Position numbers and translations under genes: made by a program. This document shows positions 1 to 64,000 of a DNA stretch of 64,000 nucleotides, in pieces (the first letter of the stretch is position 1; the number at the start of each line of letters is the position of its first letter). The notes beneath the pieces were generated by a model. That model made no database searches and had not been told where the DNA came from. It was given only the letters and a program-made list of their open reading frames with translations. The DNA comes from Acinetobacter pollinis (lineage in GTDB: Bacteria > Pseudomonadota > Gammaproteobacteria > Pseudomonadales > Moraxellaceae): NCBI RefSeq assembly GCF_015627175.1, contig NZ_VTDQ01000005.1, forward strand, positions 1 to 64,000. Reading direction: 5' to 3'.

Positions 1-1652
1 GTATACAACAGCTCTTTGCTTAAGAGCTTTTCAGCTTCCTGTTCCAAGACAACAGCCACATGTTCAAATTCTGAACCTTGAGATTTATGAATCGTCATTG
101 CAAATGCAGTTTGAATCGTTTGTGGTAAGCGTGTGGCCATCACCCATTTATTTAAACTCGGGAAGTATACTTCATACTGTGCACGATTTTGTCGATGCTT
201 AAAACATATACCAATATCGCCATTAGAGATACCAAGCTGATAATCATTTTCCGTGACCATAATGGGTCTACCAACATACCAATCGCCATAAAAAGTAGTC
301 TGCCCTAAAACAGCATACTTAAAGTGTTGTTCAATATAATGGTTAATACGTTTTACACCTAACGTACCAACATTCATTGCACTCAAAATACGGTAGTCAT
401 TAAATCTTTTTAAAATATTATCTCTGAGTTGAGCTAGATCATGCGCTTCACTTCCTTCATTTAAATTATACACTTTCACTGATTCTGCATATTCTTGATA
501 CCCTAACCAAAGTTGCTCTAAACATCGCTCGACATCCTCTGCTGCCATTAATTTGGGTAAATATTCAAGTTGAATTTGATCTATCTCTACCTTTTTCAGG
601 TCAATTTTCTGAATGACTGAAGGCGTAATGACCTCGTTACTGAGTTTGTCTAGTACATTCTCATGCGTATCTACCGATGTTTGACCCACATTTTGAATAA
701 ATTTTGCTATTTTTCCAATTTGAGCTTCATCACTAAATCTTCGGCTATGAACTAAATGAGTTCGATACCTAGATAGTATGTCCATATTTTGCAAATCTGC
801 TAAAACTGACCCCACACCAACAGAAGCAAGCTGATTTGCATCTCCTAATAAGATTAATTTTGCTCCATCTGGAATTGCTTCAAAAAGTGTTGTCGCAAGA
901 TTTAAATCAAGCATGGAGGCTTCATCAATTACAATGACATCAAAAGGTAACGGCTGTTTAAGATGAAATTTAGCAATGCCTCTATTTCCCATGGCCAGTA
1001 ATCGATGCAATGTAACTGGTTGTATACGATGTAAATTATCAGTAATTAAGCCTTTACTTTGAAGTGTGGGATCTTGAAATGCGTTTTGTAATGCCTCTTG
1101 CATACGTTGTGCCGCTTTCCCTGTGGGTGCTGCCATTGCAATGCGTAGGTCAGGTATTAATTTATTTAAAACAGCAATAATACGTGCCAATGTATAAGTT
1201 TTTCCTGTACCGGGGCCTCCAGTGATAATTCCAAAATGGTGTTGCACGACCATTTTTAATGCCTGTTGCTGATATTCGTCAATAAGTAAGTTTTCATAGC
1301 CATACAGATCTAAATTTGAGTCGGGCTGCTGTATAAGACGTGCAATCTGTTGGGCTAAGCGTTGTTCTAACGCATAGTATCTGTACAAATAGACTGCTTC
1401 ACCGTCAAAAACAAAAGGACAAGTGTGGCTTTTCTCTTGAAAAGCCACTAGACTACGCAACCTCTCTAAAGAGGCGATATCTGTAGACAAACAACTATTG
1501 CCTTGTGTATTAGAGAGCAAAATATTTTGGATCATTTCTTGTGCGTATTCTTTGTCATCAGGCTCATCGAAATACGACGCTTGGGTAAGATATTCTGCCC
1601 ACAGTATCATCCATTCATCATATTTTTCTAACTTATCCAATGACTTACTCAC
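1..1652 (-). CDS. recD: Exodeoxyribonuclease V alpha subunit RecD (C-terminus beyond window)
   Basis: RecD is the 5'-3' SF1B helicase subunit of the RecBCD nuclease-helicase that processes double-strand breaks. About 550 residues are visible; the C-terminus lies outside the window's left edge, so this is truncation by the window and not a pseudogene. Seen: Walker A GGPGTGKT at residues 145-152, a DEASMLD Walker B further on, and the late helicase motif MTIHKSQGSEF near the visible end. The start is a GTG (1652-1650), with GAGG 8 nt upstream (1664-1661); the protein then begins MSKSLDKLEKYDEW. Third gene of recC-recB-recD, 97 bp after recB. Its ribosome-binding site and start lie inside the 12-bp repeat array at 1633-1716. 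Confidence 0.93.
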   Translation of the reverse strand, partial: MSKSLDKLEKYDEWMILWAEYLTQASYFDEPDDKEYAQEMIQNILLSNTQGNSCLSTDIASLERLRSLVAFQEKSHTCPFVFDGEAVYLYRYYALEQRLAQQIARLIQQPDSNLDLYGYENLLIDEYQQQALKMVVQHHFGIITGGPGTGKTYTLARIIAVLNKLIPDLRIAMAAPTGKAAQRMQEALQNAFQDPTLQSKGLITDNLHRIQPVTLHRLLAMGNRGIAKFHLKQPLPFDVIVIDEASMLDLNLATTLFEAIPDGAKLILLGDANQLASVGVGSVLADLQNMDILSRYRTHLVHSRRFSDEAQIGKIAKFIQNVGQTSVDTHENVLDKLSNEVITPSVIQKIDLKKVEIDQIQLEYLPKLMAAEDVERCLEQLWLGYQEYAESVKVYNLNEGSEAHDLAQLRDNILKRFNDYRILSAMNVGTLGVKRINHYIEQHFKYAVLGQTTFYGDWYVGRPIMVTENDYQLGISNGDIGICFKHRQNRAQYEVYFPSLNKWVMATRLPQTIQTAFAMTIHKSQGSEFEHVAVVLEQEAEKLLSKELLY

Positions 1653-1716
1653 ACAGTTATCCTCAAACTTATTCACACAGATATCAACAGAGTTATACTC
1701 ACGATTATCCACAATT
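1633..1716. repeat. Seven-unit 12-bp tandem array of DnaA-box-like sequences
   Basis: Units start at 1633, 1645, 1657, 1669, 1681, 1693 and 1705, exactly 12 bp apart, with approximate consensus TTATYCACACAG. The 1705 unit holds a perfect DnaA box (TTATCCACA). The 1669 unit (TTATTCACA) fits the relaxed consensus, the 1657 unit (TTATCCTCA) differs at one position, and the others are more diverged. All units point the same way. The array fills most of the recB-recD gap and covers the recD Shine-Dalgarno and GTG start. Whether DnaA binds, or the array acts at mRNA level, is inference. Confidence 0.7.
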
Positions 1717-1749
1717 CAACATTTTGTTTTTCAAAGATTTATAATTTAT

Positions 1750-4700
1750 TTAAGCCAACTTCTGTACAGCATAATACCCAAGTATTGCATCTAAGCGCTC
1801 AATAAACTCCGCATTGGGTTGCCAGTGGCATACACCCATGTCTTTATTTGCTGTCATGCCTCGTAAATACAAATAGGTTGCCCCACCCAAATGGCTTTCA
1901 ATTTCATAACCTACTAATCGCTCTTTCAAATAACGATGCAATGCCACTAAATATAAACTTGCTTGTAACCAGTAACTACTTTGAGACATGTTCTTAGCAA
2001 TTTCATGCTGGGTATAACATTGAATGGATTCACCAAGAAAGTTACTTTTATAGTCGGCAATATAATATTTACCTTCAAATTGATAGACCAAATCGATTGA
2101 CCCATTTAAAAATCTTGCAGACTCAGCAGGATTTAACGTTGGAATAAAGATATCGTACTCTTGAAACAATTGATGGATACGCTGACTTGCAAAGACCTGA
2201 TCTGACAGTGCTAAGTAGAAGGGAAACTCAGAAAGATACATCTCCGATGTCAATTGTCCTAATTGTATTCCATCTCCAAATGGTGTCGCTAAAATATCAC
2301 TTAACCATGATTTTACATCTGCAATTAAACGCTCTTCTAAAAACTGTTCACTTAATTGCTCACTAAAAAGCATTTGATACTTTTCAAAAACTTGTTTTTT
2401 AAGACCACTATAATCATTCTTAAAACGACGATAAATCTCTAGATCCCATGAGTTTTCATCTTGAAAATGAATATGTTCAAAAATCTCATGTAAGAAATTA
2501 CCTGCATGTGTGCCCATTGGAAAATTTCGTGCAATCCATGTAATTCTTTCTTCATCATGTACATCAGTATCAACATCGTTTATGGGTTCAGCAATTAAGA
2601 CCTCATCCTCAGCAGCAGTTTCATCATTGATATAATTCGCTAAGACGTCTAATGCTTGTTGCTTGGTTAAATGCTGTGCCAGAGCAGAAAAGCTGGTCTT
2701 CAACCTTGGATAAAGCTTAAGCTGAGGTTGTGCCATCGCATATAACTGTACTGTTAATTCGCGATCTTCTTTATAAGGTCGTGGCTTACTCTCTAACAGA
2801 GGTTCATCTGTCGTTGCAGGGTGTGTAAATAATGCAGGTTGAACTCTCCAGTAGTTAATCCCAGTCGTTGTTTCAGATTTTCCTTTATTAAGTACAGCAT
2901 AAATACGATGACTGGCTCGAGTCAAAGCAACATACCACAATCGGTTTTGCTCTGCTTGCGCACGTGATTGGTGTTGTTGTAACTCTTCCTCAGTTAATGC
3001 ATTTTTATCATCTATTGCAATGACGCGTTGTTGTTCCAATTGATTCGTTTTTTCACTTAAACGCTCGGTTGTGGAAAAATTAAGTGTTTTATTAATTTCA
3101 CGAAATGATCCATTGGCATTGAGTAAAAAAACAATTTTAAACTCTAGCCCTTTCGATTGGTGAATCGTCATGAGCTGGATACCAGCATCTGTAGATAAGC
3201 TCCGCTCTAACTCCCACTCTCGGTCACTCGGTGAAGCAACTTGTTTCAAATACCAGTTAAATAAGTTTTTAGGCCCTTGATACTTTCCACTATGCTGACT
3301 TAAAAGGTCAGACAAGTGCCTTAAATTGACAACACTTCTCTCATTATCTCGGCTCTCAAAGCGAACTAAATTACGCCAGACATCAAAATATCGTAAGCAA
3401 TACTGCCACGCTGCTAAAAAATGTCGTTCAAACCAAATCTCACGAATTTCACTAAATACTGAAATAAATTGCCCTAGGCCATCCGCTTGATGTTCATATT
3501 CATTTAAATTTTTAAGCGTATAACCCAACATTCGACTGAGCAAAGCACGCTTTACTTTCTTTTCATCATAAGGATTCATCATCGCTGTTAAGATAGCAGC
3601 AACATCCTGTGCCAGTAAACCATCAAAAACACTTCTTTTAGAAGGTCGATTTACTCGTATACCTAAACGCTCTAGCTCAAACTGAACTTTATCTAAGCCA
3701 TCATGATTTTTAGATAATACGGCAATATCATCTGCAATAATTGGAGTATTGATCTCATTTTTCGCTAGATATAACGCTCCTTGTTGGCCTTGTTGTAATA
3801 GTGTAGATATTTTCCATGCAACTTGTATTTCAGCCTGAATGTCACCTTCTATATGTAACCAGCGTAGTGGTTTTGGATTGTGTACTTCATCTTCAATAAG
3901 TTGTGGATGCGGTCGTGTGCCTGCTTCTACAGGCTCATAAATCACTTGCTCACCAAAATCGGCATTTTGTAAAAATAATGCATCTACCGCCTCAACCAAA
4001 GGTTTTATAGTTCTATGATTGTATTTTAAACGATAAAAAGAGCCTTTTTTTGCCACAACATCATGGTAAGCACCAATGAATGTCAGCATATCACCACCAC
4101 GAAATCCGTAAATGGCCTGCTTACGATCCCCCACCATAATCATGCAGCTTTTTTCATACCTTGTAGGTGAACGCCAAATACTGGCAAGCATATTGTCTTG
4201 CTCTTGGTTCGTATCTTGAAATTCGTCGACTAAAATAAGTGGATAGCTTGTCTGTACAAAAGCAGCGAAATGCTCGCCTTGCTCCCCCTGTAGTGCTTCA
4301 GATAATGTTTTTATTTGCTGTGAAAAAGTAGTCTCACCTTGCTGTTGTAACAATGCAGGTAAACGAAGTTTAACTTGTTCACACAAGTAGTATTTAAGAT
4401 AACCCTCTGTTTCAACCAGTGCATTTTCCATCTGCTGTACATGCACTAAAACATCTAAAAGTTTGAGTAGCACGGTATCGGTATAAAACTGTGTTGCGTC
4501 TTGTTCTGAACACTTCTTTGTAAAAACTTTACTGTCTTGAATATTTTTTAAAAACTTTTCCAGTGCTGCCCGAGCCTCTGCAAACTCTTTTAAAAAAAAG
4601 TAACGTCCATCTTCTTTTAAAATACGCTCTATAGCATTAGGAATAGTTTGCTCAAATAAAACCGTAAAACTATCTTTAGTAAATATTTTTTTATTTACTG

Positions 4701-5487
4701 TAGAAAAAAACTGGCCTTCCGCCAAATAATAAGGTGTTAAATGAGTAAAGTTCACACCACGTAATTTTTCTCTCAATACTAAGAATTTTTCTATTTGTAT
4801 TTTTGGAGGTTCTACAGGTTTAAAATATGCACTGGTAAAATTGAGGGCATCTTCAACTATTTTTATATAATGCTGAGTTGGCTTTAAACGACCACTCATA
4901 TAAAACCAGTCAACTTGCTGTTGCGACTGTTGCTGTAACCATTCACGTAATACATCATGAATGAGCTGCTGCGTATATTGCTTCGATTGGTCTGTAATGT
5001 CTACACGTTCAATTTTACCACTTTCAAATGCAAACTCTCTAAGTAATTTTTGACTAAAACTATCGAGCGTTCCTACAAATAACTCATCAAGCTGTTCCAA
5101 AACCAATTGTAATCGGCTACATGCATAACTGACTTGTATCGAAAAATTTTCCAATAAAATAATTTTTAATGGATCAGCTTGCTCAGTTTTAAGTGTTTCT
5201 AAGTAGACAATATTAGCTTGGTCATCAAAAGCAATTCTCTCTTTAAAGAAAGCATGCATTTCAATGATTCGAGCTCGAATACGCTGTTTCAGTTCAGCCG
5301 CAGCAGCGCGTGTAAATGTCGTTGCAACAACTTGTTTAGGTAAGTATTTTTCTAGCAGAATTCGTACAATTAAGCTCGAAAGTGTAAATGTTTTTCCTGA
5401 ACCTGCCGATGCTTCAATCCAATGTAACCCTTGAAACTGAATATCTTGAATCGGTTGAAAAGATACTTCTGGTGCAACTCGTTTCAC
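1750..5487 (-). CDS. recB: Exodeoxyribonuclease V beta subunit RecB
   Basis: RecB is the 3'-5' SF1A helicase and sole nuclease subunit of RecBCD. At 1245 aa it has full family length. Walker A ASAGSGKT is at residues 26-33 and the Walker B-type LVDEFQDT near residue 420. The C-terminal nuclease domain shows HEIFEH and then GSIDLVYQ...IADYKSN near residue 1144, the acidic-Lys signature of the RecB nuclease family, so both activities look intact. It starts 19 bp after recC and precedes recD, giving a recC-recB-recD operon. Nothing suggests damage. Confidence 0.96.
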   Translation of the reverse strand: MKRVAPEVSFQPIQDIQFQGLHWIEASAGSGKTFTLSSLIVRILLEKYLPKQVVATTFTRAAAAELKQRIRARIIEMHAFFKERIAFDDQANIVYLETLKTEQADPLKIILLENFSIQVSYACSRLQLVLEQLDELFVGTLDSFSQKLLREFAFESGKIERVDITDQSKQYTQQLIHDVLREWLQQQSQQQVDWFYMSGRLKPTQHYIKIVEDALNFTSAYFKPVEPPKIQIEKFLVLREKLRGVNFTHLTPYYLAEGQFFSTVNKKIFTKDSFTVLFEQTIPNAIERILKEDGRYFFLKEFAEARAALEKFLKNIQDSKVFTKKCSEQDATQFYTDTVLLKLLDVLVHVQQMENALVETEGYLKYYLCEQVKLRLPALLQQQGETTFSQQIKTLSEALQGEQGEHFAAFVQTSYPLILVDEFQDTNQEQDNMLASIWRSPTRYEKSCMIMVGDRKQAIYGFRGGDMLTFIGAYHDVVAKKGSFYRLKYNHRTIKPLVEAVDALFLQNADFGEQVIYEPVEAGTRPHPQLIEDEVHNPKPLRWLHIEGDIQAEIQVAWKISTLLQQGQQGALYLAKNEINTPIIADDIAVLSKNHDGLDKVQFELERLGIRVNRPSKRSVFDGLLAQDVAAILTAMMNPYDEKKVKRALLSRMLGYTLKNLNEYEHQADGLGQFISVFSEIREIWFERHFLAAWQYCLRYFDVWRNLVRFESRDNERSVVNLRHLSDLLSQHSGKYQGPKNLFNWYLKQVASPSDREWELERSLSTDAGIQLMTIHQSKGLEFKIVFLLNANGSFREINKTLNFSTTERLSEKTNQLEQQRVIAIDDKNALTEEELQQHQSRAQAEQNRLWYVALTRASHRIYAVLNKGKSETTTGINYWRVQPALFTHPATTDEPLLESKPRPYKEDRELTVQLYAMAQPQLKLYPRLKTSFSALAQHLTKQQALDVLANYINDETAAEDEVLIAEPINDVDTDVHDEERITWIARNFPMGTHAGNFLHEIFEHIHFQDENSWDLEIYRRFKNDYSGLKKQVFEKYQMLFSEQLSEQFLEERLIADVKSWLSDILATPFGDGIQLGQLTSEMYLSEFPFYLALSDQVFASQRIHQLFQEYDIFIPTLNPAESARFLNGSIDLVYQFEGKYYIADYKSNFLGESIQCYTQHEIAKNMSQSSYWLQASLYLVALHRYLKERLVGYEIESHLGGATYLYLRGMTANKDMGVCHWQPNAEFIERLDAILGYYAVQKLA

Positions 5488-5506
5488 AACTCTCTTTTCC
5501 TTTCAG

Positions 5507-8500
5507 TTATTCATCAACAGTTAAATAGTCATAAATTGGCGCATATAAACGATATGCCCATTCACGGCAATGACTTTCTAATAGCAGACTTGCATCTTGT
5601 TCTTGTAAAATAAATTGCCAATCTTGATGATATTTCGATGCTTTATCGTCACTTGCTGAAAAAACCTCACTATATTTTTGTGGGTCATTCCAATGTTTAG
5701 ACAATGTCTGCCATATTTTCTCATCTAAACCATTGTCTTCTGTACAATCTAAAGGCTTATTCTTTTCACTTGGCTTCATTAAAAGTGCGGCAGGTAGTAC
5801 AACTGGAGTGGTCATTGCCTGTTGCCATAACTGGCACCAATGGTTTAAAAACTCCCTTGCCTGATTTGAGCTAACACCTTCATAAATAATAGTTTGATCG
5901 CTAAAGACAACAATATAACGATACTCTTTCCCCTGCTCATGCAAATTTAGATAACGCAACCATAATAAATAATTAAGCCACGCTTTTGCACGCCGTTCAG
6001 CACGAGCACTAGAGATTTGCAACTCAACCCATTGTGTTTCTGTATTTTGTTTTGGAACAGTAATACGTAAATATAAATGATCTGAAAGACATAACGTTTG
6101 TTGCGTCGTAGGTGTAGGATGATCTGCATAGCAATGCAAGCGTTCCAATAAAGTGCGATACTCTTGTTGCGATTGTTGCCAAGCACTCTCTTGTACTTTG
6201 CCCACAGGCAATTGATCTAATAACACCTGCATATTTTCGACAAGCATATCTTGAGCTTGAAAAAAACGTCTGACTTCATATCTTGCTAAACCATCTAATA
6301 GCAATGGCTCTTCATCAATATTGTCTACAACACTTTTCGTATTTTCGATACCTAATGTTTTTAAGTAAAGTTGGGCTGGAAAAGTGACATCATTAATCCA
6401 TTGCATACTGTCAAATATGCTCATGTCAGGATCATTCACTTGATAAGGCTGATCTATCCAAGGCTGTCTTTTTCCTGAAAAATGCTGTAACTGTTTAGCG
6501 ACGGCAAACCATTGATCCTCATAGTGTATTGCCCCTGAATCTACAAAATTAATAGTATCAAAAGGTTGTAATGCATGAATGTGATATAGAGATGCCAGTT
6601 GCATCGGCACATTCATGTCTTTTAAATACTTAGATTTTTCGACCGAAACTTCTTGGGTTAATACATCTTGAGTAATAAGAGCCAAATGGTCTACAAACTC
6701 TTGCAATACACTTGAGGGTTGCATGAGCTCACCACTCTTTTCATCAAAACCATTATAAAACAACCAAAAGTTATCTTTTGCTAAGAGCAATGCATCTAAA
6801 AATGCACCTTGATCATCTTCTAAACGTGAACGATCACCTAAAATTGGACGTAGCACTTGCATTAAATCGAATGGCACATGTTGATGACGGCTTGGGAAAA
6901 TACCACTATCTAAACCTAGTACAACGATTAATTTATAAGGAATAGGACGAATCTGACCAATTTCGCTAAATGTAATATGACCACTCGGTTCAGCATTTTC
7001 TAGCTGACTTTCTAAACCTTGTTCAATTTCAGAAATAACATAGGTAAGTGGTAAAGTAAGGTCATCTAACTGTCCCATTTTTTCTTGCTGATTACGCTTT
7101 TCATACGTGACTGAAAGGGTGAGCATACGAATATGCTTTTGAATCAACTCTGCAACGGTACGTAAAATATCTTCACCCTGTTGCTGAAATTGAGCAATTT
7201 CATCAGCAAGTACAGTTAACCAATACTCAACACTATAATGCTCGCCTTTTTCATGACAAATGAGCCAATCACGACGATGGTTCAAGTCTTTATAAATCTG
7301 AATTAAATGACCAATAAGCAGAAAGTCTTCAGGTTGTACATCACGATAACTGAGTGTTTTTAATACCAAGGTATGCTCAGGTACAGCAATTCCGATTGCT
7401 AAACGGTCTAACGCAAACTTAAACGTAAAACGATAATCTTGATCATCTTCTAAAAGAAAACGCTTTAAATGCGCATCATCCAAACCACGTTTAAAACCTG
7501 CACCCTCAAGAAGTGCAAGCATTCGTGTCACTTGTTCATGATCTAAGCCATAATAGTGTTGCGTGGGTAATAAACTCAGCCAATCTGCAAAGTCGCTATA
7601 CCTAAAGCGTCCTTGTGGAAGTTGAATTCGACCAATGACCGCCAACCATGCATTGGTTAAGTCGAACTGCGGTACACCTACAATTTTAATCGGTAAATAA
7701 CTTTCTTGACGCTGGCCTTGTGATCGTGGCGGTGGTGCAAATACACTACGAATCATCGGTTCAAGCATACCCAGATCAGGTGCAACTACTAAAATATCAT
7801 CTAAACGGCGTGGTGCTTCTTTTGTGGCTTGAGATAACCAATGCATCAACTGATCTTTTAAAACTTCAAGCTGTCTTAAATTTGAATGACATACATGTAC
7901 TTGTATCGACTGATCTGCTGAATCTAATGGATAGGCATGTGTTTCAGGTTCCATAAGGAATAAAATATCAGATTGTATTTTTCCAAGTAAGGTATCCTGA
8001 TAGTGATCAAAGAATAGATCTTGCCAGACTCCCTCCTCACCTGATGACAAACCTGCTAACAGTGAAAAATGATCACGCGCCTGCTTACCAAATCGAGTTA
8101 ATAGCGGGTGTCTAGACTCCCTTGCTTCTGCATTAAACGTTACATTAAAGGTTTGAATAAATGCTTCAATGTCCTCATCTGTCAACTTTTTCTTTAACCG
8201 CTCATTCTTTTCTCTAAAACGCTGTATTGCTTGAGCATCATATGTTTTCTTCCACTGAGGATCGACACTGTCTGCCCAGTACTCCTGCGAAGGATTATAA
8301 TGATAAATCGTAACATCAATATACTGTCCCAAACGACGCAAAAACTGTAACTGATTGGGGGGTAAATCTAAGAGAGTAAAAATAGTCACTTTTCGCGGCA
8401 ATTGCTTCAATGCCGTTGTTTTTGTCGCTTCCAAAATTTGCCAAAATTGCGTATCAATTTCTTTAATTTTTAAAAAATCGTCATGAAATACTTCATGCCA

Positions 8501-9181
8501 TAACCAACGTTGCCATGCCTCTAATGACTCGGCTTGTTCTAAATTATATAAAGAAATATTTTTTGACTGAGGTGAGATTAATTTTTCAATATCAATGGCT
8601 TGGTTACGTCCCCAAGCATCTAGCCAATTTTGATTACAACTGCACTTTCCCTCTGCATGCCCTTCAAGGCAATAGCCACGATACAACATATAATGGCTAA
8701 ATAAACGAGATACATGCTCTGCAACCCAATACAACATACTTTGCTTTTTAATTTGTCGTTGTGTCGGGTCGGTTAAATGTATCGCACTGTCAAAAATACG
8801 TGACACAATGCCAAATAATGCATGCTCTTCTGATAATTCGAGCTGGGCCGAAGAAATAAAAGGACGTAAAGCTTCATAAATACGCCATTTCATTACGAGT
8901 CGGGGAATATTTGCCTGACGAACCTGATCCTTATCGGTCATCACTTGCTGATAAACATACCACTGAAAAGTCTGAATACGTTGATGATAAATCTGATTTG
9001 CACTAATGCCTTGTTGCTCTGCAATATATTGCTTTAACCACTGCTCAATCGCCTGATTGGGCACAATAAAGTGTTGTGTTTCTAACACGCGAAATGGATC
9101 ATTCGTGACTTTAGATTGTTGCTGAAGTAGCATCTGTGCAAGCACTTCAAGCTGCTGACTCTGAAATACATGAATACCCAT
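5507..9181 (-). CDS. recC: Exodeoxyribonuclease V gamma subunit RecC
   Basis: RecC is the non-catalytic, inactivated helicase-like subunit of RecBCD that splits the duplex and recognises Chi. The 1224-aa product begins MGIHVFQSQQLEVLAQ and has typical RecC features: an N-terminal region with QAIEQWLKQYIAEQQGI, a central LDDILVVAPDLG and FSEIGQIRPIPYKLIVVLGLDSGIFP. No functional Walker A was seen, as expected for RecC. The start is ATG with a strong AGGAGG just upstream in mRNA sense. First gene of the recC-recB-recD operon, transcribed away from the divergent gene at 9400. The intergenic region carries an inverted repeat at 9250-9285 that could regulate either side. Confidence 0.95.
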   Translation of the reverse strand: MGIHVFQSQQLEVLAQMLLQQQSKVTNDPFRVLETQHFIVPNQAIEQWLKQYIAEQQGISANQIYHQRIQTFQWYVYQQVMTDKDQVRQANIPRLVMKWRIYEALRPFISSAQLELSEEHALFGIVSRIFDSAIHLTDPTQRQIKKQSMLYWVAEHVSRLFSHYMLYRGYCLEGHAEGKCSCNQNWLDAWGRNQAIDIEKLISPQSKNISLYNLEQAESLEAWQRWLWHEVFHDDFLKIKEIDTQFWQILEATKTTALKQLPRKVTIFTLLDLPPNQLQFLRRLGQYIDVTIYHYNPSQEYWADSVDPQWKKTYDAQAIQRFREKNERLKKKLTDEDIEAFIQTFNVTFNAEARESRHPLLTRFGKQARDHFSLLAGLSSGEEGVWQDLFFDHYQDTLLGKIQSDILFLMEPETHAYPLDSADQSIQVHVCHSNLRQLEVLKDQLMHWLSQATKEAPRRLDDILVVAPDLGMLEPMIRSVFAPPPRSQGQRQESYLPIKIVGVPQFDLTNAWLAVIGRIQLPQGRFRYSDFADWLSLLPTQHYYGLDHEQVTRMLALLEGAGFKRGLDDAHLKRFLLEDDQDYRFTFKFALDRLAIGIAVPEHTLVLKTLSYRDVQPEDFLLIGHLIQIYKDLNHRRDWLICHEKGEHYSVEYWLTVLADEIAQFQQQGEDILRTVAELIQKHIRMLTLSVTYEKRNQQEKMGQLDDLTLPLTYVISEIEQGLESQLENAEPSGHITFSEIGQIRPIPYKLIVVLGLDSGIFPSRHQHVPFDLMQVLRPILGDRSRLEDDQGAFLDALLLAKDNFWLFYNGFDEKSGELMQPSSVLQEFVDHLALITQDVLTQEVSVEKSKYLKDMNVPMQLASLYHIHALQPFDTINFVDSGAIHYEDQWFAVAKQLQHFSGKRQPWIDQPYQVNDPDMSIFDSMQWINDVTFPAQLYLKTLGIENTKSVVDNIDEEPLLLDGLARYEVRRFFQAQDMLVENMQVLLDQLPVGKVQESAWQQSQQEYRTLLERLHCYADHPTPTTQQTLCLSDHLYLRITVPKQNTETQWVELQISSARAERRAKAWLNYLLWLRYLNLHEQGKEYRYIVVFSDQTIIYEGVSSNQAREFLNHWCQLWQQAMTTPVVLPAALLMKPSEKNKPLDCTEDNGLDEKIWQTLSKHWNDPQKYSEVFSASDDKASKYHQDWQFILQEQDASLLLESHCREWAYRLYAPIYDYLTVDE

Positions 9182-9249
9182 TTCTTATATTCCTCCTTTT
9201 GAGAGGAAGCATATTACACCACTCTATTTATCTAAAGTAGTTCAGGTTA

Positions 9250-9285
9250 CTTTACGTACCAATTACTTTTTTTATATACGTAAAG
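9250..9285. promoter_or_regulatory. 9-bp inverted repeat between recC and the divergent gene
   Basis: CTTTACGTA (9250-9258) is matched by TACGTAAAG (9277-9285) across an 18-bp spacer, in a divergent intergenic region of about 218 bp. Each arm contains the palindrome TACGTA, 24 bp apart. No T-run follows, so a dimeric operator is more likely than a terminator. The cognate regulator is unknown. Confidence 0.35.
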
Positions 9286-9399
9286 ACTTGCGAAGATCAC
9301 TGCATTAAATGTAACCTTATTTTATCAAGCCAAATTTATATAAATATTAAGCTTACTTGTCACTTTCCTCGGCAACAACAATTTTAAAGGTATTATGAT

Positions 9400-9909
9400 A
9401 TGAATATTGATAATGTACCCGAATATATTGATCCACATTTAGATTTAGAACAAGCAAAACGCGAATGTTTAGAGCTGATAAAAAAACGTGCTTATATTTC
9501 GGCTGGGGCTGCAATTGTACCCATTCCATTTTTTGACGTAATGATTGATGTTGGTTTACTCACCGCACTTATTCCTGAAATGAACCAACGCTTTGGACTA
9601 TCGAAAGAATATGTCAGTGTATTTAACCCAAAGACGAAGGAAGTCAAATGGGATGAGCTACGTAAGCGTGGTGTAGAGTTTACAGGCCTTATGGTCGCAC
9701 GCACAGGCGTAAAGAAATCAATTAATGGTTTTATTAGCCGTATGCTTACCAAGCAAGTTACCAAATTCATCCCACTGGGTGGTCAAATTGTTTCAGCAAG
9801 TCTAGGCTATATTGTCTTCAAAAAAATTGCAGAAACACATATTGAAGATGGTTATAAACTTGCTAAAAGTATTCAAGAGAAATCTCAACCCAAAACAGTC
9901 AGTGCATAA
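9400..9909 (+). CDS. Uncharacterised protein with hydrophobic segments, DUF697-like
   Basis: I cannot assign a function. The 169-aa product has a charged N-terminus, then a hydrophobic, Ala/Pro-rich stretch (AYISAGAAIVPIPFFDVMID), a Gly/Ile segment (FIPLGGQIVSASLGYIVFKK) and a Lys/Gln-rich tail. The pattern of AAIVPIPFFDV followed by LLTALIPEMNQRFG recalls the DUF697 region of small membrane-associated proteins often linked to GTPases; that resemblance is from memory and moderate. No signal peptide or catalytic motif was seen. The ATG has AAGG about 10 nt upstream. The gene stands alone: divergent from recC and convergent with the phosphotransferase gene, whose stop is 15 bp away. Confidence 0.75.
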   Translation: MNIDNVPEYIDPHLDLEQAKRECLELIKKRAYISAGAAIVPIPFFDVMIDVGLLTALIPEMNQRFGLSKEYVSVFNPKTKEVKWDELRKRGVEFTGLMVARTGVKKSINGFISRMLTKQVTKFIPLGGQIVSASLGYIVFKKIAETHIEDGYKLAKSIQEKSQPKTVSA

Positions 9910-9924
9910 CTGTTCATTCATTGC

Positions 9925-11340
9925 TTATGAAGGTGAATACCCCACCTTCATTTGCTGAACAATCGCTTCTAGTACCTGTAAGCGTGCATGACGTTTATCA
10001 TCGGTAGAAATAATATGCCACGGTGCAAATGCTGTGTCAGTATTAGCAAACATATCTGAAGCAGCTTGCAAGTAGTCATCCCACTTTTCACGATTACGCC
10101 AATCTTCATCTGTAATTTTAAAGCGTTTATGGGGAGTATTTTCTCTAGCCTTAAACCTTTTTTCTTGCTCGTCTTTATCAATAGACAACCAAAACTTAAT
10201 TAAAACCGTATTGTTACTTACCAGATCGTGTTCAAAACGATTAATCTCTCCATAAGCACGTTGCCACGCGATATCATCTGCAAGTTTTTCTACACGCTCG
10301 ACCAATACACGCCCGTACCAAGAACGGTCAAAAATCGTAATTTTATCCTGATTGGTTTTTGTCCAAAAACGCCATAAATAAGGGTGTCTTAACTCATATT
10401 CTTCAGGTGCAGAAATTGCATGAATTTCATATTCTCGTGGATCAAGTTTCTTTACAATTCGCTTAATTGCTCCCCCTTTGCCTGCAGCATCCATACCTTC
10501 AAACATAATCACAATACGCCGTTGATCTTCACGCAATAAATGAGCCACTTGTTTGGTTAACTTTTTTAAGCGTTTTTTATATAACGTATGATCGAGCGAT
10601 TTTTGTTCCACGTGCGTAAGTTTTTCATTCAGTGCTGACTGCGTCCAAAGCTCTGCATTTCCTGTCCAAGACAACGCATCATGTTTAAGGTGTTTTAATA
10701 TATGCACTGCAAACTTACGGCTACGAACCGCCTCATCCTCTTCATCAATCACAATCCAGTCTTGTGTAAAGCGTTGACGTAGTTGCTGTACACTTTCGTA
10801 TTGCTTTTTCTTTTGCCAGTCTACGCCATGTAACCGATGTAATAGCTTTTCAGATAAGTCGATGTGCTTTAATCTTTTTTGCAAGTTACTCCATGAAGCA
10901 TCAAACCAAAACTTCATGACATCTACAGCATTATTTTTTAAATCTTCTTCAAATGCTTGCATTTGTTGCACATAACCATTGAATGTACTTTCATCAAATG
11001 GATGATTAATATGCATAGCTGTGGTTAATAAGTCACTATACCAATTACCAAAAAGTACAACTATTTGACCTTCTCGAGGTATAGATGAAGTATACGGTTG
11101 CCAAAAAGGGTGTTCATGATTAAGTAAATGTGGTGTGTCCGCTTTTACACGTAAATAGCGTGGATCCATCCACTCTCTTAACTGTTTTACTGCTTCGCCT
11201 TTGCCGGCAAGCTCTACACCACTGACTAGAATAAGTAAGCTTTTTCCATTTCTTGTGCCACGTGCTTTTTTAAATGCATATTGAGCCTCAATTAAAGCAA
11301 GTGACAATTCATCTTCGTTTACCTTCATTGGATTCATCAT
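9925..11340 (-). CDS. pap: Polyphosphate:AMP phosphotransferase, two-domain PPK2 class II
   Basis: This enzyme phosphorylates AMP to ADP with polyphosphate, linking polyP stores to adenylate charge. The 471-aa protein is two fused PPK2 domains. The C-terminal half keeps canonical motifs: Walker A GMDAAGKGG near residue 285, the lid-type FDRSWYGRVLVERVE, and NRFEHDLVSNNTVLIKFWLSID. The N-terminal half aligns with it but is degenerate (GVELAGKGE at 41-49; GNWYSDL where DRSWYGR is expected), so catalysis probably sits in the C-terminal half, as known for two-domain relatives. PAP was characterised in Acinetobacter johnsonii, which fits the inferred genus. The start may be either of two consecutive ATGs. 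Monocistronic. Confidence 0.88.
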   Translation of the reverse strand: MMNPMKVNEDELSLALIEAQYAFKKARGTRNGKSLLILVSGVELAGKGEAVKQLREWMDPRYLRVKADTPHLLNHEHPFWQPYTSSIPREGQIVVLFGNWYSDLLTTAMHINHPFDESTFNGYVQQMQAFEEDLKNNAVDVMKFWFDASWSNLQKRLKHIDLSEKLLHRLHGVDWQKKKQYESVQQLRQRFTQDWIVIDEEDEAVRSRKFAVHILKHLKHDALSWTGNAELWTQSALNEKLTHVEQKSLDHTLYKKRLKKLTKQVAHLLREDQRRIVIMFEGMDAAGKGGAIKRIVKKLDPREYEIHAISAPEEYELRHPYLWRFWTKTNQDKITIFDRSWYGRVLVERVEKLADDIAWQRAYGEINRFEHDLVSNNTVLIKFWLSIDKDEQEKRFKARENTPHKRFKITDEDWRNREKWDDYLQAASDMFANTDTAFAPWHIISTDDKRHARLQVLEAIVQQMKVGYSPS

Positions 11341-11467
11341 AATAATATCCTGTTATTTTTATTTTTACATGTACTCAGTTTATACCGTATTTTTACGCGA
11401 TAAATATATTATTTTTAATCAAGTCAATTTATGATGAATATGTTTTCTCTTGTTGTTTTATATTCAT

Positions 11468-12172
11468 ATGACAAAACTTGCTGTACTTGATGATCTCGTA
11501 TTGCGGTATCAACAACTTAAATACCATAATAATCCTGCATTAAAAAAACGTTTACAAGATGTGCAACAATGGCAAAAAAATAGATTATGCAAAGCACATG
11601 AGCAGTTTTTTTCTCAGAAAAACCATGAGCTGATGGGACATTACTTTGTTCAACGCCTTTATGGCGGACCCGACTTCGACCTTATTGCAGAACAAGTTTC
11701 TCGTTTAATTCAGCACGCACATAAAATAGAACGACTTATTCCAAGTACTGCGATTCAAACAGGGACACATGGAATAGAACTTTCTATTTTAGCCGTACAA
11801 CTCGATGAAGAAGTTGCAGAAGAGCTCCTAAAACATTATGACCCACAGACACCATTAAATAATAGCATGATGCAACAATGCTATATTCAAGTAAAACAGG
11901 AAAAAGAGCGGCTAAAACAGCTCGAAATGACAGATAAACTAGGATGCTACCTCGACAGTCATTTACGTTCTTTTATGTTGCAAACCGCCTTTAAAATGGG
12001 TAAACCTCTCGCATATAAACATCGCTTCGATACGCTATATCGTTTTATGCATGAAGGGTTTATTGCACTAAAACCATTAAACTCAGCGGCAAATTTTGTA
12101 AAAACGTTTACGAATAAAGAACGACAAGTCATTGAAAAATTACATACAGGGCATCCATCACCATTTGCTTAA
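11468..12172 (+). CDS. Uncharacterised protein resembling the FFLEEE-motif family
   Basis: A 234-aa cytoplasmic-looking protein without signal peptide or membrane segment. The segment LQDVQQWQKNRLCKAHEQFF followed by HYFVQRLYGGPDFDLIAEQV resembles proteins named FFLEEE motif protein (recalled, not searched). The ATG at 11468 is preferred over an upstream in-frame TTG at 11450; neither has a clear Shine-Dalgarno. It is rich in charged and helical segments, with KQEKERLKQLEMTDKL in the middle. It lies 128 bp after the divergent pap gene and 137 bp before ubiE on the same strand. No catalytic motif was seen and I give no function. Confidence 0.72.
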   Translation: MTKLAVLDDLVLRYQQLKYHNNPALKKRLQDVQQWQKNRLCKAHEQFFSQKNHELMGHYFVQRLYGGPDFDLIAEQVSRLIQHAHKIERLIPSTAIQTGTHGIELSILAVQLDEEVAEELLKHYDPQTPLNNSMMQQCYIQVKQEKERLKQLEMTDKLGCYLDSHLRSFMLQTAFKMGKPLAYKHRFDTLYRFMHEGFIALKPLNSAANFVKTFTNKERQVIEKLHTGHPSPFA

Positions 12173-12246
12173 GCTGTTCGTAAGATAAAATGCCACAACA
12201 ACAGATTTTTTCTGTATATTATTGACCTATCTATGCATTACAGCAC

Positions 12247-12271
12247 ATTAAACAAAGATTCCTTGTTTAAT
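12247..12271. promoter_or_regulatory. 9-bp inverted repeat upstream of ubiE
   Basis: ATTAAACAA (12247-12255), a 7-nt loop and TTGTTTAAT (12263-12271) form a perfect hairpin or operator 38 bp before the ubiE start. There is no T-run after it. It could be an operator or a leader hairpin; no regulator can be named. Confidence 0.3.
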
Positions 12272-12309
12272 ACAGCTTCTAACTATTCTTCGTGATCAGG
12301 AGAGACTCC

Positions 12310-13236
12310 ATGTCGAATGAAAACCAAACGCCTACAACAACATCAAATACGGCTACTCAGTCAGACAAAGTGAGTCCATTTTTATCTTCGCCACTACCTG
12401 AAGGTACTCCTCAAGGTCAAAAAGATGCGATCGAACCTTCTAAAAGCGACAGTAAATATACGCTTCCAAAAGGTGCAAATAAAAATGAACAGGTTGGAGA
12501 AACCACACATTTTGGTTTTGAAACTGTACGCACAGAAGAAAAAGAGCAAAAAGTCGCTCATGTTTTTCATTCTGTTGCAAAAAAATATGACCTCATGAAT
12601 GACTTAATGTCATTTGGTATTCACCGTCTATGGAAACGCTTTGCAATCCAAATGTCTGGTGTACGCCGTGGTCAACACGTTTTAGATATTGCAGGTGGAA
12701 CAGGCGATCTTGCAAAAGTATTTAGTCGTGAAGTTGGGCCACAAGGGCATGTCGTTCTGTCTGACATTAATGAATCTATGCTAAATGTAGGGCGTGACCG
12801 TCTTATTGATGCAGGTTGTACAAATGTCGACTTTGTTTTAGCAAATGCTGAATCTTTGGAACCTTTTGAAGACAATAGTTTTGACCTTGTAACTATTAGC
12901 TTCGGTTTACGTAACGTTACCAACAAAGAAGCAGCGCTTGAGTCAATGTTACGTGTGCTAAAACCCGGTGGTCGCTTACTCATTCTTGAGTTTTCAAAAC
13001 CAATCTTTGAACCTTTTTCAAAATTATATGATGCCTACTCATTTACAGCACTTCCTTTAATGGGAAAAATTATTGCAAACGATTCTGAAAGCTACAAATA
13101 TCTTGCGGAATCTATTCGTATGCACCCAGACCAAAAGACTCTCAAAGCAATGATGGAAAATGCAGGTTTCCAAAACTGTGACTATCATAACCTGACGGCG
13201 GGAATTGTCGCTGTTCACCGTGGCTTTAAGCTTTAA
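12310..13236 (+). CDS. ubiE: Ubiquinone C-methyltransferase UbiE with long N-terminal extension
   Basis: UbiE is the SAM-dependent C-methyltransferase of ubiquinone (and, where present, menaquinone) synthesis. The ATG at 12310 is chosen because GGAGA lies just before it; a GTG at 12292 is in frame but has no better site. The 308-aa product has the family signature from residue 64 ([10 protein letters not shown]), then [20 protein letters not shown], the SAM-binding [24 protein letters not shown] and a conserved C-terminus ending AVHRGFKL. Oddity: about 57 residues of Ser/Thr/Pro/Lys-rich, probably disordered sequence precede the E. coli-like start. First gene of ubiE-ubiJ-ubiB. Confidence 0.95.
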
Positions 13237-13253
13237 AATTCAAGGTATTTGTC

Positions 13254-13925
13254 ATGTGGTCAGTACTGGCTCTAAGTACAGCAGAGAAAATGGTCAACCA
13301 CTGGGTTGACCTAGATACACTTACACGCATTCAATTGAATTCACTAGAAGGCCAGAGGCTACGTGTCATTATTGACTCGCCTCAAATTTCTATAGATGTA
13401 CTTTTCGATGCTGAGAAAATTCGACTTGAGCCTACGGTCACAGGACATACATCTGCACCCTCTTTATTTAAACAACGGCCTTTTGATAAGAAGCAACATG
13501 TCGTAGAAGCCACTGCCACACTCCATGTTAAAAATCTTGTCGAACTCGCAAAGCTTTTACTAAACCAAGATGTAGGTAATATTCCTTTACAAGGAGATTA
13601 TCATTTATTGCAAAAAATTCAGGACATTCTGCAACACATGAAACCTGATATTGCAACATCTATGTCGCCATGGATTGGTGTGAATTTGTCTAGTGGAATT
13701 GGTGGCACACTTCAAGTGGTTCCTAAATACATTCAGCGCTCAATTCAAAGCCAAATCTTCTTTTTAGAAGACATCATCAAGGAAGACAGTAAACTCTTTG
13801 CTGCCAGATGGGAGATGGATGATCTTAATCAGGGTACGCGACAACTACAACAAAATATTGATCGCCTCGATGCAAAAATTAAACTGCTTCAAAAAAAACT
13901 CCATTTAAACCATACGGGTGATTAA
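13254..13925 (+). CDS. ubiJ: Ubiquinone biosynthesis accessory factor UbiJ (SCP2 domain)
   Basis: UbiJ is a lipid-binding accessory protein of the aerobic ubiquinone-synthesis complex. The 223-aa product is a typical SCP2-like fold: LNSLEGQRLRVIIDSPQISIDVLFD near the start, VVEATATLHVKNLVELAKLL and DVGNIPLQGDYHLLQKIQDIL in the middle, and a coiled-coil C-terminus (DDLNQGTRQLQQNIDRLDAKIKLL, shown in part). It begins 17 bp after ubiE and ends 3 bp before ubiB, so the three are probably cotranscribed. The identification rests on this synteny as well as the SCP2-like pattern. Confidence 0.9.
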   Translation: MWSVLALSTAEKMVNHWVDLDTLTRIQLNSLEGQRLRVIIDSPQISIDVLFDAEKIRLEPTVTGHTSAPSLFKQRPFDKKQHVVEATATLHVKNLVELAKLLLNQDVGNIPLQGDYHLLQKIQDILQHMKPDIATSMSPWIGVNLSSGIGGTLQVVPKYIQRSIQSQIFFLEDIIKEDSKLFAARWEMDDLNQGTRQLQQNIDRLDAKIKLLQKKLHLNHTGD

Positions 13926-13928
13926 GTT

Positions 13929-15548
13929 ATGATTCCGCATATTTCTCGCTTATTCGAAGTATGGCGTATTGCTGCCCACTATCGATTAGATACTTTAATC
14001 TCTGCGGAAGATATTCCACCCAAAGCACGCCCTTTACTAAAACTCATTCGTTTACACCCTGCTGCATGGTCAAGTAGACATTTAGATAATCCACTTAAAC
14101 TGAAAGAAGCGCTAGAGGATATGGGCCCCCTCGCAATTAAAATGGGGCAACTACTCTCTACCCGTCGAGATCTCATTCCACCTGAAATCTTACAACAATT
14201 GGTTATGTTGCAAGATCAAGTGAAACCCTTTTCTGTTCAGATTGCCAAAGATCGTATTCAGTCAGCATTTAAAGCAGATTTAAACACATTATTTAAACGA
14301 TTTGATGACCAACCTCTTGCGGCAGCATCCATTGCACAGGTTCACACAGCCGCTTTACACGATGACCGAGAAGTTGTCGTTAAAGTAACGCGTCCAGATA
14401 TACGTCCTCAACTCATTCAAGACTTTGAAGTACTCACATGGATTGGACAACACTTAGAAAGTCGAATTGAAGCCGCACGTGCTATTCATCTGCTTGAAAT
14501 TATTCAAGAGTACCGTCAAACCATACTAAATGAACTCGATCTTTCATTAGAAGCCAGTAATACTCGCCGTATGCGTCAATACTTTACTGGCTCTAGTATG
14601 ATGTATGTTCCTGAAGTCTATATGGACAGTACCGATGCAATGATCGCAGAACGCATCACAGGTGTCCCTATATCAGATACAGAAACCTTTGACCGCTTGG
14701 GAATGGATCGTGCAGATTTAGCCGAGAAAGGACTTACTGTCTTTTTCACACAAGTCTTTCGAGATAACTTTTTCCATGCAGACATGCATCCGGGTAATGT
14801 CTTTGTAGAAACAATTAATCCTAAAAATCCAAGATATATTGCGCTTGACTGTGCAATTATGGGTGAGCTGTCCAAACAAGATCAAATGACTGTTGCGCGC
14901 ATGCTGCTTGCCGTGATGAACGGTAACTTCATGCAACTTATTCAAGTCGTACATCAAGCAGGTTGGATTCCACCGGGTACAAATCAAGATGCGCTTGCGC
15001 GCGAGATGCGTCGTACCGTCGGCCCTATGATTTCACAACCAATGCATGAGCTCGACTTTGCAGGTATCTTACTGCAAATTATGGATATTGCCCGTCGCTT
15101 TAGATTAGAAATACCCCCTCAACTCATGTTACTTCTCAAAACATTGGTACATATTGAAGGTTTAGGAACAGATCTCTACCCTGAGTTAGATATTTGGAAA
15201 CTTGCAAAACCTATTTTAACAAAATGGGTCAAAGCAAATATGGATCCTATTTATAACATTCGACAATTTGGCAAACAAATCCCCGATCTCTTACTCGGTG
15301 CACAAGATTTACCGAGTCTAATTGTAGATAGCCTGAATGGATTGAAAAATCAATCTACATGGCAAGATAAGCAGTTACGTGAAATACAACAACTCCGTTT
15401 ACAGCTTGAATATCAACAAAAAAGAAACTGGATTTTTGGTAGTGTACTTTTAATTGTACTTTCTATTGCGATTATTGCACCGTGGTTTATTTCTGTACCA
15501 CTCATTATTATCAGTACTTTATTAGTGATGTGGCGTCTAGTTCGCTAA
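13929..15548 (+). CDS. ubiB: Ubiquinone biosynthesis regulatory kinase-like UbiB
   Basis: UbiB is an atypical ADCK/COQ8-type kinase-like ATPase required for ubiquinone synthesis at the membrane. The 539-aa protein has the hallmark KxGQ motif (KMGQ, residues 71-74), an Ala-rich nucleotide loop AAASIAQVH near 131-139, VVKVTRP with the invariant Lys, HADMHPGNVF and the metal-binding LDCAIMG. Two C-terminal transmembrane helices follow (WIFGSVLLIVLSIAIIAPWF; VPLIIISTLLVMW). Last gene of the ubi operon; start ATG 3 bp after the ubiJ stop. All key motifs are intact. Confidence 0.95.
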   Translation: MIPHISRLFEVWRIAAHYRLDTLISAEDIPPKARPLLKLIRLHPAAWSSRHLDNPLKLKEALEDMGPLAIKMGQLLSTRRDLIPPEILQQLVMLQDQVKPFSVQIAKDRIQSAFKADLNTLFKRFDDQPLAAASIAQVHTAALHDDREVVVKVTRPDIRPQLIQDFEVLTWIGQHLESRIEAARAIHLLEIIQEYRQTILNELDLSLEASNTRRMRQYFTGSSMMYVPEVYMDSTDAMIAERITGVPISDTETFDRLGMDRADLAEKGLTVFFTQVFRDNFFHADMHPGNVFVETINPKNPRYIALDCAIMGELSKQDQMTVARMLLAVMNGNFMQLIQVVHQAGWIPPGTNQDALAREMRRTVGPMISQPMHELDFAGILLQIMDIARRFRLEIPPQLMLLLKTLVHIEGLGTDLYPELDIWKLAKPILTKWVKANMDPIYNIRQFGKQIPDLLLGAQDLPSLIVDSLNGLKNQSTWQDKQLREIQQLRLQLEYQQKRNWIFGSVLLIVLSIAIIAPWFISVPLIIISTLLVMWRLVR

Positions 15549-15643
15549 GAAAAGCGTTTAGAAATGGCACAATTTCACGTAAACTATAAGCACGTGTCTG
15601 TGATAGACCGTATTTCTTTTTTAGTTTAATTTTGGTGATTTCC

Positions 15644-16429
15644 ATGAATAACGTGCAATGGCTTGATGAGGTAAAGTTTAACGAACAAGGTTTAATTCCT
15701 GCTATTGCACAGCATCATCAAACTGGTCGCGTACTTATGGTTGCGTGGATGAATCGTACATCACTTGAAATGACTGCAGAAAAGAAACAAGCTGTTTACT
15801 TCTCTCGGTCACGCCAAAAATTATGGCATAAAGGTGAAACTTCAGGCCACTTTCAGGTTGTTCACGAAATTCGTTTAGACTGCGATGCAGATGTCATTAT
15901 TTTACAAGTTGAACAAAAAGGTGGTATTGCATGCCATACAGGTCGAGAGTCATGTTTTTATAGAAAACTGACAGAAAATGGTTGGGAAACAGTAGACCAC
16001 CCACTCAAAGACCCTAAAGAAATTTATGCGACTACCTCTGAAAAAAATGCCCATACACTTGCGATGGAAAGTTCAACGACCCAAGCAGAAACAGTAGAAA
16101 TTTTAGATTATTTAGGTCAAATGATGGTCGAGCGCCAAAAAGCTGACCCAGACAGCTCATATGTTGCCAAGCTATATCATAAGGGTTTAAATAAAATTTT
16201 AGAAAAAGTGGGCGAAGAAAGCTTTGAAACTGTACTGGCTGCAAAAGAGTTCGATTTAGAAAAAAATCAAAATAATAAAAATGACTTTGTCTATGAAGTT
16301 GCAGACCTATGGTTTCATAGCATTGTCATGTTGGGCTACTTCAACTTAAATCCACAAGATATTTTAAATGAGCTTGCACGACGCCAAGGCCTTTCTGGTC
16401 TTGTAGAAAAGGCAAATCGTACTCATTAA
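15644..16429 (+). CDS. hisI: Bifunctional phosphoribosyl-AMP cyclohydrolase / phosphoribosyl-ATP pyrophosphatase HisIE
   Basis: Catalyses steps 2 and 3 of histidine synthesis. The N-terminal HisI domain shows [32 protein letters not shown], the metal-site [11 protein letters not shown] and the zinc-site [11 protein letters not shown]. The C-terminal HisE domain, from about residue 150, has [16 protein letters not shown], the MazG-like acidic motif, and [13 protein letters not shown]. The 261-aa length fits a HisI-HisE fusion. The ATG at 15644 begins [12 protein letters not shown]; an upstream in-frame TTG at 15632 is less likely. No other his genes lie nearby. The stop is 1 nt before the helicase start, so the two are probably translationally coupled. 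Confidence 0.93.
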
Positions 16430-16430
16430 G

Positions 16431-17909
16431 ATGACCACAACACCTAAGCCTACTAACGAACAAAATACTGCCATTGAACATGCATTGCTTGGTGAATCAT
16501 TTAAAGTGGTTGCTTATGCTGGTACAGGTAAAACGACAACTTTACAAATGATTAGCCATGCCATGCCTCAACGGCGTGGTATGTATTTAGCATTCAATAA
16601 GGCGATTGCAAGTGAAGCACAAAAAAAGTTTGATCGACAAGTCGACAGTAGAACATTTCACTCCTTAGCATTTCGTAGCGTGCCACGTGCAGTAACCGAT
16701 AAACTACGCCTGCCTCGTTTGAGTCCTAGTTTTTTAGCTAAAGAGTATCGTCTAGAACCAATTACGCTTAGACGTTTAATGGGTGGTCGCTATGAAAAAT
16801 ATACGATTATGCCGAGTCGTTTGGCAGGTCTTGTCGTAAATGCTGTCGGGTATTTCTGTTCAACAAATTCACAATATCCAGCACCTCGTCATATTCAGGC
16901 ACCCAATTGGCTACATACAGACGATATTGATGCATTACAAAAACATTTATACCCTTTTTTAGAGCGACGTTGGCTTGAGTCAATCCACCCTGAACATCAA
17001 GCAGGTATTGGGCACGACATTTATCTAAAATTATGGGCATTGTCTAATCCAATTATTCCTGCAGATTATGTTTTATTTGATGAAGCACAAGATGCCGACC
17101 CTCTCATGCTTGGTATTTTGCTCAAACAGCAACAAACGCAGGTTATTTATGTTGGAGATGCACATCAACAAATTTATGCATGGCGTGGTGCAGTCAATGC
17201 CATGCAAAAGCTTCCCTTACCATCTTCTCGCTTAACAACCTCATTTCGTTTTGGTGATGAGATTGCTCAAGTTGCGAATTTATTGTTAAGTGGCTTAGAT
17301 GAAACTGTCCCTCTACTGGGTAACCCCAATCAAGTTTCAAAAGTGGTCAATAAACCACATACCAAACAACGTGATGCTATTTTATGTCGTACCAATGCAC
17401 GTGCAATGGAGCTGTTGCTTGCAGGTTTAGTAAATCATGACAAAGTTACCTTACAAGCAGATCATGCTCGTTTAGGACGTTTTATCGATGCAGCAAGTAT
17501 GCTCAAGCAAGGAAAACGCGTCACAGATGTGCCTGAACTTGCATGGTTTAACTCATGGCATGATGTACATGAATACTGTGAAACGCATGAAGGGAGTGAT
17601 ATCAAACCCTTAGTTAGATTGGTCGATGAACATGGTTCAGGCCCATTAAAAAAAGCACTCACTCAAATTACGCCCATTGATGAAGCTGACTATGTCATTT
17701 CAACAGCACACAAAGCAAAAGGACTTGAGTGGGATCGTGTTCATCTTGAAGATGACTACCAATTTAAACTCAATCAGCACGACTATAAAATTAGTGATGA
17801 AGAACTTCGTTTGCTTTACGTTGCATGCACACGTGCAAAATCAAGTTTAAATATTCACTATATTTATGATCTAATTCAGCAGATTAAAAACAAAAAACCA
17901 AGAAAATAA
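16431..17909 (+). CDS. UvrD/Rep-like superfamily 1 helicase
   Basis: A compact 492-aa SF1A DNA helicase of unknown role. Motifs in order: Q-type PTNEQNTAIEHAL, Walker A GTGKTT (31-36), Ia-like YLAFNKAIASEA, Walker B LFDEAQDADP, motif III GDAHQQIYAWRGA, motif IV-type SFRFGDEIAQVANLLL, motif V STAHKAKGLEWDRV and VI LLYVACTRAKSSL. It is shorter than UvrD or Rep (about 700 aa) and has no nuclease domain; the layout recalls bacterial FBH1-like helicases. It starts 1 nt after the hisIE stop, an unexpected partner, and is followed by a clear terminator. Confidence 0.88.
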   Translation: MTTTPKPTNEQNTAIEHALLGESFKVVAYAGTGKTTTLQMISHAMPQRRGMYLAFNKAIASEAQKKFDRQVDSRTFHSLAFRSVPRAVTDKLRLPRLSPSFLAKEYRLEPITLRRLMGGRYEKYTIMPSRLAGLVVNAVGYFCSTNSQYPAPRHIQAPNWLHTDDIDALQKHLYPFLERRWLESIHPEHQAGIGHDIYLKLWALSNPIIPADYVLFDEAQDADPLMLGILLKQQQTQVIYVGDAHQQIYAWRGAVNAMQKLPLPSSRLTTSFRFGDEIAQVANLLLSGLDETVPLLGNPNQVSKVVNKPHTKQRDAILCRTNARAMELLLAGLVNHDKVTLQADHARLGRFIDAASMLKQGKRVTDVPELAWFNSWHDVHEYCETHEGSDIKPLVRLVDEHGSGPLKKALTQITPIDEADYVISTAHKAKGLEWDRVHLEDDYQFKLNQHDYKISDEELRLLYVACTRAKSSLNIHYIYDLIQQIKNKKPRK

Positions 17910-17935
17910 AAAAGGAGCTTTCGCTCCTTTTTTAT
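17907..17935. terminator. Bidirectional terminator between helicase and aldolase genes
   Basis: AAAGGAGC (17911-17918), loop TTTC and GCTCCTTT (17923-17930) form a perfect 8-bp stem flanked by A- and T-runs, so it can end transcription from both convergent genes. Confidence 0.85.
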
Positions 17936-17947
17936 TTAAATTTCATT

Positions 17948-19027
17948 TTAGTTACGGTCAATACTGTTTAATTCTCTAAACGCCTGTTCTAGACGTGTCA
18001 CCATAGATGTTTGACCTGCACGTAACCAAACACGAGGGTCATAGTATTTTTTATTTGGTTTATCTGCACCTTCAGGATTGCCCAACTGCGCTTGTAGGTA
18101 AGCTTCGTTCTTTTTATAGAACTGTAAAACACCATCCCATGTTGCCCACTGAGTATCTGTATCAATGTTCATTTTAATCACGCCATAGCTAATCGATTCT
18201 TTAATTTCTTCAGCAGAAGAACCAGAACCACCATGGAATACAAAGTCGAGTGAGTTGTGCTCTAGATTATGCTTTTTACTTACGTACTCTTGTGAATCAC
18301 GTAAAATAGTTGGTGTTAATTTCACGTTACCTGGTTTGTATACACCGTGAACATTACCAAATGAAGCAGCAATACTAAAACGTGGACTAATTGCATTAAG
18401 TTTTTCATAAGCATAGTCAACATCTTCAGGCTGTGTATATAGTGCAGAAGCATCCATATGGCTATTGTCCACGCCATCTTCTTCGCCACCAGTACAACCC
18501 AATTCAATTTCTAACGTCATACCAATTTTTGACATACGTTCTAAATATTTTGCACAGATTTCAATATTTTCTTCTAGTGATTCTTCAGATAGATCAATCA
18601 TGTGTGAAGAAAATAATGGTTTACCTGTTGCTGCAAAGTGCTTTTCACCCGCATCTAACAAACCATCAATCCATGGTAATAATTTTTTAGCACAGTGGTC
18701 TGTATGTAGAATAACAGGTACACCATAATGCTCTGCCAGAAGGTGTACGTGATGTGCGCCAGAAATCGCACCTAAAATAGCAGCACCATGTGGCTGTTCT
18801 GTTTTTAAGCCTTTACCAGCAATGAATGTTGCCCCACCATTAGAAAACTGAATGATGATTGGACTTTTGACTTTTGCAGCAGCTTCAAGTGCAGCATTAA
18901 TTGAATCGGTACCTACACAGTTTACCGCAGGAAGTGCAAATGCATTTTCTTTTGCAACAGCAAACACTTTCTGAACGTCATCACCAGTGATAACACCCGG
19001 TTTCACAAAATCAAAAATTTTAGACAT
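17948..19027 (-). CDS. fba: Class II fructose-bisphosphate aldolase
   Basis: Zinc-dependent aldolase interconverting fructose-1,6-bisphosphate with dihydroxyacetone phosphate and glyceraldehyde-3-phosphate; in genera with incomplete glycolysis it serves mainly gluconeogenesis. The 359-aa length matches E. coli FbaA. Seen: HTDHC at residues 108-112 (catalytic Asp110 and zinc His111), the acidic TLEIELGCTGGEEDGVD segment, NVHGVYKPGNV and the phosphate-binding VFHGGSGSS with the following KMNIDTDTQW. The start ATG has GGAA 5-6 nt upstream in mRNA sense. Monocistronic, with a terminator just past the stop. A TATACT -10 candidate on the minus strand (19091-19096) lies about 65 nt upstream of the start. 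Confidence 0.95.
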   Translation of the reverse strand: MSKIFDFVKPGVITGDDVQKVFAVAKENAFALPAVNCVGTDSINAALEAAAKVKSPIIIQFSNGGATFIAGKGLKTEQPHGAAILGAISGAHHVHLLAEHYGVPVILHTDHCAKKLLPWIDGLLDAGEKHFAATGKPLFSSHMIDLSEESLEENIEICAKYLERMSKIGMTLEIELGCTGGEEDGVDNSHMDASALYTQPEDVDYAYEKLNAISPRFSIAASFGNVHGVYKPGNVKLTPTILRDSQEYVSKKHNLEHNSLDFVFHGGSGSSAEEIKESISYGVIKMNIDTDTQWATWDGVLQFYKKNEAYLQAQLGNPEGADKPNKKYYDPRVWLRAGQTSMVTRLEQAFRELNSIDRN

Positions 19028-19880
19028 ATCATGTTTTCCTATTTCATCAATCAGATGGATTCATTCGGATTACAAAAAGCGTGTAATTTCAGTATAACCT
19101 GATTCACACAATCGTATATATTTCTATAATGAGTTTCATAGCTCTCGCTATTTCAATCATTGATCAAGCTTTCATTAAGCATACTAAACTACTGAAGGCT
19201 GAAGAGAAAAGAACATGAATGTGACTTGAAATATTACAATCATCAAAGTGCGTTGCTATTGCTGCGTACTCTGTAAATATTGCTCTGCCCTAAAACATCC
19301 TATTCTATTCTCAGCAATATCCTACTTGCCTAGATTCTTATACGACTTTAAATATAACTGAACCTAACACTATAGTAAAAGTATCTGCTTACTTATTTAG
19401 ACAATATGATACTCATACTGACTTCATATTTTCCCTAAGTTACTCTACAGACAAAGCCAGACCTGCGATATACGACTTAAGATACAGTGACATCATAAAA
19501 ATAGAGCAAAAAACAAGATAGCAGATTTATTCTGCCCTGCATAAATTTTTTTCAATTTTCATGATTTTTAACAAACAATTTTGCTTCTAACTAGGTGAAA
19601 GAATAGAAATCGTTTATCATTTAAGAAAATATTAATATTTAATGAAAATATGCTGTTTTTTAATGTTAAAAGGTCAGATATTGGTTTATTTATTGATTAC
19701 AATATATCTTAAAATTTTACTGTATTTTTCTACGACTTTATCCCTGAAAATATTGTAAGTTTTCAAAAGATACCTCCGCGTTAAACTTTGAATATTGGAT
19801 AATTCCTTGTTTTCCTTTGAAGTTTAAAAAAACTAACCTAGGTGATTACGGTCGGCCTATATCATAAAAAGGACACAAGT
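19028..19880. other. 853-bp AT-rich region without a recognisable gene
   Basis: No ORF with protein-like composition was found on either strand. What it holds: a possible fba promoter (TATACT complement at 19091-19096), an 8-bp inverted repeat ATATTGCT...AGCAATAT across about 19277-19320, three copies of TACGACTT on the plus strand (near 19341, 19471 and 19731), and a weak hairpin with a T-run near 19519-19552. The last part must contain the mrp operon promoter, which I could not place. Unannotated small RNAs are possible but not demonstrated. Confidence 0.5.
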
Positions 19881-22706
19881 GTGCTAGCGATTATCATACT
19901 TTTACCTTTGCTCTTGGGTACTGTACTCAGTGCAAGTTTGCATCAAATCCCACGACTGATAAAAATGCTAATAGCTGTTGGTATTAGCCTCACTTGTTTT
20001 ACATTATTGCTTACCCAAGCAAATATGATATTCAATGGTCAAACCTTACTACAAGAATGGCAATGGTTGCCTGACATGGGTATCAATTGGAGTTTTAGGC
20101 TCGACAGCTTAGGGTTACTGTTTTCATTGCTCATTAGTGGTATTGGCACACTCATTTTCATTTATGCCTATTATTATTTAAGTGAAAAAAGTAGCTTAAG
20201 CAAGCTGTATTGTTTTCTCATGCTATTTATGGCTGCCATGCTAGGTATATCTCTGTCAAATAACCTAATTGTTTTAATGGTATTTTGGGAACTAACCAGT
20301 ATTTCTTCTTTCCTACTGGTTTCTTATTGGCAACAGTACGATGCAGCCCAACGTGGTTCACGTATGGCATTTATCATTACAGGCATGGGTGGCTTAGCTA
20401 TGCTAGGAGGATTCATCCTCCTTGGACAAATTGCTGGTACTTATCAAATAGACCAAATCCTCGATATGGGGAGTGTCTTACAACAAAGTCCTCTTTTTAC
20501 ACCTGCACTATTACTTATTTTATTAGGTGCATTTACCAAAAGTGCTCAATTTCCTTTTCACTTCTGGCTACCTAACGCAATGGCAGCACCCACTCCAGTT
20601 TCTGCTTATCTTCACTCTGCGACAATGGTGAAAGCTGGAATATTCATGGTCGCACGGCTTTTACCTATCTTCGTAGGATATGCTCTTTTCCATCAATTAG
20701 TTACCGTGGTTGGATTAATTACTTTCTGCATTGGTGCCTTTTTTGCCGTCTTTAAAGAAGACCTAAAAGGTTTATTGGCCTACTCGACCATTAGTCACTT
20801 GGGTCTAATTATGTGTCTACTAGGTATTGGCTCACCACTTGCTGTTGCTGCTGCAATTTTTCATATTATCAACCATGCAACATTTAAAGCAGCATTATTT
20901 ATGATTGCTGGTGTTATTGACCATGAAATGGGAACCCGTAGTTTACGTAAGCTACAAGGTATCTGGCAGTTACTTCCATTTACAGGCACACTTACTTTTA
21001 TTACAGCCTCGGCAATGGCAGGTGTACCACTGACCAATGGTTTTATTTCTAAAGAAATGTTCTTTACAGAAATTGCGCAAACATTTAGTGGAACAAATGC
21101 ACTTCTTGCTATTATTGCGACCACATGCGCAGGTATATTCGCTGTTGCTTATTCGGTACGAATGATTCATGGCATATTTTTTAATGGCAAGCTAGGTGAC
21201 GACATTTCAAATAAAGATGCACATGAACCGCCATTTGGTATGCGTGCACCGGTTCTACTACTTGCAATCTTATGTATCTTGGTTGGTGTTGCCCCAGCCT
21301 TTTTTGCAGAGCACACTGTTATAGCTGTAAGCGAAGCAGCCTTACAACACAATATTCCTTCACCACATCTTTCTATCTGGCATGGCTTAAACCTACCATT
21401 TGTCATGAGTTTAATTGCACTTTTTGGTGGAATTGGGTTTTACGCTTTACTCGCACGTCATGGAAAAATTAAAAATATTGAACTAGAGTCTTACTTAGGA
21501 AATTTCCAAGGTAAGATCATCTTTGAAGGAATCTTAAATTTTGCCGAAAAAACTGCAAAGAAAATTAAATTAGCCACTGAAACAGGTCGTCTACAAGGCT
21601 ACTTATTTTGGATTATTATCTTTGCGGTGGCATTAGTTGCAATTCCTTTAATTTCAACGCCAATATCTACGGGCACACGTGTACTTACACATGCTTCTCC
21701 AATCGCTGTGGTACTTTGGGCATTACTGTTTACAGGTTGTTGGATGCTACTTTGGTTCCATCATGAGCGTGTTAAAGCAGTACTCATCATGGGAGCAATT
21801 GGTCTCGTTGTTTCTATTGTTTTTATTACACTGTCCGCACCAGATTTAGCACTAACGCAAATTACTGTAGATGTTGTTTCTACTGTTCTTTTACTCATGA
21901 GTTTATCACTTTTACCACAGCTAACCCCTTACGAGTCATCGCAAACACGACGTTGGCGTGATGCTATCATTGCTACATCAGTGGGGTTAGGAATAGGCTG
22001 GGTTGCATGGTTAATTCTTACACGTGATCACGACTCAATTTCATGGTTCTTCGTCCAACAATCTTTACCTTTAGGTGGTGGCTCAAATATTGTCAATGTC
22101 ATCTTAGTCGATTTCCGTGGCTTTGATACCTTCGGCGAAATTACTGTTCTTGGCATCGCAGGTATTGGCACACTATGTCTTATGGATGGCATGCGTGCAC
22201 ATGGAACAACAACAACCAAAGGACTGACCTATCGATTTACCCCCTCACCTCTTTTGGTAAGAACAAGTACGTCGTGGGTACTCCCAGTTGCTCTTATTGT
22301 CAGCCTTTATATTTTCCTCCGTGGACATAATTATCCAGGCGGTGGTTTTATTGCAGGGCTCATCACTGCAATGGCTCTGATTATGCAATATATCGCGCTT
22401 GGCCAAGACCGTGCAGAACGACTACTGCGTGCAAACTCAGGAAGACGTTATGAGAAATGGATTGGTATTGGTTTAACAATTGCAGGCGTGACAGGACTTG
22501 CTGCATGGTTATGGACAAGACCATTTTTGACCAGTGCGCATACATATGTAAACCCTCCACTCTTAGGATCAATGCATCTGACTTCTGCAGCACTATTTGA
22601 TTTAGGCGTATATTTTGCTGTGCTTGGTTCGACCATGCTCATGATTTCTGTTTTAGGTGATTCGAGACACTCGTCTATGTCTGGCCCTGTTGTACCCAAG
22701 GAGTAA
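19881..22706 (+). CDS. mrpA: Mrp/Mnh-type Na+(K+)/H+ antiporter subunit A fused to subunit B
   Basis: Large NuoL-like subunit of the multi-subunit Mrp (Mnh, Pha) cation/proton antiporter in the inner membrane. The GTG at 19881 is chosen because AAAAAGGA ends 7 nt upstream; the in-frame GTG at 19842 has no such site. The 941-aa product carries the antiporter core (DSLGLLFSLLISGIGTLIF; FPFHFWLPNAMAAPTPVSAYLHSATMVKAG, shown in part) and the helix-rich MrpA C-terminal domain. From about residue 790 it has an MrpB domain with GHNYPGGGFIAGL near 815. No separate mrpB follows, so A and B are fused, as in group 2 (PhaAB-type) operons. First gene of mrpA-C-D-E-F-G. Confidence 0.93.
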   Translation: MLAIIILLPLLLGTVLSASLHQIPRLIKMLIAVGISLTCFTLLLTQANMIFNGQTLLQEWQWLPDMGINWSFRLDSLGLLFSLLISGIGTLIFIYAYYYLSEKSSLSKLYCFLMLFMAAMLGISLSNNLIVLMVFWELTSISSFLLVSYWQQYDAAQRGSRMAFIITGMGGLAMLGGFILLGQIAGTYQIDQILDMGSVLQQSPLFTPALLLILLGAFTKSAQFPFHFWLPNAMAAPTPVSAYLHSATMVKAGIFMVARLLPIFVGYALFHQLVTVVGLITFCIGAFFAVFKEDLKGLLAYSTISHLGLIMCLLGIGSPLAVAAAIFHIINHATFKAALFMIAGVIDHEMGTRSLRKLQGIWQLLPFTGTLTFITASAMAGVPLTNGFISKEMFFTEIAQTFSGTNALLAIIATTCAGIFAVAYSVRMIHGIFFNGKLGDDISNKDAHEPPFGMRAPVLLLAILCILVGVAPAFFAEHTVIAVSEAALQHNIPSPHLSIWHGLNLPFVMSLIALFGGIGFYALLARHGKIKNIELESYLGNFQGKIIFEGILNFAEKTAKKIKLATETGRLQGYLFWIIIFAVALVAIPLISTPISTGTRVLTHASPIAVVLWALLFTGCWMLLWFHHERVKAVLIMGAIGLVVSIVFITLSAPDLALTQITVDVVSTVLLLMSLSLLPQLTPYESSQTRRWRDAIIATSVGLGIGWVAWLILTRDHDSISWFFVQQSLPLGGGSNIVNVILVDFRGFDTFGEITVLGIAGIGTLCLMDGMRAHGTTTTKGLTYRFTPSPLLVRTSTSWVLPVALIVSLYIFLRGHNYPGGGFIAGLITAMALIMQYIALGQDRAERLLRANSGRRYEKWIGIGLTIAGVTGLAAWLWTRPFLTSAHTYVNPPLLGSMHLTSAALFDLGVYFAVLGSTMLMISVLGDSRHSSMSGPVVPKE

Positions 22707-22711
22707 ATTTT

Positions 22712-23083
22712 ATGATTAGTCTTGAACTATTACTTGCTTCGGCAATTGGGCTCTTGGCAGCAACAGGAGTCTATCTATTACTACGTGCAAGAACCTTCCC
22801 CGTTGTACTTGGTTTAGCAATGATCGGCTATGCCGTCAATCTATTCCTATTTGCCACAGGTAGAATAAAAATTAACTCGCCGGCTATTTTAACCGAAGCA
22901 ACATCTATCACAGACCCACTACCTCAAGCTTTGGTACTTACTGCGATCGTGATTGGTTTTGCAACAACTGCTTTTATTATTCAACTTGCTTTAAGAAGTC
23001 GTTATGAATCAGGTACAGACCATGTCGACTCCAAAGAAATTACAGAACTAGCCAATGATCCTAATGAGGACAAAGCCCCATGA
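22712..23083 (+). CDS. mrpC: Mrp antiporter subunit C (NuoK-like)
   Basis: Small NuoK-like membrane subunit of the Mrp antiporter. The 123-aa protein has three transmembrane helices: LLLASAIGLLAATGVYLLL, VVLGLAMIGYAVNLFLF and ALVLTAIVIGFATTAFIIQ, with the typical DPLPQALVLTAIVI signature before the third. A polar tail follows. It begins 5 bp after mrpA and its stop overlaps the mrpD start by 4 bp (ATGA), pointing to translational coupling. Confidence 0.93.
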   Translation: MISLELLLASAIGLLAATGVYLLLRARTFPVVLGLAMIGYAVNLFLFATGRIKINSPAILTEATSITDPLPQALVLTAIVIGFATTAFIIQLALRSRYESGTDHVDSKEITELANDPNEDKAP

Positions 23084-24903
23084 TGGATCAAATATCAAAT
23101 TTTTGGCAACTACAAACACCTATTTTAAGTATTCTTATTCCTGCTTTTGCTGGCTTTATTCTTTTACTTTTAGGTAGTTCAAACGCAGATAATCTTCAAA
23201 ATGATAAACGTCAATCTATCAGAAGAGTAATAAGCTATATCGCAACACTTGCAGGTTTAGGTACAGCGATACTCTACGTTAGCCAAGCAGCTACAGATCA
23301 TATGATGATTTATCAGCTTGGGGAGTGGCGTGCACCTTTCGGTATTATTCTAGTGCTTGACCGACTGTCTGCATTCATGGTTTTACTTACTTATATTTTA
23401 GCTTTGCCTATCGTATGGTTTGCAAGTAAAGACTGGGATAGCCGAGGTCGCTATTTCCATGCACTTATTCAATTTCTACTTATGGGACTGTGCGGTGCCT
23501 TTTTAACAGGAGATTTATTCAACTTATTTGTCTTCTTTGAAATACTGCTAATGGCTTCCTATGTATTGCTGACATATGGACAAGGGAAAGCAAGATTTCA
23601 GCTTGGTATCCACTATGTCATTATTAACTTGTTTGCAAGTGCGCTTTTCCTCATTGGTCTTGGACTTATTTATGCCAATGTTGGTAGCTTAAACATGGTC
23701 GATGTTGCGCGTCTAATGCATAAGTTACAACCAGATCAGCTTCATCTTGCCACTGCAGGAATTTATTTACTTTTTACTGTTTTTGCAATTAAAGCTGCTG
23801 TGTTTCCACTGGGTTTTTGGCTACCAAAAACCTATGCTGTTGCCAGTACTCCAGTTGCTGCGTTATTCACGCTCATGACCAAAGTTGGCATCTATGCCAT
23901 ATTACGTGTTAACTCGATATTACTTCTCGACAATCCATCCCCTCTTTTCGATATTTTACTCATTATTGGCCTCACAACATCTCTTTACGGTGTGATTGGC
24001 GCTTTAGGTGCCGTGCGTTTGAGACGTTTTGTAGGCTTTATGATCCTTTCATCTTTAGGAACAATTTGTATTGGCTTAGGGCTTCATAAACCTGAAGCAT
24101 GGGCAGCTAGCTTATATTACTTGTTTCACAGTACTCTCATTGGTGCAGCATTTTATTTACTCTGTGGCTGGATTACAGCTCAACGTGGCATTTTTAAAGA
24201 CCATTTACATGTCGCACCACGAATGAAACAAAATGCTCTCATTTCAATATGTTTCTTCATTGTTGCGTTAATGATGGCCGGCTTACCACCATTTAGTGGT
24301 TTCTTTGGTAAAGTTTTTATTTTACAAGCAACGCAAAATAGTGCTTATCAAATGTGGATTATTGGTAGTGTATTAATTGTAAGTTTGCTGAGCATTATTG
24401 CTTTTATACGTGTGGGATTCATTTTATTTTGGCAAGCAAGTGAGCCCGAAACCAATCCAAAAAGAGAAGATTATCTCTCTTATCAAGCACTCCCAGACCA
24501 TGCGCCTAGTCGAAATGATAAGACAATTTACTTATTCATTGCGGTACTGATTGGTTATGTTGTTTATGCTCATCCTATACAACAGTACTTATTTAAAACA
24601 GCATTTATGCTCACACAAAGCGATCTATACCAAAAAGAAATTTTATACAAAAATATGCGTGGTGAGTTTATTAGTGTTGAACCTTTTGATCCTAAATATA
24701 TTGCCGAAACTAAGTATGCAGGTGAGAATCCAGATCCGAATGCTCACTTTATCCCATATATTATTTCACCGAACTCTCTTCATGGTGAGCATATTTCACT
24801 CTACAAACAACAGCAGATTGAAATACAACAACAGCAGCTTAATCAATCAACCAGTATTCCAACTCGAAATACTGGCGCTAAATTACAATCTGTGGAGCCA
24901 TAA
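23080..24903 (+). CDS. mrpD: Mrp antiporter subunit D (NuoM/NuoN-like)
   Basis: Second large proton-channel-like subunit of the Mrp antiporter. The 607-aa, strongly hydrophobic protein has core signatures LVLDRLSAFMVLLTYILALP, DLFNLFVFFEILLMASYVLL, FAIKAAVFPLGFWLPKTYA (key Lys residues of the antiporter family) and MMAGLPPFSGFFGKVFILQA. After about residue 490 comes a hydrophilic, Gln/Asn-rich tail of some 90 residues, longer than in many MrpD proteins; its role is unknown. Two consecutive ATGs (23080, 23083) are possible starts. It overlaps mrpC by 4 bp and ends immediately before mrpE. Confidence 0.93.
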   Translation: MMDQISNFWQLQTPILSILIPAFAGFILLLLGSSNADNLQNDKRQSIRRVISYIATLAGLGTAILYVSQAATDHMMIYQLGEWRAPFGIILVLDRLSAFMVLLTYILALPIVWFASKDWDSRGRYFHALIQFLLMGLCGAFLTGDLFNLFVFFEILLMASYVLLTYGQGKARFQLGIHYVIINLFASALFLIGLGLIYANVGSLNMVDVARLMHKLQPDQLHLATAGIYLLFTVFAIKAAVFPLGFWLPKTYAVASTPVAALFTLMTKVGIYAILRVNSILLLDNPSPLFDILLIIGLTTSLYGVIGALGAVRLRRFVGFMILSSLGTICIGLGLHKPEAWAASLYYLFHSTLIGAAFYLLCGWITAQRGIFKDHLHVAPRMKQNALISICFFIVALMMAGLPPFSGFFGKVFILQATQNSAYQMWIIGSVLIVSLLSIIAFIRVGFILFWQASEPETNPKREDYLSYQALPDHAPSRNDKTIYLFIAVLIGYVVYAHPIQQYLFKTAFMLTQSDLYQKEILYKNMRGEFISVEPFDPKYIAETKYAGENPDPNAHFIPYIISPNSLHGEHISLYKQQQIEIQQQQLNQSTSIPTRNTGAKLQSVEP

Positions 24904-25425
24904 ATGAAAAGAAAAACTCGTTTCTCTCGTTGGTTTCCGCATCCATTTTTTTCAGTTATCTCTGCGGCTACATGGTTATTATTAAATCATAGCCTTGCAA
25001 CGAGTGATATTCTCTTAGCAATTATACTGGCAGTAGTTGTTCCAAGAATGGTTGCTCCTTTTATTACAAGGACGCCAAGTATTCATTGGCCTTCTGCCAT
25101 CCGTTTACTCTTTACTCTACTAATAGATATTGTGATTTCCAATTTTGTAGTTGCAAAACTGGTATTAGGACCTAAGAAGAATTTAAAGCCCAAATGGTTC
25201 CGTATTCCTTTAGCCACGCAAAATGAACAAGTCAATGCATTGCTCGCAATGATTATTACCACGACTCCTGGTACGGTAAGCGCAGGTATTGACCAAAAAC
25301 GTGGTGACATTCTTGTACATGCCTTAAATTCAACAGATACAGATGCTGAAATTAAAGAGATAAAAAAACGCTACGAACAGTTACTCATTAAAATATTTTC
25401 GGCTCAGTCAGGAGAAAATACATGA
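24904..25425 (+). CDS. mrpE: Mrp antiporter subunit E
   Basis: Small Mrp-specific subunit with no NADH-dehydrogenase homologue. The 173-aa protein has hydrophobic helices near the N-terminus (SVISAATWLLLNHSLA; ILLAIILAVVVPRMVAPF; AIRLLFTLLIDIVISNFVVA). The conserved cytoplasmic part has FRIPLATQNEQVNALLAMII and the TTTPGTVSAGIDQKRGDILVHAL signature (shown in part). Its start directly follows the mrpD stop and its stop overlaps mrpF by 4 bp, so the operon is tightly coupled. Confidence 0.92.
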   Translation: MKRKTRFSRWFPHPFFSVISAATWLLLNHSLATSDILLAIILAVVVPRMVAPFITRTPSIHWPSAIRLLFTLLIDIVISNFVVAKLVLGPKKNLKPKWFRIPLATQNEQVNALLAMIITTTPGTVSAGIDQKRGDILVHALNSTDTDAEIKEIKKRYEQLLIKIFSAQSGENT

Positions 25426-25697
25426 TTATCCTGCCATATGTTCTTGGGATTTGCTTATTATGTATCACTATCTCAATGTCACTGTGCCTAATTCGTATGA
25501 TTATTGGCCCATCAATTGTCGATCGGCTATTGGCGCTAGATACGTTATTCTTAAATACAAGTGCACTTATTATTGTATTAGGCATTTATTGGACAACCAC
25601 ATATTTATTTGAGGGTGCACTACTTATTGCCATGCTCAGCTTTATTTCAACAATGGCTCTTGCACGTTACTTCACTAGCGGTCATGTAATTGATTAA
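25422..25697 (+). CDS. mrpF: Mrp antiporter subunit F
   Basis: A 91-aa, three-helix Mrp subunit. Seen: LPYVLGICLLCITISMSLCL, the family motif RMIIGPSIVDRLLALDTL linking helices 1 and 2, ALIIVLGIYW and a final helix with ALLIAMLSFISTMALARYF. The DR pair in the loop is the usual conserved feature. The start overlaps the mrpE stop by 4 bp; mrpG starts 14 bp later. Confidence 0.92.
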   Translation: MIILPYVLGICLLCITISMSLCLIRMIIGPSIVDRLLALDTLFLNTSALIIVLGIYWTTTYLFEGALLIAMLSFISTMALARYFTSGHVID

Positions 25698-25711
25698 AAG
25701 GAAAGCTTCTT

Positions 25712-26137
25712 ATGTCTGCACAACTCTTTATGGAGATCATTGTTTCTTTTTTTCTCCTACTTGGTAGCTTTTTTATGTTGGTAGGAAGCATAGGAATGAT
25801 TCGACTTCCAGATTTATTCACTCGATTACATGCACCTACAAAATCTAGTACTTTGGGTCTCGGAAGTTTTTTAATTGCCTCAATTGTATACGGTTACTTT
25901 CAAGGACATTTGGGCTTTTCTGAACTTTTACTTACTTTTCTAGCATTTATTACTGCCCCTGTATCTGCCAACCTTATGGCACAAGCAGCTTTACATCTAA
26001 AATTACGCTCGTTGAGTGGTGAAGTTCCAGAAAGTATTGAACGCCCACTACCTTGGTCAAAGTATCGCTTTGTTCCTAAAGGTAAAATTAAAAAAGATAG
26101 TGCAATCCATACGATTTCACAGAAAAATCAGGATTAA
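25712..26137 (+). CDS. mrpG: Mrp antiporter subunit G
   Basis: Last Mrp subunit. The 141-aa protein has three transmembrane helices (IIVSFFLLLGSFFMLVGSIG; LGSFLIASIVYGYF; LLLTFLAFITAPVSANLMA) and the family motif GMIRLPDLFTRLHAPTKSSTLG between helices 1 and 2 (shown in part). A short basic cytoplasmic tail follows. AAGGAAAGC precedes the ATG as ribosome-binding site. A strong terminator follows the stop at once, ending the operon. Confidence 0.92.
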   Translation: MSAQLFMEIIVSFFLLLGSFFMLVGSIGMIRLPDLFTRLHAPTKSSTLGLGSFLIASIVYGYFQGHLGFSELLLTFLAFITAPVSANLMAQAALHLKLRSLSGEVPESIERPLPWSKYRFVPKGKIKKDSAIHTISQKNQD

Positions 26138-26166
26138 AAAAAGCCACCCGAAGGTGGCTTTTTTTA
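26136..26166. terminator. Bidirectional terminator between mrpG and rbfA
   Basis: AAGCCACC (26141-26148), loop CGAA and GGTGGCTT (26153-26160) form an 8-bp stem flanked by A5 and T6 runs. It serves both convergent operons; the rbfA stop lies at its edge (26164). Confidence 0.88.
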
Positions 26167-26562
26167 ATTTTCATCTTTTTTTCGTTCTGGTAAATCTTTT
26201 ACTGCTTCTTCAATTAAGCCAAACATGTAGTTACCATGAGCATTGGTCTTATCATAATGAAAACGCAAACGTGGCGTTACACGTGTTTTTAAACGACGAC
26301 TCAACTCTTGGCGTAAGAAACCTGATGCTTTGTTTAAAACACTCAGTGTCTCTTTATGCGCTTCTTCAGTTTGATCGTCTTGTAAATCACGCCCCATAAC
26401 GGTGACATAGACTTCTGCATAACCCAAGTCAGGACTTACTTTTACAGCAGAAATGGTTACATAACCACCTAAACGAGGATCTTTAAGCTCTTGACGAATC
26501 AGTTCAGCGAGTTCTCGCTGAACTGTATCGGCCATACGCTTAAGACGCTGACTACCTGCCAT
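26164..26562 (-). CDS. rbfA: Ribosome-binding factor A
   Basis: RbfA is a KH-like 30S maturation and cold-shock factor that binds near the 5' end of 16S rRNA. The 132-aa product has the usual RLKRMADTVQRELAELIRQE, VTISAVKVSPDLGYAEVYV and LRFHYDKTNAHG segments with an acidic-basic tail. Its ATG overlaps the infB stop by 1 nt (TAATG), so translation is probably coupled. Last gene of rimP-nusA-infB-rbfA. Confidence 0.95.
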   Translation of the reverse strand: MAGSQRLKRMADTVQRELAELIRQELKDPRLGGYVTISAVKVSPDLGYAEVYVTVMGRDLQDDQTEEAHKETLSVLNKASGFLRQELSRRLKTRVTPRLRFHYDKTNAHGNYMFGLIEEAVKDLPERKKDEN

Positions 26563-29258
26563 TAAAGACTCCGTTTGATAATTTGTACGTCGTAAACTTC
26601 AATTTTATCCAGTGCTTTAATATCTTTATAGCCTCGAACTGCAAGACCACATTCCATACCTGCACGTACGTCCTCAACAACTTCTTTATAACGACGTAAA
26701 GACTCAAGTTCACCTTGGAAAATTACTACATCATCACGTAATACACGGATTGGTTTATTACGATGAATTGTACCTTCCATAACCATACAACCTGCTGCTG
26801 CACCAAACTTACTTGAGTGGAATACTTCACGCACTTGTGCCACACCAAGAATTGTTTCACGATGCTCAGGTGCTAACTTACCACTCATTGCAGCTTTTAC
26901 ATCATCAATCAATTGATAGATAACGCTATAGTAACGAATGTCAATTTCGTCCTGATCTGCTTTCTGACGTGCAGTTGCATCTGCACGAACGTTAAAGCCT
27001 AGTAAAACAGCATCAGAAGATTCTGCAAGTGTTACATCTGACTCGGTAATCGCGCCGACACCAGAACCAATTACACGTACTTTTACTTCATCTGTTGCAA
27101 GTTCATATAACGCAACTTGTAATGCTTCTAACGAACCACGAACATCAGTTTTTAGAACAATATTTACTGTAGGAACATCTTTTTTGCCCATAGAAGACAT
27201 TAAGTTTTCTAAACGCATTGCACTTGCGCGCTCGAGACGTTTTTGACGCTCGCGGTCTGCACGTGCATCTGCAACTTCACGCGCTTTTTTCTCATCATTT
27301 ACAACAAGTACTTCATCACCAGCCATTGGTGCTTCAGGTAAACCTAAAACTTCTACTGGAATTGAAGGACCTGCCGACTTAATACGCTTACCATTTTCGT
27401 CAGACATCGCACGAACACGACCGTAAGATGAACCAGCAAGGATTAAATCACCAACATTCAATGTACCATTTTGTACAAGAATAGAAGTAACAGCACCACG
27501 GCCTTTATCTACACGTGCTTCAATCACAACCCCTTGTGCAGCACCTTCAGCAGATGCTTGAAGTTCCATAACCTCTGCTTGAAGCAAGATTTGGTCAAGT
27601 AAGTCATCAATACCTTCACCTGTATGTGCAGATACTTTTGCTACAGCAACATCACCGCCCCATTGTTCAGGAACGATTTCTTTTGCTGTTAACTCATTTA
27701 ACACACGATCAGGGTCAGCTGACTCTTTATCCATCTTGTTCATTGCAACAATGATTGGTGTACCTGCAGCGCGCGCATGATCAATAGCTTCTGCTGTTTG
27801 TGGCATTACACCATCATCAGCAGCAACAACAAGTACCACGATATCTGTTGCTTTTGCACCGCGAGAACGCATTGATGTAAACGCAGCATGTCCAGGTGTA
27901 TCTAAGAAAGTAATAATTCCTTTCTCTGTTTCAACGTGGTAAGCACCAATATGCTGTGTAATACCACCTGCCTCACCTGAAGCCACTTTAGCACGACGAA
28001 TACGGTCAAGTAATGATGTCTTACCATGGTCAACATGGCCCATAATTGTAACTACTGGCGGACGTGTCGTTAATTCACCACGCTTTTGCTCAGCTTGTTC
28101 AATTAAGTTATCTTCAGCTGCATTATCAGAAACCAACACTGGGTTGTGACCCATTTCTTCAACAACTAAAGACGCTGTATCACGATCAATTGCTTGGTTC
28201 TGGTTCACGAGTTCGCCCATTTTCATAAGCGTTTTAATTACTTCGCGAACTTTAATTGCCATTTTTTGTGCTAAATCAGCAACAACAATGGTTTCACCAA
28301 TTTCAACATCATAAACTTGCTTTTTAACAGGTTTTTCAAAACCATGTTTGTTGCCTTGGCTTGTCTTTAAGCCACGTTTATGATGGTTATTTTTGCTGAA
28401 GTTTTGCTCTTCTTGATTGTTACGACCTTTCTTACGGCCATCTTTTGCCCCACCACCACGTTTAATTTCGCGGTCTTCTTTCTTGAATGATTCTTCATAA
28501 GCTTGACCAACAAGGCCTGCCGCTAATGGTGAATCATCGACAACGCGAATTTTTGCAGTGCTGTCATCATTTGAATATTTTGATGCCATTTGACGCATTT
28601 GCTCAAGCGTACGTTGTTGCGCCTCTTCAGCAGCTTTACGACGTGTCGCTTCCTCAGTAGCTCTCAGTTGAGCTTCTTGAGCTTGTAGCGCTTTTTTCTG
28701 TTCTGCATTTTTAGATGGCTTGGTATTTGGTTTAACCATGCCACCGCCACGCTTTCTTACGACAACAGCTGCAGCTTTCGGTGCATCTGTTCCTTTATCT
28801 TTTTGCTGTGCAGCACGCATTGCTTCTAATGTTGCATTTGCTTTGCTTTCTGCTTTCGATTTTGTAGCTTCGTCTGCTTTTACTTTTGCTTCAGCTTCAA
28901 CTTTTACCTTTGCTTCAGCCTCAGCTTTTGCCTTTGCTTCAGCAGCAAGTTGCTTAGGATCTGGTTTTGTAAAAGTATGCTTTTTACGTACTTCAACGTT
29001 AATTGTTTTCGCTTTACCAGATGTACTTGCAACTTTTGCTGTACCGGTTGTTTTACGTTTCAAAGTAATTTTTCCTGCATTGCTCTCAGTCTGACCATGC
29101 ACTTTTTTCAGATGATCTACGAGAGTGTTTTGCTGTTCAGTAGTCAAGACATCATCAGCTTTTCGCTGTGGCAATCCTGCATCTTTCACTTGCTCTAGGA
29201 GCTTCTCAACAGGACGTCCCACGCTTTGCGCCAACTCTTTTATAGACTTGTCCGTCAT
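26562..29258 (-). CDS. infB: Translation initiation factor IF-2
   Basis: GTPase that delivers initiator fMet-tRNA to the ribosome. The 898-aa protein has an N-terminal IF2N-type helix domain, then a low-complexity Ala/Lys/Glu linker with repeated AEAKVK-like units (about residues 100-150), a second IF2N domain ([18 protein letters not shown]), and the G domain with GHVDHGKT near 405, [13 protein letters not shown] and SAHTGEG. Domains II, III (IF-2 family) and the C-terminal fMet-binding domain ([20 protein letters not shown]) follow. It starts 10 bp after nusA and overlaps rbfA. Intact. Confidence 0.97.
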
Positions 29259-29268
29259 TTATTACCTC

Positions 29269-30753
29269 CTAGTTAAACCATGATTCTCTGGCTTTCATAA
29301 TCAATTGACCTGCTTGTTTTGTACCAAGTCCTTCGATATCTGCAATATCATCAGTTGCTTGATCAGCAAGATCATCAATTGTAATCACACCACGATTAGC
29401 AAGTGCATATGCAATTTCTTGCGTCATGCCTTCCATATTTAATAATTCTGAGCTTGGCTCTTGAATATTTTCTTGTTGCTGTAAGGCATCTGCCAAAGCA
29501 ACTTCTTTTGCACGACTTTGTAAAAGCTCTACTGTTTCTGCATCTAATTCAATTTCATTAAATGTCTCTGCAGGAACATATGCAATTTCATCAAGGGAAG
29601 TAAAGCCCATTTCCACAAGTGCCATTGCTAGATCTTCTTCAATATCTAAACGTGTTACAAACATATCTAAATATTGTTGTGCTTCATTTTGTTGGCGTGA
29701 GCGATACTCATCTTCAAGCATCATATCTAGTTTATAGCCTGTCAACTCAGATGCTAAGCGAACATTTTGACCTTGTGAGCCAATTGCTCTTGCCAATTGA
29801 TCGCTTGTTGCAAAAATAATATCTGCAGTTTTTGCATCTTCATCGATAACAATACCAGATACATCTGCTGGTTCTAACGCACTTGCGATATATTGTGCAG
29901 GATCATCAGACCATACTACAACATCAATGCGTTCATTATTGAGTTCCTGTTGAACTGCCTGAATACGCGTACCACGCATCCCAATACAAGCACCTACAGG
30001 GTCAATACGATGATCATTTGTTTTTACAGCAATCTTAGCACGTACGCCAGGTTGACGCGTCGCTGCTTTAATCTCGATAATTTCTTCAGAAATTTCAGGA
30101 ATCTCTTTTTGCATTAAAGCAATAAGCATTTCTGGTTTTGCACGAGAAAGCAATAACTGTGCACCACGTCCTTCGCGGTTAACTTCATATAAAATAGCGT
30201 TAACACGCTGTTTTGGACGAAGTAACTCTTTAGGAATCATTTCATCACGCGCAAGATAAGCTTCAGCATTGTCACCTAAGTCAATGATAAAACCATCTTT
30301 TGTTTGCTTCTTCACTTCACCGTAAATGAGCTCACCTACTTTAGACGCATAAGCATCTGCAACAAGTGCACGTTCAGCCTCACGTATTTTCTGAACAATG
30401 ACTTGCTTTGCAATTTGTGCAGCAATACGACCAAATTCAATAGATTCAACTTCAAGCTCACGAATATCGCCAATTGACCATTTAGCAGGATCTACATCAG
30501 AAATCGCATCTTGGCAAGCGGGCATTTCGTGGTCTTCATCTGCAACCACTTCCCATTGACGAAATGTACTATATTCACCCGTTTTACGGTCAATTTGTAC
30601 ACGTAAGCGTGCTTCTTCTGAGTTTGTACCCTCATAGAACTTTTTCTTAGTTGCAGCAACGAGTGCCTGCTCTAATGCTTCAAAGATGGCTTCGCGGCTC
30701 ACGCCTTTTTCATTACTAACCGTTTCTGCAACGGTAAGAATCTCACGACCCAT
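29269..30753 (-). CDS. nusA: Transcription termination/antitermination factor NusA
   Basis: RNA polymerase-binding factor for pausing, termination and antitermination. The 494-aa protein starts MGREILTVAETVSNEKGVSR and has the N-terminal RNAP-binding domain, an S1 domain (GEVKKQTKDGFIIDLGDNAEA), two KH domains (VGACIGMRGTRIQAVQQELN; AIGSQGQNVRLASELTGYKL) and two acidic C-terminal repeats ending ADIEGLGTKQAGQLIMKARE, as in gammaproteobacteria. It lies between rimP (30 bp upstream) and infB. Confidence 0.96.
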   Translation of the reverse strand: MGREILTVAETVSNEKGVSREAIFEALEQALVAATKKKFYEGTNSEEARLRVQIDRKTGEYSTFRQWEVVADEDHEMPACQDAISDVDPAKWSIGDIRELEVESIEFGRIAAQIAKQVIVQKIREAERALVADAYASKVGELIYGEVKKQTKDGFIIDLGDNAEAYLARDEMIPKELLRPKQRVNAILYEVNREGRGAQLLLSRAKPEMLIALMQKEIPEISEEIIEIKAATRQPGVRAKIAVKTNDHRIDPVGACIGMRGTRIQAVQQELNNERIDVVVWSDDPAQYIASALEPADVSGIVIDEDAKTADIIFATSDQLARAIGSQGQNVRLASELTGYKLDMMLEDEYRSRQQNEAQQYLDMFVTRLDIEEDLAMALVEMGFTSLDEIAYVPAETFNEIELDAETVELLQSRAKEVALADALQQQENIQEPSSELLNMEGMTQEIAYALANRGVITIDDLADQATDDIADIEGLGTKQAGQLIMKARESWFN

Positions 30754-30783
30754 AAGTCACCTATATTTCAAATTTTCTTAAGT

Positions 30784-31296
30784 TTAGTCTTGATAAACCA
30801 AATTTGCTTTATCGATATTGTGACTATCGATGTCCAACACTTGCTGTTTTTCTACTTCCACTTGAATCGTCTCATCATCAAGATTGACTGCAACAAGTTT
30901 TGCCTGAAATTTACGACGATTATCTACAGCGCTAATTAAACGTAATGCAACTTGTTGTCCAATATAGGCTGGCATTTGAGATAGTTCAAAGAAAGGGCGA
31001 TCCCACCCTGGTGATGAAACTTCAAGAGAGAACTCTCCTGAGATTGGATCATGTACATCTAAGATCGCACCCACTTGCTGGGTTACTCGAACACAATCTT
31101 CGACACTGATACCACGACCATTTTCTTCTGTTTCACCTGTCTCAGAAGCATTTGTTAATGGTTTATCAATGTAGATACGTAACATTGAACGTTTACCTTG
31201 AGGCAAAAATTCAATACCCCATAGATGAACATTACAAGCAGCTACTGCTGGGGCAATCATGTCTTGTAGCTCTTGCGTTTTATTTGATAATTTCAT
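30784..31296 (-). CDS. rimP: Ribosome maturation factor RimP
   Basis: 30S subunit assembly factor. The 170-aa product has the N-terminal alpha/beta domain with [20 protein letters not shown], then [19 protein letters not shown], the highly conserved [16 protein letters not shown], and a C-terminal SH3-like domain. An acidic insert [15 protein letters not shown] lies between strands. First protein gene of rimP-nusA-infB-rbfA; two terminator hairpins separate it from the upstream initiator tRNAs, so it probably has its own promoter in 31297-31404 plus read-through. Confidence 0.94.
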
Positions 31297-31404
31297 GTAC
31301 TCTCGTCATTTTGTGCAATACAACAACCGGCCTTTGCCGACCAAACCTCTTGTAGTGAAGCATGTCTTTTTGACCAATTGATGTCGACACTACACGATAG
31401 CCAA

Positions 31405-31438
31405 TAAAAAAAGGGCGAGAATCCACATCCGCCCTTTT
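31405..31438 (-). terminator. Second terminator between initiator tRNAs and rimP
   Basis: Read on the minus strand, AAAAGGGCG and CGCCCTTTTTTT enclose about 12 nt: a GC-rich 5-bp core extended by A-T pairs and followed by a T-run. It would limit read-through from the tRNA unit into rimP. Confidence 0.65.
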
Positions 31439-31465
31439 AACACAGAAAAGCATTGCCCACTGTGC

Positions 31466-31495
31466 AAAAAGGCCCACCTATTTGTGAGCCCTTTT
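31466..31495 (-). terminator. First terminator after initiator tRNAs
   Basis: On the minus strand, AAAAGGGCTCAC and GTGGGCCTTTTT pair around a 6-nt loop with one bulged G, followed by T5. It starts 11 nt after the second tRNA's CCA end. Confidence 0.6.
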
Positions 31496-31506
31496 AGCAA
31501 GAATCT

Positions 31507-31583
<77 letters not shown>

Positions 31584-31663
31584 ATAGTGTGCAATAATAT
31601 ATCTAATTTAAGCGAAAAACTCAAGTTTAAATTAGCTTAATGAATTTGCAATTTTCATTAAAT

Positions 31664-31740
<77 letters not shown>

Positions 31741-31801
31741 CCGACAACTTACTTTCTGGTTTAAAGTAAGCACCAAGTATTTAATTAACTTGATGGAGCG
31801 C

Positions 31802-31830
31802 ATTGTATAGAGGAAAATAGATTTAGGCAA
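31802..31830 (-). promoter_or_regulatory. Promoter of the initiator tRNA operon
   Basis: On the minus strand, TTGCCT (31830-31825), a 17-bp spacer and TACAAT (31807-31802) fit sigma-70. A GC-rich discriminator (GCGCTCC) follows, as in stringently controlled stable-RNA promoters. Predicted start is near 31795. Confidence 0.7.
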
Positions 31831-31917
31831 GAGGTTTTCTTTATTAAAAAAACAATGACTCATTTTTTAAACAAAGATATTTTTATTTACTTGAAAAAGA
31901 TCAAATGCTCTCATTAA

Positions 31918-31935
31918 TGTAAGCTTTAACTTACA
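31918..31935. promoter_or_regulatory. GacA-box palindrome upstream of candidate small RNA
   Basis: TGTAAGCTTTAACTTACA matches the known GacA upstream activating sequence TGTAAG-N6-CTTACA exactly. Its centre is about 58 bp upstream of the predicted RNA start near 31985, a suitable activator position. The TATACT -10 at 31973-31978 has no good -35, as expected for an activated promoter. Confidence 0.8.
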
Positions 31936-31984
31936 AGGGAAGCTGTTAAAACGTATATATTCAATGAATGAATATACTTATTAT

Positions 31985-32125
31985 GGCTTTATCAACAACG
32001 GAAAGTGCTTATAGGATTTAAGCAAGTACGGACACAAGTTGAATAGATCACGGAAAGATCGACACAATGGATGTAAATGAGGATGTTACTCTATAAACCC
32101 GAGCTTGCTCGGGTTTGTGTTTTTT
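31985..32125 (+). ncRNA. Candidate RsmX/Y/Z (CsrB-type) RNA that titrates CsrA/RsmA
   Basis: A predicted RNA of about 140 nt without an ORF. Six A(N)GGA motifs occur at 31998, 32013, 32028, 32050, 32067 and 32080. The last two sit in ACAATGGATGT and GAGGATGT, close to the CsrA SELEX consensus. Two are in hairpin loops: TGCTTA-TAGGATT-TAAGCA (32006-32024) and GATC-ACGGAAA-GATC (32046-32060). A perfect GacA box lies upstream and a strong terminator ends it. This combination is the established hallmark of GacA-dependent CsrA-sequestering RNAs. The 5' end is estimated from the TATACT -10 element. Family membership is inference; no alignment was run. Confidence 0.75.
32095..32125 (+). terminator. 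Intrinsic terminator of the candidate small RNA
   Basis: AAACCCGAGC (32095-32104), loop TT and GCTCGGGTTT (32107-32116) form a 10-bp stem followed by GTGTTTTTT. The T-run is on the plus strand, so it belongs to the RNA and not mainly to the convergent pilin gene, whose stop is at 32129. Confidence 0.88.
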
Positions 32126-32128
32126 ATA

Positions 32129-32596
32129 TTATAAATCTTGCGAACACATATTCGGACGATAACTTACATCTACATCTGTTCGACAAGTCCACGTTCCACT
32201 GTTTGCATCTCTAAACCAAACAAGCCTTCTACCACTTAATCGATTACTTACCCGATTGCCAAAAACTCCAATAATTTGCTGATTTGCAACCAATGGAAAG
32301 GTAATTTGTGGTGACCCTGTATTGGGAGCACTACTTTGTCCATCTGGACGGTTTCCTGTAAGCAAGTTAGAAGCAATAATAGGTAAATGACAGCCTTCAT
32401 TACTTTCTCCCAATTCTAACTGACCCTCTAAAAGACAAATATCGACCGGGTTCTTGAGGCTTGCGGTTTCTTGTATAACTGTATTAATCTGTGTCTTCGC
32501 AATATAAATTTGATATTGCACGAGTGCAATTGCAGATATAATTGCAACAATTGCTATGGCAATTAGAATTTCAATAAGTGTAAACCCTTTTTGCAT
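32129..32596 (-). CDS. Type IV pilin paralogue, downstream of pilA
   Basis: A 155-aa type IVa pilin-like protein. It begins [20 protein letters not shown]: a 3-residue leader before the PilD cleavage/methylation site, Glu5 and the hydrophobic N-terminal helix. The ATG at 32596 is chosen over an upstream frame because the leader starts there and GGGGTGAG precedes it. The C-terminal Cys pair TWTCRTDVDVSYRPNMC mirrors that of PilA, and CLLEGQLELG...GCHLP...ASNLLTGN mirrors its middle part, so the two are duplicates. Its helix is less canonical (SAIALVQYQIYIAKTQ). A strong terminator lies directly between pilA and its ribosome-binding site. It may be a minor pilin, an alternative major pilin or a recombination donor. 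Confidence 0.85.
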   Translation of the reverse strand: MQKGFTLIEILIAIAIVAIISAIALVQYQIYIAKTQINTVIQETASLKNPVDICLLEGQLELGESNEGCHLPIIASNLLTGNRPDGQSSAPNTGSPQITFPLVANQQIIGVFGNRVSNRLSGRRLVWFRDANSGTWTCRTDVDVSYRPNMCSQDL

Positions 32597-32608
32597 GTTT
32601 CTCACCCC

Positions 32609-32639
32609 AAAAAAAAGTACACCCAAAAGGGTGTACTTT
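32609..32639 (-). terminator. Terminator after pilA, abutting the second pilin's ribosome-binding site
   Basis: On the minus strand AAGTACACCC, loop TTTT and GGGTGTACTT form a 10-bp stem (32638-32615) followed by a run of T to 32609. The Shine-Dalgarno of the second pilin begins at once after the T-run, so this hairpin can act as an attenuator that sets a high pilA:paralogue ratio. Confidence 0.88.
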
Positions 32640-32659
32640 ATTATTAATTCATAAAATTA

Positions 32660-33148
32660 TTATTTTAAGTCTACAATACAACCAGCTGGGCGGTATTTAG
32701 CATCAACACTCGCAGCACAAGTCCAAGTACCAGTAGCATCACGTGACCAACGTACAGCATTTTTTCCAGCTGTCGTAAGCGTTGTAGCAGCATTATTACC
32801 AAAAGTTGCTGTAATCGTAACAGGATTAGTTTTTAAATCAGAAACTATCGGTACACCAGTACCATCTGCCTGTTTAGGTGTTCCATTTCCTTGAGCATCT
32901 CCAGTTAATATATTAGAACCAGTTGCACCAAGATTACATTCGCCTGCATTTACACCGAGTGTAGTTTGACCATTTAGCAAACAAGTTTCAACAGCAGTTT
33001 TAATACTACCTGCTTCAGCAACTGCACGGCTTACTTGCGAACGTGCAATGTAGTTTTGGTATTGTGGAATTGCAATTGCTGCCAAAATACCAATAATCGC
33101 AACAACGATCATTAATTCAATAAGAGTGAAACCCTTTTGAGCATTCAT
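32660..33148 (-). CDS. pilA: Major type IV pilin PilA
   Basis: Structural subunit of type IVa pili, used in twitching and DNA uptake. The 162-aa prepilin has leader MNAQKG, cleavage before Phe, [20 protein letters not shown] with Glu5, the alpha-helical spine and [20 protein letters not shown]. Two Cys pairs are visible: CLLNGQ...GEC and the C-terminal [17 protein letters not shown] disulfide loop. The C-terminus is DLK without a terminal Ser, and no tfpO-like oligosaccharyltransferase follows, so TfpO-type C-terminal glycosylation is unlikely. GGGGTAAT precedes the ATG. A sigma-54 promoter lies at 33225-33240; a strong terminator follows. Confidence 0.93.
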
Positions 33149-33224
33149 AATATTACCCCAATGTGTTTATAAAATTGTAAACTGAAGCATGTATGCTAAC
33201 AGGTTTACCTAACATCTATATTAC

Positions 33225-33240
33225 AGCAACTACTGTGCCA
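33225..33240 (-). promoter_or_regulatory. Sigma-54 promoter of pilA
   Basis: Minus-strand TGGCACAGTAGTTGCT matches TGGCAC-N5-TTGCW exactly, with 10 nt between the -24 GG and -12 GC. Predicted start near 33214, giving a 66-nt leader. RpoN/PilR control of pilA is established in Pseudomonas. Confidence 0.85.
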
Positions 33241-33324
33241 AACCTATTTTAATACAATTTTCATCCATTTAAGCAAGTTTATTTTTCTTTTTATAAAAAA
33301 AATTGGTCAATTAAGGCAATAATT

Positions 33325-33339
33325 TGACAAAAATTGTCA
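33325..33339. promoter_or_regulatory. Palindrome upstream of pilA sigma-54 promoter, candidate PilR site
   Basis: TGACAA-AAA-TTGTCA, a 15-bp palindrome centred about 118 bp upstream of the predicted pilA start, is where an enhancer-binding protein would sit. PilR is the obvious candidate; this is inference. The rest of the gap (33149-33502) is AT-rich without a gene. Confidence 0.45.
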
Positions 33340-33470
33340 CTTTATTACATTACTTGAAGCGCATTTTAATTAAAAATATTCGACTATATTCACATAATAC
33401 AACTGGCTTCTTTCATTTTTATAAAAAATAGATCTTTTACTTAATGAATATGAAAAAAAATACTTTATAT

Positions 33471-33500
33471 AAAAAAACCGAGCAATATCGCCCGGTTTTT
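33471..33500 (-). terminator. Terminator after gltD
   Basis: On the minus strand AAAAAACCGGGC...GCTCGGTTTTTTT pairs with one mismatch around a short AT-rich loop and ends in a T-run, just beyond the gltD stop. Confidence 0.75.
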
Positions 33501-33502
33501 TA

Positions 33503-34978
<1,476 letters not shown>

Positions 34979-35000
34979 TCATTTCACATAAAGGCCTAAT

Positions 35001-38000
35001 TTATTGCGGATCTGCTTGGGTTGTTTTAAGCAAGGTCAGTAAATTTGCAGCTTTTGGTTTAACTAACCAGAATTTACGACTATAAAAGTCAAACTCATTA
35101 CGAATTTTATATGCCCAAGCACTTCCAGTTTCTTTAATATGCTCATCAAGAATACGCAATAAGTTTTCTTGATGCTCTTCCATAGACTCTGTAGAAATAC
35201 GCGTTAAATCAATTAATTCATGGTTATAACGATCGACAAAGTCATTATCCAAGTCAAGTACATAGGCAAAACCTCCAGTCATACCTGCACCGAAGTTATG
35301 CCCCACTTTTCCAAGAACAGTGACAATACCGCCTGTCATATACTCACAGCAGTGGTTACCTGCACCCTCAATGACAGCAAATGCGCCTGAGTTTCTCACC
35401 GCAAAACGCTCTCCTGCTGTACCCGCAGCAAAGACCTTACCGCCTGTTGCACCATAGAGACAGGTATTACCAATAATTGCCGTTTCTTGGCTTTGGAACT
35501 GAGAGCCTTTTGGCGGGAATATAGAAATTCGACCACCTGCCATACCTTTACCAACATAGTCATTGGCATCGCCTTCTAACTTAATATGTAGGCCACCTGC
35601 ATTCCAAACACCAAGCGACTGTCCTGCTGTACCTTTTAAGTTAACAACAACAGGTGTACTTTCCATATTTAAGTTGCCATGACGGCGTGCAATTTCACCT
35701 GACAGACGCGCACCAATAGAACGATCACAGTTACCTATTTTAAACTGATACTCGCCACCAGAACTACTTTCAATCGCAGGCAGAATTTCAGAAACCATTT
35801 TCTCTGCGAGTATGCCTTTATCAAAAGGTGCATTCCCTTCTACTTGGCAATACTGTGCTTTGCCTTCTGCAAAAGCATGTGATTGTAAAAGCGGTGAAAG
35901 ATCTAAATGTGCATGCTTTTGAGTTTCACCCGGAAGCACTTCCAATAAATCAACACGTCCAATTAAGTCTTTTAACGAACTCACACCCAGTGCAGCAAGC
36001 CATTCTCTCGTTTCTTCTGCAATAAATTGGAAAAAGTTAATGAGCATTTCAGGCTCACCAATGTAATGTTCTTTACGCAAGCCTTCTTGCTGTGTTGCAA
36101 CACCTGTTGCACAGTTATTTAAGTGACAAATACGTAGATACTTACATCCTAAAGCAATCATTGGTGTTGAACCGAAACCAAAACTTTCTGCACCTAGAAT
36201 GGCTGCTTTCACAACATCTAAACCAGTTTTTAAGCCACCATCAGTTTGCACACGTACTTTGCCACGCAAGTCATTGACACGTAGTGCTTGATGCGCTTCT
36301 GCGAGTCCTAACTCCCATGGAGAACCTGCATGATGAATAGATGAAAGTGGCGATGCTGCCGTACCACCGTCATACCCTGAAATGGTAATAAAGTCTGCAT
36401 AGGCTTTTGCCACACCTGCTGCGATTGTCCCTACACCCGGCTCAGATACCAGTTTCACAGATACCATCGCTTTTGGATTAACTTGTTTTAAGTCAAAAAT
36501 AAGCTGAGATAAATCTTCAATCGAATAAATATCGTGGTGCGGCGGTGGTGAAATAAGTGTTACACCCGGTACAGCATAACGTAAACGCGCAATCAAACCG
36601 TTGACTTTACCACCCGGTAATTGTCCACCCTCACCTGGTTTTGCACCTTGTGCAACCTTAATTTGTAGCACTTCAGCAGAGACCAAATACTCAGGTGTAA
36701 CCCCAAAACGTCCTGAAGCAATTTGCTTAATTTTAGAGTTTTTAATCGTGCCATAACGTGCAGGATCTTCACCACCCTCACCTGAGTTAGAGCGACCACC
36801 CATCGTATTCATCGCAATTGCAATAGCTTCATGTGCTTCTGGTGATAATGCACCAATAGACATACCTGCCGAATCAAATCTTGGTAAAATCGATGTAATT
36901 GGTTCAACATCTTCTAAAGCAATTGAATGATCTGTTTTAAGATTTAATAAATCTCGAATAGTTGCAATTGGTCTTGTATTTACAAGCTCTGCATACGCTT
37001 TAAAGTCTGCATAGTCACCTGAGCGAACGGCTTTATGTAACGAGTTAATCACTTCTGGGTTAAATGCATGATACTCTTTACCGAACACAAACTTAAGCAT
37101 TCCACCTTGATCAATCGGTTGACGATGTTTCCATGCCAAAGTAGCAAGTTTCTTTTGATCTTCTTCTAGATCTGCAAAGGTTGCTCCTTGAATACGACTT
37201 GCAACGCCTTTAAAACACAGATCGACCACTTCACTCGATAAACCAACAGCTTCAAACAACTGCCCACCACGATATGAAGCAACTGTTGAAATACCCATTT
37301 TAGACAAGACTTTGAGTAAACCTTTATCTATACCCTTTCTAAAGTTGTTCTGCGCTTGAATTGGATCGCCAAGTAATTCACCTTTCGCCACAAGGTCATG
37401 AATCACATCATATGCTAAATAAGGGTAAATTGCAGTTGCACCAAACCCTAAAATCACAGCAAACTGATGCGGATCACGCGCTAAAGCAGTTTCAATAATA
37501 ATATTTGCATCTGCTCTTAACCCTGTTTGAATTAAGTAGTGATGTACTGCACCTGTAACCATTACAGCATTGGCAGGTAAATAGCCTTCTCTTATTTTTT
37601 TATCTGACAGAATAAGTACAGTTTTTCCATCACGAATCGCTTGTGCAGATGCTTCACAAATACGAGTAATCGCTTGTTGTAGACCTTCACTTACTTCATA
37701 GTTCAGATCAATTTCAGCAATTTCATAACCTGTACGACCCAATGTACGCAGTTGATGCATTTTAGAGTTTGAAAGTACAGGACTTGAAATAATGAGACGG
37801 TCAGCATGTTCAGGGCCTTGCTCAAATACACTTTGCTCACGCCCAAGACACGTCTCTAAAGACATGACAATAGATTCACGTAATGGATCTATTGGTGGAT
37901 TGGTCACTTGCGCAAACTGTTGTCTAAAGTAGTCAGAAACATGGCGCACCTGTTTAGATAAGACAGCCATTGGGGTATCATCACCCATAGACCCAACTGA

Positions 38001-39482
38001 CTCCTGACCATTTTCAGCAATTGGTCTGAGTACCTGATCGCGCTCTTCAAACGTTACCATGAACATTTTTTGTGCAGCTTTGAGTTGATCGCCTGTTAGG
38101 CCTTTATCTGCCAAATGCTCTTCTAACTGTGGGCTCACTTGTAAGCGAAAAGCATTTTCACGTAACCACTGACGATACGGACGCATACGTTTTAAATGAT
38201 TATTTACGTCTGTGGTATCTAGCATTTTACCTGTAAAGGTATCAATAACGAGCATCTCGCCCGGGCCAACACGTCCTTTAGAAATAACATCTTCAGACTT
38301 GTAATCCCAAACACCAATTTCAGAAGCCAGTGTAATATAACCATTTTTTGTAATAACCCAACGTGCTGGACGTAGACCATTACGATCGAGCATACAAATT
38401 GCATGACGACCGTCTTGAATTACAAGACCTGCAGGACCATCCCATGCTTCCATATGTTTAGAGTTAAACTCATAAAAAGCACGCAAGTCTGCATCTAAGT
38501 TTTCAACATTCTGCCATGCAGGTGGTACAAGCATGCGTAACGCACGGAATAAATCCATACCTCCACCCACAAGGATCTCAAGCATATTGTCTAAACTTGA
38601 AGAGTCCGAACCACTACGGTTCACAATTGGATTAAGCTCAGTTAAACCTGGTAATAATGGATTTTTAAGCTTTGGTGTACGTGCAGCAGCCCAATTACGG
38701 TTTGCTGTAATGGTATTAATTTCACCATTATGTGCTAAATAACGAAACGGTTGTGCAAGAGGCCAACGTGGTAATGTGTTGGTAGAAAAGCGCTGATGAA
38801 ATACAACAATATGTGACTCAAGTGCAGGGTTAGCAAGGTCTGTATAAAAGTCTGCAATTGCCTCTGGCATCATTAAGCCTTTATAGCTAATGACGGTCGA
38901 GCACAAGGTAGTAATATAAAAATCTGCATCGTGTTGTTGTTTTTGTTCTGCACGACGACGTGCTAAAAATAATTTACGGTTAAACTCAACTTCTGTCACA
39001 CCCATTGGACAATTCACAAAAACTTGTTCAAATCGAGGTAGAGACTCTAACGCAATTTCACCTAATGCATCGTTGTTTGTTGGAACAACACGCCACCCTA
39101 TAACACGTAGCCCTTCTTCTTCAATTTCTCTTCTTAAAGTATCTTTCGCAAGCTGTGCTTTTTCATCATCAAGACTTAAAAATACAGTGCCTACAGCAAA
39201 AACTTCACTCAGGGTAATATCACTAATTTTAGGGGCTTCTTGTCTAAAAAATGCTTTTGGCATCGCAAGTAATAAGCCACACCCATCTCCCGTTTTGCCA
39301 TCTGCGGCAATCCCTCCTCGGTGGGTCATACAGCTTAAACTATGAATGGCTGTTTTTACCAAGTCATGACTCTCATTGCCTTCCATATGAGCAATTAAGC
39401 CAAAACCACAATTATCCTTAAACTCATCTGGCTGATATAAACCTTGAGCGGGAGCTACTGTTTTTAGCGATGGCATGTGCAT
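35001..39482 (-). CDS. gltB: Glutamate synthase (NADPH) large subunit
   Basis: Alpha subunit of glutamate synthase: it hydrolyses glutamine and transfers the ammonia to 2-oxoglutarate. The 1493-aa protein carries a short propeptide ending before Cys25 (DN-CGFGL), the class II amidotransferase nucleophile. The central and FMN domains follow ([30 protein letters not shown]), then the 3Fe-4S motif [12 protein letters not shown] and the GXXGXXXG beta-helix C-terminal domain. The start is the first of two ATGs (39482, 39476), with GAAGG upstream. Forms the gltBD operon. The upstream gap (39483-39865) contains a sigma-54 promoter and NtrC-like sites. Confidence 0.97.
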
Positions 39483-39731
39483 AGCGTACCCTTCTTTAAT
39501 TGATGCTCCTGAATGAGCGACACATAGTAAATTTTCTGTATTACTTTATTCCTATATCTTTTAGAAATAAATTAGACTTTTAGACAGGATCGCTATCTTT
39601 ATTTTGATTCATCAGATATGAGTTCATCTGAATAAATGCACACTTTTGATGCAATAAAAGCGCTATTTGAATAATATTTGGTAATTTTGCACCAAATGGA
39701 TAACAAATAAACAAGCTCATGCACCAATACA

Positions 39732-39747
39732 TGCAAAATAAGTGCCA
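39732..39747 (-). promoter_or_regulatory. Sigma-54 promoter upstream of gltBD
   Basis: Minus-strand TGGCACTTATTTTGCA fits TGGCAC-N5-TTGCW with 10 nt between GG and GC. Predicted start near 39721 leaves a leader of about 239 nt before gltB. A further sigma-70 promoter in the leader is possible. Confidence 0.7.
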
Positions 39748-39812
39748 AAAGGTGTAATTTTTAGAGAGTAGAAAATCATTTTCTTGTATTTATTCATGTT
39801 AATTTTTTAAGA

Positions 39813-39873
39813 TGGTGCACTGTATTTTATGTAATAGAAAAAAATTGCGTGTTTACATCACCATTTTAGTGCA
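39813..39873 (-). promoter_or_regulatory. NtrC-like enhancer sites upstream of gltBD
   Basis: Minus-strand TGCACTAAAATGGTGA (39873-39858) nearly matches the NtrC consensus GCACC-N5-GGTGC and is centred about 144 bp upstream of the predicted start. A second half-site TGCACCA (39819-39813) is near -95. Similar half-sites TGCACCA (plus strand) occur at 39688 and 39720 near and below the start. The distal site overlaps the 3' end of the DamX-like gene. Confidence 0.55.
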
Positions 39874-40594
39874 CATTTAGAGCTTGTGGCTCCGAAGCAG
39901 TAGAAGAAGATCGCTCAAGTACATCTGTAGCTGTTTGAATCGGATTAGGTAAACTTGTTGCTCGAGGTACAGGAGCATTCGTTAGATTCACTTCATAAAG
40001 TTTTGCATCCGATGATAGTTCATCTGTACCCATGTCATTGACATGTTTTGCATAGGTTGATAATGGCTGTACTGCTGGATGTAACGAATGAGGTAAATTC
40101 AAATTAAGATTTTGTAGTGCACGATTGGCTTGTGGTTCATTCGGGTACAAACCATAAGCCAAAATATAACGGTCTGGTTGGTTCTCGTTAGAAAGCCTAA
40201 AATAAATAAATTTATCGCGATCTTCCCTTTGCTTTAAGAAGTCTCTAATCACTTCTTCTTTACCGACTGTCAGCAACTCTAATGTAAAACCGTATGGATT
40301 ACGTTGAATAAATTTAGTTCCCCTAAATTCTGCTTCATGTGTACCAGAAATAATGGCGCGTGTTGTTTGCTGTAGTGGTTTTACTTGATCATCCAACACA
40401 CCCAAATTGGTCATGGCAGCAACTTTTTCAGATTGAAACTGTGGATGAATATCCTCTTCTTCAATATTCTTTTCTGGCTTAGGCAATGCTTTTGCTGTCA
40501 GACTTAAAAATAGTGCAGCAAATAAACAAATAGTGCCTATTCCAAGCGAAACCCATGGTAGGAAACTACGCTGTTTTTTTTGCTGCTTAGACAT
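39866..40594 (-). CDS. SPOR/DamX-like inner-membrane protein downstream of aroB
   Basis: A 242-aa protein with a basic cytoplasmic N-terminus (MSKQQKKQRS), one transmembrane helix (LPWVSLGIGTICLFAALFLSL) and a periplasmic part. Residues about 110-185 (FTLELLTVGKEEVIRDFLKQ ... YILAYGLYPNEPQANRALQNL) read as a SPOR-like fold, which binds denuded peptidoglycan at septa. In E. coli damX, a SPOR protein, likewise follows aroK-aroB, which supports the call. It begins 2 bp after aroB, so it is cotranscribed. It lacks DamX's long cytoplasmic region, so I give no symbol. Confidence 0.75.
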   Translation of the reverse strand: MSKQQKKQRSFLPWVSLGIGTICLFAALFLSLTAKALPKPEKNIEEEDIHPQFQSEKVAAMTNLGVLDDQVKPLQQTTRAIISGTHEAEFRGTKFIQRNPYGFTLELLTVGKEEVIRDFLKQREDRDKFIYFRLSNENQPDRYILAYGLYPNEPQANRALQNLNLNLPHSLHPAVQPLSTYAKHVNDMGTDELSSDAKLYEVNLTNAPVPRATSLPNPIQTATDVLERSSSTASEPQALNVH

Positions 40595-40596
40595 AT

Positions 40597-41685
40597 TTAT
40601 TGCCCTTTATTCTGATTATTTAAGATGGCTTGCTTCATTGCGTCTACATCAAAGTCATCTGTAATTACAGCTTGACCAAGTTGTTTCATTAGAATTAATC
40701 TAATTTTACCATCTAATACTTTTTTGTCATGAGACATGTAAGCCAAAAATTCATTTAGCGGTATGGTCGGGCATGCAATCGGTAAGTTTGCATTTTGAAT
40801 AATTTGCTTAACACGTGCTAAATCTTCAGACGAAATCCAGCCCATTAAATGAGATAGATCTGCCGCCATAACCATGCCAACAGCAACTGCTTCACCGTGT
40901 AGCCATGCACCATATCCTAAATAAGATTCAATTGCATGACCAAATGTATGTCCTAGGTTTAACAGTGCGCGCTCACCCTTTTCATGCTCATCATTTGCAA
41001 CAATACGTGCTTTATGTGCGCAAGAACGATAAACAGCCTCGGCCAAGGCTTTTTCATCTCCCGCAGTAAGTTGATGAATATTTTGTTCTAACCAAGATAA
41101 GAATTCGACATCGCCCAATAGTGCATATTTAATAATTTCTGCAAGACCTGCTGAAAGTTCGCGTGGTGGTAATGATGCCAACTGTGACATATCTGCAAAT
41201 ACGACTGATGGTTGTTTAAATGCACCAATCATATTTTTACCTAAAGGATGATTAATTCCTGTTTTTCCACCTACGCTCGAATCAACTTGTGACAATAACG
41301 TTGTTGGTACTTGAACAAAGTTCACACCACGCTGAAAACTTGCTGCTGCAAAACCTGCCATATCACCAATTACTCCACCTCCTAAAGCCAAGACAGTGCA
41401 ATCACGATTAAAACCTGCAGATAATAAAGCATCAAAAATAAGATTTAAATTTTCAATATTTTTAAATTTTTCACCATCACGCAAAATACAATATGCCGTT
41501 TTTTTATCTAATTTATTTAATGCGTTTTCATATACATCTAGATATAAAGGAGCAACCGTTTCATTCGTAACAATCATGACTTGTTTACCCAAAACATATG
41601 GCTGCAACAAATCTGCTATATTGAGTTGACTCCCAATAAATATAGGGTAACGGCGATCTCCAAGTTCAACATGTAATGTTTGCAT
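40597..41685 (-). CDS. aroB: 3-dehydroquinate synthase
   Basis: Second enzyme of the shikimate pathway, NAD- and metal-dependent. The 362-aa length is typical. Seen: the N-terminal [19 protein letters not shown], the NAD-binding [40 protein letters not shown], and the metal-binding residues in [11 protein letters not shown] and [10 protein letters not shown]. It lies between aroK and the DamX-like gene, with short gaps, at the end of the pil-aro operon. Confidence 0.96.
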
Positions 41686-41714
41686 AAAATTAAACCAGTT
41701 TTAAAATTAGGGAA

Positions 41715-42245
41715 TTACTCTAGAATTTCATCAAGAATTTGATACGCTAGATCTTTTGCTGCACCACTATGGGTATCTATAACAAAATGTGCAACTTCTC
41801 TATATAGAGGATCTCGAATCGTCAGTAAATCATGCAAACGTTGCTCTGGATTTTCAACTTGTAATAGTGGACGATTTTTATCTCTGTATGTTCGTTGCAA
41901 TTGAATTTCTACAGGTGCAAATAAATAAATGACAATACCACGCTGTTTGAGAAATTGTCGATTTACTTGTTGGGTTACAGCACCACCACCTGTGGCAAGT
42001 ACAATCTGCTTTTGCTGAGTTAACTCACCTAAAACACAAGCTTCTCGTTGACGAAATCCAAGTTCGCCTTCTTTTTCAAATATCCAAGGAATGGAGGCAC
42101 CAGTTTTTCTTTCTATTTCATGGTCACTGTCTATAAACTCTCGTCCAAGAATTTCAGCCAAATGACGTCCAACTGTTGTTTTCCCAGCCCCCATGGGCCC
42201 TACCAAATATATATTTGGTAGGGTAGTTATTGCTTTTTTTGGCAA
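41715..42245 (-). CDS. aroK: Shikimate kinase
   Basis: Phosphorylates shikimate with ATP. The 176-aa protein has Walker A GPMGAGKTT at residues 16-24, DSDHEIERKTGASIPWIFEKEGE, the shikimate-binding ATGGGAV, and RPLL with the lid Arg. The start is a TTG at 42245: no ATG lies between it and the P-loop, and GGTGG precedes it. It follows pilQ by 36 bp and precedes aroB, the same order as in pseudomonads and enterobacteria. Confidence 0.94.
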   Translation of the reverse strand: MPKKAITTLPNIYLVGPMGAGKTTVGRHLAEILGREFIDSDHEIERKTGASIPWIFEKEGELGFRQREACVLGELTQQKQIVLATGGGAVTQQVNRQFLKQRGIVIYLFAPVEIQLQRTYRDKNRPLLQVENPEQRLHDLLTIRDPLYREVAHFVIDTHSGAAKDLAYQILDEILE

Positions 42246-42281
42246 GGAGCCACCTACTTCATTACATCAATTAAGCTTATA

Positions 42282-44384
42282 TTAATGATTTCTTGAAACA
42301 GTGTCATTAACAATTCGTGGTGTAATGAAAATCAGTAGCTCTCTTTTTTGTTCTGAACGTGTTCTGTTCTTGAACAAATTACCTAGCCCCGGAATATCTC
42401 CAAGTAATGGAACCTTGTTGACACTATTTGACGTTGTATTCTCGTAAAGTCCACCAAGTACAACAGTCTCACCATTATTAACTAACACATTCGTTTGCAA
42501 TGTATTGGTATCAATTGCATATCCTGCATTCGTTAATAGACCTAAAGTATCTTTAGAAATATTTAACTTCATTTGAACTTTGCCATCAGGTGTAATACTT
42601 GGTGTGACTTTTAACTCAAGTACTGCATCTTGGAATGTTGTCGTCGTTCCACTATTGGCACTTGTAGTTGCATACGGAATTTTTGCACCAGATTTAATAA
42701 TTGCTTCTTGTTTATCACCAGTCATGACTTTAGGTGTAGACAATACCTCTCCTAAACCATCGGTCTGTAATGCCGATAATTCTAAAGAAAGTAATGAATC
42801 TGCTGTGTTTAAAATACCAAAAGCAATGCTTGAAGAACCTGCAATTGTAGAGCCCAAATCAACACTTAAGTTATTTGAAAGAGTGTTTGATGTTCTAAGC
42901 GTATTTACATTTGAAATTGAGCTACCAATTAGTGTACCTGTACTACGTGTATTGGTTCCATCTGTTACAACACCACTACGCCCAGTATAACCCCATTTCA
43001 CACCAATCGATTTAGAGAAATCTGTAGACGCACGAACAATACGTGCTTCAACCATAACCTGTTTAACAGGAATGTCGAGTTGTTTCAATAAATCTTGGAT
43101 TTGAGAAATTTTATTGGCAGTATCATTTACAATGATTGTATTTGTACGATCATCTACAGAAATTGTACCTCTTGGGCTTAGAAGCGAACCACCGCCATTA
43201 TCATTACCATCAGTAGGTTCTCTTCCATCTGTATTTCCTGACTTTTTAGTTGCAGAAATCAGCTTTTGAATATCTGATGCTTTTGCATAATTCAACTGAA
43301 TATATTCAGTCTGTAAAGGAGCAAGTTTAATTGATTGTGAATATAATTTGGCTTGCTCTTCATCATACTTAATCATGTCAGCAGTTGCTGCAATCCAAAT
43401 AACATTACCTGTACGGCGCTGATCTAAGTTTTTCGTTTGAAGAATTAATGCAAGTGCTTGATCAGCAGGAACATCTTTTAAATGAAGTGTAATGCTTCCT
43501 TGAACATTATCTGCAACAACGATATTCTCGCCCGAGAAATCTGCAAGCAACTGGAGAACTCTTCGAATTTCAATATCTTGGAAATCTAGAGAAATCTTTT
43601 TACCTGTATATTTAGGTGCTTGAGTTGCCCTTTGGCTTGGATCAACCTTTTTACTTACATTAATAGTTAACTTATTTTCAGCCTGATAAGCCATATAGTC
43701 AAAACTATTGTTTGCTTGAATTTCAACAATTCCATTATTGCCATCGTTATAGCTATCTACAACAGAAACAGGCGTAGCAAAATCATTCACGTTCAAACGA
43801 CGTGCCAAATACATTGGTATTTTATTTCCAGCAAATCGTGCAATAATCTTATTATTACGTTGCTGCACATCTACGGGTGTTTTCGGATCTGAAAGATCTA
43901 TGATGATCTGACCCGCACCCTTATCATTTCTTTGGAAACTGATATTTGAAACACCTTGTACAGCCGATGCTACTGTAGATACAGGTTTAACATCGTTTAC
44001 TTGCGATGCAGGTACAATCTTTAAAATATAAGTATTCCCTTCAACACGTGTAGAAAACTTACTATTTTGTTTTAAGTCAACATTTAAACGAGTACGCCCA
44101 TTGTCTGACGATAAGTTTAGTGCACTTACCTGATCGTTTGAGAATGGAATTTGACTTTGTGTTGTAGAATTTGCCGTATCAGGAAAATCTAAAATAAGCT
44201 GAGATGCCTGTTGTACTTGATATGCTTTTGGCTGCGGAGGCAAACCATTAAACATAACACGTACTTCAGTACCCTGATTTAACTGCATTGGCACAACATT
44301 AGTCACAGCAACACCAGCCTGTGCAGCTTGCATGATTGCAACTACTGCTGTACCTAAAAGAAGTTGACGAGAGATAGAGTTCAT
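42282..44384 (-). CDS. pilQ: Type IV pilus secretin PilQ
   Basis: Outer-membrane secretin through which type IV pili extrude, also needed for DNA uptake. The 700-aa protein has a signal peptide (LLLGTAVVAIMQAAQAGVA), two AMIN-type peptidoglycan-binding domains, an N0/STN domain (ISLDFQDIEIRRVLQLLADF), an N1 domain with a Gly/Asn-rich insert (DGREPTDGNDNGGG) and the C-terminal secretin channel ending with the signature VPLLGDIPGLGNLFKNRTRS. Fifth gene of pilMNOPQ. Confidence 0.95.
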   Translation of the reverse strand: MNSISRQLLLGTAVVAIMQAAQAGVAVTNVVPMQLNQGTEVRVMFNGLPPQPKAYQVQQASQLILDFPDTANSTTQSQIPFSNDQVSALNLSSDNGRTRLNVDLKQNSKFSTRVEGNTYILKIVPASQVNDVKPVSTVASAVQGVSNISFQRNDKGAGQIIIDLSDPKTPVDVQQRNNKIIARFAGNKIPMYLARRLNVNDFATPVSVVDSYNDGNNGIVEIQANNSFDYMAYQAENKLTINVSKKVDPSQRATQAPKYTGKKISLDFQDIEIRRVLQLLADFSGENIVVADNVQGSITLHLKDVPADQALALILQTKNLDQRRTGNVIWIAATADMIKYDEEQAKLYSQSIKLAPLQTEYIQLNYAKASDIQKLISATKKSGNTDGREPTDGNDNGGGSLLSPRGTISVDDRTNTIIVNDTANKISQIQDLLKQLDIPVKQVMVEARIVRASTDFSKSIGVKWGYTGRSGVVTDGTNTRSTGTLIGSSISNVNTLRTSNTLSNNLSVDLGSTIAGSSSIAFGILNTADSLLSLELSALQTDGLGEVLSTPKVMTGDKQEAIIKSGAKIPYATTSANSGTTTTFQDAVLELKVTPSITPDGKVQMKLNISKDTLGLLTNAGYAIDTNTLQTNVLVNNGETVVLGGLYENTTSNSVNKVPLLGDIPGLGNLFKNRTRSEQKRELLIFITPRIVNDTVSRNH

Positions 44385-44441
44385 GCTGTGATCATCCCCA
44401 AAAAATATTGAATTACAATTTTCATTATTATCCCCAAAAAA

Positions 44442-44966
44442 TTAAGATGTTTGACCCAATAAAACTAAAGCTCGTGGTCGCTCAACATATCCGCCATTGC
44501 CATCAGAGATAACTTCTAATAAATCAATCTTGGTTGGAGATATTTTCACAATTCGGCCTTGATTAAGTCCCATATAGTTACCCGCCTGAACACGATAAAT
44601 TTGTGAGTCAGGTGCTTGTATGAGCGCAATATCATTACCATTTGCACCGCGTAAAGTCCCTTTCATCGCTAACGACTCAAGTGGATATACCTCTAGCGGT
44701 TGTTGTGCTCTAGAAAAATTCGGATAAACACGTTTACCTGCCATAACCTTGAGCTCTGTATACAAAGAGCTTGGTAGGAAAGGACTACGTAAATTTTGTG
44801 CCCCATATTGAAAAGAGGGTGTTGTTTCAAATATTGGTGCTTTTTCTACAGGTAATGGAGGTTGATTTTTAATAGACTCCATTTCTTGATTGACAACACT
44901 CGTTCTCGATCCACACCCAGAAAGAAGAAGCAAAACGCAAGTTAAGCAAGTTAATTGATAACGCAT
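44442..44966 (-). CDS. pilP: Type IV pilus lipoprotein PilP
   Basis: Inner-membrane lipoprotein linking PilNO to PilQ. The 174-aa product begins MRYQLTCLTCVLLLLSGCGS with a lipobox (LSGC) and then a flexible periplasmic linker. The folded part has LESLAMKGTLRGANGNDIAL and VQAGNYMGLNQGRIVKISP, the typical PilP beta-domain. The start overlaps the pilO stop by 1 nt (TAATG). Confidence 0.94.
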   Translation of the reverse strand: MRYQLTCLTCVLLLLSGCGSRTSVVNQEMESIKNQPPLPVEKAPIFETTPSFQYGAQNLRSPFLPSSLYTELKVMAGKRVYPNFSRAQQPLEVYPLESLAMKGTLRGANGNDIALIQAPDSQIYRVQAGNYMGLNQGRIVKISPTKIDLLEVISDGNGGYVERPRALVLLGQTS

Positions 44967-45676
44967 TATTTGGCCCCTGTACTTGAATTCGGTTGACTGC
45001 CTAACGAACTCAGCTCATTGCCTAAATAGCGGTATGTTTTTGCATTTACAATATAGCTTAGCTCAGGTATTTCAGATTTTTTATTGCTATTCGGCTGTGC
45101 CGTAATTGAAAAATCTTGTAAAGTGACAATTCGTGGCAATAAAGCAATATCACTTGCAAACTGACCGAATGCATGGAAATCGCCAGTCGCTTCAATCGAA
45201 ATCGGTTGCTCTAAGAAAAAGTTCTGTCGAATTTCTGGGTCAAGACGGATATTTTTAAACTTCAAACCAGACTCTACACCAGTAACGTTAATGTCCTCAA
45301 CCAGCCCAGGAATCTCAGACTCTTTTGGTAATTGTTGAAGTTGTTCATTAAAACTGTCTTGCATTGTTTTGAGCTGTTGCTCATAACGCTCTAAGTTTCT
45401 TAATGTAGATTCTTTTTGACGATACTCATTCAGCAAATTCTCTTCTTGTGCACGTGCTGTCGAAATTTGATCGATGACACTGCTCACAAGAACAAAATAA
45501 CCCACTACGCAAATGACAAATGTAATGAACAGCCAACATGTAAACTTAACAATAATTGGCCAGCTTCCATAGTTATTTGGATCGAGTGAGTTAAACTGCT
45601 GGGTAAACTTTTTAAATGTCATCTTCGACTTAGGGGGTTGTGTTGACACATCATTCAAATCATTTTCTTGACTCAT
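44966..45676 (-). CDS. pilO: Type IV pilus alignment protein PilO
   Basis: Inner-membrane bitopic protein that pairs with PilN. The 236-aa protein has a cytoplasmic N-terminus, one transmembrane helix (FTCWLFITFVICVVGYFVLV), a coiled coil (about residues 80-120, ENLLNEYRQKESTLRNLERY in part) and a ferredoxin-like periplasmic domain (SGLKFKNIRLDPEIR; EATGDFHAFGQFASDIALLP). It starts 3 bp after pilN and overlaps pilP. Confidence 0.94.
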   Translation of the reverse strand: MSQENDLNDVSTQPPKSKMTFKKFTQQFNSLDPNNYGSWPIIVKFTCWLFITFVICVVGYFVLVSSVIDQISTARAQEENLLNEYRQKESTLRNLERYEQQLKTMQDSFNEQLQQLPKESEIPGLVEDINVTGVESGLKFKNIRLDPEIRQNFFLEQPISIEATGDFHAFGQFASDIALLPRIVTLQDFSITAQPNSNKKSEIPELSYIVNAKTYRYLGNELSSLGSQPNSSTGAK

Positions 45677-45679
45677 GGT

Positions 45680-46315
45680 TTACTCCCCCTCTTCTCTGTC
45701 TTCATCAACTGTCGTTAATGCATTAATATCTTTTGCTTTCTCGCCTAGATTTGCCGTCACTACGAACATGCCATACTTGTCTTCGTCACGTGGGACAACC
45801 GAACCAGGTGTAGTTGGATTTGACTTTGTATCATTTGCTAAGAAAGAACTCATAAACACATTACGATACCAAGGAGATGCCGACATCAGACGCATTAATT
45901 CCGCAACTGCATTTGGACTTTCAGCACGTCCTTCTAATGTAAAGCTGTCGCCATTTCTCGTAAATTTAGTTAAATATACGTTTTTAGGAATAACTCGTGG
46001 CAATTCATCAACAATGCGTACAATAACAGGACGTTGAGATTGAAGATTTTGAATCAGATGCATACGATCTACAATTTCTTTTCTTCGCTCTTGAAGACCA
46101 TCTAAAGAACTTAACTTCTGATTAAGCTGATTATTATGATCTACGATGATCTGATTCGCTTGGTTTTGATCTGTGAGTCTTTGATCAAAGAAGAACCATG
46201 TTGCTGCAACGATAAATACCCCAATTAAAGCAGCAACCACTGACATAAAGACAAATGCTTTTTTCCGAGCTTCTCGAAGCTCATCTCGCCAAGGTAACAG
46301 GTTAATTTTAGACAT
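45680..46315 (-). CDS. pilN: Type IV pilus protein PilN
   Basis: PilN binds PilM through its short cytoplasmic tail and PilO in the periplasm. The 211-aa product begins MSKINLLPWRDELREARKK, the conserved INLLPWR motif that docks on PilM. A transmembrane helix (FVFMSVVAALIGVFIVAATW), a coiled coil and a periplasmic domain (PKNVYLTKFTRNGDSFTLEG) follow. It overlaps the pilM stop by 1 nt. The C-terminus is acidic (DEDREEGE). Confidence 0.95.
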   Translation of the reverse strand: MSKINLLPWRDELREARKKAFVFMSVVAALIGVFIVAATWFFFDQRLTDQNQANQIIVDHNNQLNQKLSSLDGLQERRKEIVDRMHLIQNLQSQRPVIVRIVDELPRVIPKNVYLTKFTRNGDSFTLEGRAESPNAVAELMRLMSASPWYRNVFMSSFLANDTKSNPTTPGSVVPRDEDKYGMFVVTANLGEKAKDINALTTVDEDREEGE

Positions 46316-47373
46316 TAATCAAAACTCCTTAACGCAGCACCACAAGCAACCATTAACGACGGCGCATCTTGTTTAATCTGTTTAATATTGACTTGAGGAG
46401 AAAAGGTCATTTGTAGGAAAGGATCAGCAACCGTCACGCGATAACCTAATGTGCTTTGCAAAAACTTTGCTAAACCCTCTAGATTTGCTGTTCCACCGGC
46501 AAGTAAGACATGGTCAATTTCATCATATGGCGATGCTGAGAAAAAAAGCTGTAATGAACGCATGGCTTGTTGTGCTAGCGAGTCCATAAATGGGTGCAAT
46601 ACCTCCGATTCATAATCATCAGGTAAAGTATCTTCTTTTTTGGCACGACCTGCTTCTGCATAAGACAGTCCATATCGGTCCTGAATGTCGAGCGTTAATT
46701 GACGACCACCAAAATTATGCTCACGTGTGTAAACAATTTTTCCATGATCTAGAATCGACAAAGTCATCATCGAGTGACCAATATCGAAAAGTGCAATAAC
46801 TTTTGCTGCAATTGGTAGTGTATTTTCAAAAACAGTAAAGGCACGCTCAACCGTTAAGCTTTCAACATCCGCTACTTTAGGTGTAAGACCAGCGTAAATT
46901 AATGCCTCATTACGCGTATCTACATTTTCTGTTCTTGTCGCAACCAATAAAACATTCACTTTGTTTGTCTTGTTTGGTACAACAGATAACACTTCAAAAT
47001 CTAAACTGACTTCGTCTAATGCAAATGGAATATATTGCTCAGCATCTAAACGAATTTGAACTTCACGTTCATCATCATTCATATCCTGATCCATTTCTAT
47101 GACTTTAGAAATTACACTTGCAGTTGGCACTGCAAACGCAGCCGCATCTGAGCGAGGATTACCTTGCTCAATCGCAGCTTGAATTGCTTCCGAAACAGCT
47201 TCCGGATTAACAATATTTTTTTCTACCACGGCACCTTCTGGTAGGGGTGCAATCGCATAGCTTACAACTTCATAGCGACCGCCTTTCACAGAAAGTTCCA
47301 AAATCTTCACAGAAGTTGAACTAATATCAACTCCCACTAACCCCTTTTTCGGTTTACTATTTAACCTAAGCAC
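46315..47373 (-). CDS. pilM: Type IV pilus actin-like protein PilM
   Basis: Cytoplasmic FtsA/actin-like ATPase of the pilus alignment complex. The GTG at 47373 is taken as start (MLRLNSKPKKGLVGVDISST), giving 352 aa with GGGAT about 9 nt upstream; a TTG 18 nt earlier is in frame but has no site. Seen: phosphate-1 loop GVDISSTSVK, IALFDIGHSMMTLSI (phosphate 2) and LLAGGTANLEGL (adenosine motif). First gene of pilMNOPQ, divergent from the PBP1A gene; a spaced inverted repeat lies between them. Confidence 0.94.
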   Translation of the reverse strand: MLRLNSKPKKGLVGVDISSTSVKILELSVKGGRYEVVSYAIAPLPEGAVVEKNIVNPEAVSEAIQAAIEQGNPRSDAAAFAVPTASVISKVIEMDQDMNDDEREVQIRLDAEQYIPFALDEVSLDFEVLSVVPNKTNKVNVLLVATRTENVDTRNEALIYAGLTPKVADVESLTVERAFTVFENTLPIAAKVIALFDIGHSMMTLSILDHGKIVYTREHNFGGRQLTLDIQDRYGLSYAEAGRAKKEDTLPDDYESEVLHPFMDSLAQQAMRSLQLFFSASPYDEIDHVLLAGGTANLEGLAKFLQSTLGYRVTVADPFLQMTFSPQVNIKQIKQDAPSLMVACGAALRSFD

Positions 47374-47435
47374 AATAAATATCCCAATCAAAACAATCTA
47401 TTTTTATAAGAACAAACGCGATAACTTAAAACTAC

Positions 47436-47487
47436 TGTTCGCAAGATAACCAATATAATAACGTATATAGTACTTTTTATGCGAACA
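47436..47487. promoter_or_regulatory. Spaced inverted repeat between pilM and mrcA
   Basis: TGTTCGCA (47436-47443) and TGCGAACA (47480-47487) are perfect 8-bp inverted copies with 36 bp between them. They flank the AT-rich core (TATAATAACG) that probably holds the divergent promoters. Candidate operator; regulator unknown. Only 171 bp separate the two genes. Confidence 0.4.
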
Positions 47488-47544
47488 TTCTAAGCTATAC
47501 TTTCATTCTGCTGCCCAATTCATATATCAAAACTAATACATATT

Positions 47545-50091
47545 ATGAAAAATTCATATTGCTCAGGTCGAATTTACCCACTTTTTTTGCTACTAGTTAT
47601 CATTATTATAGCAGTTCCGGTCGGTTTTTATGGAATGTATCTCTACATTGCACCATCTCTTCCTGATATGAGTAGCATCAAAAAAGCCCCTTTACTCAAA
47701 CCAATTCAAATTTATACCTCCGATAATCAACTCATTGGTGAATATGGTGGAAGGCTTTCAGTACCTATCGAATACAAGCAAATTCCTCCCCAGTTCATTC
47801 ATGCATTCTTGGCTGCTGAAGATTCCTCCTTTTTCGAACATAGTGGTATTAGTTTAAAAGGCCTTGGACGCGCAGTTAGCGAGAGTATCTCAGGCTCCGA
47901 CGTGCAAACTGGTGGTTCAACAATTACCATGCAGGTTGCGAAAAATTATTACCTTAGTCCCGAAAGAACATTAAAGAGAAAACTTACAGAAGTCTTCCTT
48001 GCCCGAAAACTCGAGCAAAATTTAAGCAAAGAAGAAATTTTATCACTTTATGTGAATAAAATCTTCCTCGGAAAAAATGCTTATGGTATTGCTGCTGCAG
48101 CTAAAATTTATTACAACAAAAATTTAAATCAACTTAGCTTGGCTCAAATGGCCATGATTGCAGGTCTACCTAAAGCACCATCTAAATACAATCCCGTTGC
48201 AAATCCAGAGAGAGCTCTAGAAAGAAGAAACTGGATTCTCGGTCGAATGTTACAACTTGGCTATATTAACCAGCATGAATATCAAATTGCTGTTGCAGAA
48301 TCATTAAATTTAGATATGCCAGATCGAGGTATTACCACACAATTCCCATATATTGGTGAGTTAGTTCGTTCCGAAATTGTAAGCAAATTTGGTACAGCAG
48401 CTGTAGATGCCGGTTTTAAGATTTATACCACAATTAATAGCAAACGTCAGGCTTATGCAGAAGAAGCAGTTCAAAATGGTTTAGAAGAATATGATCGCCG
48501 TCACGGATGGCGTGGTGCAGAAGCACACGACAAGCCATTAAGTCAATTTTTCGCTTATGCAAATACTTACCCTGCAAAAGTGGTTGAAGTAAACCAAACC
48601 AGTTTTGTTGCTGAACAAAAAGATGGTAAGAAAGTGACTGTTTCTTGGGAAGGCATGGCATGGGCAAGACCGTACCAAAATGCAAATAGTGTTGGCCCTG
48701 CACCAACAAAAGCATCTCAAATTGTTAAAATAAATGATATTGTTCGACTGCGCCCAAACGCTAACCAAACGTTATGGTCACTTGTTCAAATTCCAAAGGT
48801 TCAAGGTCAACTTGTTGCATTAAATCCAAACAATGGGGCTGTAGAAGCAATTGTGGGCGGATACAGTTACTATCAATCAACCTTTAACAGAGCATTACAA
48901 GGCTGGAGACAACCAGGTTCTACAATCAAGCCATTTATTTATGCATTGGCACTCGAACGTGGCATGACACCAAATACGATGGTAGATGATGATCCAATTA
49001 CCATTGGAAAATGGTCACCTAAAAACTCAGATGGTCGTTTTTTAGGTATGATTCCTTTACGTACCGCTTTATATCTTTCTAGAAATACAGTATCTGTACG
49101 ATTGCTACAAAGCGTCGGTATTGAACGTGCTAGACAACTACTTATGGATTTTGGTTTACAAGAAAACCAAATTCCTCGAAACTATACTATTGCATTAGGG
49201 ACTCCCGAAGTATTACCTATTCAAATGGCAACAGGGTATGCAACCTTTGCTAACGGTGGTTATCGAATTGAGCCTTTTTTCATTGATCATATTGATGACG
49301 CTTACGGCAAAACGATCTATCGTGCTAATCCAGATTATGCATGTATTCCCTGCATAGATGAGGAAAGTGCAAAGAAAGCAGGACAAATTTCAAGTACGCC
49401 AGATGATGAAGCATTTACAACTCACCATCAAAACAACCAAAATGTGCCAAAGCTAAAACAAGTCGATCAAAACCAAAGTGATTACCGTCAAGCACAAAGA
49501 ATTTTGAAATCAAGTTCAGCTTATGACATGGCGAATATACTCCACGATGTTATTCAGATTGGTACAGGTCGTGCGGCTCTTTCAGTGGGACGAGATGACT
49601 TAGGTGGTAAAACAGGAACAACCAATGATGCAAGAGACGCATGGTTCTCAGGTTTCAATGGAAAGCTAGTAACAGTTACTTGGGTAGGCTTCGACCAACC
49701 AACAACGCTAGGTAAGAGAGAGTACGGCGGTGTCGCTGCCCTTCCTATTTGGGCAAATTTCATGAAAAATGCTTTAAATGGTACACCATATGCATGGGTC
49801 AGCTTCGATAAAAATGCTTCCGATCCCGATCTGCATATGACACCTCAACAGCGTCTTTCTCAAAGTGATGATCGAGCATCACCACCATTAGCTCATCCTA
49901 TTTATCGCGCAGTTGTGCCTGCAAAACCAAAAATCAATAAAGATTTTGAAAACTTACCTGAAGATTCCGGTCTTATCCCAGAGAGTGAAAATGAAAACAA
50001 CTCGACAAATAAGGTCGCAAATCCTGCACCTACGCCAGCACCATCAAGTAAAAAAGATGATTTAGAACAGCTTATTAATCAAGTTCAATAA
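47545..50091 (+). CDS. mrcA: Bifunctional penicillin-binding protein 1A
   Basis: Class A PBP with glycosyltransferase and transpeptidase activity. The 848-aa protein has an N-terminal transmembrane anchor (PLFLLLVIIIIAVPVGFYGM), the GT51 domain with EDSSFFEHSG (catalytic Glu92) and GGSTITMQVAKN, an OB-like linker and the transpeptidase domain with STIK (459-462), SRN (512-514) and KTGT (689-692). The C-terminus is Asn/Pro/Ser-rich. Divergent from pilM, as in Pseudomonas and Acinetobacter. A palindromic terminator follows. Confidence 0.96.
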   Translation: MKNSYCSGRIYPLFLLLVIIIIAVPVGFYGMYLYIAPSLPDMSSIKKAPLLKPIQIYTSDNQLIGEYGGRLSVPIEYKQIPPQFIHAFLAAEDSSFFEHSGISLKGLGRAVSESISGSDVQTGGSTITMQVAKNYYLSPERTLKRKLTEVFLARKLEQNLSKEEILSLYVNKIFLGKNAYGIAAAAKIYYNKNLNQLSLAQMAMIAGLPKAPSKYNPVANPERALERRNWILGRMLQLGYINQHEYQIAVAESLNLDMPDRGITTQFPYIGELVRSEIVSKFGTAAVDAGFKIYTTINSKRQAYAEEAVQNGLEEYDRRHGWRGAEAHDKPLSQFFAYANTYPAKVVEVNQTSFVAEQKDGKKVTVSWEGMAWARPYQNANSVGPAPTKASQIVKINDIVRLRPNANQTLWSLVQIPKVQGQLVALNPNNGAVEAIVGGYSYYQSTFNRALQGWRQPGSTIKPFIYALALERGMTPNTMVDDDPITIGKWSPKNSDGRFLGMIPLRTALYLSRNTVSVRLLQSVGIERARQLLMDFGLQENQIPRNYTIALGTPEVLPIQMATGYATFANGGYRIEPFFIDHIDDAYGKTIYRANPDYACIPCIDEESAKKAGQISSTPDDEAFTTHHQNNQNVPKLKQVDQNQSDYRQAQRILKSSSAYDMANILHDVIQIGTGRAALSVGRDDLGGKTGTTNDARDAWFSGFNGKLVTVTWVGFDQPTTLGKREYGGVAALPIWANFMKNALNGTPYAWVSFDKNASDPDLHMTPQQRLSQSDDRASPPLAHPIYRAVVPAKPKINKDFENLPEDSGLIPESENENNSTNKVANPAPTPAPSSKKDDLEQLINQVQ

Positions 50092-50099
50092 GATTAGGG

Positions 50100-50128
50100 A
50101 AGCCGCTTAATTAAGCGGCTTTCTTTTT
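50100..50128. terminator. Palindromic bidirectional terminator between mrcA and rlmA-like gene
   Basis: AGCCGCTTAATTAAGCGGCT (50101-50120) is a perfect 20-bp palindrome followed by T-rich sequence. The last codons and TAA stop of the convergent methyltransferase gene lie inside the stem. Confidence 0.85.
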
Positions 50129-50953
50129 AAATAGATATAGCTGAAAACTCGCAACCACATCAAAAGAGGTGTGTAATTCTAATTGTTCACGACGCTCTTG
50201 TTTTGCTTTATACGCATAAGGTGTCATCGCAATTAAATTCTTTAAAGCCTGTTGGTTTAAGTTTAAAGGAGCATGAATACATTCTTTTTCAACAAGTTCA
50301 AAGTGATCTTCAAGTTGTTTTTCAATTTTATCAGGATCATGTAAATTCACCTCACCAAACAAGGCCTCTCTCATTGCATACAAATGTTTAGATGCTGCAA
50401 CAGCCACCAAGCAATAACCTTCAGGCTTTAAAACTCTTAATATTTCATCAGTAGGAATAGGACTAAAAAGTGTTGTGCACATATCCATAGATGTATCAAG
50501 CACGGGTAAAACAGCGCCTGTACCTACTATCCATGTGACCGATCTATTTGTTTTTGCGGCGCTTTGTACTGCACTTTTAGAAATATCTACACCTACACAA
50601 ATATCCGTCGATGCTTGCATCGAACTGGTGTAATACCCTTCACCACAACCAATATCAAGTAAGTATTTTACTCCATACTTTTTTATACAAGCAGTAATCG
50701 CTTGTTTTAAAGGTGCATAATAGCCTTCTGATAAAAAAGCACGTCTTGCAGTCACAGACTCAGGCGTATCTCCTGGTGTTTTACTATGTTTGTGCTGAAC
50801 TATATGTAAATTTACATAGCCTTGTTTCGCCACATCAAAACTATGTTTTTGAACACATTGCCAAGTTTTTTCCTGCAAGAGAAGTGCTTCCCGACAAACA
50901 GGACACATTAAATAAGGTTTAGCAATTGCTTCCACTTGTTCAGACTCCATCAT
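50111..50953 (-). CDS. rlmA: RlmA-like rRNA guanine-N1 methyltransferase
   Basis: RlmA methylates 23S rRNA G745 in E. coli. The 280-aa product has an N-terminal zinc finger with C17, C20, C33 and H37, the family's GYVNL and the conserved KTPGDTPESVTARRAFLSEG region (in part). The SAM-binding motif LLDIGCGEGYYT and the later TTLFSPIPTDEILRVLKPEG follow. This layout fits RlmA rather than a generic methyltransferase, but the target base is inferred. It is downstream of mraY but separated from it by a terminator, and its stop lies in the next terminator. Confidence 0.85.
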   Translation of the reverse strand: MMESEQVEAIAKPYLMCPVCREALLLQEKTWQCVQKHSFDVAKQGYVNLHIVQHKHSKTPGDTPESVTARRAFLSEGYYAPLKQAITACIKKYGVKYLLDIGCGEGYYTSSMQASTDICVGVDISKSAVQSAAKTNRSVTWIVGTGAVLPVLDTSMDMCTTLFSPIPTDEILRVLKPEGYCLVAVAASKHLYAMREALFGEVNLHDPDKIEKQLEDHFELVEKECIHAPLNLNQQALKNLIAMTPYAYKAKQERREQLELHTSFDVVASFQLYLFKKKAA

Positions 50954-50985
50954 AAAAAAAGCTGGTCAATTGCCAGCTTTTTTGT
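50954..50985 (-). terminator. Terminator at the end of the mraY operon
   Basis: AAAAAAAGCTGG and CCAGCTTTTTT pair around a 7-nt loop between the mraY stop and the rlmA-like start, with T-runs on both sides. It ends the rsmH-to-mraY transcript. Confidence 0.82.
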
Positions 50986-50996
50986 TTCTTTTTAGC

Positions 50997-52115
50997 TTAT
51001 CGTAATTTTAACGTCATTAGACCTAAAACTACTAAGAAAATCGTAATGATCCAGAAACGAACCACAACTTGAGTTTCTTTCCAACCTTTTTTCTCATAAT
51101 GATGATGTAAAGGCGCCATTAAAAAAACACGTTTATTACGCATACGGAGTGAGCCAATTTGTAAGAAAACAGAAATTGCCTCCATAACAAAAACACCACC
51201 CATAATCGCAAATACAATTTCCTGTCTTACCATGACCGCAATTGTACCAAGCATAGCACCAAGTGCTAAAGCACCTACATCGCCCATAAAAATTTGTGCA
51301 GGGTGTGCGTTATACCATAAGAATGCCAGACCTGCTCCCACCATAGCAGAACAAATCACGACAAGCTCAGAGGTATATTTCACATAAGGAATATGTAAAT
51401 AACTCGCAAAACGAATATCGCCAGACAAATAAGAGAAGACACCCAAACCTGCTGCTACAAGAACCACAGGCATAATTGCAAGGCCATCTAAACCATCTGT
51501 TAGGTTTACGGCGTTCGATGCACCATTAATGACTAAATAAGTAAAAGCCAAAAATGCAAGACCAAATGGAATAGCAGACAGTGGAATACTAATATTTTTA
51601 AAGAAAGGTACAAGGAGGTCTAACATGTTATGAGTAACAATCGGATTACCCTGTGAATTCGCAATCCAATACAATGCAATACCTGCACCGAGTGAACCAA
51701 CTGACGTCCAAAAGAATTTTTTACGTGCAGGTAAACCAGCATTATCTTTGTAGCGAATCTTAATCCAGTCATCTGCCCAACCAACAGCGCCAAAAATGAC
51801 CATTACACCCAATACAATCCATACGTATGGGTTGGACAAATCTGCCCACAATAATGTGCTAATACCAATTGACATAAGAATAAGCACACCACCCATTGTT
51901 GGTGTACCCATTTTTTGCGCATGACCTTCAGGGGCAAAACTACTTACAGCTTGGCCATATTTAAGTGCACGTAATTTTCGAATCATTATTGGGCCAAGAC
52001 CCAAGCCAATTAACAATGACGTGATTACACTTAGTAAGGCACGCAATGTCAGATACCGAACAACAAGGAAGGATGTATCAAACCCTGCCAATTGTTTAAA
52101 CAACCATAACAGCAT
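50997..52115 (-). CDS. mraY: Phospho-MurNAc-pentapeptide transferase MraY
   Basis: Integral membrane enzyme that makes lipid I from UDP-MurNAc-pentapeptide and undecaprenyl phosphate. The 372-aa protein has about ten transmembrane helices. Seen: KMGTPTMGG, the catalytic aspartates in WADDWIK and [22 protein letters not shown] and the HHHYEKKGW loop ([15 protein letters not shown]). It directly adjoins the murF stop without a gap. Confidence 0.97.
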
Positions 52116-53516
52116 TTAAAGCTTCTCCATCAAGTCAGCCATCAACGTCTCCATATGGGTAAAGCGAGAACCTTTAAACAAGAAGTTCATAGACTGAGGT
52201 TGATGTTTTTCAATCATGTGAATTAAAGCAGGCAACGCGTGTGCCTGCGTCTCAAAATTTATTATTTTATCCGATGCCGAGGCACCCGACTTAATCGCTT
52301 TTGAATACTGACCCACAGCCACAATGTAGTCGATCTCTTTTTCGGCAAGTTTTTGGCCTAAAGCAACGTGTTCACGTTCTGCTTCACTACCTAACTCACC
52401 AATATCGCCTATTACCATGACTTTTAAGCCATTTTGCTTCAACAGTACATCTGCAGCCGCAAGCATCGAACTTGGGTTTGCATTATATGTGTCATCAATA
52501 AAAGTATATTGATGATGCTGAATAAAATTTAAACGACCTTGAGCACCAACTGCATGCTCAAGGCCTTTAACAATCTGTTGAAGTGGAATATTTAATGCCA
52601 TTGAGAATGCGACTGCTGCCAATGCATTGAATACATTATGCTCTCCAGCAAACGGCAAACTGACATCTGCTTTGCCTTGAGGAGTATGCAGACAAAAAAT
52701 TGAACGCTGTGCTTCTAATTGAATATCTGTAGCAAAAATATCACCACCTAAACCAAAGCTAAGTGTATTTAAATGCTGAGTAGTATTTAAAATATTGATG
52801 GTGAAGTCATCTTTTGCAGGCACAATAGCAGTACCATTTTGAGATAAATGACGATATATCTCAGATTTTGCACGACATATACCTTCGCGACCACCGAACT
52901 CACCCAAGTGAGCCGTACCAATATTTAAAATACCAGCAACATCAGGACGTACTAAGTTTGATGTATAGTCAATTTCACCCTGATGATTTGCACCAAGTTC
53001 CATAACGGCATAACGATGTTCAGGCAATAGCTCTAATAACATCATGGGTACACCTAAATCATTATTTAGATTGCCACGTGTAACAAGTGTAGGTGCAACA
53101 CCACTTAAAATACTGTTTAACATTTCTTTTGTGGTTGTCTTGCCACTACTACCAGTCAGTGCAATTACTTTTAAGTTCTGACAACTTTGACGACGAAATG
53201 CACCCAAATGGCCAAGTGCTATACGTGTATCGGGTACAACGAGCTGACAAAGATTTTCTATATCTATAGGTTCAGAAACAATTGCAACTGTACAACCATT
53301 TGAAATTACTTGTGAAATAAAACTATGCCCATCAAAACGCTCACCCTTCAATGCAAGAAAAATATCTCCTTTTTCGGCATGACGAGAGTCGGTGAGTATT
53401 CGCTTCAATAATTGCGTGGGTTTATTATTTTTATACCAATAGCCATGTGTTGCTTGTACTAAATCATCTGCTGACCATGGTGTAAGCTCTCCAGAGCTTG
53501 TTGTCGACGTATGCAT
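52116..53516 (-). CDS. murF: UDP-MurNAc-tripeptide--D-Ala-D-Ala ligase MurF
   Basis: Cytoplasmic ATP-dependent ligase adding D-Ala-D-Ala. The 466-aa protein has the N-terminal substrate domain (LTDSRHAEKGDIFLALKGER), Walker A GSSGKTT (122-128), ELGANHQGEI with the metal ligand, and IDDTYNANPSSM in the C-terminal domain. Its ATG overlaps the murE stop by 1 nt. Confidence 0.96.
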   Translation of the reverse strand: MHTSTTSSGELTPWSADDLVQATHGYWYKNNKPTQLLKRILTDSRHAEKGDIFLALKGERFDGHSFISQVISNGCTVAIVSEPIDIENLCQLVVPDTRIALGHLGAFRRQSCQNLKVIALTGSSGKTTTKEMLNSILSGVAPTLVTRGNLNNDLGVPMMLLELLPEHRYAVMELGANHQGEIDYTSNLVRPDVAGILNIGTAHLGEFGGREGICRAKSEIYRHLSQNGTAIVPAKDDFTINILNTTQHLNTLSFGLGGDIFATDIQLEAQRSIFCLHTPQGKADVSLPFAGEHNVFNALAAVAFSMALNIPLQQIVKGLEHAVGAQGRLNFIQHHQYTFIDDTYNANPSSMLAAADVLLKQNGLKVMVIGDIGELGSEAEREHVALGQKLAEKEIDYIVAVGQYSKAIKSGASASDKIINFETQAHALPALIHMIEKHQPQSMNFLFKGSRFTHMETLMADLMEKL

Positions 53517-55018
53517 TACTGATGATCTCCTACTGAGTATGCATTTGGCTGTATATGTTGTGCTTCTATTGCAGATCTCACTTCAACCACATCATCAAAC
53601 CAATGTCTTACACCACTTACTTCTTGATAGTTTTCATGTCCTTTACCAGCTATGACCACAATATCGCCTGTCTTAGCATATTTGACAGCATACTTAATCG
53701 CTTCTCTTCGATCATCAATTTCTTGTAATGTTTCAGACAAGGTCAAACCTTGCTTCATATCTGCAAAAATTTGTGCTGGATCTTCTGTACGTGGATTGTC
53801 TGAAGTTAAGATAATACGATCTGCACCACTTATGGCGGCTTGTGTCATTAAAATCCGTTTACCGCGATCTCTATCACCACCACAACCAAATACTGCCCAA
53901 ATCTCAGCATGCACATGACGTCTCAAACTTTTAAGCACTTGTGTTAAAGCATCTGGTGTATGTGCATAGTCAACCACAAAAATGCGCTCATCATCGCGAA
54001 TCACCTGCATTCGCCCTGGTGCACCTTCTAGTTGCGTACAGTAATCTATTAATGCATCAAGCGACTCACCCATCTCAGATACAGCAATTAAGCTAGCAAT
54101 GAGGTTTTCAATATTAAAATGACCTAACAATGGGCTATTTACAGCATAGTTCTGCTCTGCTGTATGCAAGGTAAATTTGGCACCTTCCAAGCTAAATGAG
54201 ATATCAGATACATAAAAATCTGCCGTAGCAGTTTTCATTGAATATGTTAAGACTTTTGGCTGACTTGGATTCATTCGTGCAGCTTCATACATCACATGGG
54301 CATATGCATCGTCAATATTAATGACAGCCGTTTTCAAACTCTGAAACGCAAAAAGTTGAGCCTTTGCATGTGCATAACTTTCTAATGTTCCATGAAAATC
54401 TAAGTGATCTCGACTGAGATTACTATAAACAGCAACCTCAATATTCGAGCCATTTAAACGGCCTTGTACCAATCCATGTGAGCTCGCTTCTAATGCAACA
54501 AACTGCGCGCTCTGTTCAGCATAGTGGTGAAGTTCGCGTTGTAAATGTAAAGCATCTAATGTGGTATGAGAGGATGGTGTAAGATGAGGTAAGATTCCGT
54601 TTCCTGCCGTTCCCATCACTGCGCAGCGCTTATGCTGTAGGGTTAATAGCTCTGCTATCAGACGTGCAATTGTCGTTTTACCGTTGGTACCTGTTACGGC
54701 AAGAATTTGTGCAGGTTGAACTGGTTGTACTTTTTCTAAGTATTGCTTTTGCCATGCACCCATTAAATACCGAACATCTGGGCAACAAATGCTGTGTTCA
54801 ATATTTAATGGCTGCTCAGAAATAATACCTAAGGCGCCCTGAGCTAAAGCAGCTTGTGCAAATTCTAGTGTTTTCTCAGGTTGAGTATAGCTATTTAATG
54901 CAATAAAAATTTGCCCTGAACGAATATATCGGCTATCTAAACAAAAACCTTCGAAAGGTTGATTTACCCAAGATTCCTGAGATTCAACGGGATAAATTTC
55001 TTGCAACGTAATAGACAT
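53516..55018 (-). CDS. murE: UDP-MurNAc-L-Ala-D-Glu--meso-diaminopimelate ligase MurE
   Basis: Adds the third residue of the stem peptide. The 500-aa protein has Walker A GTNGKTT (110-116), the carbamylated-Lys region, and DNPR near residue 407, the motif that marks meso-DAP rather than L-Lys specificity. VVDYAHTPDAL and VIAGKGHENYQ are also intact. It starts 10 bp after ftsI and overlaps murF. Confidence 0.96.
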   Translation of the reverse strand: MSITLQEIYPVESQESWVNQPFEGFCLDSRYIRSGQIFIALNSYTQPEKTLEFAQAALAQGALGIISEQPLNIEHSICCPDVRYLMGAWQKQYLEKVQPVQPAQILAVTGTNGKTTIARLIAELLTLQHKRCAVMGTAGNGILPHLTPSSHTTLDALHLQRELHHYAEQSAQFVALEASSHGLVQGRLNGSNIEVAVYSNLSRDHLDFHGTLESYAHAKAQLFAFQSLKTAVINIDDAYAHVMYEAARMNPSQPKVLTYSMKTATADFYVSDISFSLEGAKFTLHTAEQNYAVNSPLLGHFNIENLIASLIAVSEMGESLDALIDYCTQLEGAPGRMQVIRDDERIFVVDYAHTPDALTQVLKSLRRHVHAEIWAVFGCGGDRDRGKRILMTQAAISGADRIILTSDNPRTEDPAQIFADMKQGLTLSETLQEIDDRREAIKYAVKYAKTGDIVVIAGKGHENYQEVSGVRHWFDDVVEVRSAIEAQHIQPNAYSVGDHQ

Positions 55019-55028
55019 AAAAACTCAC

Positions 55029-56852
55029 TTATCGCCGAACATTCGTAGATTGTAATGGCTTATCTAAAGGAACATTAAGTAGACGTAAAGACTCTTGCAT
55101 AATTCTTGAGAAAATTGGAGCCGCAACTAAACCACCATAGTAAGCACCTTGTGGATTTTCTACTACAACCACCATTGCAATGCGCGGATTACTAATCGGT
55201 GCAACACCTGCGAACAATGCACGATACTGCGTTTTAGAGTATCCCTTACGGTCTGGGTTTAATTTATGCGCTGTACCAGTTTTACCTCCAACACGATATC
55301 CAGGAATTTGTGCTTGAGGTGCAGTCCCTCCTGGTAATGTGACTTGCTCAAGCATATTCACAATTTCATCAGCAATTTTAGGTTCTAGTACTTGTTTGCC
55401 TTCGGCAGGTTGATCTAGCTTATACAAAGATAATGGTAGCTCTTTACCATGATTGGCCAACATGGCATACCCTTGTGCTAGTTGTAATACAGTGGCATTT
55501 AAGCCATAACCATATGCCATTGTGCCAATTTCAGAAACATTTAAATATTTTTGAGGCAAAATTAAACCAGCACTTTCACCTGGAAAATGAACTGCCGATT
55601 TAGAACCAAAACCAAAACGCTTAAAAGTCGTTGGTAAGGTAGTGGCTGGTAAAGACAATGCAATTTTTGCAGCACCCACATTCGAAGATTTTATAATGAC
55701 ACCGGCAAGTGTAAGCACACCATGGTCATGTGTATCACGAATTGTATGCCAACCTATACGCATAGAACCTGGATGTGTATCAATAATCGAATTGGTCGTA
55801 TATTTTCCACTTTCGAGTGCAGCTGCAATAGTAAATGGCTTCATGGTCGAACCAGGTTCAAACATATCAATTGCGCCACGGTTACGCATCGCATCTTTAT
55901 TATTTAGATCGTCTTTATCATTCGGATTATATGATGGCCAACTGGCAAGCCCTAAAATTTCACCTGTTTTTACATCAACAGCAATTGCTGTTGCAGAACG
56001 TGCGTTATTTGCAACACCTGCAGCGGTTAACTCACGGTACATCAAGTATTGGATCCGAGAGTCAATACTTAATGTAAAATCTTGACCATTTTGAACAGGT
56101 CGAATGATATCTGGATCGCGTACACGGTTACCAAATTTATCTCGAATATTGGTTTGTAAACCAGGTTGCCCTGTTAACTGTGTATTTAGCTTCATTTCCA
56201 AGCCTTCTACACCTTTACCATCATTATTGGTTAAACCAATAATTTGAGCATTTGGCTGAGGCTGTGGATAATATCTTTTATACGATTTTTCAGTGTATAC
56301 CCCCTGAAAGTTACGCTGTAAAATCATATCTGCTTCAGGTGGTGGCACTTCGGTTTTTAATACCAAATAACGCGAATTTGGATGTGCCTTCATGCGTGCT
56401 TTTAGTGTTGCACGATCCATTCCAACAGCATCAGCCAACTCATCTAAATTAAAATCTTTATCTGGAAGCTTTTGTTTTGGTTTACGTTTCTTACCATCTG
56501 CAGATGGTGCTGTCATCAATTCATATAATTTTTTATTTTCAAAATAATCTTTTGGATCAAGAACAATTTTCATAATTGGGGAGCTAATCGCCAATGGAAT
56601 TCCATTACGATCACTAATAACCCCACGCATAGGTTCTACGGTCTGATCACGCTGAATTAAAGCATTTGCTTTATTTTGCAAAAATTCTTTATTGATAATC
56701 TGAACATAAAATGCACGACATACCAATGCGACAAAGCAGAATAGAATAACACCCCAAATTAAATAGAAACGCCATTGATCAAATGTAGCGGTTGGTTTTT
56801 CTGTAATTGAACGTTTTAGTTTACGTGTTTGCTTCATTTGTTTTTCAGCCAT
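55029..56852 (-). CDS. ftsI: Septal transpeptidase FtsI (PBP3)
   Basis: Class B PBP that cross-links septal peptidoglycan; a main beta-lactam target. The 607-aa protein has a cytoplasmic tail, one transmembrane helix (FYLIWGVILFCFVALVCRAF), the pedestal domain (RGVISDRNGIPLAISSP) and a transpeptidase domain with STMK (335-338), SSNVG and KTGT (524-527). It lies between ftsL (9 bp upstream) and murE. No missing catalytic residue was seen. Confidence 0.96.
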   Translation of the reverse strand: MAEKQMKQTRKLKRSITEKPTATFDQWRFYLIWGVILFCFVALVCRAFYVQIINKEFLQNKANALIQRDQTVEPMRGVISDRNGIPLAISSPIMKIVLDPKDYFENKKLYELMTAPSADGKKRKPKQKLPDKDFNLDELADAVGMDRATLKARMKAHPNSRYLVLKTEVPPPEADMILQRNFQGVYTEKSYKRYYPQPQPNAQIIGLTNNDGKGVEGLEMKLNTQLTGQPGLQTNIRDKFGNRVRDPDIIRPVQNGQDFTLSIDSRIQYLMYRELTAAGVANNARSATAIAVDVKTGEILGLASWPSYNPNDKDDLNNKDAMRNRGAIDMFEPGSTMKPFTIAAALESGKYTTNSIIDTHPGSMRIGWHTIRDTHDHGVLTLAGVIIKSSNVGAAKIALSLPATTLPTTFKRFGFGSKSAVHFPGESAGLILPQKYLNVSEIGTMAYGYGLNATVLQLAQGYAMLANHGKELPLSLYKLDQPAEGKQVLEPKIADEIVNMLEQVTLPGGTAPQAQIPGYRVGGKTGTAHKLNPDRKGYSKTQYRALFAGVAPISNPRIAMVVVVENPQGAYYGGLVAAPIFSRIMQESLRLLNVPLDKPLQSTNVRR

Positions 56853-56861
56853 AGAGCAACC

Positions 56862-57200
56862 TTACTTTTTTTGCTCCAAAGAAGGTAAAGAAATTACAAC
56901 AGTATCTGCAGTAGGTGGGGAAAACATTCTTAACTGTGTTACTGCACGCGTTCCAATTTGGGAGGTCGATCCGAAAGTTTGTTGTTCAATCAGCAACCTA
57001 CCCCATTCCGCATTTAAATCATCTTCTTCACGTAAATAGGTTGTCATTTGTCTATAGTCATGCCGATATTCAAATACTTCAAATACAACCATTGTTGCAC
57101 TGGCAAAAATAAGAAGTACAAGAACAACATATGCAATGATTTTTTTATGAGTAATGCTCAGCCGAGAAGGCTGAGGTGCTATTGCTTCTTCTAAGTTCAT
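56862..57200 (-). CDS. ftsL: Cell division protein FtsL
   Basis: Small bitopic divisome protein that forms a complex with FtsB and FtsQ. The 112-aa product has a cytoplasmic N-terminus, a transmembrane helix (IIAYVVLVLLIFASATMVVF) and a periplasmic coiled coil (EYRHDYRQMTTYLREEDDL in part, then EWGRLLIEQQTFGS). Sequence identity is low in this family; identification rests also on its position between rsmH (4-bp overlap) and ftsI. Confidence 0.92.
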   Translation of the reverse strand: MNLEEAIAPQPSRLSITHKKIIAYVVLVLLIFASATMVVFEVFEYRHDYRQMTTYLREEDDLNAEWGRLLIEQQTFGSTSQIGTRAVTQLRMFSPPTADTVVISLPSLEQKK

Positions 57201-58123
57201 TTTTTGCCTTTATTTACAAGCCCTTCTGCAACACGAAGCCATGCACTTCTAGATCTTGGATTACTTTTTACTTCTTCAGGACTCGCACAAATACGCGCAA
57301 CTTTTTTGAGTCGTCTTGTATCTTCTTGTTGTTGTGGCATCCCCCAACCGCTATCTTCAGACAATGTCGATTCTTTTTGAATAAACTGTTTAATCATTCT
57401 ATCTTCAAGCGAATGGAAGCTTATCACAGCTAGACGACCTTGTGGTTGAATCAATGCCACTGCTTGAGGTAAAAAAACTTCAATATCTTCAAGTTCTTTA
57501 TTAATTGCAATTCGAATCGCTTGAAATGCACGTGTTGCAGGGTGTTTATTTTTTTCCCATTTAGGATGTGCTTTTTTTACAATTTCAGCCAATTCACCTG
57601 TTGTTGTAATATCACCTGCTTGCTTAATTGCACGTGCGATACGGCGACTATAACGCTCTTCACCATATTGATAAATCGTATTTGCTAACTTCTCTTCTTC
57701 AACCTCAAGCAACCATTCACGTGCTGTTTGACCTTTAGAATTATCCATACGCATGTCAAGTGGCCCATTGTGCATAAAGCTAAACCCTCGCTCTGCTTCG
57801 TCAAGCTGTGGAGAAGACACGCCTAAATCGGCCATAATTCCATCTACATGCTCAACACCAATTGCATTTAACTCAGCTTGTATGTCTGCAAAACTTGCAT
57901 GAATAATTTTAAAGCGAGAATCTTCTTGCTCCAACTCAGCAGCAACAGCTAAAGCTTGAGGATCTTTATCAAAAGCATAAACGCAACTGTTTTGATCTAA
58001 CTTAGAAAGTAGAAGCTTTGTATGACCACCTCGACCAAAAGTTGCATCTACATATACTCCTGTATCGCGGTCAGCAAGTAGCGCATCTATGGTTTCATTA
58101 AGCAGTACAGAAATATGTGACAT
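57197..58123 (-). CDS. rsmH: 16S rRNA m4C1402 methyltransferase RsmH (MraW)
   Basis: SAM-dependent N4-methyltransferase for C1402 in 16S rRNA. The ATG at 58123 (MSHISVLLNETIDALL) matches the family start; a TTG three codons upstream is in frame. The 308-aa protein has YVDATFGRGGHT, ADLGVSSPQLDEAERGFSF, the KNKHPATRAFQAIRIAIN segment and VISFHSLEDRMIKQF. First gene of rsmH-ftsL-ftsI-murE-murF-mraY. No mraZ precedes it; the 371-bp upstream gap contains no such gene. Confidence 0.95.
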   Translation of the reverse strand: MSHISVLLNETIDALLADRDTGVYVDATFGRGGHTKLLLSKLDQNSCVYAFDKDPQALAVAAELEQEDSRFKIIHASFADIQAELNAIGVEHVDGIMADLGVSSPQLDEAERGFSFMHNGPLDMRMDNSKGQTAREWLLEVEEEKLANTIYQYGEERYSRRIARAIKQAGDITTTGELAEIVKKAHPKWEKNKHPATRAFQAIRIAINKELEDIEVFLPQAVALIQPQGRLAVISFHSLEDRMIKQFIQKESTLSEDSGWGMPQQQEDTRRLKKVARICASPEEVKSNPRSRSAWLRVAEGLVNKGKK

Positions 58124-58388
58124 AAAAAGCAAGCATCAAATGATTTAAAAATGTAATTGCACATTATCTATGGCTTTATCACAAGTACCAAATACCTTTT
58201 TGTAGAAAAATATTAACCCAATTGAAGGCATAATGATGTTTTTATCTATTTTTTATACAAACTTAGCCAATCTTCCAAAGAATTTTATTTTTGAAAATAC
58301 AAAGTACAGTATGAACGTATAGTTTTATCGATGTATTGATTACAACTGTGGATATAATTTTTATCCCTGTATACATATTGTAAAATAA

Positions 58389-58401
58389 AATGACTCTCAT
58401 T
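58389..58401. promoter_or_regulatory. Fur-box-like palindrome upstream of small secreted protein gene
   Basis: AATGA-CTC-TCATT has the arms and 3-bp spacing of the Fur core, but only about 12 of 19 positions match the full consensus. A TATAGT -10 candidate follows at 58417-58422. Weak evidence. The remainder of 58124-58494 shows only a near DnaA box (TGTGGATAT, 58347-58355). Confidence 0.3.
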
Positions 58402-58494
58402 TTTATCAAAATACGGTATAGTAACAACTAAGATCACGATAAAGTCACAATAACGGATCTGAACATTAATTTTGCATGTATTGGGAGTATAGAA

Positions 58495-58818
58495 ATGACG
58501 GTTTTTCGCTTGGTTTTACTAAGCCTGTGTATTGGAATAAATACAACATCTGTTTATGCCAATGCTATAGAAAAAGCGCATTCTAGCAAGCCCACTTCAA
58601 ATTTGATTAGCAAGCAAAATTTTACTGAAAAATCTCATATTTCACTCATTGAGCAAACACTAAATAAACAACGTCAAGCTGTCGACCAGCTCAGTTCGAA
58701 CTCAGACGACATTAAAATTTTAACCACAATACATGTACAACCCACTCAAAACTTCTTTGCAGCTCAACACGACCGCTTTTCTCGTTTTCTCCAAAGTCTT
58801 TTTTCACACGACTCCTAA
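58495..58818 (+). CDS. Small secreted protein of unknown function
   Basis: I do not recognise this 107-aa protein. It has a good signal peptide (MTVFRLVLLSLCIGINTTSV, then YANA as likely cleavage site), leaving a mature peptide of about 84 residues. The mature part is polar: a basic Ser/Lys-rich stretch, a helical ISLIEQTLNKQRQAVDQLSS, and an aromatic end FFAAQHDRFSRFLQSLF. No cysteines remain after cleavage and there is no lipobox. GGGAG lies about 8 nt before the ATG. It stands alone between the rsmH promoter region and gltX, 96 bp ahead of the latter, and might be cotranscribed with it. Confidence 0.75.
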   Translation: MTVFRLVLLSLCIGINTTSVYANAIEKAHSSKPTSNLISKQNFTEKSHISLIEQTLNKQRQAVDQLSSNSDDIKILTTIHVQPTQNFFAAQHDRFSRFLQSLFSHDS

Positions 58819-58914
58819 GAAAAACCACAGTCAAAGTTAAATTCAGCGATTGCGACATATATTTTTCACGCTACACTTAACGCTATAATGGTTTTTATTT
58901 GAATTAAAGTAACT

Positions 58915-60420
58915 ATGACTGTTCGTACACGTATTGCTCCATCCCCTACTGGTTTCCCACATGTCGGAACTGCATATATCGCCTTATTTAATCTATGTTT
59001 TGCAAAACAACATGGGGGCGAATTTATTCTCCGTATAGAAGATACAGACCAACAACGCTCTACGCCAGAATCAGAAAAAATGATTTTAGATTCGCTACGT
59101 TGGTTAGGTATACAATGGAGCGAAGGCCCAGACATTGGTGGTGCTCATGCTCCTTATCGCCAATCTGAGCGTATGGATATTTATAAAAAATATGCTTTAG
59201 AGCTCGTAGAAAAAGGCCATGCATTTTATTGTTTTGCTACAGCAGAAGAGCTTGATCAAATGCGTGCTGAACAACAGGCACGTGGTGAAACACCTAAATA
59301 CGATGGCCGCGGCCTTCAACTTTCAAATGAAGAAGTAGCACGTCGACTTGCCGCAGGTGAGCCACATGTTATTCGTATGAAAGTTCCTGAAGAAGGCGTT
59401 TGTAAATTTAATGACCTTCTACGTGGAGAAGTAGAAATTCCTTGGGTACAAGTAGATATGCAAATTCTACTGAAAACAGATGGTTTACCGACATATCATT
59501 TAGCAAATGTCGTAGATGACCATTTAATGGAAATTACCCATGTATTACGTGGTGAAGAATGGCTTCCATCTGCTCCAAAACATCAATTACTTTACCAATA
59601 CTTTGGTTGGGAAATGCCTGTGCTTTGTCACATGCCTTTATTACGTAATCCAGATAAATCTAAACTTTCAAAACGTAAGAATCCAACATCAATTAGTTAC
59701 TACAAAGACATTGGTGTACTTCCTGAAGCATTATTAAATTATTTGGCACGTATGGGTTGGTCTATGCCCGATGAGCGTGAAGTTTTCACCCTAGATGAGA
59801 TGAAAGCTAACTTTGACGTCAAACGTGTTTCTCTTGGTGGTCCAATCTTTGATGTCGAAAAGCTAAACTGGTTAAATGGTCAATGGATTAAATCTCTTAC
59901 ACCTACAGAACTGATGACACGTATCTTGCAATGGCAGAATGATCGCCAAAAATTAGAAGATATAGCTTCAGCGATTCAACCACGTATTAGTTTACTTTCA
60001 GAAGCAGTAAATTGGTCAGCATTCTACTTCAATCATATGCCAACTTTAACGCCAGAGATGTTTGAGCATAAGAAACTATCGGCAGAACAAGTGCGTCAAA
60101 GCCTACAATTTGCAATTTGGCGGTTGGAAAAAACATTCACATGGAATAATGACACTGTAAGCCAAATTCTCATGGATTTAGCAAATCAGATGGAAATTAA
60201 ACTACGTGATTTTATGCCTACGTTTTTTATCGCAATTGCAGGTTCAACCAGTGCAACACCAATTATGCAAGCAATGGTCACCATTGGACCAGACTTAACA
60301 TATGCTCGCTTAAGACATGCACTTGAAGTGGTAGGAAAACCAAGTAAAAAAGAACTAAAAACATGGGAAAAGCTGAATGAATCTCTAGAGTTGGCTAAAA
60401 ACAACTCAACTGATTCATAA
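58915..60420 (+). CDS. gltX: Glutamyl-tRNA synthetase
   Basis: Charges tRNA-Glu in the cytoplasm. The 501-aa class I synthetase has the HIGH-type motif [12 protein letters not shown] (residues 9-20), [27 protein letters not shown] and the KMSKS-type KLSKRK from about residue 250, followed by the helical anticodon-binding domain. The start is the ATG giving [11 protein letters not shown]. It is immediately upstream of a tRNA-Ala/tRNA-Glu pair with its own promoter, so enzyme and cognate tRNA are neighbours. Confidence 0.97.
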
Positions 60421-60434
60421 TATATATATTTTAC

Positions 60435-60463
60435 TTGACCTCTGTGAGTGTTATTCATAGTAT
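60435..60463 (+). promoter_or_regulatory. Promoter of the tRNA-Ala/tRNA-Glu unit
   Basis: TTGACC (60435-60440), a 17-bp spacer and TAGTAT (60458-60463) with a GC-rich discriminator AGCGCTC, 19 nt before tRNA-Ala. Typical stable-RNA promoter. Confidence 0.65.
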
Positions 60464-60481
60464 AGCGCTCACAACACAGCT

Positions 60482-60557
60482 GGGGTTATAGCTCAGTTGG
60501 TAGAGCGCTACAATGGCATTGTAGAGGTCAGCAGTTCGATCCTGCTTAACTCCACCA
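60482..60557 (+). tRNA. tRNA-Ala (GGC)
   Basis: 76 nt with CCA encoded. The anticodon loop ATGGCAT gives anticodon GGC. The acceptor stem GGGGTTA/TAACTCC contains the G3-U70 wobble pair, the identity element of alanine tRNA. Confidence 0.96.
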
Positions 60558-60578
60558 GTCTCTTTGTTGTTTTTATAT

Positions 60579-60654
60579 GTCCCTATCGTCTAGAGGCCTA
60601 GGACATCGCCCTTTCACGGCGGTAACCGGGGTTCGAATCCCCGTAGGGACGCCA
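60579..60654 (+). tRNA. tRNA-Glu (TTC)
   Basis: 76 nt with GCCA end. The anticodon loop CTTTCAC gives anticodon TTC; the acceptor stem GTCCCTA pairs with TAGGGAC. It is 21 nt after tRNA-Ala and shares its promoter. The cognate synthetase gene gltX lies just upstream. Confidence 0.96.
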
Positions 60655-60660
60655 AATTCT

Positions 60661-60694
60661 AAAAAAGCCTAGTATTAAAATACTAGGCTTTTTT
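60661..60694. terminator. Bidirectional terminator of tRNA unit and EamA gene
   Basis: A near-perfect hairpin: AAAAAAGCCTAGTATT and its complement AATACTAGGCTTTTTT flank a tiny loop. It ends the tRNA transcript. The EamA stop codon (TAG, 60685-60683) lies inside its right arm. Confidence 0.9.
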
Positions 60695-61588
60695 ACTAAG
60701 TAGTAGCAAGCAAATCATAATTAATCCCATTCCAAACCAACCAAGTACATTTAAAGACTCTCCAACAACTGTAATTGCGAAGATTGCTGCAACAACTGGC
60801 TCAAATAAAGTTAATGTAATCGCTTTACTGGCATCTATTGTTTTCAAACCATAACCAAATAGTACATAACCTAAAAACATAGGAATAAAGATCATATATC
60901 CTACTACATAGAGATTTATATTACTCGAGAAGATATGATCGCCTGTAATGAGTAGTACAGGTAAAAGAAAAAGAGCTGCACCTCCAAACATTGTTCCCAT
61001 AGCTGCTTTGGAATGAATCTTACGCTCAATTAGTTTTTTTGCACTCCAAGAGTACAGCGCATAAGTGAACCCTGCTACCAAACCTAAGATTAAACCTATA
61101 AATTTCTGACTTTCCCGATTTTGATCTAACTCAGAGATATGGGAGCTTTCTCCTATTGATAATAACGCTACCCCAGTAACTCCCAAAATGAAACTAATAA
61201 ACCATGTTAAAGATAATTGCTTTTTATCGAAAACTCTTTCAAGTATTGCAGTAAATAAAGGAGCCGTACCCATAGATACAACAGTACCAATAGTAATACC
61301 AGCCAAATGCATAGATGAATAAAATGCCAATGGATACAATACAACAGCAATTACACCAACTAAAAGTATAGATAAATTGGATTGAATATCATTAATCTGT
61401 TGAGCAATTTGCCTCCGTGCAAGTATCGCTTGTAAAATTCCCCCTCCTCCCATAGCAGCAGCCCCTACAGCTAAAGGACTTAAAGTCGGTGCAAGTGATG
61501 CAACTGTCCCAGTGGTTCCCCATAGAAAAGCCGCCAACAGAATGCTAAACAATCCATAATAATGTGAAATATTTACACTCGATTTCAT
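60683..61588 (-). CDS. EamA-family (DMT superfamily) transporter
   Basis: A 301-aa inner-membrane exporter-type protein with ten predicted helices in two repeated EamA halves: the first from FSILLAAFLWGTTGTVASLA to VTGVALLSIG, the second from GLILGLVAGFTYALYSWSAK to LGWFGMGLIMICLLLL. The substrate is unknown; members export amino acids, metabolites or drugs. Its start overlaps the stop of the TetR-type gene by 1 nt, so the regulator and transporter are cotranscribed and the regulator probably controls the pair. The final codons lie in the terminator hairpin. Confidence 0.88.
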   Translation of the reverse strand: MKSSVNISHYYGLFSILLAAFLWGTTGTVASLAPTLSPLAVGAAAMGGGGILQAILARRQIAQQINDIQSNLSILLVGVIAVVLYPLAFYSSMHLAGITIGTVVSMGTAPLFTAILERVFDKKQLSLTWFISFILGVTGVALLSIGESSHISELDQNRESQKFIGLILGLVAGFTYALYSWSAKKLIERKIHSKAAMGTMFGGAALFLLPVLLITGDHIFSSNINLYVVGYMIFIPMFLGYVLFGYGLKTIDASKAITLTLFEPVVAAIFAITVVGESLNVLGWFGMGLIMICLLLLSKKA

Positions 61589-62163
61589 TATGAGTTTTCT
61601 CTCACTAAAATATTCTCGGCTAGCTTTCTTGCACTTGAAATCTTACGGCTTGAACTTTCTAAACCTGCACGTGATATAGACCCTTCTAATAGAAAAGAAA
61701 TCGTTAAAGCAAGTTCATCTATTTTTTCAGCGTTTAGTTTTAAATCTATAAGATGCTTTCTAATAATATTTTCAACTTCTTGTTTATGTATTTTTACAGC
61801 TTGTCTATGCGGACTATTGGCAGGAAATTCTGCAGCTGCATTTAATAAACCACACCCCCTAAATCCATTTTCATAATTGAACTCGGCATGGTCTTGATAT
61901 GCATCAAATGTCGCCAATATTTTATCTATAGGATGTTCTACTTTTAATACACGGCACTCATATAACTGAAGCCATTCTTCATGTCTTGCCGTGATATATG
62001 CAGCCACCAAATCAGATTTCGTTTCAAAATTGTTGTACAAAGACATCTTCGCAACATTCGCTCTTTTTGTAATGCTATTAATACCCGTTGCTTCAATTCC
62101 TTCGTTATAAAAAAGGACAGATGCTGCATCTAATATTTTATCTTTTGCTTTATTCATAACCAT
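61588..62163 (-). CDS. TetR/AcrR-family transcriptional regulator
   Basis: A 191-aa repressor-type protein. The N-terminal helix-turn-helix is clear: KILDAASVLFYNEGIEATGI, then NSITKRANVAKMSLYNNFETKSDLVAAYI (in part), the family signature. The C-terminal ligand-binding part has RHEEWLQLYE and FRGCGLLNAAAEFP, as in several Acinetobacter and Pseudomonas TetR proteins of unknown ligand. ATGs at 62163 and 62157 are both possible. It overlaps the EamA gene by 1 nt; a candidate operator lies 16 bp upstream. Confidence 0.92.
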   Translation of the reverse strand: MVMNKAKDKILDAASVLFYNEGIEATGINSITKRANVAKMSLYNNFETKSDLVAAYITARHEEWLQLYECRVLKVEHPIDKILATFDAYQDHAEFNYENGFRGCGLLNAAAEFPANSPHRQAVKIHKQEVENIIRKHLIDLKLNAEKIDELALTISFLLEGSISRAGLESSSRKISSARKLAENILVRENS

Positions 62164-62178
62164 ACCATAATAAATATG

Positions 62179-62194
62179 TAGACCGACCTACCTA
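62179..62194. promoter_or_regulatory. Candidate operator of the TetR-EamA operon
   Basis: TAGACCGACCTACCTA lies just upstream of the regulator start. Its left half resembles TAGACC-type TetR operators (for example NemR); the right half (TACCTA) is an imperfect inverted copy. Autoregulation is inference. Confidence 0.4.
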
Positions 62195-62261
62195 ATATAT
62201 AAACTTTATTGTACCTATACAATAGCTATCAAAATCAGTTCTACTCTAAAAACAAAAATAC

Positions 62262-63167
62262 TTATCTAAAAGATGCAAAGAAGGTAATAAAAAATGGTGC
62301 CAAAATTGTTAATATAAAACCGCTAAATATCGCAATTTGTACATCTAAATCGCTACAGTTCTTTTTTACAAAAGGTAAAGTTGAATCCATAGCAGTTGCG
62401 CCACATACCCCAATGACGGCATGTGAACGGTACTGTCCAAATATATATAGTAAAATAATCGCATACAACTCTCGAATTAAATCAGTCAGAAGCGCAAAGC
62501 TTCCCAACTCATTGGTGGTTAATTTTGCGACCAAAGATCCCGATAGACTAAACCAACCAAAACCACTTCCGACCATCATTAAAGTTGAAAACTTATAATC
62601 CAATACATAGCTTGTAAAAAAAGCAGCGATAAACAGGGTCAATATCACCATAAGAGGTACATAAATATGCCCAAAGGTAAATCTCTCTATTTTTATAGAA
62701 GCTAAATCAATTCCAATCAAAACAATAACAATATAGAGCAAATAAGTTGTTAAAGGAGTATTCACCAAAACCTGTGGGAATAAGCTATATAACAAAACAC
62801 CAAGAACCACCATAGAGATTGCACATATACACTCTATAATTGGAGGCCATATATCTTTTAGTTCTTTTTTGACTGAAGCATGTATTAACCCTACACGCTT
62901 TTTTTGAGTAAAAAGTAAAAAAAATGTGGTCAAACTAAGTATAGATGCATACAAAAAAGCATCTAAGGAGACTTGCCGACCAACCAAAGGATTTGCGAGG
63001 ACACTTCCAAATTCATAACCCACTGAAACCAGCAATATCCAAATTACATATCCTATTTTTTTAATTAAATATTGACGTAAAGATAAAGAAATAACACGTG
63101 CACCGCTCCAGCCTAAAAACAAAGCAAAGACTAACGGCAAAAGTGAATAAATGAGAATTGTAAGCAT
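62262..63167 (-). CDS. lysO: LysO (YbjE)-like lysine exporter
   Basis: LysO exports L-lysine and toxic analogues in E. coli. The 301-aa membrane protein has about eight hydrophobic helices and the family motifs GVGSGFGWFSLSG-like (VGSGFGWFSLSGSLVAKLT) and GVCGATAMDSTLP, corresponding to the conserved GYGWYSLSG and GGATSMDFTLP of YbjE. It lies on the minus strand, 98 bp before the TetR gene, and is divergent from an amino-acid permease gene 184 bp away, which could import lysine. Substrate is inferred from the family. Confidence 0.85.
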   Translation of the reverse strand: MLTILIYSLLPLVFALFLGWSGARVISLSLRQYLIKKIGYVIWILLVSVGYEFGSVLANPLVGRQVSLDAFLYASILSLTTFFLLFTQKKRVGLIHASVKKELKDIWPPIIECICAISMVVLGVLLYSLFPQVLVNTPLTTYLLYIVIVLIGIDLASIKIERFTFGHIYVPLMVILTLFIAAFFTSYVLDYKFSTLMMVGSGFGWFSLSGSLVAKLTTNELGSFALLTDLIRELYAIILLYIFGQYRSHAVIGVCGATAMDSTLPFVKKNCSDLDVQIAIFSGFILTILAPFFITFFASFR

Positions 63168-63351
63168 ATATTTTTGTTTGGTTTATATCTAAAACGAAAT
63201 ATAACACAAAGTACGATTAAGCCATTTGTTTTGAAGGGTATCTTTTTAAACAAATAAAGTGTCTTGATTTTTGTTCATTTATAAGGCTATTGCACATTTA
63301 TAGCTTTTCTCTACAATAACTCGCTTCTTTTTTCAATTGATTTGTGTATTC

Positions 63352-64000
63352 ATGCCGTCATCTCCTCCGAATGATCCATTGGATCAGGGCAATTCTGCGC
63401 CGCTCAAACGCGCTATGAGTACCCGACACTTGGTGATGCTTTCACTAGGTGGTGCCATTGGCACAGGCCTATTCTTAGGCTCGGGTGAAGTCATTGCACA
63501 AACGGGGCCTGTAGGTGCCATCATCTCTTACTTTCTAGGTGGCTTAATTGCCTACCTTGTTATGCTGTGCTTAGGTGAACTCGCTGTTCATATGCCAGTA
63601 TCTGGCTCTTTTGGAGAATATTCCACAAGATATATTGGACCAGGTACAGGCTATATGATTACATGGGTATACTGGCTCACATGGACAGCCACCCTAGGAA
63701 CAGAGTTCACTGCTGCTGCACTTTTAATGCAAGAATGGTTCCCACATGTATCGATGTGGATATGGACGCTTGTATTTGCTGCAATTGTTTTCACACTCAA
63801 TATTAGCTCTACACGTCTCTTTGCAGAGTCAGAATTCTGGCTTGCACTGGTGAAAGTCATTACCGTAATTAGCTTTATATTACTTGGAATATTAGCCATA
63901 TTTGGGATAATTCATTATAACAACCAACCGACAGCACCTCTTTTTACAAACTTGGTTTCTCACGGTTGGTTCCCTCAAGGTATTTTCCCAATATTTGCCA
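63352..64000 (+). CDS. APC-family amino-acid permease (C-terminus beyond window)
   Basis: The first 216 residues of an amino-acid permease; the rest lies past the right edge. After a polar N-terminus (MPSSPPNDPLDQGNSAPLKR) comes the AAT-family start STRHLVMLSLGGAIGTGLFLG, then GELAVHMPVSGSFGEYSTRY and a tryptophan-rich helix (ITWVYWLTWTATLGTEF). This pattern fits the LysP/aromatic/GABA permease group; closeness to LysP (MPVSGSF, GEAEYW-like AESEFW) suggests lysine but is not decisive. No clear Shine-Dalgarno precedes the ATG at 63352; an internal ATG at 63415 is too far inside the conserved region. Divergent from lysO. Confidence 0.88.
   Translation, partial: MPSSPPNDPLDQGNSAPLKRAMSTRHLVMLSLGGAIGTGLFLGSGEVIAQTGPVGAIISYFLGGLIAYLVMLCLGELAVHMPVSGSFGEYSTRYIGPGTGYMITWVYWLTWTATLGTEFTAAALLMQEWFPHVSMWIWTLVFAAIVFTLNISSTRLFAESEFWLALVKVITVISFILLGILAIFGIIHYNNQPTAPLFTNLVSHGWFPQGIFPIFA

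Follow-up and report, generated by a model that had tools for sequence, protein, structure and literature searches.

A candidate GacA-activated, CsrA-sequestering small RNA in a relative of Acinetobacter nectaris, and its putative longer paralogue at the asd locus

Introduction

Small RNAs of the CsrB/Rsm class are GGA-rich, non-coding and terminated, lie behind an upstream box, are transcribed in a GacA-dependent manner, bind and titrate CsrA, and need CsrA, GacA and GacS. RsmX/RsmZ and CsrB/CsrC are defined by a GacA/UvrY-type box, repeated A(N)GGA motifs in loops and an intrinsic terminator, and rsm genes are driven by boxes of the form TGTAAG-N6-CTTACA. The rsmX box of P. brassicacearum is printed as TATAGCGAAACGCTTACA (PMC7911923).

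For Acinetobacter, the accessible text of a 2025 study of A. baylyi states that loss of GacA/GacS permits growth via a foreign pathway and that csrA is required; it proposes CsrA-sequestering RNAs downstream of GacA/GacS and, in that text, names none (PMC12455638). A truncated csrA reduces stationary-phase competence in A. baylyi according to a further paper, where a figure legend citing Kulkarni mentions a 'CsrB-like small RNA' (PMC12442408). RsmA/CsrA-regulating sRNAs were predicted for Acinetobacter ADP1 by Kulkarni 2006, as cited in Table 2 of PMC5568370; the predictions lie at ACIAD0018/0019 and ACIAD2750/2751. Excerpts of two other papers hold a bracketed RsmX/Y/Z entry for A. baumannii (PMC7366521) and a report that the promoter of Aar, a base-pairing sRNA, is 1.4-fold lower in an A. 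baumannii gacS deletion (PMC11472050). In the accessible text of the open-access literature searched, we came across no experiment that tests an Acinetobacter Csr/Rsm RNA; Kulkarni 2006, Oda 2022, Farrow 2020 and Singh 2025 (on CsrA in A. baumannii) could contain one.

Here, we analyze a 64,000-nt stretch of DNA (the window) from a 2.75-Mb Acinetobacter genome close to A. nectaris, whose RimP shares 88% identity with A. nectaris RimP, the top among named matches. Comparison with related genomes makes it very probable that positions 31991-32125 encode a non-coding RNA of the CsrB/RsmY kind, activated by GacA and sequestering CsrA, and that this RNA is the short paralogue of one found at the asd locus. 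A preliminary description of the window had proposed a GacA-activated, CsrA-sequestering RNA with a link to type IV pili. Its core is well supported by GGA hairpins with compensatory changes, a near-fixed box spacing in the genus and the presence of CsrA, GacA and a GacS-like kinase, but the pilus link, drawn from position, is not supported.

The locus and its features

The RNA region is intergenic and lies near rimP. On one side are two minus-strand tRNA genes, the nearer ending at 31740; on the other is a minus-strand pilin gene, and the two minus-strand genes beyond the RNA are both pilins. The tRNA genes are tandem and near-identical (31510-31583 and 31667-31740; assigned to Met by eye), and 69 of 70 named rimP loci contain their anticodon-arm sequence, the number of copies varying between loci. 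The features of the region are:

31918..31935, palindromic: GacA-type box TGTAAG-CTTTAA-CTTACA, a perfect palindrome whose start lies 73 nt ahead of the conserved A (31991)
31979..31984, plus strand: likely -10 element TATTAT, at offset -12 to -7 as in relatives; TATACT at 31973-31978 is the alternative
31991..32125, plus strand: predicted small RNA, ~126 nt counted through the terminator stem and ~135 nt with the T-tail, with a putative 5' end
31992..32042, plus strand: closing helix P1, TCAAC (31992-31996) with GTTGA (32038-32042), carrying a compensatory A-U for G-C relative to its relatives
32006..32024, plus strand: hairpin 2, TGCTTA-TAGGATT-TAAGCA, GGA in the loop, double changes in 4 of 6 pairs across seven sequences
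32046..32060, plus strand: hairpin 4, GATC-ACGGAAA-GATC, GGA in the loop, present in the minimum-energy fold
32067..32089, plus strand: 3' sites ATGGATGT and GAGGATGT, from motif reading
32073-32089, plus strand: possible weak hairpin GTAA/TTAC around the second 3' site, not the minimum-energy choice, with longer equivalents in relatives
32092..32125, plus strand: intrinsic terminator, 12 pairs with a T-run, stem invariant in seven sequences
32129-32131, minus strand: pilin stop codon, convergent with the RNA, 4 nt from the terminator end

The six A(N)GGA motifs in 86 nt reported in the preliminary description are all present, with GGA at 32000, 32014, 32030, 32052, 32069 and 32081 (span 31998-32083), and every GGA of the RNA (6/6) stands in an A(N)GGA context. 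This is the single stretch with six such motifs within 105 nt on either strand of the 64-kb window, and when the 600 nt around it were shuffled 2000 times by dinucleotides and sampled at every third position, 3 shuffles attained six. The near-consensus GGATGT contexts described at 32064-32074 and 32079-32086 likewise occur there, as does the intrinsic terminator, AAACCCGAGCTTGCTCGGGTTT (32095-32116) followed by a T-run; it is the sole terminator-like match in 31750-32300, where shuffles gave 0.2 each. A single plus-strand ORF of at least 20 aa overlaps the RNA (32077-32214), and it reads through this terminator. The RNA thus shares with the CsrB/Rsm class the lack of a coding frame, an intrinsic terminator, and several A(N)GGA motifs, two of them in loops of the minimum-energy fold, on covarying stems; the GacA/UvrY-type box upstream, another class feature, is present as a predicted binding site.

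Direct reading confirmed the perfect TGTAAG-N6-CTTACA palindrome at 31918-31935, a sequence found at two places in the window genome. The other copy (C81:9057-9074), which sits upstream of a BLUF-like gene (named by eye), was rejected as a GacA site: complementary A/T runs on either side extend it into a longer palindrome that resembles a terminator hairpin. TATACT, originally proposed as the -10 element, does exist at 31973-31978, but relatives favour TATTAT at 31979-31984. We took the latter as the likely -10 because A. nectaris (TATTAT) and most of the long forms described below (TATTCT, TAATCT or similar) match at that offset. A simple promoter scan found no plus-strand sigma-70 site.

Both hairpins said to present GGA in their loops (32006-32024 and 32046-32060) are part of the minimum-energy fold. 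Across the window RNA and its six short-form relatives (see below), hairpin 2 appears in 5 of 7 minimum-energy folds, and a hairpin at the hairpin-4 site in 7 of 7, with a loop of just UGG in A. nectaris; in the A. brisouii group the hairpin-4 stem reads TTGTC/GACAA, TGTC/GACA or GTTGT/ACGAC. P1 forms in four of the seven and is missing from the window RNA's own fold, while its equivalent in the long form shows double changes. The folding energy of the window RNA is modestly below that of shuffled sequences (z -1.78; 10 of 200 shuffles equally good), which is weak support for a structured RNA.

The Rfam covariance-model search suggested earlier gave a divided answer: at gathering thresholds the window contains tRNAs alone, and below them lies a full-length match to RsmY (RF00195). 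Under permissive settings this best match covers model positions 1-121 with 27.4 bits (E 9.4e-5 in 551 nt), and over the whole window genome the RNA has an E of 1.1e-4, the next matches standing at 0.1. Only the top match is informative, because 13 of 14 control genomes also gave weak RsmY matches at E up to 10, none of them over the cut-off. Since 27.4 bits falls short of the gathering score of 57, the Rfam rule does not make this RsmY; judged by its predicted features, the RNA is of the CsrB/RsmY kind and not RsmY itself. No RsmX/RsmZ or CsrB/CsrC match reached gathering thresholds in the window, and weaker matches to relatives of RsmY are possible, the permissive matches being the best per clan. 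Seven related loci (four long-form, two short-form and one of a third kind) gave tRNAs in two and nothing else at gathering thresholds.

The short form in related genomes

A blast search with the 251-nt region against 119 genomes of the genus returned one long match besides itself, at 72% identity in genome G103, and matches of only 20-35 nt in seven other genomes. The RNA of G103 and its flanks are as in A. nectaris (L013). We further sampled the rimP locus, using 70 of the 80 loci returned (L013-L082; one titled Moraxellaceae bacterium, the remainder Acinetobacter) and excluding 10 from other taxa. The short form occurs in A. nectaris, in two A. brisouii strains and in ANC 4633, MB5 and ANC 3789; the last five genomes are referred to as the A. 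brisouii group, by sequence likeness and not from a tree. A covariance model, R1, was built from these six relatives and the window RNA, and over the 70 loci it exceeded 27 bits in those six only; five loci (L020, L022, L055, L062 and L066) have <350 nt upstream of rimP and are unable to show the RNA. Full-length R1 matches occur in 7 of 175 Acinetobacter genomes, all from the window, A. nectaris and A. brisouii-group lineages. The window RNA scores 113.9 bits, full length at the rimP/tRNA-Met locus; the window is in the training set, and R1 scores are high by construction because the model was built from the same sequences. The short form is absent from the tRNA-Met neighbourhood of L015, L040, L045 and L064, chosen for a possible nectar or bee link.

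The preliminary description had proposed a search of related genomes for the box plus GGA cluster, and both were found in short-form relatives and in long forms. It also held that loss of these elements in close relatives would refute the proposal; the GGA motifs are kept, but the box is degenerate in A. nectaris. Among the six named short-form relatives the box is exact in four and has one mismatch in L036, and in A. nectaris, the closest named relative, TGTGCATATTTACCCACA stands in its place at the same position.

The short-form consensus structure, like that of the long form, was drawn from the same alignment as its covariation counts: 7 of its 23 pairs changed on both sides, 96.9% of cells are paired, and 0 of 500 shuffles were equal. 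Further pair types are less striking (attained by 28 of 500 shuffles), and slid controls pair at 21-40%. Stem 2 illustrates the pattern, with TGCTTA/TAAGCA in the window, GTACA/TGTAC in A. nectaris and GAACAA/TTGTTC in ANC 4633 and MB5, the GGA being kept.

Weak R1 matches with 0-1 GGA each (L109, L112-L114, L117-L122, L124-L129) were dropped. Another three (L107, L110 and L111, in G172, G001 and G090) are GGA-rich (5-8 GGA) and lack a TGTAAG box, and may represent a third family; they sit between exonuclease-like and arsenate-reductase-like genes (named by eye), and all three carry AGTAAACA-N2-TGTTTACT at -94. GGA-rich windows also occur elsewhere in L069 and L077.

A longer form at the asd locus

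Other weak R1 matches (among them L108, L116 and L123) revealed longer RNAs at other loci, which have the short form's box at an unchanged distance. The pattern TGTANG-N6-CTTACA-N50..62-TCNRCA-N1..4-GGA occurs in 80 of 175 Acinetobacter genomes (six via the short form, the window's included) and its reversed control in none. A second model, R2, was built from 21 long forms (alignment A2; box and short forms excluded, the end of L154 set by eye). R2 matched 164 of the 175 genomes at E up to 0.05 and 163 at E up to 0.001; at the latter threshold, 172 of 348 Moraxellaceae genomes matched, namely the 163 Acinetobacter and nine in four other genera. Five own-genome RsmY or R2 matches (L094, L095, L202, L209, L215) were dropped after partial inspection of weak matches, being terminators or coding-like stretches.

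The long form measures 159-172 nt, with 6-10 GGA in its first 170 nt, and all 21 aligned sequences carry a GGA in their terminator hairpin. The box is present with at most two mismatches in 35 of 35 long-form loci (35 genomes: the 30 best R2 matches and five long forms of the A. brisouii group), starting at -74 in 34 and at -75 in one, and none of 1050 upstream control windows had fewer than three mismatches. The box pattern had also led to 22 of these loci; it had not led to the other 13 (L172, L177, L179, L180, L182, L183, L190, L191, L197-L201). Double changes affect 10 of 22 pairs (0 of 500 shuffles equal), and further pair types were attained by 13 of 500 shuffles. Of 65 loci tested, 62 (51 genomes) hold a long form, and each of these includes one or more genes from the asd neighbourhood: asd itself in 59, and in the others a gene identified by eye as exo/endonuclease-phosphatase-like, glycosyltransferase or acyltransferase. 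The loci outside this neighbourhood are three short forms, L139, L140 and L164.

The long form also has a nearly invariant stretch, GCACAACCTCAT, which lies just 5' of the terminator and in none of the predicted helices and contains an anti-Shine-Dalgarno-like CCTC (L135-L163, A2). It is absent from the short form. This stretch may serve as a seed for base pairing, in which case the long form would have two functions.

The window RNA is not at the asd locus; it lies near rimP, flanked by tRNA genes on one side and a pilin gene on the other. With filters off, R2 nevertheless aligns to 31991-32115 from its first to its last position, at 21.0 bits (E 1.5e-6 in 701 nt, or roughly 0.006 when scaled by length to the whole genome), a score that is partly due to the terminator (whose reverse strand alone gives 8.5) and compares with 95-174 bits for the long forms of the A. 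brisouii group and of the best-scoring genomes; run on the whole genome with the usual filters, R2 misses the window RNA. Both forms are present in five A. brisouii-group genomes, scoring 95-106 bits (long) and 24-30 bits (short) with R2. Because these genomes carry both forms and R2 matches the window RNA end to end, the two are most simply regarded as paralogues on sequence grounds.

In the window genome and G103, R2 has no match above 15 bits elsewhere, and only the short form was found. As judged by this model search, the long form has most simply been lost, or has diverged beyond detection, in their lineage. It is a tentative thought, and a rather doubtful one, that the lineage containing the window species and A. 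nectaris lost the ancestral Rsm RNA of the asd locus, the shorter paralogue beside the tRNA-Met/pilin region became the sole Csr RNA, the box decayed in A. nectaris, and the Gac-Csr circuit is being rewired. The window genome and G103 are among 11 of 175 genomes with no R2 match at E up to 0.05, filters on. Nine genomes (G020, G122, G099, G046, G026, G142, G102, G032, G111) have a GacA match and neither RNA form in filtered searches, in which weak matches can be lost; they may hold diverged RNAs or have a different Gac output.

The Gac-Csr circuit and the pilin genes

All three proteins needed by the CsrB/Rsm class are encoded in the window genome: one CsrA of 83 aa, one strong match to GacA, 50% identical to E. 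coli UvrY and with receiver and GerE domains, and a GacS-like kinase of 939 aa with HisKA, HATPase, receiver (REC) and Hpt domains, HAMP lying just below the cut-off. A GacA match was found in 24 of 24 genomes tested, four of the alignments crossing a stop codon; the kinase was looked for in two genomes. The kinase gene adjoins a cysteine-synthase-like gene (read by eye).

The position of the RNA had been taken as a hint of a connection between Gac/Rsm signalling and type IV pili, which we reject as an argument from adjacency. The long form lies at asd or its neighbours in 62 of 62 loci. A convergent pilin start motif occurs within 2 kb in 6 of 7 short-form loci (window included), at varying distance and with other genes intervening in L026, L029 and L032, and no pilin start lies within 4.1 kb in L030 (A. 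brisouii). Neither window pilin has a GGA within 110 nt upstream of its ATG, the second having one at -118. Pilin proximity alone is no evidence of regulation; a pilus link through CsrA is possible.

Discussion

From sequence we infer the transcription of the RNA and its start, the binding of GacA and CsrA, and the sequestration. We propose that phosphorylated GacA would bind the box at 31918-31935 and activate a promoter that has a -10 element and no good -35. The resulting RNA would offer six A(N)GGA sites, of which two stand in clear hairpin loops, and could bind several CsrA dimers, freeing CsrA-controlled mRNAs. It would be a short paralogue of the longer asd-locus RNA of most Acinetobacter, and is the only one of the two found in the window genome.

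Three other explanations were weighed. The RNA might sequester CsrA under mainly non-GacA control, from a growth-phase or constitutive promoter, the palindrome binding another regulator or being vestigial. GacA binding is a prediction here, and A. nectaris keeps its GGA sites beside a degenerate box; however, the palindrome is perfect in the window, the box stands at -74/-75 in 35 of 35 long forms, and 24 of 24 genomes tested have a GacA match, so that we consider such control improbable. More improbable still is an Hfq-type base-pairing RNA with incidental GGA motifs: all six GGA have the A(N)GGA context, and stems vary while GGA persists in the loop. The intrinsic terminator with its U-tail would suit such an RNA, as would the nearly invariant GCACAACCTCAT before the terminator, a feature of the long form and not of the window RNA. 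That the region serves the pilin gene as a cis element, antisense or terminator, with no separate RNA, we find scarcely credible, even though 4 nt separate the end of the terminator from the convergent pilin stop and it could act both ways. The RNA is on the strand opposite to the pilins and has its own box; in A. brisouii (L030) it exists with no pilin next to it, and genes intervene in L026, L029 and L032. GacA-activated sequestration of CsrA is thus our preferred reading.

The analysis provides explicit candidates for CsrA-sequestering RNAs in Acinetobacter, a long form in 164 of 175 genomes and a short paralogue in 7 of 175, neither of which reached an Rfam cut-off in the loci searched (the window, four long-form and two short-form). 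With these candidates, deletion offers a direct test of the part missing from the middle of a global regulatory circuit, also in a laboratory model such as A. baylyi. Compared with the published Acinetobacter predictions, genus and proposed function are the same, those being predictions only; the long form may be what Kulkarni 2006 predicted.

The short form of the window and the long form are alike in a nearly equal box spacing (-73 versus -74/-75), an ATCRRCA start, P1 and GGA hairpins; the long form differs in being longer, with more GGA, GCACAACCTCAT, a GGA in the terminator hairpin and its asd locus. With RsmX/RsmZ and CsrB/CsrC, the window RNA shares an upstream GacA/UvrY-type box, repeated A(N)GGA in loops and an intrinsic terminator. 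It resembles RsmY of Pseudomonas in its GGA-bearing hairpin loops, its GGACAC and GGATGT elements and its terminator, but lies at another locus and has a closing helix, P1, of its own.
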